The notes below the pieces were generated by a model that saw nothing but the letters and a program-made list of their open reading frames with translations, had not been told where the DNA came from and ran no database searches. Source: Micromonospora parastrephiae (GTDB taxonomy: Bacteria; Actinomycetota; Actinomycetes; Mycobacteriales; Micromonosporaceae). From it: a stretch of DNA of 64,000 bases. Shown piece by piece: positions 1-64,000 of this stretch; position 1 is the stretch's first letter; each line of letters opens with the position of its first letter. The position numbers and the translations under genes are program-made. Where the stretch lies: contig NZ_JAEVHM010000002.1 of the NCBI RefSeq assembly GCF_016802865.1, positions 1 to 64,000 on the forward strand, in the 5' to 3' direction.

Positions 1-753
1 GTGGGTGGTGGCGTAGACGAGCTGCCGGCCGTTGTAGGGCGCGACGGTGAAGTCCTTCAGCGACACCCACCCCGAACGCGGGGTCGCCAGCTGACCGGTG
101 GAGGACCACCGGTACGTCGACGGCAGGTTGCACGTGCCACCCGGCGGCGGGGTGGTGGGGTTGCCTCCGCCGTCGACACGGACGAGCTGCCACTGCTGGT
201 TGCTGCCGTTCCAGTCGTCGTACTGGACGATGTTCCCACCGTCGGCGGTCGAGGCGCCCTGCACCTCCATCACCCTGTTGCTGTTCCGGTTGATCAACCG
301 GACGTAGCCGCTGTCCGAGTCAGCCAGCCGGAACTGCTGGTTGGTGCCGTTGCTGTCGCTCCACTGCACGATGCTGGCACCGTTGGCGGTGGAGAAGTTG
401 TAGACGTCCAGCACCTTGCCGGACAGGCGCGACTTCAACCGGTAGTAGCCACCGCCCGAGTCCACGAACTGCCACTGCTGCTGGTTGCCGTTGTTCCGCG
501 CCCACTGCGTGATCCGGGCGCCGTCGTTTGTGGCCAGGTTGTACACGTCCAGGGCCTTGCCGCTGTTGCGGTTGACCAACACGTACCACGCGGTGGTGTC
601 AACCGTCGCCGCGGCGGCGGGCGTCGTCACCGCGACCGCGGCGGCACCACCGACAACCACCGCCGCCACGCTGGCGGCGACGAGCCGCAGCAGCCATCCT
701 CGCCGCCGCCGCGACGGCGCGGCGATCGATGGTGACCTATCGAGGGCAGACAT
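1..753 (-). CDS. Secreted RICIN-lectin GH62 alpha-L-arabinofuranosidase, 3' end cut by window edge
   Basis: The reading frame is open from an ATG at 753 to the window edge (251 codons), with a strong GGAGGAGG ribosome site just upstream. The N-terminus has twin/multiple arginines and a hydrophobic segment ending in an AAAA region, so export is expected. Residues about 54-195 are a ricin-type beta-trefoil lectin with repeated QQWQ/QQFR motifs and NxxSGKxLDV units. After a Pro/Gly-rich linker, a segment starting at the CNLPSTYRW motif matches the start of GH62 catalytic domains ([22 protein letters not shown]). GH62 enzymes remove arabinose side chains from arabinoxylan outside the cell. The catalytic residues lie beyond the edge. 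Two LacI-type palindromes sit upstream, suggesting sugar-responsive repression. Family call is firm; completeness cannot be judged. Confidence 0.88.
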
Positions 754-836
754 GATCCTCCTCCAGTGACCAGGAGCCGAACGGTTCACCCGAGACGGGC
801 GCACCGCGACGCGCGGCCGGGCGCATGCAGCGAGAT

Positions 837-957
837 TGTTCGCGTTAACACGATCCCGGCATGCCCTGACGCACGTCTGATTCGAGGTCGACGTAGCAGG
901 CTTGCCCGGTAAGCCGTGGGTGCCGTCGTCCTTGTCCATCGACTGTGAGCGATAACA
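837..957. promoter_or_regulatory. Two LacI-family-type operator palindromes upstream of the GH62 gene
   Basis: TGTTCGCGTTAACA at 837-850 and TGTGAGCGATAACA at 944-957 each differ at two positions from the LacI/GalR-type palindrome TGTTAGCGCTAACA. They lie 84 and 191 bp upstream of the GH62 start codon in a 359-bp gap (754-1112) that otherwise shows no gene. Their position and form suggest repression of the arabinofuranosidase gene by a LacI-family regulator. Which regulator binds is not known; the sites differ from the motif found around the LacI gene at 17635-18657. Confidence 0.6.
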
Positions 958-1112
958 TGCTGTTCGTCAAGTCGTAATCTCCAAGGAACGCCGCCCGGTT
1001 GCGCACCGCGACGAGCGGGCGGCAGGTCGCTGACGTGTCGACCGTGATCGGGCCTGCCGGGGATTTCGGTGATCGTGGTCGCGGTCCGTTGCCTCACTGT
1101 TAGCCTGCGTCA

Positions 1113-1803
1113 ATGTCCGCGGCTCCCGAACAGGACCCGCCCACCGGGCCCGGCCCCAGACTGGCCGATTCCGGTCGGGTGGCGGCGTTCAGCGACGGCG
1201 TCTTCGCCATCGTCATCACCCTGCTGGTGCTGGACCTGCGGGTGCCCGACTTCCACGAGGGCGACCTGGCCGAGTCACTCCTCGAAGAGGCACCGTCCTT
1301 CCTGGCGTTCACGGTGTCGTTCATCTACATCGGCGTGCTGTGGCTCAACCATCACGCGGTGATCCGGCTGGTCCGGGGCACCACGCTCGCGCTCAACTGG
1401 ATCAATCTCGCGCTCCTGTTCGGCGTGGTGGTCATCCCGTTCCCGACCGCGGTCCTCGCGGCGGCCCTCACCGATGGTGACAGGAACGACCAAACGTGTG
1501 GCCGTCGTCATCTACTCGGTCGCGGCGGCACTGATGTCGGCGCCCTGGCTGGTGTTCTTCGCGTATCTTCGCCGCCACCCCGCGCTGCTCGGCGAGCATG
1601 TCGGCCGGGGCCAGGTCCGCGCGCAGGAGGCGCGGCCGATCACCGGGCTCATCCTCTACGGCCTGACCGGACTGCTCGGCTGGATCGTGAATCCCCTGCT
1701 CGGCCTGGTCGGCATCGTCGTGATGATCATCTATCACGGTGCCACGAGTGAGGGAATCCGCCCCGGAATGTTCCATCGGCGGCGACCCCGCCACCAGGAC
1801 TGA
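1113..1803 (+). pseudogene. TMEM175/DUF1211-family channel-like membrane protein, frameshifted
   Basis: The first part reads a typical TMEM175-family start (RVAAFSDGVFAIVITLLVLD, then FLAFTVSFIYIGVLWLNHH), characteristic of bacterial TMEM175 potassium-channel-like proteins with six membrane segments. After about residue 127 the reading frame is lost, while the expected continuation (RVAVVIYSVAAALMSAPW, ending in a last hydrophobic segment and a basic tail) continues in another frame to a stop at 1803. Removing one A from the AAA run at about 1492-1494 restores a single 229-residue frame. So this is either a one-base insertion that inactivates the gene or a sequencing error. The membrane topology of the restored protein would be complete for the family. 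Confidence 0.8.
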
Positions 1804-1877
1804 TCGGTCCACCAGCGCGCCCCGGTAGGGTGCGACCGCCCTCGGCGCCGCTGTCGACGGCGGGCATCGAGCCCGGA

Positions 1878-2396
<519 letters not shown>

Positions 2397-3317
2397 CTAT
2401 TCCGGCGAGGGGGTCTCCTGCGCAGTGGCGGCGCGCAGCTCCCGAAGCAGATAGGTGGCGGCTTTCTCGACGACGCGGACGCCCTCTTCCTGGCTCACGT
2501 GATGGTCGGAGAGCACGGCGATCAGCCAGTCGTGACGAGCCTCGACGATCCGTCCGATGCTGTTGACCAACCAGCGGCCGCCATCGGCATCAGCGGTGTC
2601 CCAGCCGTTCTTGACGTAGGTGCCACGGTTGCCGGTCTCCCGCGCGGCGGTAACTCCCCATCGTTGTTCGGGGACCACCTTCGCCATGAGGCCCATGACG
2701 AGACGTCGGTCCTCCGGGGTCAACGGTCCCGTCGTCGATGTCAGCGCGGACAGCAGACGAATCTGGTCCGCCACCGTGGTCGTGGTGAGTCCCCAGTGCG
2801 AGTTGGGCTTGGTCTCACGCAGACCGAGTACCCGGTTCGCGGCGGTGAGGCCGCGCGAGCCTTCGATCTTCTGCCACAGGGCGACCGCCGCGTCGTTGTC
2901 ACTGGACTCGATCATGGCTTCGGCCTGACGTCGGGTTTCGGAGCTGAGGGCCTTCCCCGGCGGTTTCTGGCGCAGCAGAAGGGCCGCGAGGATGTTGACC
3001 TTGACGATGCTGGCCGTCTCGAAGCGTCTGGCGCCGACCGTCACCGCGGCCGTCCCTCGCCGATCCAGTGCCGCGATCGCCAGGTGACCGTCGTACCGCT
3101 CCACATAGGCCCTGACTCGTGTTCTCACCTGCTCGATCCGGTCGACCGCCGGTGTGGTGGGGATCGGTCGGGCGGGAGAGGAACTGGACGAGGCGGCGCC
3201 GGCTCCGGGGCGACTGCGGGTGGCACCGTAGGCGGCAGTCGCCGCGCCGGCAAGAGACAGCGTGACCGCCGACACGACCCAGCGGCGAGGCAGCTGCCGG
3301 CCCTTCCGCTCAGCCAA
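2397..3317 (-). CDS. Class A beta-lactamase-like serine hydrolase, membrane-anchored or exported
   Basis: A 306-residue protein starting with TTG at 3317, which overlaps the end of the upstream lipoprotein gene by 8 nt and suggests translational coupling. Residues 12-31 form a signal/anchor segment followed by a Ser/Pro-rich linker. The body resembles the beta-lactamase2 family (PF13354-like): SxxK as S103-IV-K106, SDN at 139-141, and a K-N-G box near the C-terminus in place of KTG. The active-site serine motifs are all present, but the glutamate-containing omega-loop is not obvious, so hydrolysis of beta-lactams is not assured. It could be a peptidoglycan-related serine hydrolase. It lies last in a four-gene minus-strand group with a sigma factor. 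Confidence 0.78.
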   Translation of the reverse strand: MAERKGRQLPRRWVVSAVTLSLAGAATAAYGATRSRPGAGAASSSSSPARPIPTTPAVDRIEQVRTRVRAYVERYDGHLAIAALDRRGTAAVTVGARRFETASIVKVNILAALLLRQKPPGKALSSETRRQAEAMIESSDNDAAVALWQKIEGSRGLTAANRVLGLRETKPNSHWGLTTTTVADQIRLLSALTSTTGPLTPEDRRLVMGLMAKVVPEQRWGVTAARETGNRGTYVKNGWDTADADGGRWLVNSIGRIVEARHDWLIAVLSDHHVSQEEGVRVVEKAATYLLRELRAATAQETPSPE

Positions 3318-3972
3318 GGCGGGCCGCCGCTGTCGCTGCGACCGAATCCACTGCGGCTTGGCTGCCCGGATCGGGCAGACTGAAGGTCGAAACCAACTCG
3401 CCTCGTTTCACCATGACGAAATACGTAACGGCCGCTGGGGTGTCCGCATGCGCGATTCGGCCTCGAACGAGCATCCCGACGCCCTTGAGATACGCGGAAT
3501 CGACGATGTCGAACGAGACCTGCGAGCCGAGGACCCCATAGCTCGCGCACCGCAGTAGCACGCGGTGGACGTCGTCGAAATTCCGCTCAGCCCATCCAGG
3601 TTCGTACCTCTCCACGACGTGATGGGCCGACGGCGAGCCGTCCGACGGGTGGTAATAGCGCTCCACGGCACCCCGTCGATGTGACTTGGCGGTGTAGTCG
3701 CCGCTTCGATAGTCGGGACAGTCGTTCTGTTCCCACGGCCAGGGCGGCAGACCGGGTCGAGCGTCGCCCTCATGCCAGTTCGAGCCCAGTTCGCCTGCCC
3801 GCAGCAGCATGCTCGGATCGCTCCAGTCCACGTTCACGGTGTGTCGCTCACCGGGTTCGACGGCCGGCTCCCACCGCTGGCAACCTGCGGTCAACACCAC
3901 CAACGCCGACAGAACCGCCGACACGACTGCGACCGGGCCTCGGCGCGTTCTGCCGCTCGACACCGACACCAT
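3310..3972 (-). CDS. Putative lipoprotein of unknown function
   Basis: A 220-residue protein. The start at 3972 is preferred over the upstream one because GGGGAGG lies 4 nt upstream. The N-terminus has basic residues, a hydrophobic stretch and the lipobox LTAGC, so lipid attachment at the cysteine is expected. The mature part (YRSGDYTAKSHRRGAVERYYHP and a V-rich C-terminal strand pair) resembles PknH-like sensor-type extracellular domains in layout, but no family is certain. It overlaps the start of the beta-lactamase-like gene by 8 nt and lies 105 bp downstream of the sigma-factor gene, so it may belong to the same regulon. Function unknown. Confidence 0.75.
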   Translation of the reverse strand: MVSVSSGRTRRGPVAVVSAVLSALVVLTAGCQRWEPAVEPGERHTVNVDWSDPSMLLRAGELGSNWHEGDARPGLPPWPWEQNDCPDYRSGDYTAKSHRRGAVERYYHPSDGSPSAHHVVERYEPGWAERNFDDVHRVLLRCASYGVLGSQVSFDIVDSAYLKGVGMLVRGRIAHADTPAAVTYFVMVKRGELVSTFSLPDPGSQAAVDSVAATAAARLG

Positions 3973-4077
3973 GGACCTCCCCAAGAATGTGGCCAGCTCG
4001 CACGCCACGCGCACAGCGGTAGGCGGCCGTGCTCGCCGCGGTCACCGTCCGAGAACCCGCCGCCGGGACGGGATCGG

Positions 4078-4578
4078 TCAATGGCGTTCCTCGGCGAACA
4101 GCTCGAGCCGGGTGTCGCCGAGCAACTCGCGCAGACGGGCGAGGGAGCGCATGCTCTGGCTCTTGACCACCGCGGTGGAGACGCCGACGATCTCGGCAAC
4201 CGCCTCCACGCTCAGGTCGTCCCAGTAGCGCAGGACGATGATCGCCCGATCCCGCAACGGCAGGGTGGCTATCGCGTCGAGCATCGTCATACGCAGCTCG
4301 GCCGGATGTTCCTCACCACGATCCGGTGGCGCCGACATCGCCAACTCGCGGCTTGACCGACGCCGCTGCTGATCGATCACACAGCGCACCAGTATCTTGC
4401 GGGCGTAGGCGTGCGGATCGTCGGCCCGGCGGACCCGCCGCCAGTTGGCGTACACCTTGGCCAGCGTCGTCTGGGTGAGGTCCTGGGCGAGATGCCAGTC
4501 GCGGCACATCAGAAACGCGCCGTCGCGCAGGCGGCCAGCGGCCGCCTGCGCGAACTCGACGAAGTCGTCGTCAGTCAT
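4078..4578 (-). CDS. SigE-family ECF RNA polymerase sigma factor
   Basis: A 166-residue ECF sigma factor of the actinobacterial SigE family. Region 2 is visible as FLMCRDWHLAQDLTQTTLAKVYANW, region 4 as a helix-turn-helix in LPLRDRAIIVLRYWDDLSVE and VAEIVGVSTAVVKSQSMRSLARLRELL. The start codon overlaps the end of the upstream membrane protein gene by 8 nt, which suggests coupled translation of sigma factor and partner. SigE-family sigma factors direct transcription of small stress regulons. The ECF-like promoter at 5512-5539 upstream of the partner gene suggests autoregulation; this is inference. Confidence 0.9.
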   Translation of the reverse strand: MTDDDFVEFAQAAAGRLRDGAFLMCRDWHLAQDLTQTTLAKVYANWRRVRRADDPHAYARKILVRCVIDQQRRRSSRELAMSAPPDRGEEHPAELRMTMLDAIATLPLRDRAIIVLRYWDDLSVEAVAEIVGVSTAVVKSQSMRSLARLRELLGDTRLELFAEERH

Positions 4579-5455
4579 TCGACCGGGCCAGCGCCGGGTA
4601 AAGCTTCTCGCCGGAGGTCACGATCTCGGCCGGCAGCCTGGTGCCCCAGATCGGGTTGGCCGCGATCCCGACCGCCTCGTCCACGGTGAGGACGGGCGCC
4701 GCCGAGGGATTTTGCGTGCCGTCCCACGCCAGGCAGGTGGAGATCAGCAGGTCGACCTGGAGGCCGCCGCCGTGGTGGACGGTCACCATCTTGTCCTGTA
4801 CGCAGTTGCCGGGCACCTCGGTCAGCTCCACCGTTCCCGGGGCCGGGTCGCCGCCAATCTTGTCCTGGTAGATGGAGAGCCGCAGCATGCCCGGTCCCTT
4901 GCCCCGGTCCAGGTAGAGCTGGACGTATGGCATGCCGGGCCCTGCCCCGACGCTGGGCAGGCTCGCATAACCGCTGGTCCTCCCTCTCGGCAGGAGCCGG
5001 GTCAGCAGCAGCAGGGCGCCCTGCTCCGTGGTGGTCAGCAGCTCACCCCTGGGCTTCTCCCTGATCCTCACGGTGTCGATCACCTTGGTCGAGGGCGTCG
5101 GCAGCAGCGACCCACCGGGCTCTCGGAGCAGCTCCCCGGCGCCGGGACCCCGCTCACCCTCGCCCGGTGCCCCGTCCGAGGACGACGTCCCGGCGGTGCC
5201 GACCGGCCCTCCCGGGGCACCGAAGCCCAGCCCGCCGGGCTGACCGGCATCGTCCCCGCCGACGTTGAGCGGCCCGGCGGCCAGGCCGATCACGAGCAGC
5301 ACCGCCAGCGCCGACCCGCCAGCGCCGAACTGCGCCAGGCGGCGCTGGCGACGCAGTCGGCGGCCCTGCACCACCGCCTGTTGGACCAGGTCACCCAGCG
5401 GCGGGGCGGGATGTCTGGCCAGGTCGTCCCCGAAACGACTACGGACGTCGTCCAT
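4571..5455 (-). CDS. Single-pass membrane protein, probable anti-sigma partner
   Basis: A 294-residue protein when started at the ATG at 5455 (GGAAAGG upstream); a longer in-frame start exists but gives a non-conserved extension. A short basic cytoplasmic part (DDVRSRFGDDLARHPAPPLGDLVQQAV, RRLRRQRRL) precedes one membrane segment around residues 45-65, then a Gly/Pro-rich linker and an extracytoplasmic domain with two cysteines. Domain order and position directly in front of a SigE-type sigma gene, with an 8-nt overlap, fit an anti-sigma or sensor protein, although no zinc-binding anti-sigma motif is visible. Function beyond that is unknown. Confidence 0.72.
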   Translation of the reverse strand: MDDVRSRFGDDLARHPAPPLGDLVQQAVVQGRRLRRQRRLAQFGAGGSALAVLLVIGLAAGPLNVGGDDAGQPGGLGFGAPGGPVGTAGTSSSDGAPGEGERGPGAGELLREPGGSLLPTPSTKVIDTVRIREKPRGELLTTTEQGALLLLTRLLPRGRTSGYASLPSVGAGPGMPYVQLYLDRGKGPGMLRLSIYQDKIGGDPAPGTVELTEVPGNCVQDKMVTVHHGGGLQVDLLISTCLAWDGTQNPSAAPVLTVDEAVGIAANPIWGTRLPAEIVTSGEKLYPALARSND

Positions 5456-5511
5456 GTCCCGTAATTCCTTTCCAGCCGGCCGCCCACCATGGCAACCCCG
5501 CCACCTGAACT

Positions 5512-5539
5512 GACGGGCTGGCCGACCGGTTTGGTTACC
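5512..5539 (-). promoter_or_regulatory. Candidate ECF-type promoter of the anti-sigma/sigma operon
   Basis: On the minus strand GGTAACC (5533-5539) is followed, counting 17 nt from its AACC end, by CGTC (5512-5515). This is the AAC / CGTC form common to many ECF sigma promoters. It lies 57 nt upstream of the start codon at 5455, a plausible distance. The sigma factor of the same operon is the obvious candidate to recognise it. Confidence 0.45.
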
Positions 5540-5639
5540 GCTTTTCCGCGCGGATTTCACGCGCCCCATTTGGCCGGCGCGATGATTCCGGCACGTGTGC
5601 GGCTAGCTACGGAACGCCACGTCCCCGGCACTCCGACCG

Positions 5640-5812
5640 CTATTGGGGAATGGCGAACAGGCGATAGTGGGACACGACCTCGAAGCCCATGCGCCGGTAG
5701 ACCGGCTCGCCGTCACTGCTGGCCTGCAGGGTGGCGATGCGCCGACCGGACTCGCGGATGATGCGCAGCGCTTCGAGGGTGAGAGCGGTGGCGATCCCAC
5801 GCCAGCGGCGTC
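5640..5812 (-). pseudogene. GNAT acetyltransferase C-terminal fragment
   Basis: The minus strand from about 5812 to the TAG at 5640-5642 reads [17 protein letters not shown], then a TLQAS segment and [18 protein letters not shown]. This is the acetyl-CoA binding loop (RxxGIA) and last strands of a GNAT N-acetyltransferase. The N-terminal two thirds are missing: at about 5805-5812 the sequence runs directly into the plus-strand remnant of an alpha/beta hydrolase. There is no start codon suited to this piece, so it is a relic. Confidence 0.8.
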
Positions 5813-6307
5813 GTGGGCATCTCCGGCGGAGGGGTGTTGGCCACCTGGCTTGTCGGCCACCGGCCCGACGTGGTGCATCGTGTTCTTCTGCTGTCGCCCC
5901 TCTACAAACCCAACCCCGCTCGGGTGCCCGACCTCGCGGTCAAGCCATTCACTGTCCTCTTCGGCTCTGGTCTGGCCCCCGACCGGGTCGACGCCGAGGG
6001 CTTCTCGTCTGCGGCGATGTCGCAGTACCTGCGCATCGTCGGCAACGTCGCGGCCGATCCGAAGAACCCACACCTGCGCGAGCTGGCGGTCGTCACCTCG
6101 CCGAACGACGGTTTCATCGATCTTCAGGCGGCGGCTGACATCCCGAGAGCCATCGCTGATCTGAACGACACCGCCTTTGCGGCCCACGAGTTGCCGCGCG
6201 AGTTCGGGATCGGGCACGACGTCCTTGACCCCGAAGGACTGCGGGGCAGAACCGACGGGATCAATCAGTATTACTTCGATCTTTACGAGGGCAACGAGCG
6301 GACCTGA
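5813..6307 (+). pseudogene. Alpha/beta hydrolase C-terminal fragment
   Basis: The reading frame starts inside the nucleophile elbow (GISGGG, GxSxG type) and runs about 164 codons to a TGA at 6307, including RVLLLSP and the region around VVTSPNDGFIDL, then the C-terminal GIGHDVLD that supplies the likely catalytic histidine. Family members begin some 90-120 residues earlier, so the first strands and oxyanion-hole region are missing. A GTG at 5813 could initiate translation but gives no complete fold. The 5' end abuts the truncated GNAT gene on the other strand, marking a deletion junction. Confidence 0.78.
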
Positions 6308-6381
6308 CGCCTCGCGGTCCAGCTGGTGATCGCGCCGGCAAGCGATGCGCAGTGCTCCCACTAAAACATATATCGCACGGT

Positions 6382-6400
6382 GGGGCTTGCCGCAAGACCC
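6382..6400. promoter_or_regulatory. Rifamycin-associated element (RAE) upstream of rph
   Basis: GGGGCTTGCCGCAAGACCC is an inverted repeat with 9-bp arms around one base and a single mismatch. A 19-bp element of this form, called RAE, is known upstream of rifamycin-inactivating genes in actinobacteria, including rph. Here it lies 100 bp upstream of the rph start codon at 6501. It predicts rifamycin-inducible expression. The rest of the 193-bp gap shows no other clear feature. Confidence 0.82.
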
Positions 6401-6500
6401 GGGTCCTGGCGCAGAATCGTCGGCCGGAGCCAGGAACGGATGAAGAATTGGGACACTGCATGCGTGTGTTGTTGTTGTGGAGTTTCTCGGAGGGATCGCG

Positions 6501-9098
6501 ATGATCGAGCAGTACGTGGTGAGCCTCCGAGAGGTCGACGAGTCGCAGGTCGCCCTCGTTGGCGGCAAGGGCGCGCACCTGGGGGCGTTGTCGCGGATCG
6601 ACGGCGTCCGTGTGCCGGATGGCTTCTGCGTGACGACCGACGCCTTCCGCCGGGTCATGACCGAGGCGCCGTCGATCGAGGAGCAGCTCGATCACCTGTC
6701 CCGCCTGAACCCGGACGACCGGGAAGGGGTCCGCGCACTCAGTGCGCAGATCCGACGGACCATCGAAGGAATCGTTCTCCCCGACGACGTGGCGGCGGCG
6801 ATCCGCCGGGCTCTCACCCAGCTCGACGAACGAGCCGCCTACGCCGTCCGATCCAGCGCGACGGCCGAGGACCTGCCGACGGCCTCCTTCGCAGGCCAGC
6901 AGGACACCTACCTGAACGTCCTGGGACCGGCGGCGATCCTCGAGCACGTCAGCCGGTGCTGGGCGTCGCTCTTCACGGAGCGGGCAGTGACCTACCGCCA
7001 GCGCAACGGCATCGACCACCGCGCGGTCCAGATGGCCGTTGTCGTACAGAAGATGGCCTTCCCGCAGGCGGCTGGCGTCCTGTTCACGGCCGACCCCGTC
7101 ACGTCCAACCGGAAGGTCGCCTCCGTGGAGGCCAGCTTCGGCCTCGGCGAGGCTCTGGTCTCCGGGCTGGTGAACGCGGATGCCTACCGGGTGCGCGACG
7201 GCGAGATCATCGAAAGGGCCATCGGCGCCAAGCGGCTCGCCATCCACGCCCTGCCCGGCGGCGGGACGAAGGAACAGTCGATCGACCCGGACCGGCAGGA
7301 GCAGCCGGCGCTGACGGATGCACAGGTCGTGCGGCTCGTGCGGCTCGGGCGGCGAATCGAAGCACAGTTCGGCCGCCCGCAGGACATCGAGTGGTGCCTA
7401 ATCGACGATGACTTCCAGATCGTCCAGAGCCGGCCGATCACCACGCTGTTCCCCATCCCGGAGACCGACGACGCGGAGAACCACGTCTATCTCTCCGTGG
7501 GTCACCAGCAGATGATGACCGACCCGATGAAGCCGCTGGGGCTCTCCATGTGGCAGTTGACGGCGATGGCACCGATGCACGCGGCCGGCGGGAGGCTGTT
7601 CGTCGACGGCACCCGGCTCCTGGCATCGCCCGCGAACCGCGCCGCTTTCCTGGAGATGGCGGGCAGGTCCGATCCGCTGACCAGGGACGCGCTGGAAACC
7701 ATCCTCGATCGCGGCGACTTCGTCCCGACGCTCCCGGACGCCGGTCCCGTCCGGCCGCCGGCCGGCGGCCCGTCCGCCCCGATCGAGACCGATCCGGCCA
7801 TCGTCACCGAACTGATCAGGCGAAGCCAGGAGTCCATCGCCACCCTGCGGCGCGACATCGCGCCGTTGACCGGACCGGCGCTGTTCGACTTTCTGCTGGA
7901 GGCCTTCCAGGAGCACAAGCGACTCCTCAGTGATCCGCTGAGCATGCAGGCGATCATGGCGGGGATGGAGGCCACCTGGTGGCTCAACGACCGGCTACAG
8001 GGATGGCTGGGCGAGAAGAACGCCGCCGACACACTCACGTTGTCCGCACCCCACAACGTCACGTCGGAGATGGGGCTGGCGCTCCTGGACGTCGCCGACG
8101 TCATCCGCCCACATCCGGAGGTGGTGGCCTTCCTGGAGGAGATCGAGGACGAGGGCTTCCTCGCCGAGCTGGCCGGACTTCCGGGCGGCCAGGAAGCGCG
8201 AGACGCCATCCAGGACTACCTCGACAGGTACGGGATGCGCTGCGTCGGCGAGATCGACATCACCAGGCCGCGTTGGAGCGAACGCCCCAGCACCCTCGCG
8301 CCCCTCATCCTCGACAACATCAGGAACTTCGAGCCGGGCGCCCGCGAGCGGCGCTTCGAGCAGGGCCGCCAGGAGGCGGAGAAGAAGGAACAGGACATCC
8401 TGGAACGCCTTCGGGCACTGCCGGGCGGGTACCAGAAGGCCGATGAGACCAAGCGGACGATCGACCGGGTCCGCACTTTCATCGGATATCGGGAGTATCC
8501 GAAGTACGCCATCGTCCGCCGCTACTTCGTCTACAAGCAGGCCCTTCTGGCAGAGGCCGAGCGCCTCGTACAGGCCAACGTGCTGAACGCGACGGACGAC
8601 ATCTTCTACCTCACGTTCCACGAGTTTCACGACGTCGCACGCACCCACCAGGCGGATGATCAACTCATCCGCCGGCGGAAGGAGGCGTTCAGGTCGTATC
8701 AGACGCTCACCACGCCCAGGGTGCTCACGTCGGAGGGTGAGGCCCTCTCCGGGTCGTACCGACGTGACGACGTGCCGAGCGGCGCGCTGGTCGGCCTCCC
8801 GGTTTCCGGCGGGACGGTCGAGGGACGCGCTCGCGTCATCCGGGACCTGGCCGACGCCGACCTCCAACCAGGCGACATCCTGGTCACCGCCTTCACCGAC
8901 CCGAGCTGGTCACCGCTCTTCGTCGCGGTGCGGGGGCTGGTGACGGAGGTGGGCGGCCTCATGACGCACGGCGCGGTGATCGCCCGGGAGTACGGGTTGC
9001 CCGCCGTCGTCGGCGTGGGGCACGCGACCACGCTGATCCGCGATGGGCAGCGGATTCGCGTGAACGGCACCGACGGATACGTCGAAATCCTGTCGTAA
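6501..9098 (+). CDS. rph: Rifampin phosphotransferase (rifamycin-inactivating dikinase)
   Basis: An 865-residue enzyme, the usual length of the Rph family. The ATG at 6501 is chosen because GGAGGG lies 5 nt upstream; a longer start at 6477 lacks this. The N-terminal ATP-grasp domain (VGGKGAHLGALS, PDGFCVTTDAF; RSSATAEDLPTASFAGQQDTYLNV) resembles PEP synthase, the central part is the rifamycin-binding region, and the C-terminal swivel domain carries the phosphohistidine in GGLMTHGAVIAREYGLP, at residue 823. Rph uses ATP to phosphorylate the ansa-chain hydroxyl of rifamycins, yielding AMP and phosphate and an inactive drug. The RAE at 6382-6400 strongly supports this call over a housekeeping PEP synthase. 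The gene is followed by a terminator hairpin and is probably monocistronic. Confidence 0.94.
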   Translation: MIEQYVVSLREVDESQVALVGGKGAHLGALSRIDGVRVPDGFCVTTDAFRRVMTEAPSIEEQLDHLSRLNPDDREGVRALSAQIRRTIEGIVLPDDVAAAIRRALTQLDERAAYAVRSSATAEDLPTASFAGQQDTYLNVLGPAAILEHVSRCWASLFTERAVTYRQRNGIDHRAVQMAVVVQKMAFPQAAGVLFTADPVTSNRKVASVEASFGLGEALVSGLVNADAYRVRDGEIIERAIGAKRLAIHALPGGGTKEQSIDPDRQEQPALTDAQVVRLVRLGRRIEAQFGRPQDIEWCLIDDDFQIVQSRPITTLFPIPETDDAENHVYLSVGHQQMMTDPMKPLGLSMWQLTAMAPMHAAGGRLFVDGTRLLASPANRAAFLEMAGRSDPLTRDALETILDRGDFVPTLPDAGPVRPPAGGPSAPIETDPAIVTELIRRSQESIATLRRDIAPLTGPALFDFLLEAFQEHKRLLSDPLSMQAIMAGMEATWWLNDRLQGWLGEKNAADTLTLSAPHNVTSEMGLALLDVADVIRPHPEVVAFLEEIEDEGFLAELAGLPGGQEARDAIQDYLDRYGMRCVGEIDITRPRWSERPSTLAPLILDNIRNFEPGARERRFEQGRQEAEKKEQDILERLRALPGGYQKADETKRTIDRVRTFIGYREYPKYAIVRRYFVYKQALLAEAERLVQANVLNATDDIFYLTFHEFHDVARTHQADDQLIRRRKEAFRSYQTLTTPRVLTSEGEALSGSYRRDDVPSGALVGLPVSGGTVEGRARVIRDLADADLQPGDILVTAFTDPSWSPLFVAVRGLVTEVGGLMTHGAVIAREYGLPAVVGVGHATTLIRDGQRIRVNGTDGYVEILS

Positions 9099-9119
9099 CT
9101 GCCGACGCGACGTGACCCA

Positions 9120-9153
9120 GCGGTGGGCGGCGAGTCGGTAGGCCGCCCACCGC
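9120..9153 (+). terminator. Terminator hairpin after rph
   Basis: GCGGTGGGCGG and CCGCCCACCGC form a perfect 11-bp stem around a 12-nt loop, 21 bp after the rph stop codon. No T-run follows, as is common in actinobacteria. Confidence 0.65.
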
Positions 9154-9169
9154 CTCGGGGACCAGGAAC

Positions 9170-10153
9170 GTGCGCCGGAGACCCGGCTACCATCCGCTCG
9201 TGATCGAGGAGCTGATCAGGAGAATCGCGGCCGAGGACGACGACGCCATCGAGGAACTGTGCGAGATCGCGGACGCCGATCCCCGGCGGCTGGCCCCGTA
9301 CCAGGGCCTCCTGCTCGACCTCGACGTGCTGTGGCCGGCGAAGTTGTACCGTGCGGCGGACGCCGATGTGGTCCGCCGGGTCATCGACCAGATCGACCAC
9401 GGACGGACGCCCGACCGGCTCAACCATCTGCTGCTGGTCCTGGCGCACACCGCACACCCGCTCGCCGAGAGCGCGATGCGCCGCTGGTCGACGCAACCGC
9501 CAGCCGGCGCGGACAGGCTGCACGTCGGTGCGCTGAGCTACGCGCTGGAAGGAGGTTGGACGCTCGACCCGACCGGCAACCGGCGGGACCTCTGCGGGGA
9601 TACCGCGTACCGCCTGGTCATGCGCGAAACACCCCGGCGCGCGGACCGACCCACCTGTCCATGGTGCGCGTCACCGCTCTGGGTCGCGGTCGACCTCGAC
9701 ACCACGGAACCGGCGGTCGGCGCCGCGCTGGCACACACCCGCTGGTCCGGCCGACTGGTGATCGAGACCTGCCACTTCTGCGCCTGCTACACGACGCTGT
9801 ACAGCCGGGTCACGCCGGCCGGCGACGCCACCTGGTGGGCGGGCAACACCCGTCCGAGCTACCTCCCGGACGCGGCCGAACCGGAGGACCCGCCGACGCA
9901 GATCCCGGTCCTGGGGCCGGCCCTGCCGAGCCCTCACCTGTGCAGTGCCTGGAACCGGGGCGGGTCGGCGCTGGGTGGTCGGCCCGACTGGATCCAGGAC
10001 GCCGAGCACGCCGACTGCCCCGGCTGCGGACAACCGATGGACTATGTCGGCCTGCTCGGCGGCGCGGACCTGGACGACTTCGGCGAGGGCGCCTACTACC
10101 TGCACCTGCACCAGCCCTGTGGGTTCGCCGCGGTGAACTACCAACAGAGCTGA
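9170..10153 (+). CDS. Unknown protein with CxxC zinc-ribbon-like motifs
   Basis: Up to 327 residues; a GTG at 9170 has AGGA nearby, while a GTG at 9200 would remove ten residues and is also possible. The N-terminal half is alpha-helical and acidic (EELIRRIAAEDDDAIEELCE), reminiscent of helical-repeat proteins. The C-terminal half has cysteine pairs: CPWC at about 164-167, CHFC at about 200-203 and CPGCGQ near residue 281, ending in a WIQDAEH...FGEGAYYLHLHQPCG block similar in style to YwqG/DUF1963-like proteins. These pairs probably bind zinc. It has no signal peptide, so cytoplasmic. It follows rph after a terminator and converges on the dehydratase gene. Function unknown. Confidence 0.75.
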   Translation: MRRRPGYHPLVIEELIRRIAAEDDDAIEELCEIADADPRRLAPYQGLLLDLDVLWPAKLYRAADADVVRRVIDQIDHGRTPDRLNHLLLVLAHTAHPLAESAMRRWSTQPPAGADRLHVGALSYALEGGWTLDPTGNRRDLCGDTAYRLVMRETPRRADRPTCPWCASPLWVAVDLDTTEPAVGAALAHTRWSGRLVIETCHFCACYTTLYSRVTPAGDATWWAGNTRPSYLPDAAEPEDPPTQIPVLGPALPSPHLCSAWNRGGSALGGRPDWIQDAEHADCPGCGQPMDYVGLLGGADLDDFGEGAYYLHLHQPCGFAAVNYQQS

Positions 10154-10160
10154 CCGCCCG

Positions 10161-11888
10161 TCAGTGTGAGTGACGGGGCACGGCGCTGCCGCTGCCGCCG
10201 ACGAGAAAGTCGAGGTCGGCGCCCCTGTCGGCCTGGAGGACGTGCTCGCTGTACAGGCGCGTCCATCCGCGGTCGGCCGTCGGCCGTGGTGGCTGCCAGC
10301 CGGAACGGCGTTGGGCGAGTTCGTCGTCGTCGACCAGGAGGTCCAGCCGCCGCGTCGGGACGTCGATTCGGACCAGGTCACCGGTGCGCACCAGCGCGAG
10401 AGGGCCACCCACGGACGCCTCCGGCGCCACGTGCAGGATGCAGGTGCCGTACCCGGTGCCGCTCATGCGGGCGTCGGAGATCCGCACCATGTCGGTGATG
10501 CCGTCGGCGAGCAGCCGTCGCGGCATGGGCACGTTACCCACCTCCGGGAAGCCGGGGTAGCCACGTGGCCCTGCGTTTCGTACCACGATCACCGTCTCGG
10601 GGGTGACGTCGAGGTCCGGATCGTCGGCGGCGACGACGTAGTCCTCGATCCGGTCGAAGACGAGCGCCGGCCCGGTGTGCGTGAGGAGATGGGCGGACGC
10701 GGCGGAGACCTTCAGCACCGCCCCGGACGGCGCGAGCGAACCGCGCAGCACCACGGTGCCCGAGCCGGCGGCCTGGAAAGGCTCGGCCATGGTGCCGATG
10801 ACGTCCCGATTCCAGCACTGGGCACCGCTGATGTTGTCGGCCACCGTCTTGCCGCTGACGGTGACGTGGTCGAGGTGCAGCAGCGGGGCGATCTCCGTCA
10901 TCACGGCCGGAAGGCCGCCCGCGTAGGCGAAGTCCTCCATGAGGTACGCCCCGGACGGCATCAGGTTGACCAGCATGGGCACATCGGCGGTGAGGGTGTC
11001 GAAGTCCTCCAGCGACAGGGGTACGCCGAGGCGTCCGGCAATCGCGAGCAGGTGTACGACGGCATTGGTGGAACCGCCGATCGCCGCGTTGACCCGGATG
11101 GCGTTCTCGAACGCCTGCCTGGTGAGCACCGAGGACAGCCGCTGGTCCTGTTCGACCATGTCGACGATCCGGCGTCCGGCGGCGTGTGCGAGCGCGTACC
11201 TGCGGGAGTCGACCGCCGGCACGGCGGCGGCTCCCGGCAGCTGCACGCCCAGCGCCTCGGTCACGCAGGCCATCGTGGAGGCGGTACCCATGGTCATACA
11301 GTGACCCCGGCTGCGGGACATGCCGACCTCGGCCTCCGCGCAGTCGGCCGCGGTCATCCGACCGGCCCGCATCTCCTCGGTGAAGCGCCAGACGACGGTG
11401 CCCGAGCCGATGTCCTGGCCACGGAACTTGCCGTTGAGCATCGGCCCACCGGTCATCATGAGGGTCGGCAGGTCGACGCTCGCCGCCCCCATCAGCAGGC
11501 CGGGAGTGGTCTTGTCACAACCGGAGAGCAGGACCACCCCGTCGAGCGGGTTGGCGCGGACCAGCTCCTCCAGCTCCATCGCCAGCAGATTGCGGTAGAG
11601 CATCGTCGTGGGTCGCATCAGGGGCTCGCCCAGGCTCATCGCGGGGAACTCCAGCGGCAGGCCGCCGCTCTCCCACACACCCCGCTTCACCGATTCGGCC
11701 AGGTCTCTCAGGTGGGCGTTGCAGGGTGTCAGTTCGGACCAGGTGGTGGCGATGCCGATCACCGGACGACCGTCGAAGACGTCGTCGGCGAAACCCTGGT
11801 TGCGCATCCAGGACCGGTGGATGAACCCGTTGCGGCCCTCCGCACCGAACCACTGCCCGCTGCGCAGCGGACGATCCGTCGTCGACAT
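10161..11888 (-). CDS. IlvD/Edd-family pentonate (likely L-arabonate) dehydratase
   Basis: A 575-residue IlvD/Edd dehydratase. The ATG at 11888 has AAAGG upstream and is preferred over the GTG two codons earlier. Iron-sulfur cluster cysteines are visible in LLSGCDKTTPG and RSRGHCMTMGTASTMA, together with the INAAIGGSTNAVVHL-type block and the C-terminal ARMSGTGYG substrate region. Sugar-acid dehydratases of this branch dehydrate L-arabonate or D-xylonate to 2-keto-3-deoxypentonate, the step before the FAH-family enzyme encoded at 24127-25338. Family and neighbours (sugar ABC transporter directly upstream, GH51 and CE1 genes) favour a pentonate substrate over the branched-chain amino acid pathway. 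The exact sugar acid is not proven. It is the last gene of an ABC-transporter operon, 45 bp after the permease gene. Confidence 0.85.
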   Translation of the reverse strand: MSTTDRPLRSGQWFGAEGRNGFIHRSWMRNQGFADDVFDGRPVIGIATTWSELTPCNAHLRDLAESVKRGVWESGGLPLEFPAMSLGEPLMRPTTMLYRNLLAMELEELVRANPLDGVVLLSGCDKTTPGLLMGAASVDLPTLMMTGGPMLNGKFRGQDIGSGTVVWRFTEEMRAGRMTAADCAEAEVGMSRSRGHCMTMGTASTMACVTEALGVQLPGAAAVPAVDSRRYALAHAAGRRIVDMVEQDQRLSSVLTRQAFENAIRVNAAIGGSTNAVVHLLAIAGRLGVPLSLEDFDTLTADVPMLVNLMPSGAYLMEDFAYAGGLPAVMTEIAPLLHLDHVTVSGKTVADNISGAQCWNRDVIGTMAEPFQAAGSGTVVLRGSLAPSGAVLKVSAASAHLLTHTGPALVFDRIEDYVVAADDPDLDVTPETVIVVRNAGPRGYPGFPEVGNVPMPRRLLADGITDMVRISDARMSGTGYGTCILHVAPEASVGGPLALVRTGDLVRIDVPTRRLDLLVDDDELAQRRSGWQPPRPTADRGWTRLYSEHVLQADRGADLDFLVGGSGSAVPRHSH

Positions 11889-11933
11889 CAGCACACCTTT
11901 CTGTTCATCCCCGCGTGGCGGGGGACGAGTGAC

Positions 11934-12818
11934 CTACCTGAGACCTCCGACGGACAGCCCGCCGCGCCAGTGCCGTTGAAGGCTGAAGAACGCGATGATC
12001 AGTGGGAGCACGGACACGAGTGAGCCCAGAATGATGAGGCTCCACAGCGAGGTGGTTCCGGTGTTGTTCGCGGACGCGATGCCCTGCCACAGGCCGAGGC
12101 CGACGGTGACGGGAAAGAGCCGGTTGTCGGAGAGCATCGCCAGGGGCAGGAAGTAGTTGTTCCAGGACGCCACAGCGGACAGGAGCAGCACGGTGACCAC
12201 CGCGGGACGCATCATGGGAAGAGCGATCTGGAGAAACGTGCGCACCTCACCCGCGCCGTCGACCCGCGCCGCGTCCAGGAGCTCGTCGGGGACCGCGTCG
12301 CGCGCGTACACGTGCATGAGGTAGACGCCGAACGGATTGAGCAGCGACGGGAGGATCACCGCCCACACCGTGTTCGTCAGGCCGAGCCGGGAGAACATGA
12401 TGAACGTCGGAATGACCAGGGCGGTGGCGGGCACCATCAACGCGCCGAGTACGACGGCGAAGCTGAAGCGCCGGGCGGCGAAACGGTACTTGGCGAACCC
12501 GTAGCCGGCCATGACCGACAGGATCGTGGCGCCGATTCCGCCGGCGAGTGCGTACAACGTGGAGTTCAGGATCCACCGCAGGTAGATGCCGCCGTCGTAG
12601 GTGAAGAGTTGCCGGAGGTTGCCGAGGTAGTCGATCTGGTCGGAGAACCAGAGGGTGTTGCCGCCGCTGAACAGGCCCGGTGCGTCCTTGGAGCTGTTGA
12701 CGATCACCCACCAGAACGGCACGAGGAAGTAGATCACCATGAAACCGAGAAGGATTTGCAGAGGAAGGTAGCGTTGCGGCCGGCGTGGGCCTGCGGTGAC
12801 GCTGGTGCGGTCGGCCAT
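11934..12818 (-). CDS. Sugar ABC transporter permease (MalG-like)
   Basis: A 294-residue permease with six predicted membrane segments and the EAA loop (DELLDAARVDGAGEVRTFLQIALPMMRPA) that contacts the ATPase. The ATG at 12818 shares one base with the TGA of the upstream permease gene (TGATG overlap), so the two are co-translated. The C-terminus ends FFSLQRHWRGGLSVGGLR, typical of MalG-type carbohydrate permeases. With the neighbouring permease and lipoprotein it forms a CUT1-type importer, which usually takes up oligosaccharides. No ATPase gene is in the operon; such systems often share an MsiK-type ATPase encoded elsewhere. Confidence 0.9.
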   Translation of the reverse strand: MADRTSVTAGPRRPQRYLPLQILLGFMVIYFLVPFWWVIVNSSKDAPGLFSGGNTLWFSDQIDYLGNLRQLFTYDGGIYLRWILNSTLYALAGGIGATILSVMAGYGFAKYRFAARRFSFAVVLGALMVPATALVIPTFIMFSRLGLTNTVWAVILPSLLNPFGVYLMHVYARDAVPDELLDAARVDGAGEVRTFLQIALPMMRPAVVTVLLLSAVASWNNYFLPLAMLSDNRLFPVTVGLGLWQGIASANNTGTTSLWSLIILGSLVSVLPLIIAFFSLQRHWRGGLSVGGLR

Positions 12819-13759
12819 CAGAGGAAACTCCTCCGCTTGCGGGTGAAGAACAGGAATGCGTACACGCAGATGAAGACGATTCCGCCGAGGGCGAACGAGA
12901 TCGCCGAACCGTAGTTGAAGTTGGCGAGTGAGAACGCTTGCTGGTACGCGTACATGTTGGGGGTGAAGTCCGACCCGATCGTGCCCGCGGCGAGATATCG
13001 CAGGATCTGCGGTTCGTTGAAGAACTGCAGGGTGCCGATGAGCGAGAAGACCAGGATCAGGATCAGCGCGGGCGCGATCAGCGGGATCTTGATCCGCAGC
13101 GCGATCTGCCATCGTCCGGCGCCGTCCATGCGGGCGGCCTCGTAGAGCGTCGGGTCGACCCCCTGCAACGCCGCGTACAGGATGATCATGTAGTAGCCGA
13201 CCCACTGCCAGGTGACGACGTTCAGCAGGCCGTAGAAGATCAGGTTGCTGCTCAGGAAATCGGGTGCGTCCGCGCCGAACAACCCGAAGATGTCGGTGAG
13301 CGGGCCGAAGCCCTTGCTGTACAGGAAGCCCCACATCACCGCGCCGATGACCGTCGGGATCGCGTACGGCAGGAAGATGATCAGGCGGGAGAAGCGGGCG
13401 AACAGGGACGTCACCGCGTCCAGGATGAGGGCCATCGCGAGGGCGATGACGATCTGCAGCGGGATGGCGACGAGCGAGAAGCGGATGACGAACCACGCCC
13501 CGGACAGGAAGCTCGGGTCGGTGAACGCCTTCACGTAGTTGTCGAACAGGACGAAGCTGGTGCCGCCGATCAGCTTCTTCTGGAAGAGACTGAGGTACAG
13601 CGCGTACAACAGCGGCGCGATGAGGAACGCCAGGAAGACGACCCCGAACGGCCCGACGAAGAGCCATCCCATCAGGTGCTCGCGAAGGTGCACCTTGCCG
13701 CGGATCTTGTGCGTCTCTTTGTGCGCACGCGGTGCGCGCTTCTCGGTCAGGAGTGTCAT
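12818..13759 (-). CDS. Sugar ABC transporter permease (MalF-like)
   Basis: A 313-residue permease starting at the ATG at 13759 with GGAG upstream; a longer in-frame extension is not conserved in style. Six membrane segments are visible, beginning HLMGWLFVGPFGVVFLAFL, and the EAA motif is in DPTLYEAARMDGAGRWQIALRIKIPLIAP. It pairs with the downstream MalG-like permease to form the membrane channel of a CUT1 sugar importer. It lies 76 bp after the substrate-binding protein gene in the same operon. Confidence 0.9.
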   Translation of the reverse strand: MTLLTEKRAPRAHKETHKIRGKVHLREHLMGWLFVGPFGVVFLAFLIAPLLYALYLSLFQKKLIGGTSFVLFDNYVKAFTDPSFLSGAWFVIRFSLVAIPLQIVIALAMALILDAVTSLFARFSRLIIFLPYAIPTVIGAVMWGFLYSKGFGPLTDIFGLFGADAPDFLSSNLIFYGLLNVVTWQWVGYYMIILYAALQGVDPTLYEAARMDGAGRWQIALRIKIPLIAPALILILVFSLIGTLQFFNEPQILRYLAAGTIGSDFTPNMYAYQQAFSLANFNYGSAISFALGGIVFICVYAFLFFTRKRRSFL

Positions 13760-13835
13760 CGTGGTCTCCGGGGCGTGGACGCTGACGGTCGAGGGTGGGC
13801 CGGGCCGGTCATGGACGGCGCGGCCCACCCATCGG

Positions 13836-15176
13836 TCACTGGACGGTGAATCCCTGTTCCTTGGCGTACTTCGCCACGTCCTCCTGGAGCCGGTCGGCGG
13901 CCTGCGAACCGGTGACCGAGCCCTTGATGACCTCGCTGATCTGCTTCGTCATGGCGTCGAGGTAGTACTGGCCGAAGGGGGCGTAGGCGACGCCCTTGTA
14001 GGCGTTGGCGGCGGGGACGTAGACCTCCTTGTTCGCCTGCTGGCCGTTGAAGAACGCCACCTTCAGGTCGATGAACGCGGGGTCGTTGAGCGCCGTGAGG
14101 TTCAGCGGGAAGATGATCTGGTTGGTCCAGCCGTCGGTGAGCGACTCCTTGTCGGCGTAGAGCCCGTAGGCGACCTTCGCGGCCAGCTCCGGCTTCTTCG
14201 CCTGCTTGGTCACCGAGAAGGCCGACCCGCCCCAGTTCACCTGAACCGGGTTGGCCGGATCCCACTGCGGCAGCGGCGCCACCGCGAACTTTCCGGTGTC
14301 CTGACCCTTACCGACGCCCGCGCCGGTGAGATAGCCGGGCGCCCACGCCGCCGAGATGTACGTCGCGTACTTGCCGTTGATCACGCCCGAGATGTACTCC
14401 GGAACGAACTGGTCCTGCGTACCGACCAGGCCCTTCTTGGCGAGGCCGCCCCAGTAGTCCAGTACGTCCTTGGACGCCTGGTCGTTGAGCTTCACACCGA
14501 TCGACTTCGGCTGGGCCGGATCGAAGGTGAAGGGCGAAGCGCCCTTCTGGATCTGCAACGCCATCAGGACCGCCGGGACGTTCGCGCCGAGATCCCCGAA
14601 GAGCGGGCCGCCGGCGTCCTTCACCTTCTGCGCGGCCTGCTCGTACTCGGCCCAGGTCTTCGGCGGAGTGATCTTGTACTTGTCGAAGATGTCCTTCCGG
14701 TAGATCATGCCCATCGGGCCACCGTCGACCGGGACGCCGTAGACCGCGTCGCCGACCGACACGTCCTTCCAGGCACCCTCGCCGTAGTTGGCCTTGACCG
14801 CGTCGTAGCCGTACTGCTTGATGTCGACGAGCGCGCCCTGGATCTGGAAGGTCGGGATCCGGTCCGCCTCGACCATGATCACGTCGGGTGCGCCGGTGCC
14901 CGCCGAGATGGCGGTCTGGAACTTGTCGTACTCGTCGCCGCCCTGCCCGACGTTGGTCCAGCAGACCTGCACGTCGTCGTGCAGCTTGTTGAAGTTGTCG
15001 ACGACGAGCTGGGTGTTGGGGTACCACCCCCACATCGTCACGACCGGCAGATTCTGCTTGGTGATGGTGTTCGTGCAGTTGCTCGCGTCGCTGCCGCCCT
15101 CGTCGGAGGAGCAGGCGACGAGGCCGCTGCCGGCCGCGAGCATGGCCACCGTGGCGAGTATTCGTCTTCTCTTCAT
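13836..15176 (-). CDS. Sugar ABC transporter substrate-binding lipoprotein
   Basis: A 446-residue family 1 solute-binding protein. The ATG at 15176 begins MKRRRILATVAMLAAG and leads to the lipobox LVACSS, giving a lipid-anchored extracytoplasmic protein; a longer start would place extra residues before the signal peptide. The mature protein has the usual WGWYPN...VDNFNKLHDDV start and the SAGTGAPDVIMVEADRIP segment of extracellular sugar-binding proteins. Expected substrate is an oligosaccharide from arabinoxylan, from the neighbouring esterases and arabinofuranosidase. First gene of the operon that ends with the pentonate dehydratase; a strong hairpin at 15229-15265 separates it from the esterase gene. 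Confidence 0.9.
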   Translation of the reverse strand: MKRRRILATVAMLAAGSGLVACSSDEGGSDASNCTNTITKQNLPVVTMWGWYPNTQLVVDNFNKLHDDVQVCWTNVGQGGDEYDKFQTAISAGTGAPDVIMVEADRIPTFQIQGALVDIKQYGYDAVKANYGEGAWKDVSVGDAVYGVPVDGGPMGMIYRKDIFDKYKITPPKTWAEYEQAAQKVKDAGGPLFGDLGANVPAVLMALQIQKGASPFTFDPAQPKSIGVKLNDQASKDVLDYWGGLAKKGLVGTQDQFVPEYISGVINGKYATYISAAWAPGYLTGAGVGKGQDTGKFAVAPLPQWDPANPVQVNWGGSAFSVTKQAKKPELAAKVAYGLYADKESLTDGWTNQIIFPLNLTALNDPAFIDLKVAFFNGQQANKEVYVPAANAYKGVAYAPFGQYYLDAMTKQISEVIKGSVTGSQAADRLQEDVAKYAKEQGFTVQ

Positions 15177-15228
15177 TGAGATGGTTCCCTTCGGGGATCG
15201 CGGTGCACGAACATCCATGCGCTGACGG

Positions 15229-15265
15229 GCGCCACCGGGGCAGGGAATCCTGCTCCCGGTGGCGT
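15229..15265 (-). terminator. Hairpin between esterase gene and ABC operon
   Basis: CGCCACCGGG (15230-15239) pairs with CCCGGTGGCG (15255-15264), with an inner CAGG/CCTG stem. It lies 17 bp past the esterase stop codon and only about 50 bp before the start of the binding-protein gene. It may terminate the esterase transcript or attenuate read-through into the transporter operon. Confidence 0.6.
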
Positions 15266-15281
15266 CGCCGGGGGCGGACTC

Positions 15282-17462
15282 CTAGCGCTTGAACAGGCGC
15301 GGCGCCAGGTCGATGAGGTTCTTCTGCCACACGTCCCAGCCGTGCGGCCCGGGGGTGACCCCGTCGAACTCGTAGCGGATACCGAGGTTGTTCAACGTGG
15401 TCAGGGACGCCATGAAGCTCGGGTACACGAAGTCGGTCTGGTCGCCGACGTACAGGCGCAGCATCTTGGTCCCGCTGTTGATCGCCTCCACGTCGACGCC
15501 GGTACCGCTACCGAACCCGGCCGAGAGAGCCGCGACATAGGCGAACTCGCCCGGGTGGGCCCGAAGCACTCCCAGCGCCTGGCCGCCGCCCATCGACAGA
15601 CCTGCGAGGGCCTGCTGCGACGACTCGCTCGAGATGTTGTAGCGCTCACGGGCCGTCGGCACGATGTTGTCCAGCAGTTCTGAGTTGAAGTCGGAGGAGT
15701 TGCCGTTGCCCATCACGACCACCATGGGCACCAGGTCGCCGTCGAGGAACTGATGGTCGAGGATCTGCTTGGCGCGGCCCATCTCGACCCAGTCCGTGTA
15801 GCTCTGGCCGCTGCCGTGCTGGAGATAGAGGACCGGGTACGGCCGCGTCCGGTCCGGGTCGTACCCCGGTGGAGTCCACACCAGCGCGGTACGGTCCTGG
15901 CCGGCCACCGTGCTGCGATAGGTCATGCTTTCGACCGTCCCACCCTGGCCGGCCGGCACGTCCGACAGCAGGCGGGAGCGCGCGCCCGGGATGAACAAGG
16001 TGCTCCACATGGGTTCGGAGGTCACCTTCGTGGGGTTCGACGTGTCCTTGACCGCGACCCGGTCCACGATGAATCGGTAGTAGTAGAACCAGGGCTCCAG
16101 CGGACCCACGGTCGCTCGCCACCGGTCACCGTCGCGAGTCAGCGGCACGCGCAGCCAACTGCCGCCCGGCGCGATGTTCGCCCACACCGTGACGTGCTGA
16201 GCGTCCTTGAATTCCGTGGTGGTCTCGAAGGTGACGAACCCGTCCTCGGAGACGAAGGGTGTCGGGGTGGTACCGGCCGGCGGCGGGACGAACTCCCGCT
16301 TCAGCTGCCGGTGACCGGGGCTCGGCCCGTGGTCGGACACGTGCCGGAACAGCCGCGGCACGAAGTCGACGAGGTTTTCCTGCCAGGTGTTCCAGTTCGC
16401 GCCACCGTCCGGGTTGACCCCGTCGAACTCGAACCTGACGTCGGCTCGACCCAACGCCTTCATCAGCCGGTAGGTGGTGTTGTACGCGGGATCGGTCACG
16501 TTTCCCGTGTAGAGACGCAGCAACGTGACGCTGCGGTTGACCGCCTCGGCGTTCCTCCGGTCGACATCCGGGGTCGAGTGGCCCGAGAACCAGCCGACGT
16601 GGGAGAACTGACCCGGATTGGCGAGCGCGGCCCTCAGCGCCTGCGTCGCACCGTCGGACACGCCCGCGATCGCCTGGTGCGCCGGGTCGCGCAGGACCCG
16701 GTACCGGTCGGCGACCGCCTTGCGGAGGTCCTTCAGCTCCTTGCCGTCCGAGCCGTTGACATCGTTGAACACGACCACCATCGGCTTCATGGCACCCGCG
16801 GCCGACAGGTTGTCGAGGATCTGCTTGGATCGACCGAGGTCGAGCCAATCGGTGGTTGCCGCGCCCTCGCCCGACTGCAGGAAGAGCGCCGGGTAGACCT
16901 TGGGACCCTTGGTCGCGTACCCCGGTGGCGTCCAGACCAGTGCCGTTCGCGGCCCGTTTTTGGTCCGATAGGTCAGCGTCCCGATCGCGCCGCCGGTCCC
17001 GGGTGGAGCGTCCGCCAGCCAACGTGCCGAGTCACCCGGAACGAAGAACGTGCTCTGGAGCGGGTTGGACGCCACGCTGGTGCTGTTCGTCGGATCCTTG
17101 AGACTCTTGGTGTCGTCGGCGGTGACCTGGTAGTGGTACAGCCCGGGCTTGAGCGCGCCGAGGACACCCGACCACACGTCGCCGCGGCGGGTCAGACCGA
17201 ACTCCGCCCACGCGGAGGACGGGCCGAAGTTTCCCTCCACGACGACCTGCGACACCGTGCCCAGGTGTTCCTGGACGTACGCGGCCGGAACGCTGAACGA
17301 GGCGTAGCGGTCCTGGGAGACGGTCAGCCACGGCGTGTCCGCCGCCGCCGGTTGCGGCGCGAGCAGAACCGCCGCGACTGCGATGACTCCGGCGGTGAAC
17401 GCCGCCGAGAGTCGGCGCACGCCCAGACGGCGTAAACGCCCATGGTACGGTCCTGTTGTCAC
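15282..17462 (-). CDS. Secreted tandem CE1-type esterase, first catalytic domain degenerate
   Basis: A 726-residue secreted protein with a signal peptide (basic start, hydrophobic core, cleavage near PAAADTPW) and two repeats of an immunoglobulin-like/E-set module plus an esterase D-like CE1 domain (about 42-375 and 400-726). CE1 enzymes remove feruloyl or acetyl groups from xylan. The second domain is complete: YLQHGSG, nucleophile S623 in GLSMGG, and H707 in GPHGWDVW. In the first domain the serine S269 is kept in GVSDG, but the equivalent of the histidine region reads GGANWNTW without His and the oxyanion HGSG is SGEG, so that half is probably inactive and perhaps binds carbohydrate. It lies between the LacI regulator gene and the ABC operon on the same strand. 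Confidence 0.86.
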   Translation of the reverse strand: MTTGPYHGRLRRLGVRRLSAAFTAGVIAVAAVLLAPQPAAADTPWLTVSQDRYASFSVPAAYVQEHLGTVSQVVVEGNFGPSSAWAEFGLTRRGDVWSGVLGALKPGLYHYQVTADDTKSLKDPTNSTSVASNPLQSTFFVPGDSARWLADAPPGTGGAIGTLTYRTKNGPRTALVWTPPGYATKGPKVYPALFLQSGEGAATTDWLDLGRSKQILDNLSAAGAMKPMVVVFNDVNGSDGKELKDLRKAVADRYRVLRDPAHQAIAGVSDGATQALRAALANPGQFSHVGWFSGHSTPDVDRRNAEAVNRSVTLLRLYTGNVTDPAYNTTYRLMKALGRADVRFEFDGVNPDGGANWNTWQENLVDFVPRLFRHVSDHGPSPGHRQLKREFVPPPAGTTPTPFVSEDGFVTFETTTEFKDAQHVTVWANIAPGGSWLRVPLTRDGDRWRATVGPLEPWFYYYRFIVDRVAVKDTSNPTKVTSEPMWSTLFIPGARSRLLSDVPAGQGGTVESMTYRSTVAGQDRTALVWTPPGYDPDRTRPYPVLYLQHGSGQSYTDWVEMGRAKQILDHQFLDGDLVPMVVVMGNGNSSDFNSELLDNIVPTARERYNISSESSQQALAGLSMGGGQALGVLRAHPGEFAYVAALSAGFGSGTGVDVEAINSGTKMLRLYVGDQTDFVYPSFMASLTTLNNLGIRYEFDGVTPGPHGWDVWQKNLIDLAPRLFKR

Positions 17463-17634
17463 GCTCCACTCCTTTCCTGTGCCGGCATCGGATGCGACCC
17501 GACTGACCGGCTCAACTCATCGGTGGATCCCGCCGTGGGTTTGCGTGTACACCTCCTTCACGGTTTCGCCACGGGCGCACCTGACGTGACCGCTCGAAGC
17601 GGCGGATGTCCATGTCTCGTCGGCGGGCGTGTGG

Positions 17635-18657
17635 TCACGAGCGTGCCGTGCTCTTCGGTGGTGCGGTGGAGCTGCGGATGACGAGACTGGTCGGCAGCAC
17701 GATCTGGCGCGGCTCCTCCCACTCGCCGGTCACCAGGGCCTTGAGCATGCGCGCCGCCTCGTATCCGAGCTGATACATCGACTGGTCCACGGTGGTCAGG
17801 CCCGGCTCGGTCAGTGCCGTCTCCGGGATGTTGTCGAACCCCACGACGGACAGGTCCGCGGGAACGGAGAACCCCAGATCCCTGGCGACCTCCAGAACCT
17901 TCAGGGCCATCCCGTCGCTCGCGGCGAAGATCGCCGTTGGCGGATCCGCCCGTTGCAACAGGGCACGCGCCAGCGGAACGGCCGACTCGGGATTGAAGTC
18001 CCCTCTGCCGATCAACGTCGGGTCGACCGGGACGCCGGCGTCGGTCAGCGCTGACCGGTATCCCTCCTCCCGCGACCATGCCGCCACGAGGCTGGAGCGG
18101 CCCGCGATGAATCCGATGCGCCGGTGGCCCAGGCCGAGCAGGTGCTCGACCGCGGCGGTGGCACCCGCGAAGTTGTCGGCCGTCACCGAAGGCGCCGTCG
18201 AGTCCCTTGCCGGGTCGATGGCCACGACCGGCGTCCGGCTGCGCACCTCGCCCCAGGGCGTGACGACGATGCACCCGTCGGTGAGGGTGCCCGAGAGGCG
18301 GGTCAGGTGCCGCCGCTCCCAGCCCTCCGAATAGGACCCGTAGAGGTCGCTGTTGGCGTAGATGATCAGGTCGAAGCCCGAGCGACTCAGCGCCTTCATC
18401 ACCCCCTTGAGCACCTCCGCCGTGTACGACTGAAAGCTGTGCGCCACGAGACCCAGAACATTGGTGCGGCTGCGCCGGAGGCTCGTGGCCACGAGACTCG
18501 ACTCGTAGCCGAGCTGCTCGATGGCCGAGCGAACCTGAGCCATCGTGTGAGCGCTAACACCGTAATGCCCGTTGATCACGCGGGAAACGGTGGCGGTGGA
18601 AACGCCAGCAACTCGGGCGACGTCACTCATTGTCACCGGCGCATTGACACCAGTCAT
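17635..18657 (-). CDS. LacI-family transcriptional regulator of the pentose/arabinoxylan island
   Basis: A 340-residue LacI/GalR regulator started at the ATG at 18657 (GAGGGAG upstream). The N-terminal helix-turn-helix reads TMSDVARVAGVSTATVSRVING with the hinge at about residue 50-60, followed by a periplasmic-binding-protein-like ligand domain (FAASDGMALKVLEVARDLGF, VGFDNIPE). Such proteins repress sugar genes until a sugar ligand binds. It is transcribed towards the esterase/ABC operon and divergently from GH51. Three related inverted-repeat sites lie between it and GH51 (18677-18728 and 19095-19118), fitting autoregulation and control of the arabinofuranosidase. The first codons themselves contain a LacI-type palindrome (18546-18559). 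Confidence 0.92.
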   Translation of the reverse strand: MTGVNAPVTMSDVARVAGVSTATVSRVINGHYGVSAHTMAQVRSAIEQLGYESSLVATSLRRSRTNVLGLVAHSFQSYTAEVLKGVMKALSRSGFDLIIYANSDLYGSYSEGWERRHLTRLSGTLTDGCIVVTPWGEVRSRTPVVAIDPARDSTAPSVTADNFAGATAAVEHLLGLGHRRIGFIAGRSSLVAAWSREEGYRSALTDAGVPVDPTLIGRGDFNPESAVPLARALLQRADPPTAIFAASDGMALKVLEVARDLGFSVPADLSVVGFDNIPETALTEPGLTTVDQSMYQLGYEAARMLKALVTGEWEEPRQIVLPTSLVIRSSTAPPKSTARS

Positions 18658-18676
18658 GCCGCTCCCTCTGGACTGC

Positions 18677-18728
18677 AATCGTTATCGGTTACGTTTCCAG
18701 GGTGTTGCCAACGTAACCGTTGACGATT
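18677..18728. promoter_or_regulatory. Two inverted LacI-type operators in front of the LacI gene
   Basis: The minus-strand reading of 18677-18695 is AACGTAACCGATAACGATT; the plus strand at 18710-18728 reads AACGTAACCGTTGACGATT, with 17 of 19 positions identical. The two copies face each other 14 bp apart, starting 20 bp upstream of the LacI-family start codon. They are good candidates for autoregulatory operators. A third copy lies at 19095-19118. Confidence 0.65.
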
Positions 18729-19094
18729 ACAAACACAAGACCCGTTCACCCTGACGCAACCTTCAGAAGCCGGTCCTACCAGGACGCATGCGCGTGCATG
18801 GCTCATCGCCCGTCGCCGCTGCGGAAAGGCGGACGGCCGCCACTCGTGGTGGCCGAAGTAGAACCTGATCCGGGCGCGGCGGTGCAGCCCGTCGACGTCG
18901 GTTCGGCACTGTGCGTCAGGGCCGCGTCCGCGCAGCGGTGGCGTCAGGCACGATGCGGCGAGCGCTCACAGCCTCCGGCTTCACGGTGATCATCCGGTCA
19001 CCCCAATCACCGTCACAACCTGCTGCTCCGGCCGCACCGGTCACGATGCCCTGCCCCCGGCGCGGCATTGACCACCGGCATCGTGTTCTCTTCC

Positions 19095-19118
19095 GTAAAC
19101 GTAATCGGTAACGTTTAC
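19095..19118. promoter_or_regulatory. LacI-type operator upstream of GH51
   Basis: GTAAACGT and ACGTTTAC are perfect 8-bp arms around AATCGGTA. The core AACGTAATCGGTAACG shares most positions with the two sites near the LacI gene. It lies 256 bp upstream of the GH51 start. The remainder of the 716-bp gap 18658-19373 holds no gene I can support. Confidence 0.6.
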
Positions 19119-19373
19119 ATAGATCGGCAACCTAATCGACCACCATCGTGTTGTCCAGAGCCCCACCGCCCTCCACCACCCCTCGGTTCCGGGCGCCGGA
19201 TCGCGGCACCGGGACCTCGCACGAAGGGAGCCAGCCCTGAACAGCCACCTCGACGGCACGCCGGAGCACCTGGCCGGCGCCGAGAGCCCCCTCCCCCACC
19301 GCCACGGGCTGCCAGCCCGGTCCCGACCGGACCGGCGGGCCGAGATCCGGCCGGCGGCCAGCCGGGAGGTCTC

Positions 19374-20897
19374 GTGAACACGGCGCGCCTGATCCTGGAC
19401 CCCCGCCGACGCGTCGCACCGGTGCCGCGCCGGCTCTTCGGCTCGTTCGTGGAGCACCTGGGTCGCTGTGTCTACACCGGCATCTACGAGCCCGGGCACC
19501 CGACGGCGGACGCGGACGGCTTCCGGGGCGACGTTCTCGCGCTGGTGCGGGAGTTGGGCGTCACCACGATCCGCTATCCGGGCGGCAACTTCGTCTCCTC
19601 CTACCGGTGGGAGGACGGCGTCGGCCCGCTCGACCAACGACCGGCCAGACTCGACCTCGCCTGGCACAGCCTGGAGACCAACGCGTTCGGGCTCGACGAG
19701 TTCGCCCGCTGGGTCGACAAGGCGGACGTCGAACCGATCATGGCGCTCAACCTCGGCACCCGCGGCACCGCCGAGGCCGTCGAGCTGCTGGAGTACGCCA
19801 ACCACCGCGGTGGCAGCCACCTCGCCGACCGGCGCCGCGACAACGGCGCGGCCGACCCGTACGGGATCAGGCTGTGGTGCCTCGGCAACGAGATGGACGG
19901 CCCGTGGCAGGTGGGTGCGCGGACCGCAGCCGAGTACGGGCGCCTCGCCGCGCAGACCGCGAAGGCCATGCGTCGCTTCGATCCCACCCTCGAACTCATC
20001 GCCTGCGGCTCGTCACACTTCGGCATGCCCACGTTCGGCACCTGGGAACGCGACGTGCTGACCGAGGCGTACGACGACATCGACCTGATCTCACTGCACG
20101 CCTACTACCAGCCGGTCGGCGACGACCTGCCCAGCTTCCTCGCCTCCGCCGAGGACATGGACAGGTACATCGACGCCGTGACCGCCATCGCCGACTCGGT
20201 GGGAGCGATCCGCAGGTCGACCAAGAAGATCATGATCGCGTTCGACGAGTGGAACGTCTGGTACCAGTCCGCCGCCCCGTCGACGCCGCCGAGCGGCGAG
20301 GACTGGCCGGTCGCGCCGCCACTGCTGGAGGATCACTACAGCGTGGCCGACGCCGTCGTCGTCGGCGGCCTGCTCATCAGCCTGCTCCGGCACAGCGACC
20401 GGGTGACCGCGGCGTGCCAGGCGCAACTGGTCAACGTCATCGCGCCGATCATGACCGAACCCGGCGGCTCGGCCTGGCGCCAGACCATCTTCCACCCCTT
20501 CGCCCGCACCGCCCGGCACGCGCGGGGAACGGTGCTCGACGTGCTCCGCGCCGGCAGCACGACGTCCACCGAACGCTACGGTGAGGTCGACGCGGTCGAC
20601 GCGGTCTCCACCTGGGACGAGAGCAGCGGCGAGATGACCGTGTTCCTCGTCAACCGCGTCCTCGCCACCCCCGCCGAGGTGACCGTCGACGTCAGCGGTG
20701 CCCAGCTGGCCGCGATCATCGAGTGCGTCACCGTCGGCGGCGCCGACCTGGACGCCCGGAACACGCCCGACGGCCCCGACCACGCCGCGCCCCGGCCCAA
20801 CGAGACGGCGCACCGCGCGGGTGCCGGCGTCCGGCTGACGCTCCCGCCCGCCTCCTGGACCATGCTGCGGTTGCAGGCCACGGAAGCGACCCTGTGA
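19374..20897 (+). CDS. Intracellular GH51 alpha-N-arabinofuranosidase
   Basis: A 507-residue enzyme of the usual GH51 length. The GTG at 19374 is chosen because GGGAGGT lies 3 nt upstream and because family members start close to FGSFVEHLGRCVYTGIYEP; an upstream extension to 19068 is low-complexity. The acid/base glutamate is E173 in CLGNEMDG and the nucleophile E292 in AFDEWNVWY. There is no signal peptide, so it acts in the cytoplasm on imported arabino-oligosaccharides and releases L-arabinose. It is divergent from the LacI regulator gene, with an operator-like repeat upstream, and ends at a bidirectional terminator shared with the convergent esterase gene. Confidence 0.94.
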   Translation: MNTARLILDPRRRVAPVPRRLFGSFVEHLGRCVYTGIYEPGHPTADADGFRGDVLALVRELGVTTIRYPGGNFVSSYRWEDGVGPLDQRPARLDLAWHSLETNAFGLDEFARWVDKADVEPIMALNLGTRGTAEAVELLEYANHRGGSHLADRRRDNGAADPYGIRLWCLGNEMDGPWQVGARTAAEYGRLAAQTAKAMRRFDPTLELIACGSSHFGMPTFGTWERDVLTEAYDDIDLISLHAYYQPVGDDLPSFLASAEDMDRYIDAVTAIADSVGAIRRSTKKIMIAFDEWNVWYQSAAPSTPPSGEDWPVAPPLLEDHYSVADAVVVGGLLISLLRHSDRVTAACQAQLVNVIAPIMTEPGGSAWRQTIFHPFARTARHARGTVLDVLRAGSTTSTERYGEVDAVDAVSTWDESSGEMTVFLVNRVLATPAEVTVDVSGAQLAAIIECVTVGGADLDARNTPDGPDHAAPRPNETAHRAGAGVRLTLPPASWTMLRLQATEATL

Positions 20898-20933
20898 ACG
20901 GTCGACGGCCGGTGCCGTGACCGGGCGTGGCCT

Positions 20934-20973
20934 CGGCCGCTCACTGATGGCTGACACCAGGAGTGAGCGGCCG
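20934..20973. terminator. Bidirectional terminator between GH51 and CE1 esterase
   Basis: CGGCCGCTCACT (20934-20945) and AGTGAGCGGCCG (20962-20973) form a perfect 12-bp stem around a 16-nt loop between two convergent genes. Confidence 0.75.
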
Positions 20974-20983
20974 GGGCCCGACT

Positions 20984-22558
20984 CTACCGGACGTCGACCG
21001 GTGCGCTCTGGGAACCGTTGAAGAGCTTGCCGCCCTGGTAGTGGGCGACCACCGGAGCGTCCAGGTCGCCGTGGACGGTCTTCCTCAACCGGGCGACACC
21101 ATCGTGCACCGGGGCCGACCCGAGGTGCGTGTCGCCCGCGTAGAAGTCGACCTTGCCGGCGGGATCGGAGGTGGTGGTGCTGACGGCATCGACCGTCGCG
21201 GTGGCGGTGACCCTGGTGTTGTGCGAGGCGCCGGCGGGTGCCACCGTGACGTCGAGACCGGTCGTGGTGGCCCGGAACGTCAGGGTGCGCAGGTAGTGGT
21301 TCAGCAGCGGGCGCCAGACGTGCCAGGTGTGCACGCCGGGCACGTTGTACTCGTCCAGATCGACGCCGGCGGCCCGCAGGGCGGCCGCGTTGCGCTGCGA
21401 GTTCTCGGCGATGTTGCCCAGCCGGTCCTGGAGCCCGGTGCCGATCATGATGCCGCCGGCCACCCCCCTCATGCGGTCGACCTGCTCCTGGGTGGCGGCC
21501 GGCCCGCCGGCACTCCAGGCGGCGTGGTAGCCGAACAGATCGGTGTGGTCGTACATGATGGTGTACGCCCGACTGCCACCGGCGGAGAAGCCGCCGAACG
21601 CGCGGTCCTGCGGGCGGGTGGAGACGTGGTAGTTCCGCTCGACGAACGGGAAGATGTTGTTCCGCAGTTCGTTGACGTAGCCCTCGTTGCCACCGGGGAG
21701 ACCGTTGAAGTCGGTGGACACGATCACCATCGGCTCCACGGCACGGTCTGAGATCGCGTTCTCCAGGATGAGGTGGGCCACGCCCTGCATCGTCCAGGCC
21801 GTCGAGTGGTCACCACTGCCGTGACTCAGGTAGAGGGTCGGGTACGGCGTGGCCCGCTCCGGGTCGTAGCCGTGCGGCAGGTAGACGACGATGTCGTGCA
21901 CCCCCGGCGGGTTGGTCGACAGCGGCGAGACGTACCGCCGGGACTCCAACCGGCCCATCCGGGCGACCGGCGCCTGGTACCTGGTGTCGTACGTCGGGAA
22001 CTTCCTGCTGGTCGGGACGTAGATCGTGCTGCGTACCGCGCCGGGCGCTCCCGGGTACTGCGGCTGGATCTGCCACGGGTTCGCGGGGTCGTCGTGCAGG
22101 GCGCAGCCGGCGGCGAGCTCGTTGGCGCAGTCATGGGTGAACGCGTAGCGGAAGGTGCCAGCGGGCAGCGGCGTGGTGAACGTCCACACCCCGTCGGGAC
22201 CCTTCCGCATGGCCTGGATGTGCCAGGGGGTGGCCGCGACGTCGCCGGGCTGCCACTCGGCGGGTGGCCGGGCGTCGCCGCAGTCCTGGCACGTGATGTT
22301 CTCCGGTCGGGAGTAGAACCAGTCGCCGTAGATGTGGACCTGCTGGACGTCCTCGGGCGCCCGGTACCTGAAGGTGACCGCATACCCGGTGGGCGGCTTG
22401 TCGGTGCGGGCGACCGTCGGGCCCAGGGGGGCGGGCGGAGCTGCCGACGCCGCGGGGGCGGCGACCGTTGCGGCGCCGACGGTGACGGCGGCGAGCAGCG
22501 AGAGCATCAGCCGACGCCTCGGCGCCGGAATCAGGGGACGGGGAATTGCAACGGGCAT
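20984..22558 (-). CDS. Secreted CE1 esterase with C-terminal Ig-like domain
   Basis: A 524-residue secreted esterase started at the ATG at 22558 (GAGGGAGCAGG upstream). A signal peptide with RRR and a hydrophobic core ends near PAASAAPPAP. An E-set-like N-terminal part contains CQDCGD and precedes the esterase D-like domain (YLPHGYDP, YLSHGSG, nucleophile S325 in GGFSAGG, histidine H410 in PGVHTWHVW), so the catalytic elements are complete. The last 90 residues form a bacterial Ig-like beta domain (PAGKVDFYAGDTHLGSAPV). Probable role: feruloyl or acetyl esterase acting on xylan side groups. It is related to the tandem esterase at 15282-17462. Its stop is adjacent to the terminator shared with GH51. 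Confidence 0.87.
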   Translation of the reverse strand: MPVAIPRPLIPAPRRRLMLSLLAAVTVGAATVAAPAASAAPPAPLGPTVARTDKPPTGYAVTFRYRAPEDVQQVHIYGDWFYSRPENITCQDCGDARPPAEWQPGDVAATPWHIQAMRKGPDGVWTFTTPLPAGTFRYAFTHDCANELAAGCALHDDPANPWQIQPQYPGAPGAVRSTIYVPTSRKFPTYDTRYQAPVARMGRLESRRYVSPLSTNPPGVHDIVVYLPHGYDPERATPYPTLYLSHGSGDHSTAWTMQGVAHLILENAISDRAVEPMVIVSTDFNGLPGGNEGYVNELRNNIFPFVERNYHVSTRPQDRAFGGFSAGGSRAYTIMYDHTDLFGYHAAWSAGGPAATQEQVDRMRGVAGGIMIGTGLQDRLGNIAENSQRNAAALRAAGVDLDEYNVPGVHTWHVWRPLLNHYLRTLTFRATTTGLDVTVAPAGASHNTRVTATATVDAVSTTTSDPAGKVDFYAGDTHLGSAPVHDGVARLRKTVHGDLDAPVVAHYQGGKLFNGSQSAPVDVR

Positions 22559-22612
22559 GTTCCTGCTCCCTCTTCGGCGTGTGCCGGACCAAACAGAATC
22601 GACAATCGCGGG

Positions 22613-24130
22613 TCATGCCATCCCTGATTCCAACCTCCCGTCGACTCGCCGGGGAATGGCGGTGTATCCGTCTCGCAGTTCCTCGGGAAGGATCCAGTCC
22701 GGGGCGTCCTGCCATGCCAGCGGGCGAAGGAACCGCCGGATCGACGTGGCGCCCACCGAGGTGTGCACGGCGTTTGTCGACGGCCAGGGCCCGCCGTGGT
22801 GCTGGGCCCACGACACGCGGACACCGGTGGGGTAGCCGTCGAAGACGATGCGACCCGCGCGGGCCGCGAGCACGTCCACCAGCCGGCGTACGACATCGGA
22901 GTCGTCCTCCGGCCCGCGGTGCACGGACCCGGTCAGCGACGATGGGACGGTCGCCAGGACGGCGTCGAGTTCGGCGACGTCGCGATACCGGACCACGACC
23001 ATGAGCGGACCGAAGCACTCGTCGGCGATCTCGGCGGTCAGGCCGGGCAGACCGACCTCCAGCAGCGTCGGCGCGACGCTGAACCCCGCACCGGGGTCGA
23101 CCTGGGGCCGCGCCGAGACACGAGCGCCGGCCTGCTCGAACGCCGTGGCCCCGCTCTCGTACGCGTCCCGGATCCGCTCGTTGAGCAGGACCGTGCCGCC
23201 CGACGAGCCCACCCTCTCCCGCAGCGTCTCGACCAGGCGGTCACCGCCCGGGTCTGACGGGACGAACGCCAGGCCGGGCTTGGTGCACAGCTGACCGCCG
23301 GACGCCGTGAAGGAGGCGAACAGCCCTTCGGCGACCTTCTCTCCCCGGTCGGCGGCCGCGCCGGGCAGGACGACGATCGGGTTCACGCTGCTCAGTTCGG
23401 CGTACAGGGGAATGGGATCGGGCCGTTCGTCGATGGCAGCCTGGATGGCGCGGGCCGCGCCGACGGAGCCCGTCAGGGCGGCCGCGCGAATCGTGGGGTG
23501 GCGTACCAGCGAGCGGCCGGCCTGCTCCCCGTACACGATGGCGATCACACCCTCGGGCCCACCCACGTCGCGGATGGCCGACCCGATCGCGTCGGCGGAG
23601 GCGTGCGAGGTGAGCGGATGGGACGGGTGGGCCTTCAGGACCGCGGGACAACCCGCGGCGAGCGCGGCGGCGGTGTCGCCCCCGGCTACCGAGAACGCGA
23701 ACGGGAAGTTGCTGGCTCCGAAGACGGCGACCGGCCCGAGGGGTACGAGCATCCGCCGCAGGTCCGGGCCGCGCCCGAGCGGTGTGTCGGCGGCGTGGTC
23801 GATGGCCGCCTCGACGTACCCTCCGTCGCGCAGCACCTCGCCGAACATCCGGAACTGGAGCGCCGCCCGCGTGAGCTCCTGGTCGAGTCGCGCGTGGCCC
23901 AGTCCGGTCTCCGCCTCGGCGGCCGCGACCAGGTCCACGCGACGGGACTCCAGCGACGCGGCGATCGCGTCCAGCATCTCCGCTCTACCGACCCTTCCCA
24001 GGCCGGACAGCCACTGCGCGGCCTCGGACGCCCGGGCGGCGGTCACCTCCAGCCCAGACTCGTCGGTCTCGGTGAGATCCGTCGCGCGACGTCGACCGTC
24101 GCGCGGATCAACCGTGCTGACCACGTTCAC
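22613..24130 (-). CDS. Alpha-ketoglutaric semialdehyde dehydrogenase (NADP-type ALDH)
   Basis: A 505-residue aldehyde dehydrogenase. The GTG at 24130 overlaps the TGA of the upstream FAH-family gene (GTGA), with GGAGAGGA upstream. Catalytic C282 lies in GGQLCTKPG, E245 in YAELSSVNP, and the oxyanion asparagine at 141 in FGASNFPFAF. The ASNFPFAFSVAGGDTAAALAAGCP block is typical of the ketoglutarate-semialdehyde dehydrogenase subgroup, which oxidises 2,5-dioxopentanoate to 2-oxoglutarate. This is the last step of oxidative pentose breakdown, which fits the operon: FAH-family dehydratase, enolase-family dehydratase and sugar ABC genes on the same strand. Confidence 0.88.
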   Translation of the reverse strand: MNVVSTVDPRDGRRRATDLTETDESGLEVTAARASEAAQWLSGLGRVGRAEMLDAIAASLESRRVDLVAAAEAETGLGHARLDQELTRAALQFRMFGEVLRDGGYVEAAIDHAADTPLGRGPDLRRMLVPLGPVAVFGASNFPFAFSVAGGDTAAALAAGCPAVLKAHPSHPLTSHASADAIGSAIRDVGGPEGVIAIVYGEQAGRSLVRHPTIRAAALTGSVGAARAIQAAIDERPDPIPLYAELSSVNPIVVLPGAAADRGEKVAEGLFASFTASGGQLCTKPGLAFVPSDPGGDRLVETLRERVGSSGGTVLLNERIRDAYESGATAFEQAGARVSARPQVDPGAGFSVAPTLLEVGLPGLTAEIADECFGPLMVVVRYRDVAELDAVLATVPSSLTGSVHRGPEDDSDVVRRLVDVLAARAGRIVFDGYPTGVRVSWAQHHGGPWPSTNAVHTSVGATSIRRFLRPLAWQDAPDWILPEELRDGYTAIPRRVDGRLESGMA

Positions 24131-25338
24131 AGCAGTCCTCTCCTTCCCAGATTGCCCATCAGATCGCGGACGCCGAACTGCCAGGGCTCGCACTCCTCCG
24201 CGTGCCGCACCCGGTTGGCCAGGGTGCCGAGCGCCGGGCAGGCGATCCGTACCACGTCGTCGACCTTGTGGGTGAAGCCCTCACCGGGACGATCCCGGTC
24301 CTGGATGGGCGCGAACATGGTGCCGAGCATCAGGACGGCGCCATCGGGATAGTGGTGGTGCGGGCCGATCAGCTGCCGCACCAGCGCCTCCGGGTCGCGC
24401 GACATCCGCGTCATCTCCGAGACCGCCTCCAGGTGGAAGCCGTCCACACCGCGGATCGTCAGACCCACCTCCAGCTCGCGGACCCGCTCCAGGCCGAACC
24501 GCTCGTCGAACAGCCGGATCAGGGGACCGAGGGCGCACGAGGCGTTGTTGTCCTTCGCCAGGGGAAGCAGGAGCGCCGAGCGGCCCTCGACGTCGCGCAG
24601 GTTCACGTCGTTGCCGAGGGTGGCGCCGATGATCCGACCGCTGGACTGGACGACGAGCGCGACCTCGGGTTCCGGATTGTTCCAGGTCGACGCGGCGAGC
24701 ACGCCGACCGGAACGGCGGTGCCGACGGCGGAGAGGATCTGACCCTTCGTGAAGATCTCCGCGTCCGGGCCGATCCCCACCTCCAGGTACTGACTCCACA
24801 TGCCCTCGGCGACCAGCAGCTCCTTGAGCCGCTGCGCCTGCGCCGAGCCCGGAGTCAGACTGTGCAGATCGACGCCGATGTCGGCGAGCATCCGACGACG
24901 GAGGTCCGCCGCGAGCGCCAGGTCCCCCCGTGCCCGTTCCTCGATGACGCGTTCGATCATCGAGACGGGAAAGGTCACGCCGGCGGCCTTGAGCGCCTGG
25001 AGGTCGACCGGCGCGAGCAGCCAGGGCCGGGTGCGGTCACGGGTCGCGGCACCGGTGTTGGCCAGGATCTCCCCGAAGCCGGCCACCAGCGGCCCGTCGA
25101 GCGCGGCCACCGTCGCGGCGGGATCGGGCAGCTCGCAGATGTCCCGGATGGTCGGGAACCGGTGACTGATGTCGAGGACCTCACCGCCTCGGACGGTCAC
25201 GGGTGAGGGGCCGTCCACGGACGGGTCCCAGATCCGGCCGATGAGGACGCTGTGGTCGACGTCGTCGGGCAGCGCCTCGGCGGCGGTCCCGAACCAGTCC
25301 GCGTCGGCGGCCCTCCCTCGGGGCCCTGGCACCGTCAT
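24127..25338 (-). CDS. FAH-family 2-keto-3-deoxypentonate dehydratase (XylX/KdaD-like)
   Basis: A 403-residue fumarylacetoacetate-hydrolase-family protein. The ATG at 25338 overlaps the stop of the upstream enolase-family gene (ATGA) and has GGGGAG upstream. The pattern LIGRIWDPSVDGPSPVTVRGGEV, HRFPTIRDICE, and the metal-binding ExExD-like region (MWSQYLEVGIGPDAEIFTKGQ, NNPEPEVALVV, LGNDVNLRD) matches the group that dehydrates 2-keto-3-deoxy-D-xylonate or -arabinonate to 2,5-dioxopentanoate. The product is the substrate of the aldehyde dehydrogenase encoded just downstream with a 4-nt overlap. Substrate stereochemistry is not determined. Confidence 0.85.
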   Translation of the reverse strand: MTVPGPRGRAADADWFGTAAEALPDDVDHSVLIGRIWDPSVDGPSPVTVRGGEVLDISHRFPTIRDICELPDPAATVAALDGPLVAGFGEILANTGAATRDRTRPWLLAPVDLQALKAAGVTFPVSMIERVIEERARGDLALAADLRRRMLADIGVDLHSLTPGSAQAQRLKELLVAEGMWSQYLEVGIGPDAEIFTKGQILSAVGTAVPVGVLAASTWNNPEPEVALVVQSSGRIIGATLGNDVNLRDVEGRSALLLPLAKDNNASCALGPLIRLFDERFGLERVRELEVGLTIRGVDGFHLEAVSEMTRMSRDPEALVRQLIGPHHHYPDGAVLMLGTMFAPIQDRDRPGEGFTHKVDDVVRIACPALGTLANRVRHAEECEPWQFGVRDLMGNLGRRGLL

Positions 25339-26515
25339 GAGCCGCTCCCCAGGTTGAAGAAGGACCGCTCGTCCCGGGGACGAATGTCGTAGACGGCGTC
25401 GCGGAACATCCGCATCGGATGCGGTGTGAACGGGTGCTGCTCGATCGCGGCGAGATCCACCTCGATGCCCAGCCCGACCCCGGTCGGGATGAGCACGTCG
25501 CCGTCGTCGGTGAGAACCAGCCGCTCGTTGGTGATCTCGGGGCGCCAGGGCACGTCCGTCGCCATGATCTCCAGGTAGCGAAAGTTGGGTAGCGTCGCCC
25601 CGAGCTGAAGTGTCGCGGCCGTGCTGAGCGGACCGCTCGGGTTGTGCGGCGCGAATCCCACATAGCTTGTCGCGGCGAGCGTCGAGATGAAGGCCAGCTC
25701 GGCGATCCCGCCGGCGTGCGTCACGTCGGGCTGGACGAAGTCGACCGCCTGACGGGCCAGCGCCGGCGCGAATCCCTGCCGGCCGTACCATCGCTCCCCC
25801 GCCGCGATGGGCACGGGCGACGCGCGGCGGACGTCGACCAGCGCGTCCAGGTTGTCCGGCGGGCACGGCTCCTCGAACCACACCGGGTCGAACTGGGCGA
25901 TCTCCGTCGCGACCTTGATCGCGTGGCGGACGTCGAAGCGACCGTGCCCCTCGACAAACAGCTCGACGTCGCGGCCCACCGCACCACGAACGGCGTCGAT
26001 CTGGGCGAGCACCCGGTCCAACTGCCCGGTGCTGATGGTCAGGTCGTAGTTCTCGAACGGGTCCCACTGAGGCCGCGGAAGCCGGACTCCACCGTCTTCC
26101 GCGCGGCGGCCGCGTAGTCCTCCGGCGTGACGGCTCCGGAGAACCAGCCGTTCGCGTACGCGCGCACCCGATCCCGGGTCGCACCGCCGAGGAGGCGCGA
26201 GACCGGAACGCCGAGGTCGCGAGCCGAGATGTCCCACAGGGCCATCTCCAGCGCGCTCAGCGCGGTCATGATGACCGGCCCGCCTCGCCAGTACCAGTCC
26301 CGCGCGAGTTCGTAGAGGATCTTCGAGATGCGGGTCGGGTCCAAACCCACGACCGCCTCGGCGACCTCGGCGATCGCGCCCTGGACGGCCCGTTCCTTGC
26401 CTTCCAGGGTGGCCTCACCGAGCCCGACGATCCCCTCGTCGGTGTGAACGCGCACGATGACGAGGTTCGTGCGGTAGAAGTCGACGACCAGCGTGTCGAC
26501 GGAGACGATCTTCAT
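25335..26515 (-). pseudogene. Enolase-superfamily sugar-acid dehydratase, frameshifted
   Basis: The gene starts at the ATG at 26515, 8 bp after the upstream permease gene, and reads a mandelate racemase/galactonate-dehydratase-like N-terminal domain (TDEGIVGLGEATLEGKERAV, ALSALEMALWDISARDLGVPV) up to GFRGL. From WDPFENYDL onwards the barrel domain continues in another frame (VEGHGRFD metal ligand, FEEPCPPDN, IAAGERWYG, VQPDVTHAGG) to a TGA at 25335. Inserting one base at about 26067-26070 (CTCAGTGGG where CTCAAGTGG is expected) restores a single frame of about 393 residues. Related enzymes dehydrate galactonate, arabinonate or similar acids. Either a recent inactivation, leaving the IlvD-type enzyme to do the step, or a sequencing error. 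Downstream genes overlap by ATGA. Confidence 0.82.
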
Positions 26516-26523
26516 GTTTCGGC

Positions 26524-27354
26524 TCAACCCTTCACCGCGCCGGCGGTCATGCCGGACACCACGTACTTCTGCGCCAACAGGTAGAAGGCGACGGCGGGCA
26601 GCGTGAACAGGAAGGCGACGGCCATCACCGTCTGGATCGGTGTGCCCAGTTCGCCGATGAAGTTCGCGATGCCGACGGAGGCCGGCTGCAACTCGGGATC
26701 GAAGATGAACGTCACCGCGAACACGTACTCGTTCCAGGCGTGGAAGAAGGCGATGACCGCGGTCGCCGCGATCGACGGGGCGATCAGCGGCACGTTGATG
26801 CGGGTCAGGACGGTGAAGGGCCGGCCGCCGTCAGCACGCGCCGCCTCCTCCAACTCCTTCGGGATGCCGTCGATCGCGCCCTTGAGGATCAGCGCGACGA
26901 TCGGCAGGACGAAGGCGGAGTTCACCAGGACGAGGCCGGTCAGCGAGTCGAGCAGGTCGAACCGGCGGAAGAGCGCGAACAGCGGTACGACCATGAGCGC
27001 CTCGGGGAGCATCTGCGTGAACAGCAGCACGACGGTCAGCACGGCCTTGCCTCGGAACGAGAACCGGGACAACGCGTAACCGAGCGGGATACCCAGGCCG
27101 ACGGACAGGACCATCGTGCCCACGGCGATCAGCAGGCTGTTCAGCAGCCACCCGGCTGCCTTGCCCTCGGCCAACGCGTCGACGAACACCCCGAAGCGGC
27201 CGACGTCCGGCGTGAGCCGGGGCTGCTCGGCGAACAGGTCGCCGTTGCTCGACAGCGCGGTGACGAGCATCCAGTACAGCGGAAACACCGCGACGCCCAG
27301 CACAACGAGCACGGCGACGATCCGCGCGGTGAGACCGAACCGGAAGCGCCTCAT
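26524..27354 (-). CDS. Sugar ABC transporter permease (MalG-like)
   Basis: A 276-residue permease. The ATG at 27354 overlaps the stop of the upstream permease gene (ATGA). Six hydrophobic segments are visible from VAVLVVLGVAVFPLYWMLVTAL to the C-terminal YVVSGMTAGAVKG ending, and the EAA loop reads PKELEEAARADGGRPFTVLTRINVPLIAP. It is the second membrane subunit of the second sugar importer of the island, in one operon with the sugar-acid catabolic genes, so a sugar acid or pentose oligosaccharide is a reasonable cargo. Confidence 0.9.
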   Translation of the reverse strand: MRRFRFGLTARIVAVLVVLGVAVFPLYWMLVTALSSNGDLFAEQPRLTPDVGRFGVFVDALAEGKAAGWLLNSLLIAVGTMVLSVGLGIPLGYALSRFSFRGKAVLTVVLLFTQMLPEALMVVPLFALFRRFDLLDSLTGLVLVNSAFVLPIVALILKGAIDGIPKELEEAARADGGRPFTVLTRINVPLIAPSIAATAVIAFFHAWNEYVFAVTFIFDPELQPASVGIANFIGELGTPIQTVMAVAFLFTLPAVAFYLLAQKYVVSGMTAGAVKG

Positions 27355-28304
27355 CGGACCTCCTCCTTCTCCACGGCACGGGCGACCAGTCGGCTGCCGG
27401 CGATGATGATGAGCGAGATGACGACGCCGACCATCCCGATGGCCGCCGCCGATCCGAGTTCCTTCGAGTCGAAGGCCTGCGAGTAGAGGGCGGTGACGAG
27501 CGTCTCGGTGGCGCCGACGGGTCCGCCCTTGGTCATCAGCCAGATGAGCTCGAACCGCCGCAGCGACCAGATCGTCATCAGCAGGGCCAGCAGTCCGACG
27601 GTCGGCTTGATGACCTGCCAGGTGACGGCGCGGAAGGTGGCCCATCGTCCCGCGCCGTCCACGGTCGCGGCCTCGTTGAGGTCCTGCGGAACGGACTGCA
27701 GTGCGGAGAGCAGCACCACGGAGGTGAAGGGGAACAGTTGCCAGATGGTCGTCGCGAGCACCGCCGGAAGCGCGTAGCGGGGACTGTCCAGGATCGCGCC
27801 ACCCGGGACGCCGAGTCCCACCGCGTCGAGAAGCCGGTTCACGATCCCGTACTGCGCGTTGAGCATCCAGGTGGCGATGAGCGCGACCGCGATGCCGGGC
27901 GCGGCCCAGGGGACGGTCACCAGCGCCCGTGCCACGCCGCGGCCCCGGAAACCCTTGTTGAGCAGGAGCGCGACGACGAGTCCGGCACCGACCGCGCCGA
28001 CGACACAGGCGAGCACGTAGACGAGCGTGATCAGCAGAGTGCGGTGGAAGTCGGGGTCGCCGAAGATCCGGTTGAAGTTCTCAAGCCCGACCCACTCGCT
28101 GCGGGTGGGGTTGAGCAGCCTCGTCCGGGTGAAGCTGAGGTACACCTCCTGAACGAGGGGCACCGCCTGGAAGACGAGGATGAACAGTGCGGCGGGGGCT
28201 AGGAACAGGTACGGCGTCCACCTGCTGCCGAGTGGACTGGGTCGACGCCGTGTCCCGGATCGGGGGGTTGTCTTCGGTGCTCCGGTCTGTTCGAGCACAG
28301 TCAT
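27351..28304 (-). CDS. Sugar ABC transporter permease (MalF-like)
   Basis: A 317-residue permease starting at the ATG at 28304 (AGAAGGA upstream). After a basic N-terminal tail come six membrane segments beginning WTPYLFLAPAALFILVFQAVPLV, with the EAA loop in PQDLNEAATVDGAGRWATFRAVTWQVIKP. It partners the MalG-like subunit encoded with a 4-nt overlap downstream, and the lipoprotein encoded 73 bp upstream. No ATPase is encoded in the operon. Confidence 0.9.
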   Translation of the reverse strand: MTVLEQTGAPKTTPRSGTRRRPSPLGSRWTPYLFLAPAALFILVFQAVPLVQEVYLSFTRTRLLNPTRSEWVGLENFNRIFGDPDFHRTLLITLVYVLACVVGAVGAGLVVALLLNKGFRGRGVARALVTVPWAAPGIAVALIATWMLNAQYGIVNRLLDAVGLGVPGGAILDSPRYALPAVLATTIWQLFPFTSVVLLSALQSVPQDLNEAATVDGAGRWATFRAVTWQVIKPTVGLLALLMTIWSLRRFELIWLMTKGGPVGATETLVTALYSQAFDSKELGSAAAIGMVGVVISLIIIAGSRLVARAVEKEEVR

Positions 28305-28377
28305 CGGGTTGGTCCTTCTCAGGATGGACGCTGCCGGCGCACGGACATCGGCGCCGGCAGCGTCGCCGTGTCGACCG

Positions 28378-29625
28378 TCAGCGGACCATTTCGGTCGCCT
28401 GCTGCTGAGCACGATCCAGCGCGGACTTGAGGTCGGCCTTGCCCTGCAGCGCCGCGACGACGTTCTGCACGACCACCTTGCGGATGTCCGGCGTCTTGGC
28501 TTCGAACCCCAGCACGATCTGCGGGAGACTGGTCTCGGTGAGCCCGTCGAAGACGGTGAGGAACGGGGTCGCCTTCAGCGATTCGGCGCTGCGCTGCGTG
28601 GTGGTGGCGACGCTGCTCGCGCCGAGGATCTCCTGCAGCTTGGCCTGGTTCTGTGGCTCCAGCGCCCAGCGGATGAAGGTGGCGGCCTCTTCCTTGCCCT
28701 CGCTCGCCTCGTTGATCACGATCGGTGCGAGGATCGCGCCCTGCTTCCGTACCGGGAACGGGATGGGCGCGACGCTGAAGTTCAGCTGCGCGTTCTGGCC
28801 GCGCGTCGCCGTCACGTACCCCCCGTTGTTGAGCTCCATCCCGACCTTGCCCTCGGCGAACATCCGCCGGAACGTCGCCGCGTCCGCTCCGCGTGGGATC
28901 ACGTTCGCGTCGTACAGGTCCTTGTACGCCTGTAGGCCCTTGAGGTTCTCGGGCGAGTTGATCGTCAGGTTCTTGCCGTCGGACCAGGCCCCGCCGAAGC
29001 CGTAGACATAGTTGAAGATGTCCTGCCAGACGCCGGCCTCCTCGGCCTCGGTCTGCCGGAACGCCAGGCCGTAGACGTCGCCCTTGGTCAGCGCCTTCGC
29101 GGTGGAGCTGAACTGCTCGTAGGTGGACGGCGGCGTCGGGATCAGGTCGGCGTTGTAGAACATCGCGTAGTTCGACGCCTCGAAGATGATGCCGTGCCGG
29201 ACGCCATCGTGGACCATGAACTGATCCGGCTGCTTGAGCAGGTCGTACCTGCCGACATCGATCATCTTGTCCAGAGGCGCGATCAGACCGGCGTCCGCGG
29301 CGGCCTCGAACTCGGGCATGTCGAAGCGGACCAGGTCGGGCCCCTTGCCGCTGCCCATCTGAGTGAGCACCGTCTGGCCGAAGGTCGGGTACGGCACTGC
29401 GGCGGCGGAGACCTGGACCTTGTCCTGGCTCTGATTGAACTCGTCGAGCCACTTGGTGAGCAGAGGCCCGCGGCCCGGGTCGCCGAAGGTCGAGGCGGCG
29501 AAGCTCAGTTTGGTGACGTCGTCGCCGGAGTCGCCGTCAGAGCCGCAACCGGTCAAGAGAGTGGCGACCAGGCCGAGGGCACATGTCGCCCTGGCGATGC
29601 CGAGGTGAGCGCGCTGGTTACCCAT
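28378..29625 (-). CDS. Sugar ABC transporter substrate-binding lipoprotein
   Basis: A 415-residue extracellular solute-binding protein, start at the ATG at 29625 with GGAG upstream. A signal peptide leads to the lipobox LLTGCGS. The body shows the family 1 pattern (STFGDPGRGPLLTKWLDEFNQSQDKVQVSA, MGSGKGPDLVRFDMPEFE, NNGGYVTATRG). First gene of a seven-gene operon: binding protein, two permeases, enolase-family dehydratase, FAH-family dehydratase, aldehyde dehydrogenase. Divergent from an IclR-type regulator, which probably controls it through the repeat at 29684-29736. Confidence 0.9.
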   Translation of the reverse strand: MGNQRAHLGIARATCALGLVATLLTGCGSDGDSGDDVTKLSFAASTFGDPGRGPLLTKWLDEFNQSQDKVQVSAAAVPYPTFGQTVLTQMGSGKGPDLVRFDMPEFEAAADAGLIAPLDKMIDVGRYDLLKQPDQFMVHDGVRHGIIFEASNYAMFYNADLIPTPPSTYEQFSSTAKALTKGDVYGLAFRQTEAEEAGVWQDIFNYVYGFGGAWSDGKNLTINSPENLKGLQAYKDLYDANVIPRGADAATFRRMFAEGKVGMELNNGGYVTATRGQNAQLNFSVAPIPFPVRKQGAILAPIVINEASEGKEEAATFIRWALEPQNQAKLQEILGASSVATTTQRSAESLKATPFLTVFDGLTETSLPQIVLGFEAKTPDIRKVVVQNVVAALQGKADLKSALDRAQQQATEMVR

Positions 29626-29683
29626 CGATTCTCCACAGTTACAGAACAGAGTCAGGGGGATTAATTGCAACGATCGTAGCGCC

Positions 29684-29736
29684 ATGTGCAACGGAGTCAA
29701 GTAGCGATTGCGTATCACGTCAACTACATTGCACAT
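29684..29736. promoter_or_regulatory. Divergent promoter region with inverted repeat, candidate IclR operator
   Basis: ATGTGCAA (29684-29691) and TTGCACAT (29729-29736) are perfect inverted copies 37 bp apart, in the 165-bp region between the transporter operon and the IclR-type gene. Further ATTGC/TTGCAAC elements lie close by. The location between regulator and target fits an operator. Binding is inferred. Confidence 0.5.
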
Positions 29737-29790
29737 GACGCAACGACAGCGGCGGCAGGAGCGCCGTCGCCCGAAAGGGAGACCTGGCCT

Positions 29791-30567
29791 GTGGCCCAAT
29801 CGATTCGTCGCGCGATCGACCTCATCCGTCGATCCGCGGAACGCCCACTGTCCCTCACGGAGGCGGCGGACGTGCTCGGCGTCCACAAGTCCACGGCCCT
29901 GCGGATCCTGCAGACGCTGGAGGCCGAGCGCTTCGTACGCCGCACCGGCGCGGGCACCTACGTGCTGGGCAGCGGGCTCATCGAACTGTCCGAGCTCGCG
30001 CTCGGCTCGATGGACCTACGCCAGTTCGCCGCCGCGCCCCTGCGGGCGCTGCAACGCGAGACCAGCCACACCGTGCACCTGGCCCAACTCACCGGCGACG
30101 AGATCATCTATATCGACAAGGTCGACAGTCCCGCGTTCGACGCGGTGAAGCTGCCGTCCCGGGTGGGGCGCGCGGTGTCGATCTACGCGAGCGCCGTCGG
30201 CAAGACGATCCTCGCCTACCTACCCCCCGAGGAACGCGACCGCCTTCTCTCGCACGTCGTCTTCGAGAGGTTCACCGACACCACCCTCGCCGACCACGAC
30301 TCCCTCGAAGCCGAACTCGCCCGCATCCGCGAGCGCGGCTGGGCCGCCGACAACGGCGAGCACGACGCCTACGTGATGTGCGTCGCCGCGCCGATCCGGG
30401 ATTCGCGCGGGCTGGTCATCGCCGCCGCCTCGCTCACGGCCATCGAGGTCATCGCCAACCTCGACCAGTTGAAGAGCAGCCTTCCGCTTCTTCTGAAGAC
30501 CGCGAACCAGATCTCGTCCGAACTCGGCTACACGCCGCCGTCCGCCGAAGGCCCGGACGGCTCGTAG
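29791..30567 (+). CDS. IclR-family transcriptional regulator
   Basis: A 258-residue IclR-type regulator started at the GTG at 29791 with AAAGGGAG upstream. The N-terminal winged helix-turn-helix reads PLSLTEAADVLGVHKSTALRILQTLEAERFVRR, and the C-terminal effector domain includes HLAQLTGDEIIYIDKVDSP, RVGRAVSIYASAVGKTILAYLP and a late ADNGEHDAYVMCVAAPI block, all standard for the family. Divergent from the second sugar ABC/sugar-acid operon, so it likely controls that operon in response to a pentonate or keto-deoxy acid. Confidence 0.92.
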   Translation: MAQSIRRAIDLIRRSAERPLSLTEAADVLGVHKSTALRILQTLEAERFVRRTGAGTYVLGSGLIELSELALGSMDLRQFAAAPLRALQRETSHTVHLAQLTGDEIIYIDKVDSPAFDAVKLPSRVGRAVSIYASAVGKTILAYLPPEERDRLLSHVVFERFTDTTLADHDSLEAELARIRERGWAADNGEHDAYVMCVAAPIRDSRGLVIAAASLTAIEVIANLDQLKSSLPLLLKTANQISSELGYTPPSAEGPDGS

Positions 30568-30612
30568 CGAAGGTGTCCGTGTTCGCGTCGAGCAGGTCGC
30601 CGATGCTCAGGA

Positions 30613-31335
30613 CTATCCGGCCCCGACGCCCCGCGCCGCCTCGATGACAGACTCGGCGACCTCGCCGGGCCGGGACACCGTCATCGCGTGGGAGGCGCCG
30701 GCCACCTCCCGGATCCCACGGGCGCCGGCCCGTTCGGCCATGAAGCGGTGCACCGCGACCGGGATGTTGTTGTCCGAGTCACCGAACACGAACCACGTGG
30801 GCAACGACTGCCACGGGGGCGTCGCCGTCGCCAGGCCCTCGCCGAGCGCCTGCTCGGTCACCGGTCGCTGCGTCCGGGCCATCAGGGCCGCCTGATCGTC
30901 GGACACGTCCGCGGCGAACTGCGCGTGGTAGGCGTCCTGGCCGATCGCCACCTCGTTGCCGCCGCTGGACACCGGGTACGAGACGAGGGTGTCGCCGAGC
31001 GTGCTGCCGGGGAACTTGCCGGACAGCGCCAGCGCCGACTCGCCCGTGTCCGGACAGAACCCGTTGACGTAGACCAGGCCACGCACCGTCGGTTCGTCCG
31101 CCGCCGCCTCCGTGATGACCATGCCGCCGTACGAGTGGGCGACGAGCAGGACGGGACCGCCGATTCCCCGGACCACGTCGCGCACGTACGCGGCATCTGT
31201 CGTGACACCGCGCAGGGGGTTGGCGACGGCCACCACGGAGTAGGCGGGACCGAGCCGCTCGATCACACCGTTCCAGCTCGCCGACTCGGCGAACGCGCCG
31301 TGCACGAGGACGACGGTGAGTTCCTGATCTGCCAC
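30613..31335 (-). CDS. Alpha/beta hydrolase of the EstC/salicylate-esterase-like type
   Basis: A 240-residue alpha/beta hydrolase; the GTG at 31335 has AAAGGAG about 10 nt upstream. Catalytic elements: VLVHGAFAESASW oxyanion region, nucleophile in VAHSYGGMV, and a C-terminal histidine in GASHAMTVS. No signal peptide. It is a paralogue of the hydrolase at 49307-50056, sharing ANPLRGV, AHSYGG and RFMAERAG blocks. Substrate unknown. Confidence 0.86.
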   Translation of the reverse strand: MADQELTVVLVHGAFAESASWNGVIERLGPAYSVVAVANPLRGVTTDAAYVRDVVRGIGGPVLLVAHSYGGMVITEAAADEPTVRGLVYVNGFCPDTGESALALSGKFPGSTLGDTLVSYPVSSGGNEVAIGQDAYHAQFAADVSDDQAALMARTQRPVTEQALGEGLATATPPWQSLPTWFVFGDSDNNIPVAVHRFMAERAGARGIREVAGASHAMTVSRPGEVAESVIEAARGVGAG

Positions 31336-31545
31336 GGCCGAGGGCTCCTTTGCTCCAGGACGGGGTGCTGGGCGTCCCGCCCGAGTACGTGGGCGGGGCT
31401 GATTACCCACCGTGAGCCGGGGAAACGTCGGATCGTCCTCGAAGCGAACCGTCCCGGAGCTGCCGGTGACTATCCGCTCCGCGCCGGCTCAGGCTCGCCG
31501 CGCCGGCTTCGATCATGACGAGTTCGGATGGCCCGACGCAGGCCC

Positions 31546-31812
31546 TCAGGACGCTTCGCGGACGCGCAGATCGGCCAGCCACACCTCGGCCAGGTCGCTG
31601 AGCGCGACACCGAGGACCTCGCTGAGGCAGACCACGGTGCCGAACGCCGGCGCCGGGAGCCGGCCCACCTCGATCTTGCGGAGCGTCTCCGGCGAGATGC
31701 CGGCCGCCATGGCCACCTCGACCGGGCTGCGGCTGCCTCGCGCGACCCGGAGCGCCGCACCGAGACGTTGCCCCGCTGCGATCTGTTCAGGTGTGAGCGG
31801 TGGGCGAACCAT
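31546..31812 (-). CDS. Small XRE-type helix-turn-helix regulator
   Basis: An 88-residue DNA-binding protein consisting of little more than a Cro/C1-type helix-turn-helix: RLGAALRVARGSRSPVEVAMAAGISPETLRKIEVGRLPAP, then a short helical tail. The ATG at 31812 has only a weak ribosome site. It is divergent from the methionine aminopeptidase gene, with the palindrome GGTATAAATATACC between them, so it probably represses both. Size and layout resemble antitoxin-type or local autoregulators. Confidence 0.82.
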   Translation of the reverse strand: MVRPPLTPEQIAAGQRLGAALRVARGSRSPVEVAMAAGISPETLRKIEVGRLPAPAFGTVVCLSEVLGVALSDLAEVWLADLRVREAS

Positions 31813-31877
31813 GTCAGCAGGATAGATCCGCCTTCTCGGACCGGCAACGCCGACGCGCGGGACCCCCCGATCAGCGT

Positions 31878-31891
31878 GGTATAAATATACC
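31878..31891. promoter_or_regulatory. Palindromic operator/-10 element between XRE gene and MetAP
   Basis: GGTATAAATATACC has perfect 6-bp arms around AA and is strikingly AT-rich for this genome. It lies 24 bp from the MetAP start codon and 66 bp from the XRE start, overlapping what would be the -10 region. A natural site for the XRE regulator. Confidence 0.6.
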
Positions 31892-31914
31892 GCCACGGAG
31901 AGGGAGGGTTGATC

Positions 31915-32733
31915 ATGATCGAGCTCAAATCCGCCGAGGAGATCGGTCGGATGGCCGTGACCGGCCAGTTCGTCGGCGAACTGCTGGCGGAGCTGCGTGA
32001 GGTCGCCGCCGTCGGGGTCAACCTGATGGACCTCGAACACCACGCCCGCCGCCGGATCAAGGAGCGCGGCGCCGAATCCTGCTACTGGGACTACACGCCG
32101 TCGTTCGGCCGCGGCCCGTTCCGCAACGTCCTGTGCCTCTCGGTCAACGACGCCGTGCTGCACGGCCTGCCGCACAGGTACGCCCTGCGCGACGGCGACC
32201 TCCTGAGCATCGACATGGCGGTCGGGATCGACGGCTGGGCCGCCGACTCCGCACTCTCCGTCATCGTCGGCAACCCCACGCCGGACGACCTGAAGCTGAT
32301 CGAGGCCACCGAGGTCGCACTGGAGGCCGGGATCGCCGCCGCCCGACCGGGCAACCAACTCGGCGACATCTCCGCCGCCATCGGCGAGGTCGCCCGCCGC
32401 TACGGCTACCAGGTCAATGACGAGTTCGGCGGGCACGGCATCGGCCGAACCATGCACGAGGCCCCACACGTGCCCAACAACGGCCGCCCCGGCCGGGGCA
32501 TGAAGCTCAAGCCCGGCCTGACGCTCGCGATCGAGCCGTGGTTCTGCCGCAGTACCAATAAGATCAAATTCGATGAGGACGGGTGGACGATCCGGTCCGC
32601 GGACGGCTCGCGGACGGCCCACTCCGAGCACACCGTCGCGGTCACCACCGACGGCCCGCAGGTGCTGACCCGCCGTCCCGGGCACGACACACGGCCGGGC
32701 AACCGCAGCGGGCAGCCGGCCGCGACGTCCTGA
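31915..32733 (+). CDS. map: Type I methionine aminopeptidase
   Basis: A 272-residue type I MetAP. The ATG at 31915 follows GGGAGGG with good spacing; a TTG two codons earlier is possible. Metal ligands are visible: D100 in LLSIDMAVG, D111, H174 in GGHGIG, E207 in LAIEPWF and a last Glu in SEHTVAV; H83 (VLHG) is the substrate-contact histidine. It removes N-terminal methionine from new proteins. The C-terminal 25 residues (Arg/Gly/Gln-rich) are an extension. Actinobacteria usually have another MetAP near the ribosomal genes; this extra copy has its own XRE regulator and palindrome, suggesting conditional expression. Confidence 0.92.
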   Translation: MIELKSAEEIGRMAVTGQFVGELLAELREVAAVGVNLMDLEHHARRRIKERGAESCYWDYTPSFGRGPFRNVLCLSVNDAVLHGLPHRYALRDGDLLSIDMAVGIDGWAADSALSVIVGNPTPDDLKLIEATEVALEAGIAAARPGNQLGDISAAIGEVARRYGYQVNDEFGGHGIGRTMHEAPHVPNNGRPGRGMKLKPGLTLAIEPWFCRSTNKIKFDEDGWTIRSADGSRTAHSEHTVAVTTDGPQVLTRRPGHDTRPGNRSGQPAATS

Positions 32734-32841
32734 CGAGCGCCCCTGGGACCGAGGAACACGTATACATTGGATCGGCTCGGTGAGCTGACCTTTGAGTAAG
32801 CGGCGACAGCCGTTTCCTACTATTTCCGTTCAAATCGGAAA

Positions 32842-32859
32842 CCTCCGCGCAAGCGGAGG
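32842..32859. terminator. Hairpin downstream of map
   Basis: CCTCCGC GCAA GCGGAGG is a perfect 7-bp stem with a tetraloop, 108 bp after the map stop. Together with the AT-rich flank it may end the map transcript, or on the other strand transcripts from the SLATT gene. The rest of 32734-33011 holds no gene I can support. Confidence 0.45.
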
Positions 32860-33011
32860 AAAGGGTATTTCGGCGCCTGCGCTCTCCTCGACCCTCGTCC
32901 ACGAGCCGTAGGCGGCCGCCGGCATCGCCTGGTCGCCCGATCGGCGGCAGGTCACCGATCCGCGCGGGCACAGCCGCCGGGCCACGGTGATCTCGTCGTC
33001 GCCGCCGCGGG

Positions 33012-33716
33012 TCAGGTACCTGTCGGCCGGGTCGGCGCCTGCTGGCGGTGGGCCGGGCTGATCGATCCCTCCAGCGTGCTCCTCGCCGTGGGTGCGGGCA
33101 GTACCAGGCCCGCAGCCGTCTGCTCCAGTTGAGCAAGGAGGTCATCGGCCCACATCGACGTCTCCTGGACCACCGCGCGCGCCGTCGCCGCGACGAGTGC
33201 TTCGACGAGGTGAAAAAACTCCTCCACCTGGTCGGGCGGAGGCGTGTCATGGCCGGCGTTGCGGCTCAACCAGGCCAGGTAGCTGACCCTTATCTCGTTG
33301 AGTTCCGACTGCAACACCGCCTGGGTGTGCATGAAGCGCATCCAGGACGAACTGAATCCGAAGAGTCGATCCGCGAGCAGGAATCCCCCGGCTGAAGCGA
33401 GGAGCACAAACCCCCACTCGGGCGCGGGCATGCCGGCGTTCGCGGCGTGCAGCAGGGGCACCAGTCCGCCGCCCACGCCGAACAGGATGGCCAACCCGCG
33501 GCAGGCCTTCGACCACCTTGAGCGACTGGTCTTGCGCCACAGGTACCAGCGAATGGCCGCTTCCGCTGACGCCTCAGCCCAGCTGAAGACCGCGGCCAGT
33601 CCCTGATAGGTGGCAGCATCCTCCCTGATCCGGGGCAGCGGCGGACCGGTGAAGTTACGCGGGGAGTCTGGGGCCGGCTGCCGGAACCCACCGGCAGCCC
33701 CGTTGGCAGTGCTCAT
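33012..33716 (-). CDS. SLATT-type two-TM membrane protein, probable effector
   Basis: A 234-residue protein started at the ATG at 33716. After a Pro-rich N-terminus, a helix with WAEASAEAAIRWYLWRKTSRSRWSK leads to two membrane segments (about residues 84-103, GLAILFGVGGGLVPLL, and 109-128, WGFVLLASAGGFLLADRLF) and a long amphipathic helix (MHTQAVLQSELNEIRVSYLAWL) followed by another helix. This layout is that of SLATT domains, two-TM effectors known to accompany SMODS and SLOG nucleotide-signalling systems and thought to form pores. It follows the 775-residue nucleotide-domain protein gene by 11 bp and must be co-transcribed. The family match is by pattern, so moderate. Confidence 0.7.
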   Translation of the reverse strand: MSTANGAAGGFRQPAPDSPRNFTGPPLPRIREDAATYQGLAAVFSWAEASAEAAIRWYLWRKTSRSRWSKACRGLAILFGVGGGLVPLLHAANAGMPAPEWGFVLLASAGGFLLADRLFGFSSSWMRFMHTQAVLQSELNEIRVSYLAWLSRNAGHDTPPPDQVEEFFHLVEALVAATARAVVQETSMWADDLLAQLEQTAAGLVLPAPTARSTLEGSISPAHRQQAPTRPTGT

Positions 33717-33727
33717 GCTCGCCGCAC

Positions 33728-36055
33728 CTATCCCTTCATCACCCACCGGCCGCCCGACACCCACTCGGCCCCGAGCTGGACGGCCATCTCCCGCCACTCG
33801 ACCCGGAGGAAGTCGGCGCCTCGCTCACGCCGGTCGCGCAGCAACTTGATGATCGCGAAGTGGTTCGACTGGTTGTGTTCGAGCTCCTGTTCCGCCACGC
33901 CGGTGCTGCCGCAACCGGAGACGATCAATGAGCGGCCGGCGAAGGCCGAGCCCTCGGGCCGTTGCCGGACGGAGGTTTCCCGCAGCTGAGGCTTGTGCTT
34001 GTGGCCGTGCAGGACCAGAGAGAACCCGAGCCGGGACAGGCGTTGCTCGACGATGCCCGCATCTCGCACCGTGGACATGTCCAGCAGCACCTCCTCAGCC
34101 CGGCGCGTTGGTTTCAGAGCCTCCGGGTACGGAAGCAGGTGGTGGTGCATGACGGCGGCCCTGACCGAGTCACCGGCGACATCGTCGAGGAGCTTGGCGA
34201 CACGGCCTAGTTGTTTGAGGCCGATGAACCCGTAGTGGTGCTGGTGGTCCTCGAAGACGCACGAGTTCAGCCCCACGAAGGTGATCGGTCCCCGCTGCTG
34301 CACGGAGACGACCTCACTCGGCTCCGGGCGGTCGTGGCCGACGTGGAAGTCCCACGTCACGAGCGGAAAAATCTTGTAGAACAGCTTCTCCCCGTAGAAG
34401 TCGTGGACGAATGTCAGGTAGTTGTCGAAGCGCTTCTGCGGGCTCGCGCGGGCGACATCCCAGTCGATGTCGTGGTTGCCGGGGACGATGACCACCTGGT
34501 CGTGGGACATGCCCAACCCGCCGCACAGCTCCTCGAGGAAGGTGCGAACCAGCGCGAACTCCTCGGCCTTGCCCGTGTAGACCAGGTCGCCGGACAGGAC
34601 GATCGTGGCGTTCGCCGGATCGCACCCTTCGTGGGTCAATGCCCGCATGAACTCGTCGCGGAGCTCAAGGCTCAGGCGGCGGCAGTTCTCGTCATCGCGG
34701 TACCGGTGCATCTCCCGGCCGCCGGGCCCGCTCGTGCCGAAGTGGACGTCGGAGATGTGGAAGATCAGGTGCTGTTGCTGCTCGGTTCGCCGGTCGGTCG
34801 GAGCGCCACCGCGGCCCTCGTTCCGGGAGGCGCGCACGAGCCAGTCGGAGAGCGCCTCCGCTTCCTCCGGGTAGATCCCGGCCTGGCCCAGCATGCGGAT
34901 CTGCTCGGCGGCGGACTGGGCGTCAGCGGGACGGGCGCCGTTCTTCACCGCGTCCTCCGCCCGAGACCGCGCCCGCTCGAAGTCACCCAGCACCAGGTTC
35001 GCCTCCGCCGCCACCAGGTCGGCCCAGTAGTCGCCGACCAGGTACTCCGTCTCCTCGATATCGGAGCGAAGGCCCTGATACAGCTCCCGCCCCCGCTCGG
35101 GGTGGTCCGGGTCGGCCAGGATGACCATGCCGGCGTGCGCGACTCGCAGATACAAACTCTTGGGCGCCAGGCGCATGGCCTGCTCGTAGTACTCGAGGGC
35201 CTCGGCGTAGCGCTGGAGGCGCTTGACCGTGCCGCCGAGCATGCCGAGTGTCTGCGGATCGTGGGGGTTGAGCTCCAAGGCCCGGTTCAGCTCCCGCAGC
35301 CCGCCTTCGAAGTCCTGGAACTTCCTCAGGTAGAACCCTCGCTGGCGATGGACTTCGTAGTCCCCGTCGGCGGCGGGGTACGCCGCCTCGAGCACCGTCG
35401 CGGCGGTCCCGTAGTCCTCCACCCGCGCCAGCTCGTTGGACAGGGCGAGCAGCCCGGAAACCGGCAGGTTGCGGAACTGCTTGGCCCAGTGCCAGACGGC
35501 GACCAACTGTTCGTCGCGCTTGGCGCGAGCGATCTTGGCTGCGAACTCGCGCTCGAACGCCGCTTGGTCATGCTGGGGGTCGGGGGCGACGCCCAGTTCC
35601 TGGAGGGCGTCCTGGACCGGGTTACGCACGGGCCCGTTCGTGACCGTCAACGCGGACCTGAACCGACGTTCGAACGTCTTGTCGTTGCCGAAATCCCGGT
35701 CGTAGAGCAGGATGCGCTGGCTGGCGATGTCGAACGGAAGCGGCGTCTGCTTCTCCGCGACCAGAATCGTCGCTCCCGGCGAGATCGCCTGCCGAACCCC
35801 GAGCTCGTAGTAGACATTGCTGTTGGGCGCGCTGACGTCCGCGAGCACGATGTCCGCCGCGTAGATCTGCTTGATCGCCTGGTTGGTGATGGTGCCGGCT
35901 TCGACGATCTCGTCGATCCGCAGGACCCGGAAGCCCTCTGCCTCGGCTGTCGGCCGCAGCACTTGGGTATAGAAGGCGTCGAAGTCATGTTCCGTACCAT
36001 CGGTCAGGGACCGCACGCCAAACGGCATGATCACAAAAAGTAGGGGACGCTTCAC
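33728..36055 (-). CDS. NDT/TIR-like domain, TPR, calcineurin-like phosphoesterase fusion
   Basis: A 775-residue protein from the GTG at 36055, placed where the family pattern begins (FVIMPFG at residues 7-13); the ribosome site is weak. Residues 1-140 form a Rossmann-like domain with DIVLADVSAPNSNVYYELG, E84 matching the catalytic Glu of nucleoside 2-deoxyribosyltransferases and related TIR-like domains. Residues about 185-415 are TPR-type helical repeats (ALELNPHDPQTLGMLGG, LEYYEQAMRLAP). Residues 430-775 are a metallophosphoesterase with all motifs: D436xH438, GD489-490, GNHD 526-529, HHH 637-639, GHKH 684-687. No signal or membrane segment. With the SLATT gene 11 bp downstream it resembles a nucleotide-based immune module: sensing or nucleotide cleavage, phosphoesterase control and membrane effector. 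Role is inferred. Confidence 0.8.
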   Translation of the reverse strand: MKRPLLFVIMPFGVRSLTDGTEHDFDAFYTQVLRPTAEAEGFRVLRIDEIVEAGTITNQAIKQIYAADIVLADVSAPNSNVYYELGVRQAISPGATILVAEKQTPLPFDIASQRILLYDRDFGNDKTFERRFRSALTVTNGPVRNPVQDALQELGVAPDPQHDQAAFEREFAAKIARAKRDEQLVAVWHWAKQFRNLPVSGLLALSNELARVEDYGTAATVLEAAYPAADGDYEVHRQRGFYLRKFQDFEGGLRELNRALELNPHDPQTLGMLGGTVKRLQRYAEALEYYEQAMRLAPKSLYLRVAHAGMVILADPDHPERGRELYQGLRSDIEETEYLVGDYWADLVAAEANLVLGDFERARSRAEDAVKNGARPADAQSAAEQIRMLGQAGIYPEEAEALSDWLVRASRNEGRGGAPTDRRTEQQQHLIFHISDVHFGTSGPGGREMHRYRDDENCRRLSLELRDEFMRALTHEGCDPANATIVLSGDLVYTGKAEEFALVRTFLEELCGGLGMSHDQVVIVPGNHDIDWDVARASPQKRFDNYLTFVHDFYGEKLFYKIFPLVTWDFHVGHDRPEPSEVVSVQQRGPITFVGLNSCVFEDHQHHYGFIGLKQLGRVAKLLDDVAGDSVRAAVMHHHLLPYPEALKPTRRAEEVLLDMSTVRDAGIVEQRLSRLGFSLVLHGHKHKPQLRETSVRQRPEGSAFAGRSLIVSGCGSTGVAEQELEHNQSNHFAIIKLLRDRRERGADFLRVEWREMAVQLGAEWVSGGRWVMKG

Positions 36056-36297
36056 CCATTGCAGACTAGTAGGTGGAGTCCCACGGACGGGAGCGGGACT
36101 CCCGCTGTGCAGCGGAGAGCATGAGAGGCCGGTGCACGTGCGAGCCCGTTCGCCGCCGTCGAACACTTCGCGACGCGTGAGTGACCCTGATTCTTAACTC
36201 CGATGTCACCGCCCGATTCCACAGGTGACGTGTCGGTGTCCGCCCGCGGGGGTTGGCTGTCAGTCGTCGCACTTGCCTTGACCAGGAGCTGATCCAC

Positions 36298-37752
36298 GTG
36301 CCTTCCTCTCGCCGTACCTTCCTCGCTGGCGGCGCCGCCGCCGGCGTAGGCCTTGCCGTCGCGGGCGGCCTGCCGTCCCTGGCTCAGGCCAGCCCGGGCC
36401 GGCCCCAGCCGCCGGTCAAGGGCGGACACCCGCCCTTCCCGCCGCTCGTGGACGATCCCGATGGCATCCTGGCCCTGCCCGAGGGCTTCAGCTACACCGT
36501 GGTCACCCGCACCGGCATCACCCGCCTCGACCGCGGCCAGGGCACAACCCCGTCGGACCACGACGGCATGGCCGTCTACGACGCCGGCCACGGCCGTTAC
36601 ACGCTGATTCAGAACCACGAGATCGACCCGGGCGCCGAGTTCGGCGTACCGCACGTCAAGGGAACGGTCTACGACGCGGGCGCCGTCGACGCCGGTGGTT
36701 GCACCGTGATCAAGACCGACCGCGCGGGCCGGAACCTGGGTGAGTTCGTCGCTCTCTCCGGCACGATCTCCAACTGCGCCGGCGGGCCAACCCCCTGGGG
36801 GACCTGGCTCACCTGCGAGGAAACCGAGGACCGGGCCGGCGACGAGTGGGAAGAGGACGGCCGGTCCGGTGTCTTCCAGAAGGACCACGGCTACGTCTTT
36901 GAGGTTTGGGCCGACGGCAGCGCGGACCCGAGGCCGATCAAGTGCCTGGGCCGCTACTCCCACGAGGCCCTGGCGGTCGACAAGGACCGCACCAGGATCT
37001 ACCTCTCCGAGGACGCCGACGGACCCAACGGCCTCTTCTACCGCTGGACGGCGCCGGGTGGCGTCAAGCTGGGTCCCGGCGTGCTCACCCACCTCGCACC
37101 GAACGCCGGTGTCCTCGCCGCGATGCAGATCATCATGGACGACGGATCGGTGCTGCCGGACGTCGCCTACCTGACCTCCGCCCAGCTGAACCGCCCCTTC
37201 CCCGTACGGTGGATCGAGGTTCCGGACCGCGACGCGCGGACCACGTCCGTCCGCGAGCAGTTCGCCGACGGCCAGGTCACCCGCGGCCGCAAGTTCGAGG
37301 GCGTGTGGGGCACCGACGAGGGCGTGTACGTGGTCAACTCGTACGCCTGGGACGACGGTGACCTGCCGGCGGACGCCGCGCCGCACGACGGCATGGTCTG
37401 GTTCTACAACTACAAGGCCCAGACCATCCAGCTGGTGACGTACTTCCCGCACCAGACGGCCTCCGAGGAGGGGGCGCCGGTCAAGTACACCGACCTCACC
37501 TTCGACGGCCCGGACAACGTGACCGTCACCCCGTGGGGAAGCCTCGTGCTCGCCGAGGACGGCACGGGCGCCTCGCACGTGCTCAGCACGGTCCCCGGTG
37601 GCCCGACGTACGCGATCGCCCGCAACCAGCTCAACGACTCGGAGTTCTGCGGACCGACCTTCACGGCCGACGGCAGGGTGCTCTTCGTCAACATGCAGGA
37701 CCCCGGCCTCACCCTGGCCATCACCGGCCCGTGGGAGAAGTACCTGGGCTGA
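36298..37752 (+). CDS. PhoX-type secreted alkaline phosphatase (DUF839)
   Basis: A 484-residue PhoX-family protein. The GTG at 36298 is preferred for its AGGAG site and because it places the Tat signal SSRRTFLAGGAAAG at the N-terminus. PhoX hallmarks are visible: FSYTVVTRTG, SDHDGMAVYD, LIQNHE, GGPTPWGTWLTCEE, SHEALAVD and DGPDNVTVTPWGSLVLAEDG. These enzymes hydrolyse phosphomonoesters outside the cell using iron and calcium and are exported folded by Tat, usually under phosphate control. I could not find a clear PHO box in the 242-bp upstream region. It ends in a strong terminator. Confidence 0.92.
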   Translation: MPSSRRTFLAGGAAAGVGLAVAGGLPSLAQASPGRPQPPVKGGHPPFPPLVDDPDGILALPEGFSYTVVTRTGITRLDRGQGTTPSDHDGMAVYDAGHGRYTLIQNHEIDPGAEFGVPHVKGTVYDAGAVDAGGCTVIKTDRAGRNLGEFVALSGTISNCAGGPTPWGTWLTCEETEDRAGDEWEEDGRSGVFQKDHGYVFEVWADGSADPRPIKCLGRYSHEALAVDKDRTRIYLSEDADGPNGLFYRWTAPGGVKLGPGVLTHLAPNAGVLAAMQIIMDDGSVLPDVAYLTSAQLNRPFPVRWIEVPDRDARTTSVREQFADGQVTRGRKFEGVWGTDEGVYVVNSYAWDDGDLPADAAPHDGMVWFYNYKAQTIQLVTYFPHQTASEEGAPVKYTDLTFDGPDNVTVTPWGSLVLAEDGTGASHVLSTVPGGPTYAIARNQLNDSEFCGPTFTADGRVLFVNMQDPGLTLAITGPWEKYLG

Positions 37753-37769
37753 CCAAGCCGGACCGACCG

Positions 37770-37801
37770 GGTGGGGGCCAGGCGATCCGCCTGCCCCCAC
37801 C
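37770..37801 (+). terminator. Terminator after phoX
   Basis: GGTGGGGGC (37770-37778) pairs with GCCCCCACC (37793-37801), extended by CAGGCG/CGCCTG; 18 bp after the stop codon. Confidence 0.75.
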
Positions 37802-37893
37802 GTGTCCCCGGCCTGACTCGTCGGGCCGCGGCCGTGTGTCCGATGGTGTGCACATCCCTGTCACTACGACGTGTCCATGGCACCCTCGACAGC

Positions 37894-38817
37894 GTGCTGC
37901 CGGAATTCTCCGATTCCCCTAAACATCCGTGGGCCGAGTACATCGCGACATTCTCGGAGAGCGAGGTGGAGGAGATTGGGGACGCCGACCTGCCTGATTT
38001 ATCCGCCATCCCGTGCGATTTCGACGAATCCGGGACCAGCTCGACGACAGATCTCGAGCTCATGGAGCTTTCCGAGATCCCCGGGCAGGAGCCGGACATC
38101 GCCGATCCGCTCGTCGAGACAACAGCTATGACTGCGGCAGAGGCAACGGACACTCCCGAGCGCACAGACCTTCCCGAGGTCCCAGAGCGGACCCGGGACC
38201 TTCCCGATCAGCTCGTCGAGACAGCAGCTACGACTGCCGCGAAGGCAGTGCTGTGGAAGGCCATGGAGGTCACGGCCGACGCTCTCGCCCCCGGCAGTGG
38301 GCTCGTCGTTCGGGTCACGAAGATCATTATTGATTGTCGCGGGGCTGTGAAGAGCTACGAACAGGGCGATGGCATCCTCCTCAACGTTCCGCTCCTCGAT
38401 CTCCCCGGCCGGGACTTCTCCGCGAGTCTGCGGCTCCGGATCTTCGCCGATAACCCGTCTCCCGGCCTGCCCGCGGACCTCGCGATCGACTATGTCTCCG
38501 CGGACGGCCGGTTGGACAGGCTCAACCTCGTCGAGAGCGCCGACGCCTCGCCGATCCACGGGACCGACCTGCAGGGCCACAACCTTGATCTCCTGTTCCG
38601 CCACCCGCAGCGCCTCGTCCCAGCGGACACCGTCACCTATCTGCACCAACCGACCCGGACCGGGTGGATCGTGGTGCAACCGCTCGGAGCGCCGCCACGC
38701 TGCGAGGCATGGTTCACGTACAAGCTCAGCCTCACTCTCAACAGGCCGACCGAAACGGAGGCCAGGTGCACACGGTGTGGGCGGGTCGCGCCCGCCGAGC
38801 ACGTATGCCTGAACTGA
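37894..38817 (+). CDS. Unknown acidic protein with C-terminal zinc-ribbon-like end
   Basis: About 307 residues from a GTG at 37894; an ATG at 37843 would add 17 residues, and neither has a good ribosome site. The first third is very acidic and repetitive (LMELSEIPGQEP, LPEVPERTRDLPDQLVETAATTA). The middle resembles a folded helix plus beta domain (LWKAMEVTADALAPGSGLVVRVTKIIID, then GRDFSASLRLRIFAD). The last residues read RCTRCGRVAPAEHVCLN, a probable metal-binding tail. No signal or membrane segment. No family recognised. It lies between phoX and a convergent small membrane protein gene. Confidence 0.65.
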   Translation: MLPEFSDSPKHPWAEYIATFSESEVEEIGDADLPDLSAIPCDFDESGTSSTTDLELMELSEIPGQEPDIADPLVETTAMTAAEATDTPERTDLPEVPERTRDLPDQLVETAATTAAKAVLWKAMEVTADALAPGSGLVVRVTKIIIDCRGAVKSYEQGDGILLNVPLLDLPGRDFSASLRLRIFADNPSPGLPADLAIDYVSADGRLDRLNLVESADASPIHGTDLQGHNLDLLFRHPQRLVPADTVTYLHQPTRTGWIVVQPLGAPPRCEAWFTYKLSLTLNRPTETEARCTRCGRVAPAEHVCLN

Positions 38818-38823
38818 CCCGCA

Positions 38824-38867
38824 TCGGGCGCCTGGGCCCGCGTTCACGGGCGTGACGGGCCGCCCGA
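38824..38867. terminator. Bidirectional terminator-like hairpin
   Basis: TCGGGCG (38824-38830) pairs with CGCCCGA (38861-38867), with inner GGCCCG/CGGGC pairing, between two convergent genes. Confidence 0.55.
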
Positions 38868-38877
38868 CGAGCCGAGG

Positions 38878-39447
38878 TCAGGCCGCCGTCAGGTTGTATT
38901 CGCGCTCGGTGAACAGGTCCACATCACGGGGTCCCAGCTTGGCTATCCGGCGGGCGTGCAGTGCGAGCTGCCCGCGTGCTTCGCCGAGGCGGCGGGTGGC
39001 GACCACCATGTCATCGCTCACCTCGAACGATTCCTTGCCGCTGGACTTCATGGCCGCGTCCATCACTCCGTTGAACGCGGTCATGAGCCCGTTGGCCAGG
39101 GCGATGCCGTCCTGGTCGCCGCTGGTCCAGATCTGCGACCAGGCGGCCTCCACGGTGGCCATGTCCCGGGCCAGCCAGTCGTGCAGCACCATCGGATCCA
39201 GCGGCTTCTGCCCACCGAAAAGCTGGTCGCCCACCTCCCGCAGACCCGAGCGCCAGTATCTGGTCTGCCGCAGCGCCTCGGCCTTGTGCGACAGGCGCAG
39301 GGCGCCGGACAGCATGAGGATGTACGCGCGTTGCAGGTCGGCCCGCTCCCGGTGTCGCCGCCTGAGCCGAGTTTGCAACATGACCACGAACAGGGACGCG
39401 CAGGCGGTGATCGCAGAGCCGAGCAGAGCGGCGACGGTCGAATTCAC
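38878..39447 (-). CDS. Small single-pass membrane protein of unknown function
   Basis: About 189 residues from a GTG at 39447. It begins with one membrane segment (TVAALLGSAITACASLFVVML) followed by a basic stretch (QTRLRRRHRERADLQ) and a long alpha-helical, mixed-charge region (LMLSGALRLSHKAEALRQTRYW, DMATVEAAWSQIWTSGDQDG). Topology suggests an N-terminal anchor with a cytoplasmic helical bundle. No known family. The start could be different because no ribosome site is evident and the reading frame stays open to 39717. Confidence 0.65.
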   Translation of the reverse strand: MNSTVAALLGSAITACASLFVVMLQTRLRRRHRERADLQRAYILMLSGALRLSHKAEALRQTRYWRSGLREVGDQLFGGQKPLDPMVLHDWLARDMATVEAAWSQIWTSGDQDGIALANGLMTAFNGVMDAAMKSSGKESFEVSDDMVVATRRLGEARGQLALHARRIAKLGPRDVDLFTEREYNLTAA

Positions 39448-39616
39448 GCCGACATGATGCCCGCCGATGGTCGGCCCCGACGCGCGGGGTCGGCCGCGGC
39501 CGTTGAGCGACAGTGGAGCATCGGGCTGGACGCGAGGGATGCGTCGCCGATTCATCTCCCACGTGACGGCGTGTGGCTGCCGTGCCACAAGCGCGGCACG
39601 GCAGCCACACCGGGGG

Positions 39617-39946
39617 TCACCCGTCGTGTTTTGCCTGGCACGGCACGCAGAAGCGAGCGTGCGGGAGGATTTCAAGCCGCTCGGCCGGGATGTTCTGGCC
39701 GCACTTCTCGCAGGCACCGTAGGTGCCGTCGCTGATCCGGCTCAGCGCACCGGTGATCTGCTCGATGGTGCGGCGGGTCGCCACCAGCAGCGCGGCGCGG
39801 TTGTGAGCCTCGCTGGGGTCGCCGGTGTCGTCGTTGAGCTCGGTCAGTTCCCGCAGCCGAGCCGTCTGCGTGGCGAAGTCTTCCGCCAGGGACGCTCGCA
39901 GATCAGCCAGCCAACTCTGGTCGACGGATCGATGATCGACGCTCAT
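39617..39946 (-). CDS. TraR/DksA-family C4 zinc-finger protein
   Basis: A 109-residue TraR/DksA-type protein; the ATG at 39946 has GAAAGG upstream. An N-terminal coiled coil (RASLAEDFATQTARLRELTELNDDTGDPSEA) precedes a C4 zinc finger in YGACEKCGQNIPAERLEILPHARFCVPCQ. Family members bind RNA polymerase through the secondary channel and modulate transcription with or without ppGpp. The coiled-coil tip here carries DD, but the longer DksA arrangement is not complete, so effect on RNAP is uncertain. A genuine intrinsic terminator with a T-run lies 20 nt upstream of the start, in sense orientation. Confidence 0.88.
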   Translation of the reverse strand: MSVDHRSVDQSWLADLRASLAEDFATQTARLRELTELNDDTGDPSEAHNRAALLVATRRTIEQITGALSRISDGTYGACEKCGQNIPAERLEILPHARFCVPCQAKHDG

Positions 39947-39965
39947 GGTCTACCTTTCGAGAGGG

Positions 39966-40005
39966 GCGTAAAAAGAAAAGGGCCGAAGCTCTGACAGCTT
40001 CGCCC
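39966..40005 (-). terminator. Intrinsic terminator just upstream of the TraR/DksA gene, possible attenuator
   Basis: On the minus strand GGGCGAAGCT, loop GTCAG, AGCTTCGGCCC is followed by TTTTCTTTTT. It ends 20 nt before the start codon at 39946. T-tailed terminators are unusual in such GC-rich DNA. It may stop upstream transcripts or act as an attenuator. Between here and 40323 no gene is convincing; an 84-90-codon frame overlapping the hairpin exists but has no recognisable family. Confidence 0.7.
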
Positions 40006-40323
40006 TGGCGGTCGTTCCGGGATGCAACGATTCCGCGGGAGGGCCTCGGCCGGTTCGCGCCGGGCTCGACAGCCTGTGCGTCGGCGCGATGTGCGGCGCG
40101 CCGACAACCGGCACCCTCATTCCGGCGAGCAGACGCGCCACCGTCGCCACGCGGACAGCCCCGGATGCCGCCACCTCAGTGACGGCACGGAAGCGGAACG
40201 TCACCGGGGCCATGCCTCCACCATAGGGCGGTGACTGCGGCAAAGCCAACGCCCATGGCGGGAGCTCACTCCGGCCGCGATCAGCTTCGCCCGTCGACCT
40301 GCCGGGGTACAGGCACGGACGGC

Positions 40324-40902
40324 TCAGACATGCGGGGTGGGCCGGTAGATGAGTTCCTGGGAGCGACCGTCGAGTGTCCGACCCTCGATCAGCTCCAGGT
40401 CGAAGTCGGCCGCCCCCTGGAAGATCGGTTCCGTTCCGGTCCGACCGGTGATCACCGGGAAGATCGTCACCTGGACGAGGTCGACCAGACCGGCGGCCAT
40501 CAGCGCCCGGTTCATCGACAGGCTGCCGTGCGAGCGCAAGGGCACGTCGGACTCCTCCTTGAGCCGGGCGACGACGTCGACGGCGTCGCCGCGCACGACG
40601 GTCGCGTCCGGCCAGTCGAGGGGGTCTTCCAGCGTGTTCGACACCACCGTCGCCGGGAGGCTCCTCATCCGGGTGACCCAGGCGTCCCGGACCTCGGACT
40701 CCTCGGTGCTCGCGGCCAGCATCTGCGCGAACACCCGGTACGTGCCGGCCCCGAAGACCATGCGTTGCTCCTCGCCGTACGAGGCGAGGCGGTGCTCAAG
40801 CAACTCGGGGCCCTGCTTACCCCAGTAGCCGCCCCAGCTGCCGCTGGTGGTGCCGAAGCCATCGAGGCTGGAAAAGACGTCGAAGGTGTAGGTAGCGGTC
40901 AT
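40324..40902 (-). CDS. Dihydrofolate reductase-family protein (RibD C-terminal-like)
   Basis: A 192-residue protein of the RibD-C/DHFR-like family, common as a general reductase in actinobacteria. Visible pattern: YTFDVFSSLDGFG start, GAGTYRVFAQML, PATVVSNTLEDPLDWPDATVV, and a VDLVQVTIFPVITGRTGTEPIF segment. The start at 40902 (CTGGAGTG upstream) overlaps the end of the broken sigma-factor gene by 4 nt. Such proteins often occur as the target gene of ECF42-type sigma factors together with DGPF proteins, which fits the upstream genes. Substrate unknown. Confidence 0.87.
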   Translation of the reverse strand: MTATYTFDVFSSLDGFGTTSGSWGGYWGKQGPELLEHRLASYGEEQRMVFGAGTYRVFAQMLAASTEESEVRDAWVTRMRSLPATVVSNTLEDPLDWPDATVVRGDAVDVVARLKEESDVPLRSHGSLSMNRALMAAGLVDLVQVTIFPVITGRTGTEPIFQGAADFDLELIEGRTLDGRSQELIYRPTPHV

Positions 40903-42097
40903 GATTCACTCCAGGTGCGTGTGAGTTCGGTACGACGGTTGCGCAGGAAGGCGCGCTCGGTCTCGTTGGTGGCCAGTGCCATGGCCTGGTCGTAGGCGGC
41001 TCGGGCCTCCTCGTCGCGTCCGAGCCGAGCCAGCAGTTCCGCCCGGGTGGCGGGCAGCCGGTGGTAGCCCGGGAGGTCGACGTTCTCCAACGCCGCGAGG
41101 GCAACCGCCGGTCCGTGCACTTCGGCGACGGCGACCGCACGGTTGAGAGCGACGACAGGTGTTGGCGCGAGCGCGAGGAGCTGGTCGTACAGTGCCAGGA
41201 CCTGCGGCCAGTCGGTGGCCTCGCCGTCGGTGTGCACCGCGCTGATCGCGGCCTGGATCTGGTACGGGCCGGGTCGGTTACGCCGCAGGCAACGGCGGAC
41301 CAGGTCGTGGCCCTCGGTGATGAGTGCCCGGTTCCACAACGACCGGTCCTGGTCGGCCAGCAGCACCAGTTCGCCGGTCGGGTCGAGCCGGGCCGGGCGG
41401 CGCGCTCGGTCAGCAGCAGCAGGGCGAGCAGGCCCAGGACCTCGGGTTCGTCGGGCATCAACGCGGCGAGCTCGCGGGCGAGCCGGATCGCCTCGGCGCA
41501 CAGGTCCGTTCTGATCAGCGGTCCGGCGGTGGACGTGTAGCCCTCGTTGAACATCAGGTAGAGCACGGTGAGCACGGGCGGCAGCCGGTCCGGCAGCTCA
41601 TGCTCGGCGGGCACCCGGTAAGGGATGGCGGCATCTCGGATCTTCTTTTTGGCGCGCACGATTCGTTGGGCGACGGTCGCCTCCTGAATCAGGTAGGCCC
41701 GGGCGATCTCAGGTACTTCGAGGCCACCGAGCAGGCGGAGCGTGAGGGCGGTCCGCGCGTCAGGGGCGAGCGCCGGGTGGCAACAGGTGAAGATGAGTCG
41801 CAGCTGGTCGTCCTTCACCGGTCCCACCTCTCGGGGCTCGTCCTGGTGATGCAGCAGCAGGGCCTGGGCGTGCCGGGCCTCGCGGGTCGACTCCCGGCGG
41901 AGCCGGTCGACGGCCCGGTTGCGTGCGGTGGTCACGATCCAGGCGCCCGGGTTCGGCGGCGGCGTCTGCCATTTCTGCACCGCGGTGGTGAAGGCGTCCT
42001 GGACCGCCTCCTCGGCGAGGTTGATGTCACCGAGGAGGCGGGCCAGGGTGGCGACGCAGCGGCCGTACTCCGCGCGGTAGATGCTCGCCAGGTCCAT
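40899..42097 (-). pseudogene. ECF42-type sigma factor with TPR-like extension, frameshifted
   Basis: The N-terminal sigma regions read IYRAEYGRCVATLARLLGDINLAEEAVQDAF and, for region 4, GLEVPEIARAYLIQEATVAQRIVRAKKKI, followed by the family's long C-terminal helical extension (LPPVLTVLYLMFNEGYTSTAG, PDEPEVLGLLALLLLTE). At about 41397-41405 the frame is lost; the continuation RPARLDPTGELVLLADQDRSLWNR to the end is in another frame. A single-base deletion in a GC run explains this. Restored, it would be about 399 residues, normal for ECF42, which lack anti-sigma factors and depend on the C-terminal extension. If real, the mutation removes the extension's second half. The upstream neighbour is a DGPF protein gene, as for the intact copy at 46806-48095. 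Confidence 0.82.
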
Positions 42098-42117
42098 GTC
42101 GGGTGGCCGGCTGCTGT

Positions 42118-42471
42118 TCAGGCTTGGGACAGGTCGTCGAAGGGGCGCACCTCGACCGGGCCGCACGCCGCGGCGCACTTCTCGGCCCAGGCCAGCGCCG
42201 CGTCCAGGTCCGCGCACTTGATGACCCAGAATCCGGCGATGTGCTCCTTCGTCTCGGCGAACGGGCCGTCGCTCATGGTGGTGGTGCCGTTGTCGACCCG
42301 GACGACGGTGGCGCTGTCCGGTGACGTGAGTCCCCCGGCGAAGACCCAGGCGCCCGCGGCCTGCAGTTCGTCGTTGATCCGGTCGGTCTCCCTGAACATG
42401 GTCTGCATCTCCTCGTCAGACGGGGCCGGCGCGCCCTCGACGAAGTGCACGGAAAGCAGGTACTGCTTCAT
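42118..42471 (-). CDS. YciI/DGPF-domain protein
   Basis: A 117-residue ferredoxin-like-fold YciI-family protein with the eponymous DGPF motif (TMSDGPFAETKEHIAGFWVIK). GGAGGAC lies upstream of the ATG at 42471. DGPF proteins are the standard genomic partners and probable targets of ECF42 sigma factors; the sigma gene begins 20 bp downstream. Biochemical activity is not established. The second DGPF copy at 46448-46804 is a paralogue with the same role in its module. Confidence 0.88.
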   Translation of the reverse strand: MKQYLLSVHFVEGAPAPSDEEMQTMFRETDRINDELQAAGAWVFAGGLTSPDSATVVRVDNGTTTMSDGPFAETKEHIAGFWVIKCADLDAALAWAEKCAAACGPVEVRPFDDLSQA

Positions 42472-42510
42472 GACGGTCCTCCAGTAGTTCGACGGTGGAA
42501 TGACGACAGG

Positions 42511-42924
42511 TCAGGCGGCCAGGCGGCGCGCGACAGCGGGGATCACGATCGCGGCCGCGACCAGGTGGGTGAGCATCAGCAGCGCCTTGGTGGCCGTCCC
42601 GGCGTCGGCGATCACGTCCGGCACCAGCGACAGGGCCGTCAGCACCACCGTCGTACGGACGAACGCGCGCCGGGGGCGCCGAGCGAAACGGGACAGCAGC
42701 GCGGCGATGGCCACGCCGATCAGGGAAAAGACAGCGGTCAACGTGCCGAACCCCGACACCGGAATCGACGCGCCGCCCATGTCGAGGCTGATCCCCGCCG
42801 CGTGGCCGGCGGCGGCGACGGCCATGGTGGCGGCGCTCGCGACGACCGTGGCGATGACACCGGTCCGGATCAGCGCACCGACGGTCGACGTGGTGGCGCG
42901 GGTCGTGGTCGCAGTGGTGGTCAT
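42511..42924 (-). CDS. DUF6069-like four-TM membrane protein
   Basis: A 137-residue protein with four membrane segments (TVGALIRTGVIATVVASAA, FGTLTAVFSLIGVAIAALL, TTVVLTALSLVPDVI, LLMLTHLVAAAIVIPAVA), starting at the ATG at 42924 after GGAGGG. The pattern resembles DUF6069 proteins. It heads the operon with DGPF protein, sigma factor and DHFR-family protein; a TGTCGA-type promoter lies upstream. Confidence 0.75.
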   Translation of the reverse strand: MTTTATTTRATTSTVGALIRTGVIATVVASAATMAVAAAGHAAGISLDMGGASIPVSGFGTLTAVFSLIGVAIAALLSRFARRPRRAFVRTTVVLTALSLVPDVIADAGTATKALLMLTHLVAAAIVIPAVARRLAA

Positions 42925-42978
42925 CGTGCCCTCCAACGAATGATGGGCCCGTCTGGGTTGCCGGGCTCTCACCAGGGC

Positions 42979-43005
42979 TACGAAGAGAACCAACCCCAAT
43001 CGACA
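42979..43005 (-). promoter_or_regulatory. Candidate ECF42-dependent promoter
   Basis: On the minus strand TGTCGA (43000-43005) is followed after 17 nt by CGTA (42979-42982), about 55 nt upstream of the start at 42924. TGTCGA is the -35 element reported for ECF42 target promoters. The same -35 element precedes the second module at 46370-46397. Confidence 0.5.
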
Positions 43006-43402
43006 GGCGCAGCCGAATCTTTCCAAAAAACTTCGACCCCCGGGGTACGCCGAGGTCGCTTTCAGGACAAACCGGGACGATACGCTGCCGCCTTCAACGG
43101 GCACAGCCCGTCGACGCGGGCCGTCGGTACCGGTCAGGTGGGGAGCAGTCCACGGGGCCGACCAGGTGGGGCGTCAGCACCCGGCCGCCCGACCCTGGGC
43201 CACCCGCGCCGATCCGTCCACTGTGGCAAGAGGGCCCAACATATCTTCGTTGAACCTTTACGCATTGACCAGCGTCTTTATCTACTATGCTGGTCTTCGG
43301 AAGAATTATCGGAGTGAAACCGGCGCGGCCCGCTAGCTCGTAACTTACGCTGCCACATACCCACACCGTGCCGGCCCTCGCCGACGCCGATTGGAGTATT
43401 CG
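43006..43402. other. Long intergenic region with a possible promoter for the lactonase gene
   Basis: No gene is evident. An AT-richer patch at about 43240-43310 contains TTGACC followed by TATGCT at short spacing (15 nt) and could be a promoter for the downstream secreted lactonase and dehydrogenase genes. This is only a compositional hint. Confidence 0.3.
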
Positions 43403-44488
43403 ATGAGCAGGCGTCCATCCATTGCCGCGCTGGCCGGCCTGTGCCTCGCGCTCAGCACCGCGACAATTCCCACCGGTGCCGCCGCCACGCCCCCGGAGAC
43501 CTCGCGCGCTGTCCATGTTAGCGCTCACGCTGCGGCCACCAGGGCCGATGGCGCGCTCGCCAATCCGCCCGGCGCGCCATCCGGGGTCTGCCCGGCGGGG
43601 ACCGCGTACGGCCCACCCCTGCCAGCCAGTTCCGTGACGGCCACCAAGATCCAAAGTGGATTCTCGTTCCTCGAAGGGCCGCTCTGGGTCGCCGACGGCG
43701 GCTATCTGCTGTTCTCCGACATGGCCGCCGGCACCGGGCCGTACAACGTCCAGCCGTCCACGATCCGCCGGTTCACCCCGCCGGCGACCTTCGACACGTT
43801 CCTCGCCAACGCCGGCAGCAACGGCCTGGCGCTCAGCGCCGACGCCCAACAGGTCATCGCGGCCACCCACGACCAGCGGAACGTGTCCGCGTACCGGTTG
43901 AGCGATTCGGCCCGCAGCACCGTCGCGGCGAACTACCAGGGCCGGGCGTTCAACTCGCCGAACGACGTCGCGGTCCGATCGGACGGGGTTGTCTACTTCA
44001 CCGACCCCAACTTCCAGCGCGGCAACCGCCCGGACCAGATGAGCGGACGTACCAGCGTCTTCCGCGTCTCCGGCAACCAGGTGACGCTGGTGGACGACCG
44101 CCTGCGCCAGCCCAACGGCCTCGCGCTCTCACCGGACGGGACCACCCTGTACGTGGGCGCCTACTCCGAGAACAAGATTTACAAGTACGCCGTCCAGCCC
44201 GACGGCAGCACCGGCGCCCGCAGCGTCTTCGTGAACTACGTCGGTGGCCCGGACGGCGGCACGATCGACTGCGCCGGCAACGTGTACTGGGCGTCCGGCT
44301 CGGACTCCCTGATCCACGTCTACTCCCCCGCGGGCACCCAGCTCGGCACGATCCGATCCGGCACCACGGGTACGACCAACGTGGCGTTCGGCGGGCCCGA
44401 CCGGCAGACCCTCTACGTCACCTCGGGCCCGAGGAACGACTCCGGCCTGTACAGCGTGCGGCTCAACATCCCCGGATACCCGTACTGA
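43403..44488 (+). CDS. Secreted SMP-30/gluconolactonase-family protein
   Basis: A 361-residue exported beta-propeller protein. The ATG at 43403 (TTGGAG upstream) gives a signal peptide ending near PTGAAATPP; a start four codons earlier is less likely. The propeller shows SMP-30 features: FLEGPLWVADGGYLLFSDM with the metal-ligand Glu, NSPNDVAVRSDGVVYFTDPNF with the Asn, and RQPNGLALSPDGTTLYV with the Asn. Family members hydrolyse sugar lactones with a divalent metal. The downstream PQQ-type sugar dehydrogenase gene lies 28 bp away, so dehydrogenase and lactonase may act in sequence outside the cell. The coding start contains a LacI-like TGTTAGCGCTCACG at 43516-43529. Confidence 0.88.
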   Translation: MSRRPSIAALAGLCLALSTATIPTGAAATPPETSRAVHVSAHAAATRADGALANPPGAPSGVCPAGTAYGPPLPASSVTATKIQSGFSFLEGPLWVADGGYLLFSDMAAGTGPYNVQPSTIRRFTPPATFDTFLANAGSNGLALSADAQQVIAATHDQRNVSAYRLSDSARSTVAANYQGRAFNSPNDVAVRSDGVVYFTDPNFQRGNRPDQMSGRTSVFRVSGNQVTLVDDRLRQPNGLALSPDGTTLYVGAYSENKIYKYAVQPDGSTGARSVFVNYVGGPDGGTIDCAGNVYWASGSDSLIHVYSPAGTQLGTIRSGTTGTTNVAFGGPDRQTLYVTSGPRNDSGLYSVRLNIPGYPY

Positions 44489-44516
44489 TCAAGACTTTCG
44501 GAAAGGGACGTCTCCC

Positions 44517-46229
44517 GTGCGGACCAGACCTCGCCAGCCCAGACATCTGGCGTCACTCGCTCTGCTGACGTGCGCCGGCACCCTCCTGGCCGGCGCGCCG
44601 GTCAACGCGGCCGGGCCGGCTACCGCGAGCGGGCTGCCCGCCCGGCTCGCCGCGGACACCACGCCGCCCACCCCGCCGACCAACCTGCGCAGCACCCGGA
44701 CGACCTGCCAGTCCGTCACGCTGGCCTGGTCCGCGTCCCGGGACGACGTCGGCGTCGCGTTCTACGACATCTACCACGACGGTCAGCTGGTCACCGCGGT
44801 CAGCGGAACCACCCTGACCGCCACCCTCACCGCCGTGCAGGGCAGCACCTGGGGCTGGTACGTCAACGCACGCGACGCCGCCGGCAACGTGTCGCAGGCC
44901 AGCGCCACACTCACCATCACGCCGCCGTTCTGCCAACGCGACACGCAGCGACCCACCACGCCCACCGATCTCACCGCCAGGGTGAACGGTACGGACGTGA
45001 CCCTCACCTGGTCGGCCGCCCGCGACAACATCGCAGTCACCGGCTACACCATCCTGCGCGACGGTACGGCGGTCGGTTCCATCGCCGGTACGGCCACCAG
45101 GCCGCCAAGCACCTCGTTCACCGACACCGGGCTGGCCGTCAACACGGACTTCCGGTACACCGTCGTCGCCCGCGACGCCCAGGGCAACAGTTCGGCGGCG
45201 AGCGCCGCGGTGACCGCGCACACCGGACCGGCCTGCACGAGCGCGGTCTGCGGCACCACCGTGGTCACCACCGAGCGGGACCTGCCCTGGGGGCTGGTGC
45301 AGCTACCGGACGGCAGCGTGCTGTACGGGCGGCGCGACCTGTTCGACATCGTCGCCATGAATCCCGACGGCACCGGCAAGCACAGCATCGGCACGGTGCC
45401 GAACACCGCCGGCACCAACGGCGAGGGTGGCGTGCTCGGGCTGGCCGTGTCGCCCGACTTCGCCGTCGACCGGTGGCTGTACATCTACCACACCACCACG
45501 ACCGACAACCGGATCGTCCGCATCCGCTACGACACCATGCTGCGCACCGAAACCGAGCAGGTCCTCGTCACCGGCATCCCGCGCAACAAGTACCACAACG
45601 GCGGCCGGCTGCGGTTCGGTCCCGACGGCATGCTCTACGCCGCCGCCGGGGACGGTCAGAGCCCGGACCGGGCGCAGGACGTCAACGACCTGGGCGGCAA
45701 GGTGCTGCGCCTCAACCCCGACGGCACGGTGCCGCCGGACAACCCCTTCGGCAACTACGTGTGGAGCTACGGCCACCGCAACCCTCAGGGGCTGGCGTTC
45801 GACTCCCAGGGCCGGCTCTTCGAGCAGGAGTTCGGCAACAACGTCCTGGACGAGACGAACATCATCGTCAGGGGCGGCAACTACGGCTGGCCCGCCTGCG
45901 AGGGCACGGTCGGCGACTGCGCGAACCCGAACTTCACGGCGCCGATCCACACGTACCCGGTCGCCGAGGGCTCGTGCAGCGGCATCGCGATCGTGCAGGA
46001 CGTGCTCTACACCGCCTGCCTGCGCGGCAACCGGATGTACCGCGCGGTGATCAGGGGCAACACGCTCACCGACGTCCAGCAGTACTTCGTCGGCACGTAC
46101 TTCCGACTCCGCACGGTCGAGCCGACCCTCGACGGCAACCTGTGGCTGACCACGAGCACCGGAGGGGACAAGGACAGCACCCCGAACAACAGCAACGAGA
46201 GGATCCTCAAGGTGACCCTCGGCGGCTAG
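44517..46229 (+). CDS. Secreted PQQ-type aldose dehydrogenase with two FN3 domains
   Basis: A 570-residue secreted protein starting at the GTG at 44517 with GGAAAGGGA upstream. After the signal peptide (LASLALLTCAGTLLAGAPVNAAG) come two fibronectin type III domains (about 50-137 and 145-240), then a glucose/sorbosone dehydrogenase beta-propeller (ERDLPWGLVQLPDGSVLY, GEGGVLGLAVSPDF, KYHNGGRLRFGPDGMLYAAAGDG, SYGHRNPQGLAFDS, GGNYGWPACEG). The family oxidises aldoses to lactones with PQQ. FN3 modules are typical of enzymes acting on polymers. PQQ synthesis genes are not in the window. Likely co-transcribed with the lactonase gene 28 bp upstream. Confidence 0.88.
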   Translation: MRTRPRQPRHLASLALLTCAGTLLAGAPVNAAGPATASGLPARLAADTTPPTPPTNLRSTRTTCQSVTLAWSASRDDVGVAFYDIYHDGQLVTAVSGTTLTATLTAVQGSTWGWYVNARDAAGNVSQASATLTITPPFCQRDTQRPTTPTDLTARVNGTDVTLTWSAARDNIAVTGYTILRDGTAVGSIAGTATRPPSTSFTDTGLAVNTDFRYTVVARDAQGNSSAASAAVTAHTGPACTSAVCGTTVVTTERDLPWGLVQLPDGSVLYGRRDLFDIVAMNPDGTGKHSIGTVPNTAGTNGEGGVLGLAVSPDFAVDRWLYIYHTTTTDNRIVRIRYDTMLRTETEQVLVTGIPRNKYHNGGRLRFGPDGMLYAAAGDGQSPDRAQDVNDLGGKVLRLNPDGTVPPDNPFGNYVWSYGHRNPQGLAFDSQGRLFEQEFGNNVLDETNIIVRGGNYGWPACEGTVGDCANPNFTAPIHTYPVAEGSCSGIAIVQDVLYTACLRGNRMYRAVIRGNTLTDVQQYFVGTYFRLRTVEPTLDGNLWLTTSTGGDKDSTPNNSNERILKVTLGG

Positions 46230-46369
46230 TACCGCACCGTCACCTGGCGCTCTCCGGTTCGTGCGGGCGCAGCCGCACGGTGCTGAGGCAATCTGATGAG
46301 GCGACCGTCCACCCGCACCGGAAGCTGACGCGCACCGATCCTTCGAACGGGCCAGATTCTCGTCGCCGC

Positions 46370-46397
46370 TGTCGATCTGCCGCCTGCCCGGCTCGTC
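46370..46397 (+). promoter_or_regulatory. Candidate ECF42-dependent promoter
   Basis: TGTCGA (46370-46375), 18 nt, then CGTC (46394-46397), 50 nt before the DGPF start codon. -35 and -10 agree with the motif described for ECF42 target genes. Confidence 0.55.
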
Positions 46398-46447
46398 GTA
46401 ATGTAGAGGCCACCACGGAGGGGCCGGCACACGATGGGATATGAGAC

Positions 46448-46804
46448 ATGGCCAGGTACATGGTCCTCATCTACGGCGACGCTCAGCAGTGGGACACGAT
46501 GACCGACGAGCAGTGGAAGGCGCACAACGCCGCCCACGCGGCGTTCGTGGCCAAAGCCGGCGCACAGGTGATCGACGGGCAACAGTTGGAATCGGTTCCC
46601 ACGGCCACCTCGCTGCGGTCGGACGCCCTCGGCAGGATCAATACGACGGACGGACCGTTCCTGGAAACCAAGGAAGCGCTCGGCGGCTACTACCTGCTCG
46701 AGGCGGCCGACCTTGACGAGGTCCTGTCGCTGGCGACGCTGCTTCCCGAAGTGCACGCGACACACAGCGGTGTGGAGATCCGTCCGGTGGTCGACCACGG
46801 GTGA
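46448..46804 (+). CDS. YciI/DGPF-domain protein
   Basis: A 118-residue YciI-family protein (MARYMVLIYGDAQQWD, TTDGPFLETKEALGGYYLLEA). The DGPF motif is complete. It is followed after one base by the sigma gene at 46806, a typical ECF42 operon. Function of the protein itself is unknown; the sigma factor probably drives its own operon through the TGTCGA element upstream. Confidence 0.9.
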   Translation: MARYMVLIYGDAQQWDTMTDEQWKAHNAAHAAFVAKAGAQVIDGQQLESVPTATSLRSDALGRINTTDGPFLETKEALGGYYLLEAADLDEVLSLATLLPEVHATHSGVEIRPVVDHG

Positions 46805-46805
46805 C

Positions 46806-48095
46806 GTGGCCGACCACCGGATGAACGACGAGGTCGTCGCGGCGGTCGCCCAGGCGCACCGCCGCGACTGGGCCCAGGTGTTCAGCACCACTGCCCATCT
46901 GACCCGTGACCTCGACCTCGCCGAGGAGTGCGCCCAGGACGCGTTCGCACAGGCCCTGGAGACCTGGGCGGAGACCGGCATCCCCGACCGGCCGGGCGCC
47001 TGGCTCACCACCACCGCGCGCAACCGGGCCCGGGATGTCCTGCGCCGTGAATCGGTGTTCCGTCGCAAGATGCCACTGCTTGTCGCGGACGACACGGTAC
47101 CGGGACCCGAGGGCGGCCTCGTCGACGACCGGCTGCGACTCATCTTCACCTGCACCCACCCCGCGCTGTCCAGGGAGGCGCAGGTCGCACTGACCCTGCG
47201 CCTGGTCTGCGGGCTGTCCACCCCCGAGGTGGCCCGCGCGTTCCTGGTGCAGCCGGCGACGATGGCCGCCCGTATCACCCGGGCCAAGAAGAAGATCGCC
47301 GCGGCACGTATCCCGTACCGGATACCAGATCCTGACCAACTCGAGGAACGGGTTGGCGCCGTACTCGAAGTCGTCCACCTCATCTTCACGACGGGCCACA
47401 CCGCACCGGTCGGCGCGCACCTGGTCCGCCAGGACATGGTCGACAGTGCGATCAGCCTGGCCCGCATGCTGCACCTGCTCATGCCGGCCGATGCCGAGAT
47501 CAGCGCGCTGCTGGCGCTGCTGCTCCTCACCGCGTCGCGTCAGGACACCCGCGTGTCCGCCGATGGGCGCCTGGTGCTTCTGTCCGAGCAGGACCGCTCA
47601 CGCTGGGACAGGCAGCTCATCGCCGAAGGCCAGTCGTTGTTGCTTGTCGCGCTGCGGCGACGACCAACGCGGTACGCACTGGAGGCCGCGATAGCAGCCT
47701 TGCACGCCGAGGCGCCGACGTGGCAGGACACCGACTGGACCCAGATCGTCCGGATCTACGATGCCCTGTTCCGGGTGTGGCCCTCCCCCGTGGTCGGCCT
47801 CAATCGTGCCGTCGCCATCGGGTTCCGCGACGGTCCGCGAGCCGGGCTCGACGCGCTGACGCCGCTGCTCACCGATCCGGCCCTGGCCACGTACGGATAC
47901 CTCAGTGCCGCCCGCGCCGACTTCCTGCGTCAGTTGAGGCAGTGGCCGCACGCCGCGACCGCCTACGAAGAGGCGCTGATCCTCACCGACAACGACGTCG
48001 AGCGCGCTTTCCTCACCGAGCGGCTGACGGACGTCAGGCGGCACCTGTTAGGACCGCCCACCGCTGGACCGTCGACGGGCTCCCCGAGCGGCTGA
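46806..48095 (+). CDS. ECF42-type RNA polymerase sigma factor with C-terminal extension
   Basis: A 429-residue sigma factor; the GTG at 46806 lies one base after the DGPF gene stop. Region 2 reads RRDWAQVFSTTAHLTRDLDLAEECAQDAF and region 4 GLSTPEVARAFLVQPATMAARITRAKKKI; the long C-terminal helical/TPR-like part (LLLTASRQDTRVSADGRLVLLSEQDRSRW, WTQIVRIYDALFRVWPSPVVGLNRAVAIG) is intact. In the ECF42 group this extension replaces an anti-sigma factor as the control element. This copy is intact, unlike the one at 40899-42097, and the two proteins share many blocks. Confidence 0.9.
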   Translation: MADHRMNDEVVAAVAQAHRRDWAQVFSTTAHLTRDLDLAEECAQDAFAQALETWAETGIPDRPGAWLTTTARNRARDVLRRESVFRRKMPLLVADDTVPGPEGGLVDDRLRLIFTCTHPALSREAQVALTLRLVCGLSTPEVARAFLVQPATMAARITRAKKKIAAARIPYRIPDPDQLEERVGAVLEVVHLIFTTGHTAPVGAHLVRQDMVDSAISLARMLHLLMPADAEISALLALLLLTASRQDTRVSADGRLVLLSEQDRSRWDRQLIAEGQSLLLVALRRRPTRYALEAAIAALHAEAPTWQDTDWTQIVRIYDALFRVWPSPVVGLNRAVAIGFRDGPRAGLDALTPLLTDPALATYGYLSAARADFLRQLRQWPHAATAYEEALILTDNDVERAFLTERLTDVRRHLLGPPTAGPSTGSPSG

Positions 48096-48218
48096 CGCAT
48101 AGCCGGCGGCAGATCTGGACGCCACCGCGCCGTGCTCGGTTCGGGCATGTCCGCGGTCTCTGGGCAGCCACGCCGGGATGGCCTGCGGCTGAAGGACGCG
48201 CGACCGGGCAGCCGGCCG

Positions 48219-48611
48219 CTATCCGTAGATGATCAGCTCCAGCAGAGAACCGTCCGGGTCGCGAAAGTAGATGCTTGTGCCCCGGCCACGCCCGCCCGAG
48301 CGGACAATCGGCCCCTGCTCCACCGGCACTCGATGGTGGAGTAGATGGGCCATGGCCATCTCCACGGTGCCCGGCCACACGAAGCAGAGATCGCTACCCC
48401 CCGGCCTCACCGGCGGGTTCGCCACCAGCGTGCCGACGTCCACACCTGGTCCGTGGACGTTGAGTTGCTGATCGCCGAACCTGTATGCGACTCGACCGTC
48501 GGCGTGGCCGACGACCTCCGCTCCCAGCACGTCTCGATAGAAGCCCGTCGACCGTTCCCAGTCGCTCACCGCGATCACGCAGTGGTCGAGCCTGACCTGG
48601 ATCTCCGCCAT
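48219..48611 (-). CDS. Glyoxalase/VOC-family protein
   Basis: A 130-residue single-repeat vicinal-oxygen-chelate protein (VRLDHCVIAVSDWERSTGFYRDVLGAEVVG, and SIYFRDPDGSLLELIIYG). The ATG at 48611 gives the family-typical start; a longer frame to 48722 is non-conserved. Metal ligands H in LDHC and E in LLELI are present. Substrate unknown; relatives include fosfomycin-type or glyoxalase-type enzymes. Divergent from the GNAT gene. Confidence 0.88.
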   Translation of the reverse strand: MAEIQVRLDHCVIAVSDWERSTGFYRDVLGAEVVGHADGRVAYRFGDQQLNVHGPGVDVGTLVANPPVRPGGSDLCFVWPGTVEMAMAHLLHHRVPVEQGPIVRSGGRGRGTSIYFRDPDGSLLELIIYG

Positions 48612-48736
48612 CAACGAAATGTACCGGCAGATTGGCCCACGTAACTCGGCAGACGAGGACATCACCCGGGCCAGCGGAGCCGGTCGGCAGAATAACCGGA
48701 CGTCTCGCCGAGGTGCGTCCACTAACGTGCCGCCTC

Positions 48737-49297
48737 ATGGAGAGAACCGCCATACGCACCGAACGCCTCGAGCTTCCCCCGGTGCGTGATGAGGACGTCG
48801 ACCGGATCCTGGAGTACCGCAATCTGCCGGAGGTCACGCGCTGGCTCCTACGCACGGAGGTTGACCCTGCGTCCTTCCGCGCTGCGTGGCAGCGCGCGGC
48901 AGCAGACCCCGACGACCACAGCGTGGTGGCCACGCTCGACGGCGTGGTGATCGGAACCGTTTCGCTCGATGTCGTCGACGGCATCGGCCAGCCCGGCATG
49001 CCACCGCGGACGGAGGCCGAACTCGGCTACATCTTCGATCCCGCCTACGGCGGCCGTGGTTACGCGACTGAGGCGGTCAGCGCACTGGTGGCACACGCGT
49101 TCGACCGGCTGAGCATTCGACGGATCACTGCCGGCTGCTTCGCGGACAACCTCGCCTCGGTGCGAATCCTCGAGAAGGTCGGCATGCGTCGTGAGCAGCA
49201 CGGCGTCGGCGACTCCTGGCACGCCGAGCTGGGCTGGGTCGACGGCTACACGTACGCCCTGCTCGCCGAGACATGGCGTCGAACGGCGGCACTCTAG
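48737..49297 (+). CDS. GNAT N-acetyltransferase (RimJ/RimL-like)
   Basis: A 186-residue GNAT enzyme started at the ATG at 48737. It shows the RimJ/RimL-type pattern: RTERLELPPVRDEDVDRILEYRNLPEV start, IGTVSLDVVDG, AELGYIFDPAYGGRGYATEAVSALVAHAFDRL with the acetyl-CoA loop GGRGYA, and NLASVRILEKVGM. It transfers acetyl groups to an amine, peptide or small molecule; substrate unknown. Ends 9 bp from the convergent hydrolase gene. Confidence 0.9.
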   Translation: MERTAIRTERLELPPVRDEDVDRILEYRNLPEVTRWLLRTEVDPASFRAAWQRAAADPDDHSVVATLDGVVIGTVSLDVVDGIGQPGMPPRTEAELGYIFDPAYGGRGYATEAVSALVAHAFDRLSIRRITAGCFADNLASVRILEKVGMRREQHGVGDSWHAELGWVDGYTYALLAETWRRTAAL

Positions 49298-49306
49298 GGG
49301 TCACAC

Positions 49307-50056
49307 CTAGCGGGCGGTGGCGCGGGCGGCGGTGTCGATGAGGTCCGCGACCGGGCCGGGTTGAGAGACCGCAACGGCGTGGGACGCGTCGATCTCGACC
49401 ACCGTTGACCCGGCCCGCTCGGCCATGAAGCGCTGCAGGTCCGGCGGGATGCCCAGGTCCTGGGTGGTGATCAGGGCCCAGGATGGGATCATCTTCCAGG
49501 CGGCCCTGGTCACACTCTCCCGCTGGGCGGCTTCGGTGGGCGGTCGCTGGGTGACCGCCATCAGTTCAGCGGTGTCGGGATCGACGTCGGCGGCGAACAC
49601 CGCCGGAAACTTGTCCTGGTGGATGTACTGCTCCATGGCGGTGCCACCGTCGTCGAGGGGGATCGGCACCATTTTGATGGAGGTGCCGAGCTGGCTTCCG
49701 GGGAACTTGACGGTCAACTCGGCCACGCTTTCGCCGACGTCCGGGCTCAGGCTGGCGCAGTACACCAGAGCCTTGACGTTGGAGGCGCCATCCGCGGCCT
49801 CGGTCATCACTGATCCGCCGTACGAATGAGCGGCCATCACGACCGGGCCGGACACGGTGTCCACGATAGATCGAACGTAAGCAGCGTCCTTCTGCACACC
49901 ACGCAGCGGGTTCGCGACGGCAATGACCGGGTAACCTCGCCGCTTGAGATGAGCGATCACCCCATTCCAACTCGACGAGTCGGCGAATGCGCCGTGGACG
50001 AGCACGATGGTCGGCATCCCTGCCCCCTTGGCAGACATGTCAGAAGCGGCGTTCAT
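49307..50056 (-). CDS. Alpha/beta hydrolase, paralogue of 30613-31335
   Basis: A 249-residue cytoplasmic alpha/beta hydrolase starting at the ATG at 50056 (GGAAGGA upstream); MSAKGAG seven codons on is an alternative. VLVHGAFADSSSWNGVI, nucleophile in AHSYGGSVM and a histidine in DASHAVAVSQPG form the expected active site. It shares long blocks with the hydrolase at 30613-31335. Substrate unknown. Confidence 0.86.
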   Translation of the reverse strand: MNAASDMSAKGAGMPTIVLVHGAFADSSSWNGVIAHLKRRGYPVIAVANPLRGVQKDAAYVRSIVDTVSGPVVMAAHSYGGSVMTEAADGASNVKALVYCASLSPDVGESVAELTVKFPGSQLGTSIKMVPIPLDDGGTAMEQYIHQDKFPAVFAADVDPDTAELMAVTQRPPTEAAQRESVTRAAWKMIPSWALITTQDLGIPPDLQRFMAERAGSTVVEIDASHAVAVSQPGPVADLIDTAARATAR

Positions 50057-50173
50057 CTGGCATTCCTTCCGAAAGACCCGGCTATCCGCTGAACGCGATA
50101 GCGCAGACCGGACGACGAGGATGTTCGATCGGGCGTCTCTCTGGCGGCCGCATACCGGCCCCCATTCCCGGCC

Positions 50174-50806
50174 GTGGGAACTGTGCAGAACCCAGTATCC
50201 AAGGCCGACCAGACTTCTGTCAGCGACATCCGGAAAGCCGGCTGTACGACGATGGGTGCTTCCGCCCTGGGCGGTGTCGCGATCGCGACGACCGAAGATC
50301 ACGCCGCGCAGGAGACTGCCGGCGTCGGGAGCGTGAAGGGTTGGGGGCGCCTGCACTACCCGGATCCAACCCACGACGTGGAGTTCTCCGTGGACGCCAC
50401 GGTCACCTACCCTGCGGGGACGGCCAACCCGATGGATGGTGTCGCCCGCGGCACGGCGCGCATCTCTCACCACGCTCCGAACGCGGCGGGCGGCCCGGTG
50501 ACGATCTGGGCACAGATCAGGGTCGACTGCGTCGTCACGGGTGGCCGGGTCGCCACCGTTACCGGCGAGGTCGTCGACGCCGACCCGATGAGCCAGAAGA
50601 ACAGGTGGGTGGGGCAACGGTTCGGTTTCAGCGTTGCCGACAACGGCAGGGGGCACTTCGATCGGGTGGGATGGTCCGGCCCACAGCTGCGCGACGTACC
50701 CGGGCGGCCAGACGATCCGGAGCTCCGGTGGTGCATGGCTCCGGCGCCGTTCCACACCGTCCGGGCAGGTGGTTACACGGTTTTAGGCGCGAACTTCTTC
50801 GAGTGA
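50174..50806 (+). CDS. Unknown beta-rich protein
   Basis: A 210-residue frame from a GTG at 50174 with no strong ribosome site. The region from about residue 55 on is beta-rich and protein-like ([69 protein letters not shown]). The first 50 residues are less convincing and contain a [13 protein letters not shown] stretch that could be part of a signal sequence. Product and family unknown; composition supports a real gene. Confidence 0.6.
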
Positions 50807-51008
50807 ATGATGCTCGGGGCCGGCGGGTCCTGTCGGTTTCGGGCGTACTGGATCGCGCACGGTCACGGCGCCTGCCCAGCGGCAGAGCCGCGACGGACAC
50901 CGGGTCAGGGCTCGGTTGTGTCGCTCGATCCCGCCGGCTGCCAGTCCTGCCTGACCTGCTCCAACCGCGAGCGGGAACAGGACTCGCAGCCGGCGGAGGG
51001 CGAGCGCG

Positions 51009-51881
51009 TCAGTTCTGGATGGAGAACGTCGCGACGACACCGTTGTGGTCGGAGTTGGTGCCGCCGACGATGTCGTAGTCGGTCATCCACATGAGCTGGT
51101 ACTCCGGCAGCCGCTTCCAGAAGTAAACGTAATCGATGTGCCGGTTGCCGTGCGTTCCGGTGCCCTTCTCGCCGTAGAGGTTGTAGTTGGAGCGCAAATT
51201 CGGCAGCTCGTTGGCCTCGAAGACCTGCCACGGGAACTTCGCGTACCCGTAGCTGCGGTCGGCGCTGAAGTCGACGTTGAGGTCACCGCTCACGATGACC
51301 TGGCCCTCGTCCTGCTTGTCGACCGCCAGGTCCTTGAGACCCTGGAACTGCGCCTCGGCACACCTGGTGCGTGGCAGGTCCTCGGGCCGGCCGGCGGTCT
51401 CGATGCTGGCCACCGCGTGGGCGTTGATGTGTGTCACGTTGCGGCCGCTGGCCTTGTGCCGATACTTGACCCAGTTGTTGTACCGCGCGGGCGGCACCTC
51501 GCCTGGACCGTTGGTGTCACACACGAAAATCGAGCCCTTGTCGAGTACGTCGAACATGCTCTTCCTGGCGATCAGCGCCTCGCCGGCCTGGTTGGTCCCG
51601 CCCGGCGCGTACAACCACCAGCCGTTGTCGGCGGCCCAGCTTTCCAGGAAAGCCTTGCGGTTGCCGACCTCGTTGAGACCGACGAGATCCGCCTTGGACG
51701 CGATCAGGTTCAGGTCGTGCGTGAAGTCGGCCTGGCTCAGTCCGTTGTAGATGTTCAGCGTCGCCGCCTTGAAGGCCACGGTCGCCGCGGCCGCCGGAGT
51801 GGCCGGCAGCACGGCCGCCAGCGCGACCGCGGCCGCGAGAGCGCCCAGGGCGCGGGCCGACCAGTGTGTTGTTTTGCGCAT
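51009..51881 (-). CDS. Secreted endonuclease/exonuclease/phosphatase-family protein
   Basis: A 290-residue secreted EEP-fold protein. The ATG at 51881 has GAAGGGAAG upstream and starts a signal peptide (ALGALAAAVALAAVLPATPAAAAT). Catalytic elements: N of ATLNIYNG, E of GLNEVG, GDLNVDF and SDHNGVVATF, the metal-dependent set of DNase I-like and sphingomyelinase-like enzymes. Whether DNA, lipid or another phosphoester is cut is open. Cysteines in FVCDTNG and RCAEAQF may form a disulfide. Confidence 0.87.
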   Translation of the reverse strand: MRKTTHWSARALGALAAAVALAAVLPATPAAAATVAFKAATLNIYNGLSQADFTHDLNLIASKADLVGLNEVGNRKAFLESWAADNGWWLYAPGGTNQAGEALIARKSMFDVLDKGSIFVCDTNGPGEVPPARYNNWVKYRHKASGRNVTHINAHAVASIETAGRPEDLPRTRCAEAQFQGLKDLAVDKQDEGQVIVSGDLNVDFSADRSYGYAKFPWQVFEANELPNLRSNYNLYGEKGTGTHGNRHIDYVYFWKRLPEYQLMWMTDYDIVGGTNSDHNGVVATFSIQN

Positions 51882-52104
51882 CGACTTCCCTTCGCACGAA
51901 ACCGCCGTCGGTGGCGGCCAGCGCACCCTATCGATCCGAGTCGACGCGACAGCGAACAACGGGGGACGAACGAGGGCCGCCTTGATCGTCGCCTTCGGCC
52001 CGCCGGACGCTCCCCCACCACGGAAGCCGCGCGCCGCGCCTGCCGTGGCGATGAGGCACACCCCGAAGGGATCACGATCAGTTCGGCGAAGAGTTCCCGC
52101 AGGA

Positions 52105-52404
52105 CCAATGATCTCGTCGCCGGGCCGATGAGCGCCGACTGCGCCTGGGTGGACATGACGACCCGTTCGGCGACGGGGCGACGCTCTGACCCGCGCGGCC
52201 CGGCCGCTGCTGCTGCACTCCACGGGTGCCTACGCCGCAGTCGCCGCGCCGCGGCGGGACCGGGTCGACGTGGTCACCGGCCCATTGCAGGGCACGACCG
52301 CCACCGCGTTACTCGTACGCCCCGACTGCTTCATCGCCTGGTCCGCCGGGTACGCCGGCACGCTGCGCGCCGCGCTCACCCACCACTTCGGCCTTCCACG
52401 ATGA
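52105..52404 (+). pseudogene. FAD-dependent aromatic monooxygenase C-terminal remnant, frameshifted
   Basis: The plus strand reads SRRRADERRLRLGGHDDPFGDGATL, written here as an approximate stretch across 52105-52187, then in a shifted frame LTRAARPLLLHSTG, RVDVVTGPLQG, ALLVRPDCFIAWSAG and LRAALTHHFGLPR to a TGA at 52402-52404. This is the C-terminal thioredoxin-like domain of PheA/TfdB-type flavin monooxygenases. The catalytic FAD domain is absent and the frame is broken at about 52187, so it is a relic. Confidence 0.75.
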
Positions 52405-52495
52405 CCAGGGTGTTTGCGCAGGACCGGCCCTGCTGGTGCGCATGTCGGGAGTAACTCCGGGCGTCGGCGTCGCCGACACGGCGGAAGATGAATGC

Positions 52496-53002
52496 ATGAT
52501 CGGTGACCGGTGGGGCGTTACTGACAGCGAGACACTGCGTTCCTATCCCTGCGACGACTTCGTCGTCTCGCCCGCCCTACAGGCGTGGCGGGGAGTGGGG
52601 ATCGAGGTGCCCGCCGCGGCGGTGTGGCCGTGGGTAGCCCAACTGAGGCTTGCACCGTACTCGTATGACTGGATCGACAATCTCGGCCGCCGCTCACCCC
52701 GACAGCTGGTGGGCCTACCCGAGCCTCAGGTCGGGGAGGCATTCACCACCGCTGGCGGACGGAAGTTGGGCAGGATCGCCTCGGTCGACCCCGGCAGACA
52801 GCTGACAAGCACCATCATGGGTGCCTTCATGTCCTACGTCCTTGTGCCCCAAGAGCACGACACGACCAGGCTGCTGCTCAAGGTCGTCATGCAGACGACC
52901 CGCTGGGCCGCACCCGGCCTGTCCGTCGGCGACCTGATCATGGCACGACGGCAGTTGCTGAACCTGAAGCAACTCGCCGAGCGCAGCCAACGCCAGGGAT
53001 GA
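52496..53002 (+). CDS. SRPBCC-like protein
   Basis: A 168-residue protein from the ATG at 52496 with GGAAG nearby; an in-frame ATG at 52442 would add 18 residues. The pattern YPCDDFVVSPALQAWRGVGIEVPAAAVWPWVAQLRLAPYSYDWIDN, and TTRLLLKVVMQTTRWAAPG resembles the SRPBCC/polyketide-cyclase-like ligand-binding fold. No signal peptide. Ligand and role unknown. Confidence 0.78.
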   Translation: MIGDRWGVTDSETLRSYPCDDFVVSPALQAWRGVGIEVPAAAVWPWVAQLRLAPYSYDWIDNLGRRSPRQLVGLPEPQVGEAFTTAGGRKLGRIASVDPGRQLTSTIMGAFMSYVLVPQEHDTTRLLLKVVMQTTRWAAPGLSVGDLIMARRQLLNLKQLAERSQRQG

Positions 53003-53018
53003 ATTACGGAACGAGAGT

Positions 53019-54137
53019 TCACTGTCCGTCTGCCTGGTACGCCTTCCAATCCTCGACCGGGGTGAGCGGAACCGGTGCCGGCCGCTCCACCACCGTGGTC
53101 AGCTCGATCCGCCGGCCTTCGGCTGCCGACCGGAGCAGGGTGGTCATCGTTTCGAGGACGTGCAGCGCGACGTCGCCGCCGGCGCGCGGCAGACGCTGAC
53201 CGTCGGCGCTGACAAGGTCGATCAGACCGATGCCTCGGGAACCCTCGGCGTAACCGGCCCGCGGTTCGAGAACACGCCATTCGGTGCCGCCGAGCGCGAA
53301 CAGGCGGACCTCACCGTCGAAGTGGTTCGGATCGGGTACGGCGAGTGTGCCGGTCTCCCCGTGTACCTCGATCGGTGCGGCCGTCGTCGCGACGCCGTCG
53401 AAGCTCGTCGTGATCGTGGAGAGAGCGCCGTCAACGTGCTCGAGCACGCCGGTCACGTGGGTGTCGACCTCCACCGGGATCCGTTGGCCGATGCGCGGGC
53501 CCGAGCCGATGACGCGCTCGACGCGCAGGCGGCTGGCGGCCCCGTTCACCGCGCGAACCGGCCCGAGCAGGTGGATGAGCGCGGAGATGTAGTACGGCCC
53601 CATGTCCAGCAACGGGCCGCCGCCCGGGGCGTAGTAGAAGTCAGGGTTGGGATGCCAACGCTCGTGCCCCGGGGTGACCATGACGGCCGACGCGGACAAC
53701 GGCCGCCCGATGAGCCCACCGTCGATCGCCGCCCGCGCCGTCTGCGTACCCGTTCCCAGGACCGTGTCCGGCGCGCACCCAACGCGGACGCCGACCGACG
53801 CGGCCCGGCCGATGATGGAACCGCCGTCCTGGAACGTCACCGCCAGCGGCTTCTCGACATACACGTTCTTGCCCGCGTCGATCGCGCCGAGCGAGATCTC
53901 GGCGTGCGCCGCAGGGATCGTGAGGTTGAGCACCGTCCGCACGTCCGGGCGAGCGAGCAGGCGCTCCACACTCAACGCCTCGGCACCGGGAATCACGGCG
54001 GCGACCGCAGCCGACCGGGAGGCGTCGAGGTCGGCCACCGCGGCGATGGACACCGCAGGGTGGTTCGCGAGCGTCTCCAGGTACGCGCGGGAGATGACCC
54101 CGAGACCAACTACGCCGATGCGATGCGGGTCGCCCAC
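53019..54137 (-). CDS. Gfo/Idh/MocA-family oxidoreductase
   Basis: A 372-residue NAD(P)-dependent oxidoreductase. The GTG at 54137 with GAGGGGG upstream overlaps the ThuA-like gene by 28 nt, so the two are translationally linked. The Rossmann motif is GVVGLGVISRAYLETLANHP, the substrate-lysine motif YVEKPLAV, and the GPYYISALIHLLGPV segment is typical of the family. These enzymes oxidise sugars or inositols. ThuA/ThuB-like pairing suggests a disaccharide- or keto-sugar-related role. Confidence 0.9.
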   Translation of the reverse strand: MGDPHRIGVVGLGVISRAYLETLANHPAVSIAAVADLDASRSAAVAAVIPGAEALSVERLLARPDVRTVLNLTIPAAHAEISLGAIDAGKNVYVEKPLAVTFQDGGSIIGRAASVGVRVGCAPDTVLGTGTQTARAAIDGGLIGRPLSASAVMVTPGHERWHPNPDFYYAPGGGPLLDMGPYYISALIHLLGPVRAVNGAASRLRVERVIGSGPRIGQRIPVEVDTHVTGVLEHVDGALSTITTSFDGVATTAAPIEVHGETGTLAVPDPNHFDGEVRLFALGGTEWRVLEPRAGYAEGSRGIGLIDLVSADGQRLPRAGGDVALHVLETMTTLLRSAAEGRRIELTTVVERPAPVPLTPVEDWKAYQADGQ

Positions 54138-54817
54138 ACCATCCCCCTCTCGACAACGGTACGGACGCTCGGGTGCTCCAGCACGTCGAGGCTGTGTCCC
54201 GGGGTCGTCACGACAATGCGCCCGGCACCCCACATCCGGGTCCAGATCGCCGGCGACGTGACGGGTCGGTGCCATGGGTGCCAGGCCTGCGTGGGGTGGG
54301 TTGTCGTGGCCAGTACGTCGATCAGGTCGTCGTGCAACACCCAGTACTGCTCGGTGGCCAGGTCGAAGTCCTCGATTCCCGCAGTGATCGGATGCTCGCG
54401 GCCGAGGTCGGTGATGCGCACCGTGTGCGGCAGAAAGTTGTCCTCCGCGCCACCGCGACGCTCGCACGGCTCCTTACCCGGATGAGTCGCGAACTGGCCG
54501 CCCACCAGATGCAGGTACTCCGAGGACGCGCGGAACGAGTCCACGATGCCGCCGTGCCAGCCGGTGAAGCCCGTACCGGCGATGACCGCCGCGCTGAGGC
54601 CCGCCACCTCGTCGGAGGTGATCTGCGACATCGTCACGCACTGCACGACGAGGTCCGTGTCGGCCATCTCGGCGACATCGGCGTAGATCTCCGTCGACTC
54701 CTCAACCCGTACCGCATAGCCGCTACGTCGAAGGAAGGGGATGAACAATTCCGTCGCCTTGACCGGCTGGTGCCTCTCCCACCCGCCCCGAACCACCAAT
54801 GCCCTGCGCTGCGCCAC
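54110..54817 (-). CDS. ThuA-like-domain protein
   Basis: A 235-residue protein with a ThuA-type fold: ALVVRGGWERHQP start, VVQCVTMSQITSDEVAGLSAAVIAGTGFTGWHGGIVDSFR, GQFATHPG, and HPITAGIEDFDLATEQYWVL. The GTG at 54817 is preferred for its GGGAGGGAGC site; the longer reading frame upstream is not conserved. ThuA in rhizobia works with ThuB (a Gfo/Idh oxidoreductase) in oxidation of trehalose-type sugars. The overlap with the downstream oxidoreductase gene supports the same pairing here. Confidence 0.86.
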   Translation of the reverse strand: MAQRRALVVRGGWERHQPVKATELFIPFLRRSGYAVRVEESTEIYADVAEMADTDLVVQCVTMSQITSDEVAGLSAAVIAGTGFTGWHGGIVDSFRASSEYLHLVGGQFATHPGKEPCERRGGAEDNFLPHTVRITDLGREHPITAGIEDFDLATEQYWVLHDDLIDVLATTTHPTQAWHPWHRPVTSPAIWTRMWGAGRIVVTTPGHSLDVLEHPSVRTVVERGMVWATRIASA

Positions 54818-55089
54818 CCTCGCTCCCTCCCACGGTCCGTCGCCCGGGCTGGCCGCCTCACGCTTGGCGACGGGCCACCGATGCCCGTGCATGTCGAGCA
54901 CCGAAACCGTACTCGTGATTGCCTCCGAAGCCGGTGTTGGCCAGGTTCCGCGCTGACCGGTCCGCCGTTGAGCGCTCGGGCTCGCGAACTGGCGCGGCGA
55001 CTCGGACGGCGCGGCAAAGCTGGAGAGCCCGCGTTCGTTCGCTGTCTGTTCGAGGTGACGGCAGTGCGCAGATCGGACGCCGAGCCGAG

Positions 55090-55887
55090 TCACGGTGTCT
55101 TATGCGCGATGGCGAGCCGAGTCCGGTACTGCTTGGTAATTGCTCCGCCGTAGATGTCGTCGATCAGGTGAGTGATGCACGCGAACAGGCCGGCGCGTGC
55201 CTGCGGTGCCATGGCTCGATTGCCGGAGTAGGTCATGAGCAGGTTCAGATACTCGGGGGCCGTGTAGGTCTGTTGCCACTCGTAGCGCCGGAATTCGGCT
55301 GGCCCGAATCGTGCCGATCGATCGAACTCTGCTGCCTCCTCGGGGGTTTCGTCGTCGGTCGTCAGGCGCATACCGGGCGGTGTTGTGGGGTCGAAACGTT
55401 CGTAGCAGCGTTGTGCGTCGGCAAAGAAGGCGTTCGTTCCGCCGGCGATGTGGTGAGTCGAGACGATGCCAAGAGATCCGCCGGGCCGCAGCATGTCCGC
55501 TGCCTTGATCATGCGCACCTCGGGGTCAAGCCAGTGGAACGCGGTCGCGGAGAGAACCGCGTCGAAGGTTCCGTCCGAGGGCTGCCAGTCCTCGAACGCC
55601 GAGACGACGACGGTGACGTTCGGGAACTGAGCGAGATTGCGTCGGGCGATGGCGACCATGTCGGGGCTGAGGTCCATCGCGACGACGGTGCATCCCAGTT
55701 GTGCCAGGGGCAGGGTCGCTTGGCCGGTGCCGCATCCGATCTCCAGCACCCGAGCGTGCGGCCCGAGACCGGCGAGCGTGGCGAGGTCGGTGAACAGCGG
55801 GGGTGGATAGCTGGGACGGCACTGGTCGTAGAGTTCGGCGTCCTGGCCGAACGTGGTGCGCAGCATTTCTCGGTTGGTGTCGGTCAT
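55090..55887 (-). CDS. Class I SAM-dependent methyltransferase
   Basis: A 265-residue methyltransferase from the ATG at 55887. SAM-binding motif I is VLEIGCGTGQATLPLAQLG, followed by VVAMDLSPDMVAIARRNL, FDAVLSATAFHWLDPE and LRPGGSLGIVSTHH. The FHWLD pattern and C-terminal helices match small-molecule methyltransferases. Substrate unknown. No further gene is supported in the 302-bp gap 55888-56189. Confidence 0.9.
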   Translation of the reverse strand: MTDTNREMLRTTFGQDAELYDQCRPSYPPPLFTDLATLAGLGPHARVLEIGCGTGQATLPLAQLGCTVVAMDLSPDMVAIARRNLAQFPNVTVVVSAFEDWQPSDGTFDAVLSATAFHWLDPEVRMIKAADMLRPGGSLGIVSTHHIAGGTNAFFADAQRCYERFDPTTPPGMRLTTDDETPEEAAEFDRSARFGPAEFRRYEWQQTYTAPEYLNLLMTYSGNRAMAPQARAGLFACITHLIDDIYGGAITKQYRTRLAIAHKTP

Positions 55888-56189
55888 GGTGGCTGGTTGT
55901 CCCTTCAAGTCGCGCAGGCTGGGATGCTCGGGTGCCCCGGGCAGGAACGGGCGCACCCGCGACGCCCAGTCGTGGTCAGGCGCCCTCTGCGGGAGGATCC
56001 TGAGTCCGTCGAACACCGCCGTGCAGTTAACGGCTCCGGGATTTTGCCGCAACGGCAGTGCCGTGACGGGGCCATCGCTCGGCCGGTGGCACAACTCCAT
56101 GTCGGGGAGTGGGTCCGCGGGCACGCGCGACATTTTCCCAGCGGGGGTCCGCTGTTGGCGGCGATCGACAGGTCGGGGCCGGTTGTTGT

Positions 56190-56295
56190 GGACAGTCACG
56201 AGTGGCCGAGCAGCTCCTGCACGGCTTTGAGGTCCACGCCCCGCGCGTACAGCGACGACGGCGCAAGAGTGCCGCAACCCGCGCGGCGTCAACCG
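56190..56295 (-). pseudogene. Tyrosine recombinase C-terminal relic
   Basis: The minus strand reads LTPRGLRHSCA, the HxLRH box of tyrosine recombinases, and after a frameshift YARGVDLKAVQELLGHS, followed by an in-frame stop and then LSTTT-like residues. Box II arginine and the LGHS histidine motif are recognisable, the catalytic tyrosine is not. A decayed integrase end, suggesting past integration of a mobile element nearby. Confidence 0.7.
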
Positions 56296-56456
56296 GCCCG
56301 GGCAGCCGCTGTTCGGCTGATCGTCGGACAAACCATCACCGAACTGTGATTGCCCTCGTTAACTCCTACCGGTGCTGACATGTGTCGTCGCGTCCCGTTT
56401 GGGGCCCGCCGGACGGGGCACATGGGCCATCATCCCGATCGATGGAGGTATGTGAC

Positions 56457-56912
56457 ATGGCTAGCAGATCCCTTTCAGGCACCGCAACAACCGGCAAGCA
56501 CCCCGTTCGTACCGCCGCTCAGGTGGTTGGTGCGGTCTTCGTGCTCGTCGGGATCCTGGGCTTCATCCCGGGGATCACGAGCAACTACGACACCATGATG
56601 TTCGCCGGGCACGAATCCGAGGCGAAGCTCCTCGGGCTGTTCCAGGTGTCGATCCTGCACAACCTGGTGCACCTGGCGTACGGCGTCGCTGGCCTCGTGC
56701 TGGCCCGCACCGTCTCGGGTGCCCGCACGTACCTGATCGCCGGCGGTGCCATCTACCTTGTGCTCTGGCTCTACGGCCTGGTCATCGACCACGGCAGCGG
56801 CGCCAACTTCGTGCCGCTCAACAACGCCGACAACTGGCTGCACCTGTTCCTCGGCCTGGGCATGATCGGCCTTGGCGTGGCGCTGACGCGTCGCCCGGCT
56901 GACCGCCGCTGA
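56457..56912 (+). CDS. DUF4383-family four-TM membrane protein
   Basis: A 151-residue protein from the ATG at 56457 with GGAGG 8 nt upstream. Four membrane segments (VVGAVFVLVGILGFIPGI, NLVHLAYGVAGLVLARTV, TYLIAGGAIYLVLWLYGLV, WLHLFLGLGMIGLGVAL) and the ILHNLVHLAYG and NADNWLHLFLG motifs identify DUF4383. Such proteins are often stress-induced in actinobacteria; function unknown. Confidence 0.9.
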   Translation: MASRSLSGTATTGKHPVRTAAQVVGAVFVLVGILGFIPGITSNYDTMMFAGHESEAKLLGLFQVSILHNLVHLAYGVAGLVLARTVSGARTYLIAGGAIYLVLWLYGLVIDHGSGANFVPLNNADNWLHLFLGLGMIGLGVALTRRPADRR

Positions 56913-57071
56913 CGCTCCGGTACTGGATGGGAGAGCTTGATGTGAGGATCGAACGGGCTCTCGGCCGCGTCCAACAGCATCGAATCATGCACGGCGCCCA
57001 TCCGCGATCCTCGGCACCACATCAACATCGGTCACGCCTCATGATCCCCTCGGGATGATGCCATCTGACCA

Positions 57072-57130
57072 GTCAGTTCAAGATCGACAGGGCAAGGCCC
57101 CAGAGCCTGTCCTGTCGATCTTGCACTGAC
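57072..57130. repeat. 59-bp near-perfect inverted repeat
   Basis: GTCAGTTCAAGATCGACAGG (57072-57091) and CCTGTCGATCTTGCACTGAC (57111-57130) pair over 20 bp with one mismatch; the 19-bp loop contains an inner AGGC/GCCT stem. No T-run on either side. It could be a terminator or a relic of a small mobile element. The surrounding gap 56913-57291 holds no gene. Confidence 0.7.
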
Positions 57131-57291
57131 GCTGCTCGGACCAGGTGCCCGGACGGCGACGGATGGGGGCGATTCTGCGCGACGATATTGGTCACGCCTG
57201 CCGCCGTTTGGGCGACGATCTGTCGATCACATGGAATCTGGCGGACGTGACACTGGCGCCGATGTGACCAACGTCGGATGCCTCTCATCTG

Positions 57292-57513
57292 GTGTGGCGT
57301 GAGGACGTCCCCGCCGTGTTGGCTGCTCGACGCGGGCAGCGTCTTGAGGCGGTCGAACTTTTTGAGTGGGCCGGTGGCGACCTGGCGGACGGCAGCGTCG
57401 CTGTTGCTCTGCAATTCCGGGACGGCTGGCTGACCATCTACAACGCCCTAAACGAGAACGGGCTTTCGTTCGGCCACCTTGAGCCTGAATACCGCCGACT
57501 CCGTCTGGGATAG
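57292..57513 (+). CDS. Small hypothetical protein
   Basis: A 73-residue frame from a GTG at 57292. The sequence looks protein-like (VELFEWAGGDLADGSVAVALQFRDGWLTIYNALNENGLSF) with alternating strands, as in small immunity- or partner-type proteins, but no family is recognised and the ribosome site is poor. Confidence 0.4.
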   Translation: MWREDVPAVLAARRGQRLEAVELFEWAGGDLADGSVAVALQFRDGWLTIYNALNENGLSFGHLEPEYRRLRLG

Positions 57514-57951
57514 TGCGCGCTCCGGCTGCCCGGATTGCAACTCGCCTGCTCGGGCCTTGCTGCCCGTCAACGGTGGTTCCGTATCGGAGGAAACCGGAAG
57601 GCACCGCATCTGCGTCGGGACATACGTGGCTGGCCGATGGGACGGCCGCACAGTTTCTCGGTGAACGGGTCTTCCGCGATGGTGCACACCCTCAAGGCGC
57701 TGAACACCCTCTCCCGGGCCCGGGCGTGTCGTACGGCGCTGTGAACCTGTCGATGCCGTCCTGCCGAACGCCACGCCGGTCGGCGGACACCTCGCGCACT
57801 GCGGCGACTACCTCCTCGCCGGGGCGTCTCGGTCGCTAGCCGGTGCCGTACTGGCCGGCCTCGCCGGACAACGAGGCAAGCACCAACCCCTCCTGAGCAG
57901 GCACTCTTGGCACATGGACCATTCCACGAACCTACCCCCGGAGGTATCAAC
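57514..57951. other. Gap without supported genes
   Basis: Several short overlapping frames exist on both strands but none has family-like sequence or a ribosome site. Composition is mixed. It lies inside the decayed zone between the integrase relic and the ABC remnant. Confidence 0.5.
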
Positions 57952-58185
57952 ATGTTCACCACGAAGTTCTGGAAGGCCGCCGCCGAGCGGGCGGTGAAGA
58001 GCGCCGCGCAGGGTCTGCTGCTCTACTGGGGCGCCGACGTGGTGTTCAACGCCTGGCAGGCGGACTGGGCGGCCGCCGGTGGCATCGCGTCCGGTGCGGC
58101 CGTGCTGTCGGTGCTCACCTCGCTGGTCAGCGCGAAGGTGTCCGGGGAGCCGGACTCGCCGAGTCTGGTTCCGGCCGAGCAGTAG
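57952..58185 (+). CDS. Phage r1t-type holin-like protein
   Basis: A 77-residue protein from the ATG at 57952 with GGAGG 7 nt upstream. It reads FTTKFWKAAAERAVKSAAQGLLLYWGADVVFNAWQADW and a second membrane stretch GGIASGAAVLSVLTSLVSAKV, the pattern of the r1t-like holin family. Two membrane segments are expected. In phages holins open the membrane for the endolysin; no lysin or other phage gene is next to it, so it is an orphan, either a prophage relic or a domesticated gene. A terminator hairpin follows. Confidence 0.82.
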   Translation: MFTTKFWKAAAERAVKSAAQGLLLYWGADVVFNAWQADWAAAGGIASGAAVLSVLTSLVSAKVSGEPDSPSLVPAEQ

Positions 58186-58198
58186 CCCGTACGACGGA

Positions 58199-58230
58199 GC
58201 GCCCCCGCTGGCTCCGGCCAACGGGGGCGC
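58199..58230 (+). terminator. Terminator after the holin-like gene
   Basis: GCGCCCCCG (58199-58207) and CGGGGGCGC (58222-58230) form a perfect 9-bp stem, extended by CTGG/CCA pairing, 13 bp after the stop codon. Confidence 0.75.
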
Positions 58231-58231
58231 C

Positions 58232-58490
58232 TCGTGACGTCACAGACGGTGGCGCCGGGCACGAATCCAGCATCCTGCAGCATCGCGGCGACCCGGCCGG
58301 CGCGGACAGCGTCAGCGGCCAGCTGACCGATCAGGGTCACGGTGCCCGTGTCCGGCGGGGCGAGTCCCAGCATGATCGAAATGGCGGTGGTCGTACCGGC
58401 GCCGTTGGGGCCGAGCAGGGCGACGAGGTCACCTGCCTCGATCGTGGGGTCCAGGTGGTCGACGGCCGGGACGGAGCCGGCTCAACAGAG
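58232..58490 (-). pseudogene. ABC transporter ATPase N-terminal fragment with altered Walker A
   Basis: The minus strand reads VDHLDPTIEAGDLVALLGPNGAGTTTAI, split here at its Walker A, then MLGLAPPDTGTVTLIG and VAAMLQDAGFVPGATVCDVTR. This is the start of a drug-export-type ABC ATPase up to the Q-loop. The Walker A lysine is threonine (GAGTTT where GAGKTT/S is expected), the signature and Walker B parts are absent, and the frame continues into unrelated sequence across the terminator. Inactive relic. Confidence 0.82.
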
Positions 58491-58502
58491 TGGTGTAGTC
58501 GC

Positions 58503-58545
58503 GGTCAGAGCCTCCACGGCAATCCTTTCCGTGGAGGCTCTGACC
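58503..58545 (-). terminator. Strong hairpin after the subtilase gene
   Basis: GGTCAGAGCCTCCACGG (58503-58519) and CCGTGGAGGCTCTGACC (58529-58545) form a perfect 17-bp stem around 9 nt. It begins 25 bp past the protease stop codon at 58571. Confidence 0.8.
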
Positions 58546-58570
58546 ACTGTTGGCGGATGGGTTGGCTATC

Positions 58571-61500
58571 TCATAGGCGCGGGTCCTGCTGGACCTTGAG
58601 GGCGTTGAGGATCGGGTCGCCCTCGCCGTTCTCGCGGCGAAGCTCGATCTTCAGGTCGCCACCGGCGTGTTCGACGGTGACCGCGTTCATGTCCGCGGTC
58701 AGCGCACCCACCTTCGCCTGTACGTCGTGGTCGTAGAGCACGACCTTGCCGTCGGCCAGGACATCGAAGGCACGCTTGCCGGCCTTGACCTTGTCGATCT
58801 CCGCGAAGTCGAGGCCGATCCGGTACGTCCCGGCGGGGGCGTTCTTGAACACGTAGCTGAACGTCTCGCCGGTCCGCTGGGTGCGGAACAGCGCGTCGTC
58901 CTCGGTGCCGGCGATGTCGGCCCTGGTGGTGGCTGCCTTGCCGCCGACGTAACCCCACGGCCGCGAGCCGAGCCCCTGGTCGGGTGACCAGACGAAGCCG
59001 TCGGTGCCGACGTACCCGGATCCGCCGGCGTCGACGCCCTTCCAGTAGGCCGAGGTCGCCAGCCGGACCGGCTTGAGCTGGGCTTCGCCCTTGCCGGCGT
59101 TCGACGCCACGAGCAGGTCCCCGACGAGCACGCCGGGCGCGACGCCGGCGTTGTCGGCGATCGCCGTGACCGTGGTGGACTGGCCGACCGCGAGCGTGAC
59201 CGTGCCGGTTGCGGCCGCGCCCGTGAGGGTCAGCCACGGAAGGTCGGCGGCCTCGTGCCCGCCGTCGCTGGTGCGCTTCTGCTCGCTGACCCGTACCTCG
59301 AGCGGGGCGGAGCCGCTGTTGGTCACGGTCACGTCGGCCGTCGCCCTCTGGTCCTTGTCGAGGAGCCAGTCGAGGTCACCTCCGCTGATGGTGGCGACGC
59401 CCGTGGTCAACGCCGTGTTGACCACCTCGGCCTGATCCTTCTTGGCGATGGTCACGGGGTGGCTGGCGGTGACGTAGTTCGGCGCCGAGACCTGCACGGT
59501 GTTCTCGCCGACCAGCGCCTGGGCCTTCCACCGGCCCTTCTCGTCGGCGGTGATGACCCGTTCACCGCTCGGCCCGCTGAGCGTGACGATCGCGCCCGCG
59601 ATCGGCTTGCTGTCGTTCGCGTCGGTGACCGTGCCCTCGATCGTGCCCGCGGCCGGGAGGGTGTACTCCAGCCCCAGGCCAGCCTTCAGAATGGGCTGGT
59701 CGAAGGAGTACTGGCTCGCGGGGTTGCGGTTCAGGCTCTCCAGGCCGACCGTCGCCGACGACCCTCGGGTGAGGGGGTTGTCGCCGCCGACGCCGTCGCC
59801 GTACCCGATCTGGACCCGTCCGTCCGCGATCAGGGTGACCGAGAAGCTCACGCGAGCCGTCCGGTCGCTGTAGAAGGCGACGTTGCGCCACTCGATGACC
59901 TGCGCCGCCACCCCGTCCACCTCGGTCGTGCCGAAGTAGATGCCTGCCTCGTCGTCGACGATGAGGTCGTCCCAGAGCGGATAGATCGCGTCGATCGGAC
60001 CGGGCGACGGCAGTGCGTCGTTGTTCCCCAGCGTGCTGGCGCGGTCGAAGGTCAGCGTGCCGTTCGTCGTCACGCATACCCCGTCCCACGCCGTGTCGTA
60101 GAACGGTTGCAGGAAGCTGGAGTCGAACCACAGCACGCCGCACAGGTCATCGCCGTGCCACCCGGACTCCTCCGTGCCCTGGCGGTAGAGCCCGTCGGTC
60201 ACCTTCAGCGAGTACGACCGACCGGCGGGGGCCACCGGCACGGGGCCCGGCTCCGGCTCCTCGGGCTGGGGCTCCGGCTTCGCCGTGTCGGCGCGTGGGT
60301 CGAGCGTCACCCGCAGCGCGGCAATGGTCGGGGCCTTCAGGCCCTTCGAGCCTCGCAGCTCCACGGTCAGCGGACCGCCCTCGTGCTTCACGACGGCGGT
60401 GCGCCAGTCGGCGGTGTTCGGCCCCACGGCCGCGGCCGTGTCGTACGCGTACTCCGTCAGCGATCCGTCCACGAGGACGTCGAACACCCGCTTCCCCTTG
60501 GCCACCTTCTCGATCTCGGCGAACCCGAAATCGATCGCGTAGGTGCCCTTGGGCGCGTCGGGGAAGCGGTAGAACAGTTGCTTGTCCGACGTGGTGCGCT
60601 GCGACTGGAACAGGGCGTCGTCCGTCGTGCCTGCGATCCCGGCCTTCGTGGCGGTGACCTTCGTCTTTCCCTCGTAGCCCCACGCCTTCTTGCCGGCGGG
60701 CTGGTCGGCGGACCAGGTGTAGCCGGAGCCGTCGGTGAACGATGGGCCGCCGGCGTTGACGCCGACCTGGTACTTCGTGGTCGTGAGCGTCACCGGGACG
60801 TAGGTCTTGGACTGGCGTCCGGAGTCGGACCTCACCACGATGTTCGCGCCGAGGACTCCTGGCTCGGTGTCCTTGGAGGAGATCGAGACCCTGACGGTCG
60901 TCGACTGACCCGGGGCGAGGGTGCCGCCGGTCGAGGAGAGCGACAGCCACGGCAGGTCGGTGAGCAGGTCGTCCTCGACGTCGACCAGCACGACGTCGTC
61001 GGCGACCTGGTCGGCCGCCCACAGCGCGCCGGTCGAGTCGGTTTCGAGTCCGCCGCCCTGGCCCGCCTTCTGGCCAGGGAACCACCACGCGTTCACCAGC
61101 GAGCAGTCGTCGGGGTCGACCTGAAGCAGGCGCGTGGGCCGGTTCGAGGTGAGGTCGGTGTACCAGATGGTGTCGGACGCCTGGTTGTAGGCCAGGCCCA
61201 TCACCTCGGGCAGCGGCGGGGCGCAGAAGGACAGCAGCGCACCCGCGTTGTCGTGCGACGTCCCGGCGACGGTTCCGATCATGCCGTTGGCCCGGCCACC
61301 GACGTAGAACACGTCCTCCGTCGGGTTGTAGGCGAGTCCGGTCAACTGCAGCGTGGACCAGTCACCCTTGATCTGCCGGGTCTCCTTCCCGGTCTTCCGG
61401 TCGAAGCAGTGGATGTAGCTGGCCGGGCTGTCCTCCATCTGGCACATCTCACCGGTCTTGGTGTCGAGCGCCATGTCGAACGCCCGGTACGCGGGGTTCC

Positions 61501-64000
61501 ATGACGCGTCGAAGACCTTCCCGGTCGGCTTGCCCGTCACCGTGTAGGCGGTGTTGGTCCGCGCGTTGTAGTCGTGCACCCAGACGTCGCCGTCGTACCC
61601 GATCCCGGAGGGTTCCTTCTCCTGGATCGTGCCCGGGATGGCGATCCGGGTGATGACGTCACCGCCGGAGGTCACGCCGACCTTGCCGGCCGCCTCTGCT
61701 TCCGCGACCTTCGCCGTCGCAGCCTTGCCGTCGACGTTCGACGGCTTCATGCCGCTCGCACCGGCCCTCCACGCGGTGAGGTCGATCGTGCTGTCCGCAC
61801 CCTTCCCGGTGCGCGTGGTGGTGCCGGCGGCGTCAAGGTCGGGGTGGCGTGCGGCCTCACCCAGGTTGTACGTGAGTGGGGCGGAACCGTTGTTGGCCAG
61901 CGTCAGCGAGCCCACGCCGTTCTGGTCGGTGCCCAACACGGCGTCGAGGCCGTCGGCCTTCAGGCCGGCGACACCCGTGGTCAGACGCGCGTCGATCTTG
62001 GCGTTCGCGTAGAGCTTGTCGAGGGAGAAGGGGTATGCCGCGGTCGTGTAGTTCGGCGCGTCGACAGTCATGGTGTAGTCGCCGACCGGAAGCTGGCGAT
62101 GCACGATGCCGGTTCCGTTGGTCGTGACGGCCTCGACGAGTCCAACCTTGTTGGTGAAGGAGACCTTGGCTCCGGCCACCGGCAGCCCGTCGTTCTTGTC
62201 CAGGACTGTCGCGTCGAGGTACCCGAAGTCAGGCATGTCGTAGGTGACGATCATCCCGCCCCGCAGCACCGTGGCGCTGTCGGAGAACCGGATGCCGTCG
62301 ACACCGGCCCAGCCCTGTATGCCGGTGATGCCGTGCGCGCCGGCGGTCACCGGGTCGTCGGTCCCGATGCCGTCGCCGTACCCGAAGATCACGGTGCCGG
62401 AGCGGGTGAGGGTGGCCGAATAGCTAACCGGCTCCGTGTACTCCGACCGGTCCGGATAGGCCCAGAGTTTGGCGTTGCGGAACTCGACGACGAACGCGTC
62501 CTCGCCGTTGACCTTGGTGGCGGCCGTGAAGACTCCCCCGCCGGGGCCGAACTCGACGGGGGTCTGGACGTAGAACGGGAAGACGCCCGCACCGCCGCTG
62601 CCGGGTCCGGTGGTGGTGTCCGGGGAGATCACGCCGCGCAGGCTGATGCCGAGGGTGTCGTGGCTGCCGTTGTAGAGCGCGATCGGGAACGGCAGCTGCA
62701 CCGTCGCCCACACGCCACTGGTGAACGTGACCGGGTCGGTGCCGCGCAGGTACTCGCCGTCGGAGACGGCGCAGCTGTAGCCGCCCTTGTCGACGACGAG
62801 CCCGACCGGGATCTCGACCGACTCGTTCTGCGCGCCGACGGTCAGCGGGACCGTCGTCGGCGAGAAGCAGGCGTTGGGCTTGACGTTCAGCGTGTACCCG
62901 CCCTCGGGGACAGCGCTGATCGTGAACGCGCCGTTGGCGTCCGTGCGTACCGGCTTCAGCGGGGTGTCCTTGACGGAGACGTCGGCGTTCGGGACGGGCC
63001 GCTTCTTGTCGTCGACCACCCTGCCGCTCATGTCGTGCTTCGCGGCGGCCGTGAGCGGCAGCTTGACGGAGGTGTCCTGGCCGAGGGAGATCGTGACGTT
63101 GGCGGCCGCGGCCAGGTAGCCGAAGACCTTGGTGCTGAGCTGGTAGTCGCCGACCGGGAGGTTCGTGGTGAACCGGCCGTCCTTGTCGGTTCCGATCGAA
63201 CGGCTGAACGGCCCGCTGATCGTCACCTCGGCGGCGGGGACCGGGGCGCCGTTGGCGGTGACGACACCGGTGAGGGTGCCACCCTTGCGGGGCGCGAGCT
63301 CGAGGAGGCGGACGAGGTCGAGCCGGCCCTCGCCGTACTTGTTGTTGATCTCGGCGGTGCCGCCGCACTCGGTGTCGTCGACGTCGACGGCCGACTCGCC
63401 GAGCAGGCGGCGGGTCTCCTCGACCTGCCCGACGAGGGTCGGGTCGTAGCTCCACAGCGCCGCGACGGCGCCGGCGACGTGGGGTGCCGCCATCGATGTG
63501 CCGGACATCTCGGTGTAGCTGTTGTTCGGGTAGGACGAACGGACGGCGTCGCCCGGAGCGGAGATCTCGGGCTTGATCCGGCCGCCTTCACCCTCGCCCT
63601 TGCGGGAGAACGACGCGAGCGTGCCATCCGATGAGTAGGCGCCGACGGAGTAGGCGCTCTCGGCGGAACCAGGCGAGGAGACGGTGTCGCAGGCCGCGTA
63701 CGGCGTGGTGTTGCCCGATGACCAGACGCTGAAGATGCCCGCGGCGCTCCAGGCCTCGTCGATGGCTCGGAAGAAGTCGTCGAAGCTGTGCTCGACGGTC
63801 TGGCCCCACGAGTTGTTGATGACGTGGGGGCGCTTGGAGGGGTCGGGGTTGTTCCCCTGGACGTCGGTCGGGGCGAGCAGCCACCAGCCGGACCGCAGCA
63901 GTGACTCGACGCCGGTGCTGTCGCAGCAACCGTTCGTCGCGATCCACTGCGCGTCCGGGGCGACGCCGACGTGGTTGGTGCCGTCGTCGCCGACCATGGT
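58571..64000 (-). CDS. Giant secreted S8 subtilase with CarboxypepD-reg and malectin-like domains, 5' end outside window
   Basis: The frame is open to the right edge; 1,809 residues are visible and the signal peptide, prodomain and catalytic Asp/His region are missing. The subtilase domain shows the oxyanion Asn in VINNSWG and the catalytic Ser in SGTSMAAPHVAGA. Then follow carboxypeptidase-regulatory-like Ig domains (TLTGVVTANGAPVPAAEVTI, SGRVVDDKKRPVPNADVSV), a beta-propeller-like part (SGIGYDGDVWVHDY, LTGLAYNPTEDVFYVGG, MGLAYNQASDTIWYTD), and two malectin-like domains (about 1130-1240 and at the C-terminus, VNAGGPSFTDGSGYTWSADQ, VDAGGSGYVGTDGFVWSPDQ), with another repeated lectin-like block between. 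No sorting signal at the end. It probably degrades extracellular proteins while binding glycans. A 17-bp hairpin follows the stop. Confidence 0.92.
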   Translation of the reverse strand, partial: TMVGDDGTNHVGVAPDAQWIATNGCCDSTGVESLLRSGWWLLAPTDVQGNNPDPSKRPHVINNSWGQTVEHSFDDFFRAIDEAWSAAGIFSVWSSGNTTPYAACDTVSSPGSAESAYSVGAYSSDGTLASFSRKGEGEGGRIKPEISAPGDAVRSSYPNNSYTEMSGTSMAAPHVAGAVAALWSYDPTLVGQVEETRRLLGESAVDVDDTECGGTAEINNKYGEGRLDLVRLLELAPRKGGTLTGVVTANGAPVPAAEVTISGPFSRSIGTDKDGRFTTNLPVGDYQLSTKVFGYLAAAANVTISLGQDTSVKLPLTAAAKHDMSGRVVDDKKRPVPNADVSVKDTPLKPVRTDANGAFTISAVPEGGYTLNVKPNACFSPTTVPLTVGAQNESVEIPVGLVVDKGGYSCAVSDGEYLRGTDPVTFTSGVWATVQLPFPIALYNGSHDTLGISLRGVISPDTTTGPGSGGAGVFPFYVQTPVEFGPGGGVFTAATKVNGEDAFVVEFRNAKLWAYPDRSEYTEPVSYSATLTRSGTVIFGYGDGIGTDDPVTAGAHGITGIQGWAGVDGIRFSDSATVLRGGMIVTYDMPDFGYLDATVLDKNDGLPVAGAKVSFTNKVGLVEAVTTNGTGIVHRQLPVGDYTMTVDAPNYTTAAYPFSLDKLYANAKIDARLTTGVAGLKADGLDAVLGTDQNGVGSLTLANNGSAPLTYNLGEAARHPDLDAAGTTTRTGKGADSTIDLTAWRAGASGMKPSNVDGKAATAKVAEAEAAGKVGVTSGGDVITRIAIPGTIQEKEPSGIGYDGDVWVHDYNARTNTAYTVTGKPTGKVFDASWNPAYRAFDMALDTKTGEMCQMEDSPASYIHCFDRKTGKETRQIKGDWSTLQLTGLAYNPTEDVFYVGGRANGMIGTVAGTSHDNAGALLSFCAPPLPEVMGLAYNQASDTIWYTDLTSNRPTRLLQVDPDDCSLVNAWWFPGQKAGQGGGLETDSTGALWAADQVADDVVLVDVEDDLLTDLPWLSLSSTGGTLAPGQSTTVRVSISSKDTEPGVLGANIVVRSDSGRQSKTYVPVTLTTTKYQVGVNAGGPSFTDGSGYTWSADQPAGKKAWGYEGKTKVTATKAGIAGTTDDALFQSQRTTSDKQLFYRFPDAPKGTYAIDFGFAEIEKVAKGKRVFDVLVDGSLTEYAYDTAAAVGPNTADWRTAVVKHEGGPLTVELRGSKGLKAPTIAALRVTLDPRADTAKPEPQPEEPEPGPVPVAPAGRSYSLKVTDGLYRQGTEESGWHGDDLCGVLWFDSSFLQPFYDTAWDGVCVTTNGTLTFDRASTLGNNDALPSPGPIDAIYPLWDDLIVDDEAGIYFGTTEVDGVAAQVIEWRNVAFYSDRTARVSFSVTLIADGRVQIGYGDGVGGDNPLTRGSSATVGLESLNRNPASQYSFDQPILKAGLGLEYTLPAAGTIEGTVTDANDSKPIAGAIVTLSGPSGERVITADEKGRWKAQALVGENTVQVSAPNYVTASHPVTIAKKDQAEVVNTALTTGVATISGGDLDWLLDKDQRATADVTVTNSGSAPLEVRVSEQKRTSDGGHEAADLPWLTLTGAAATGTVTLAVGQSTTVTAIADNAGVAPGVLVGDLLVASNAGKGEAQLKPVRLATSAYWKGVDAGGSGYVGTDGFVWSPDQGLGSRPWGYVGGKAATTRADIAGTEDDALFRTQRTGETFSYVFKNAPAGTYRIGLDFAEIDKVKAGKRAFDVLADGKVVLYDHDVQAKVGALTADMNAVTVEHAGGDLKIELRRENGEGDPILNALKVQQDPRL

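Follow-up and report, generated by a model that had tools for sequence, protein, structure and literature searches.

The gene pair and its intergenic region

The window analyzed here, a stretch of 64,000 nucleotides from Micromonospora parastrephiae, carries two divergent genes. The minus-strand gene (31546 to 31812) encodes P0001, an XRE protein of 88 amino acids with a single Cro/CI-type helix-turn-helix (HTH) domain, and the plus-strand gene (31915 to 32733) encodes P0002, a putative type I methionine aminopeptidase (MetAP) of 272 amino acids. Between them lies the palindrome GGTATAAATATACC (31878 to 31891, no strand assigned), formed by two arms, GGTATA and TATACC, around a nonpalindromic AA center. 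We regard it as a candidate operator from its sequence and its conservation in homologous intergenic regions. This layout, with the XRE and MetAP genes diverging from a palindrome, confirmed what the initial annotation had described. In a search allowing up to two mismatches, GGTATAAATATACC was found only at this site on both strands of the window (shuffled mean, 0.02), and the pattern GGTATN4ATACC occurs once in the 6,541,657-base genome, compared to 0 times for the reversed control pattern. An inverted-repeat search of positions 31790 to 31960 with a minimum length of 8 found nothing, since the palindrome arms are only 6 bases long.

Upstream of the XRE gene, the −10 hexamer TATCCT (31819 to 31824, minus strand) stands 6 nt from the ATG and marks a probable leaderless promoter. 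A TANNNT hexamer is placed 6 or 7 nt before the XRE start in 177 of 178 homologous loci, while it appears in 7.8% of mononucleotide-shuffled upstream 16-mers at any spacing from 4 to 9 nt; the XRE transcript is thus most likely leaderless, judging from this spacing. For the MetAP promoter, a consensus scan found no canonical −35/−10 pair. A probable extended −10 element, TGGTATAAA (31877 to 31885, plus strand), lies almost wholly within the candidate operator, so that a protein bound there should exclude RNA polymerase. Of 61 homologous loci with a single operator, 43 have TGGTATA at the operator, and 50 have it by the looser count that accepts any position in the region. A ribosome binding site read from the sequence, GGGAGGG (31902 to 31908, plus strand), precedes the MetAP ATG at 31915. 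The terminator-like hairpin after the MetAP gene (32798 to 32815, plus strand) is weak, with 1 found versus 0.7 expected by chance.

The XRE protein and the accessory MetAP

P0001 matched HTH_31 (PF13560) with 30.9 bits and HTH_3 (PF01381) with 26.9 bits, compared to Pfam gathering cut-offs of 27 and 23, respectively. Its AlphaFold model (pLDDT, 92.8) and structure comparison gave the five-helix CI-type fold, and no ligand or sensor domain was found in the model beyond the five helices. The N terminus reads M-V-R-P-P-L-T. As P0001 is a bare HTH domain whose sole cysteine, Cys62, is not conserved among homologues, the XRE protein is unlikely to bind metal itself, and this candidate function was set aside.

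The assignment of P0002 as a putative type I MetAP comes from its family score and its conserved ligands. It scored 243.4 bits against TIGR00500, above the curated equivalog cut-off of 171.35, and D100, D111, H174, E207, E238, and H83 are each kept in at least 97% of 176 partner MetAPs; we take the first five to be the metal ligands and H83 to be the active-site histidine. The predicted model (pLDDT, 84.4) has the overall type I MetAP fold, with 3TAV as the top match. The genome has three MetAPs, so P0002 is the third rather than the second that the initial annotation had counted, the others being at C346 (43% identity) and C373 (35%). The C346 gene lies downstream of secY and adk, which makes it the usual housekeeping MetAP and P0002 an accessory copy.

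An alignment of the 176 partner MetAPs with the two other copies of the genome revealed a 6-residue insertion before the conserved Cys74 (approximately 32095 to 32112, plus strand), which is missing from these two copies and from 3TAV. The loop before Cys74 is presumably on the S1-pocket side, near the Met-binding pocket, and the insertion could alter specificity or inhibitor sensitivity. Within loop residues 61 to 69 (32095 to 32121), P62, P68, and F69 are kept in at least 97% of the partner MetAPs.

Conservation of the pair and its candidate operator

The comparison included 184 distinct XRE loci, made up of 84 loci from related genomes, 80 named loci, and 25 loci from the class search, minus 5 identical pairs. 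Eleven loci that were duplicates or non-XRE were left out (L001 to L003, L088 to L091, L172, L175, L179, and L200), as were these 5, whose XRE and MetAP were identical, so that the remaining XRE sequences are all distinct. Start codons were set by alignment to residue 1 of P0001 in all loci (ATG, 175; GTG, 9). A MetAP gene is divergently adjacent in 178 of the 184 loci and missing in 6. Because the set was built from the best hits to the query, it is biased toward conservation. Two of the 178 MetAP frames (L065 and L185) are shorter than 200 amino acids.

The initial annotation had suggested looking for the pair and motif across actinobacteria, with a nonconserved palindrome counting against its proposal. 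Both are conserved across Actinomycetes, the palindrome tracks the presence of the XRE gene, and the result favors the proposal: GGTATN4ATACC is present in 112 of the 178 intergenic regions, referred to here as A-type (dinucleotide-shuffled mean, 0.06 of 178), as one copy in 61 loci, two in 47, and three in 4. The other 66 regions, among them those of many Micromonospora and Streptomyces, are B-type. ACCGGKA occurs in 62 of them (mononucleotide-shuffled mean, 0.42; maximum, 3) and a longer palindromic pattern in 46 (shuffled mean, 0), both patterns having been drawn up post hoc from the sequences and compared with shuffles that keep base composition only. The four regions lacking ACCGGKA (L061, L086, L087, and L198) contain CCGGGAT-like pieces.

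The abhydrolase, IclR, and SLATT neighbors in the window had no counterparts in the flanks retrieved for the other loci, apart from an abhydrolase match (34%) at L147. Since these neighbors are not conserved, the conserved unit is the pair with its putative operator rather than the region. Two adjacent genes in the window (33012 to 36166, minus strand) encode a SLATT_2-domain protein (PF18183) and an 812-amino-acid protein. The latter combines a calcineurin-like phosphoesterase domain with TPR repeats and, near its N terminus, matches a TIR effector in PADLOC (E value, 3.3e-9); the two may be an uncharacterized defense-like pair.

The closest named relative of P0001 is at a Micromonospora locus (L092, 97%), and 58 of the 61 genomes of the genus have the XRE gene. 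Within the genus (G000 to G060), genomes have either an A-type or a B-type XRE, with a more divergent one in G060, and two strong XRE matches in one genome were seen in none of the genus searched. This distribution reads like one version displaced by another. In a search of 396 phylum genomes, all matches with E values of <1e-30, among those listed, came from the window's own class, and the best listed match outside it had an E value of 1.2e-13; within the sample searched, the family does not extend beyond Actinomycetes. Seventeen plasmid records carry the family, next to map in the 3 of 3 inspected. A phage origin was considered and rejected, given the absence of matches among 50,697 phage records at an E value of 1e-3. 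A toxin-antitoxin or defense role was likewise rejected: the partner is a MetAP, divergent in nearly all loci, PADLOC gave no match for the XRE or the MetAP protein, and no toxin gene was found in an operon with the XRE gene, although map is in tandem with it in Tsukamurella.

Co-inheritance of operator, XRE, and MetAP

Among 394 sampled genomes of the class, which are not independent of each other, 161 had both the XRE gene and the MetAP clade at an XRE cut-off of 1e-8, 8 had the XRE gene only, 66 the MetAP clade only, and 159 neither. The 169 genomes with an XRE match include five weak ones, above 1e-15 (G116, G118, G333, G388, and G443), that may be other HTH proteins. Furthermore, three of the eight XRE-only genomes have an adjacent MetAP that fell below the cut-off (L235, L236, and L243).

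The candidate operator follows the MetAP gene in these comparisons. Where the XRE gene is unlinked from MetAP (G086, G095, G216, G328, and G099), the distant MetAP keeps the palindrome, exactly in four of five genomes (L221/L231, L232, L222/L229, and L234) and as a near match in G099 (L233). A sixth genome with a MetAP-less XRE locus, G074, has a separate complete pair. In Tsukamurella, where the XRE gene and map are in tandem, the sole palindrome in 6.2 kb lies between the genes and touches the map start; it is immediately before map and not before the XRE gene. Twenty clade MetAPs without the pair were examined, 19 of them drawn from the 66 genomes with the MetAP clade only and the last from G443, where the HTH match is no more than weak. 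None of the 20 had ATACCGGTAT or GGTATN4ATACC within 140 bases upstream. The operator was also absent in 21 of 21 other fetched MetAPs without a neighboring XRE gene. Second clade MetAP copies were seen in G208 (L227), with its own palindrome, and in G300 (L226), without one.

Whole-genome scans of 26 genomes found the palindrome in 17 of 17 A-type genomes, 13 of them only at this locus, and in none of the 3 B-type or 6 XRE-less genomes. One or two extra palindromes occur elsewhere in G004, G047, G067, and G080, while the reversed control gave 0 to 4 per genome. A wider regulon was rejected as a candidate because the pattern occurs once in the genome of the window and the extras in 4 of 17 A-type genomes are comparable with the reversed control.

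At the unlinked XRE locus of G086 (L223), the same-strand neighbor is an Nramp-type metal transporter (PF01566, 99 bits), and a very similar frame, read by eye, lies beside the XRE gene in G095 (L224). Since MetAPs are metal enzymes, this neighbor makes a metal-related signal, or a wider XRE target set in the genus of G086, possible. The evidence for a role in metal stress is mixed, given an XRE protein without conserved cysteine on one side and the Nramp neighbor on the other. The XRE genes at both loci are near TTGTGGACA-like boxes, and a repeated CGGTATTGCTGCCTGT unit lies upstream of the one at L224.

The XRE N terminus

Val2 and Arg3 of the XRE protein are invariant in 184 of 184 loci, a conservation that partly reflects how the loci were chosen, and position 4 takes 13 residues. 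In 84 loci, Val2 is encoded by GTT (26), GTC (48), or GTG (10), and Arg3 by six codons from both the CGN and AGR boxes. Such synonymous change points to selection on the protein and not on the DNA. For most of the more distant HTH matches in the phylum, the alignment starts at residue 10 or beyond, and MVR was absent from the aligned start in the two distant matches read through (L277 and L284).

According to two reports (PMC4745127, PMC1266368), Met is removed by MetAP only when the next residue is no larger than Val. Met-Val is cleavable by MetAP and, in human cells, a poor substrate. Because the XRE protein has no sensor domain, the leading guess for its signal is its own N-terminal processing state, and it might read MetAP activity through a Met-Val-Arg end that is a slow MetAP substrate, an idea we put forward as speculative and rather doubtful. 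While MetAP capacity suffices, Met would be removed, and the Val-Arg arm would grip the operator and keep the accessory MetAP repressed. When capacity drops, through an inhibitor, metal limitation, or fast growth, Met would be retained on the XRE protein; the arm would then misfit the operator, or the protein would be destroyed, and the accessory MetAP would be made. In such a feedback loop, the enzyme would act on its own regulator as a substrate. Two points count against it: XRE copies without a MetAP neighbor (e.g., L085) also keep MVR, and the choice of loci contributes to the apparent constancy of Val2 and Arg3.

Repression and its alternatives

We consider it highly probable that the locus is a dedicated, essentially single-target repressor-operator cassette for the accessory MetAP. 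This reading draws on the pair, the candidate operator and its overlap with a −10-like sequence, the single occurrence of the palindrome in the genome, and its inheritance together with XRE and MetAP, all of which are features of the sequences compared. From these we infer that the XRE protein, made from its probably leaderless promoter, would bind as a dimer to the palindrome, cover the extended −10 element of MetAP, and by this occlusion keep the accessory enzyme repressed until a signal relieves it. The operator-less second MetAP of G300 counts against the cassette. It is very improbable that the palindrome arose by chance or belongs to the promoter alone, with no relation to the XRE protein; its overlap with a −10-like element would fit this view, but it is missing at all 20 clade MetAP promoters examined that lack the pair, is retained in trans, and is unique in the genome. 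The XRE protein could instead be an activator that brings RNA polymerase to the palindrome it binds, with MetAP expressed according to growth phase or development. Divergent placement is common for activators too, and the MetAP promoter has no consensus −35. Additionally, 51 loci have at least two operators, most often spaced 32 bp apart (18 loci), and in 43 of the 51 a −10-like TANNNT hexamer lies between the first two operators (shuffled mean, 5.8). This geometry may fit repression too, less clearly, and activation is also possible there. However, at the 43 of 61 single-operator loci with TGGTATA at the site, a bound protein would block the polymerase, and the tandem Tsukamurella site touches the map start. 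We therefore regard activation as unlikely.

Regarding what might relieve repression, there is an even chance that the XRE protein represses MetAP under a conventional signal, such as a ligand, a partner protein, metal state, or proteolysis, with Val2-Arg3 acting as a DNA-contacting arm. The CI/Cro-class fold agrees with this, as do the MVR ends of XRE copies without a MetAP neighbor, and the Nramp gene beside the XRE gene in G086 hints at metal. The aligned residues of 2OFY chain A, 3 to 84, would fit an N terminus that is mobile without DNA. Nevertheless, the protein has no ligand domain beyond the five helices, and a constant Val at residue 2 is not explained by such a signal itself. A further view, compatible with repression, sees the accessory MetAP as a back-up or resistance form that is switched on when natural inhibitors block the housekeeping enzyme or when that enzyme is without its metal. 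The two further MetAPs of the genome, the distinct loop near the Met pocket in partner MetAPs, and the confinement of the family to Actinomycetes in the sample searched are in line with it, but the XRE gene is not sporadic, being in almost all genomes of the genus, and we hold this view only as a tentative possibility. Replacement of the housekeeping enzyme under stress or inhibitor exposure, raised in the initial annotation, is one of several possible roles.

Relation to known systems and implications

The lambda CI and P22 c2 N-terminal domains, C.AhdI-type controllers, and SinR have the same fold as the XRE protein and differ from it in target. In these families, a small HTH protein acts with a palindrome at a neighboring promoter. 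The closest solved structure is 2OFY, a putative XRE regulator from Rhodococcus of the same family (51 to 56% identity over the domain; E value, 4.6e-20), which aligned with the P0001 model over 82 residues (51% identity; Z score, 14.3; root mean square deviation, 2.0) and shares its MVR N terminus. Since its chain was aligned from residue 3 to 84, its first two residues may not be ordered. The title of the 2OFY entry gives no function or partner, and no paper containing the term 2OFY appeared among the matches listed for the open-licence literature. P0002 shares fold and metal ligands with type I MetAPs (TIGR00500; 3TAV from M. abscessus) and, unlike 3TAV and the other MetAPs of its genome, has the six-residue insertion and a separate locus with its own regulator.

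A regulated MetAP, which the initial annotation had called unusual, has a weak precedent in Bacillus subtilis. There, YflG is likewise a second, nonessential MetAP under a transcription factor, and the yflG promoter was reported to be two-fold more active when the GntR protein YvoA was mutated (PMC1266368). Unlike the XRE protein, YvoA is encoded with N-acetylglucosamine genes, has this two-fold effect, and is not a dedicated neighbor of the MetAP gene. The specific target of fumagillin is the type 2 enzyme MetAP2 (PMC5325365), so that this compound is of questionable use for testing a type 1 MetAP. Among the matches listed for the open-licence literature, no title or abstract opening described an XRE-MetAP pair, an absence that is not proof.

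N-terminal methionine excision is usually seen as constitutive housekeeping, and a seemingly dedicated regulator in 169 of the 394 sampled genomes of the class, five of them by weak matches, suggests that its capacity is adjusted in these bacteria. Even if the XRE protein is not a sensor, the putative operator would provide a defined switch for a family that is widespread and has a crystal structure, and for which no described function was found. If the Met-Val end is indeed the signal, the XRE protein alone would suffice as a simple sensor for an enzyme of co-translational processing, itself a drug target, and it would offer a ready reporter for MetAP inhibition.
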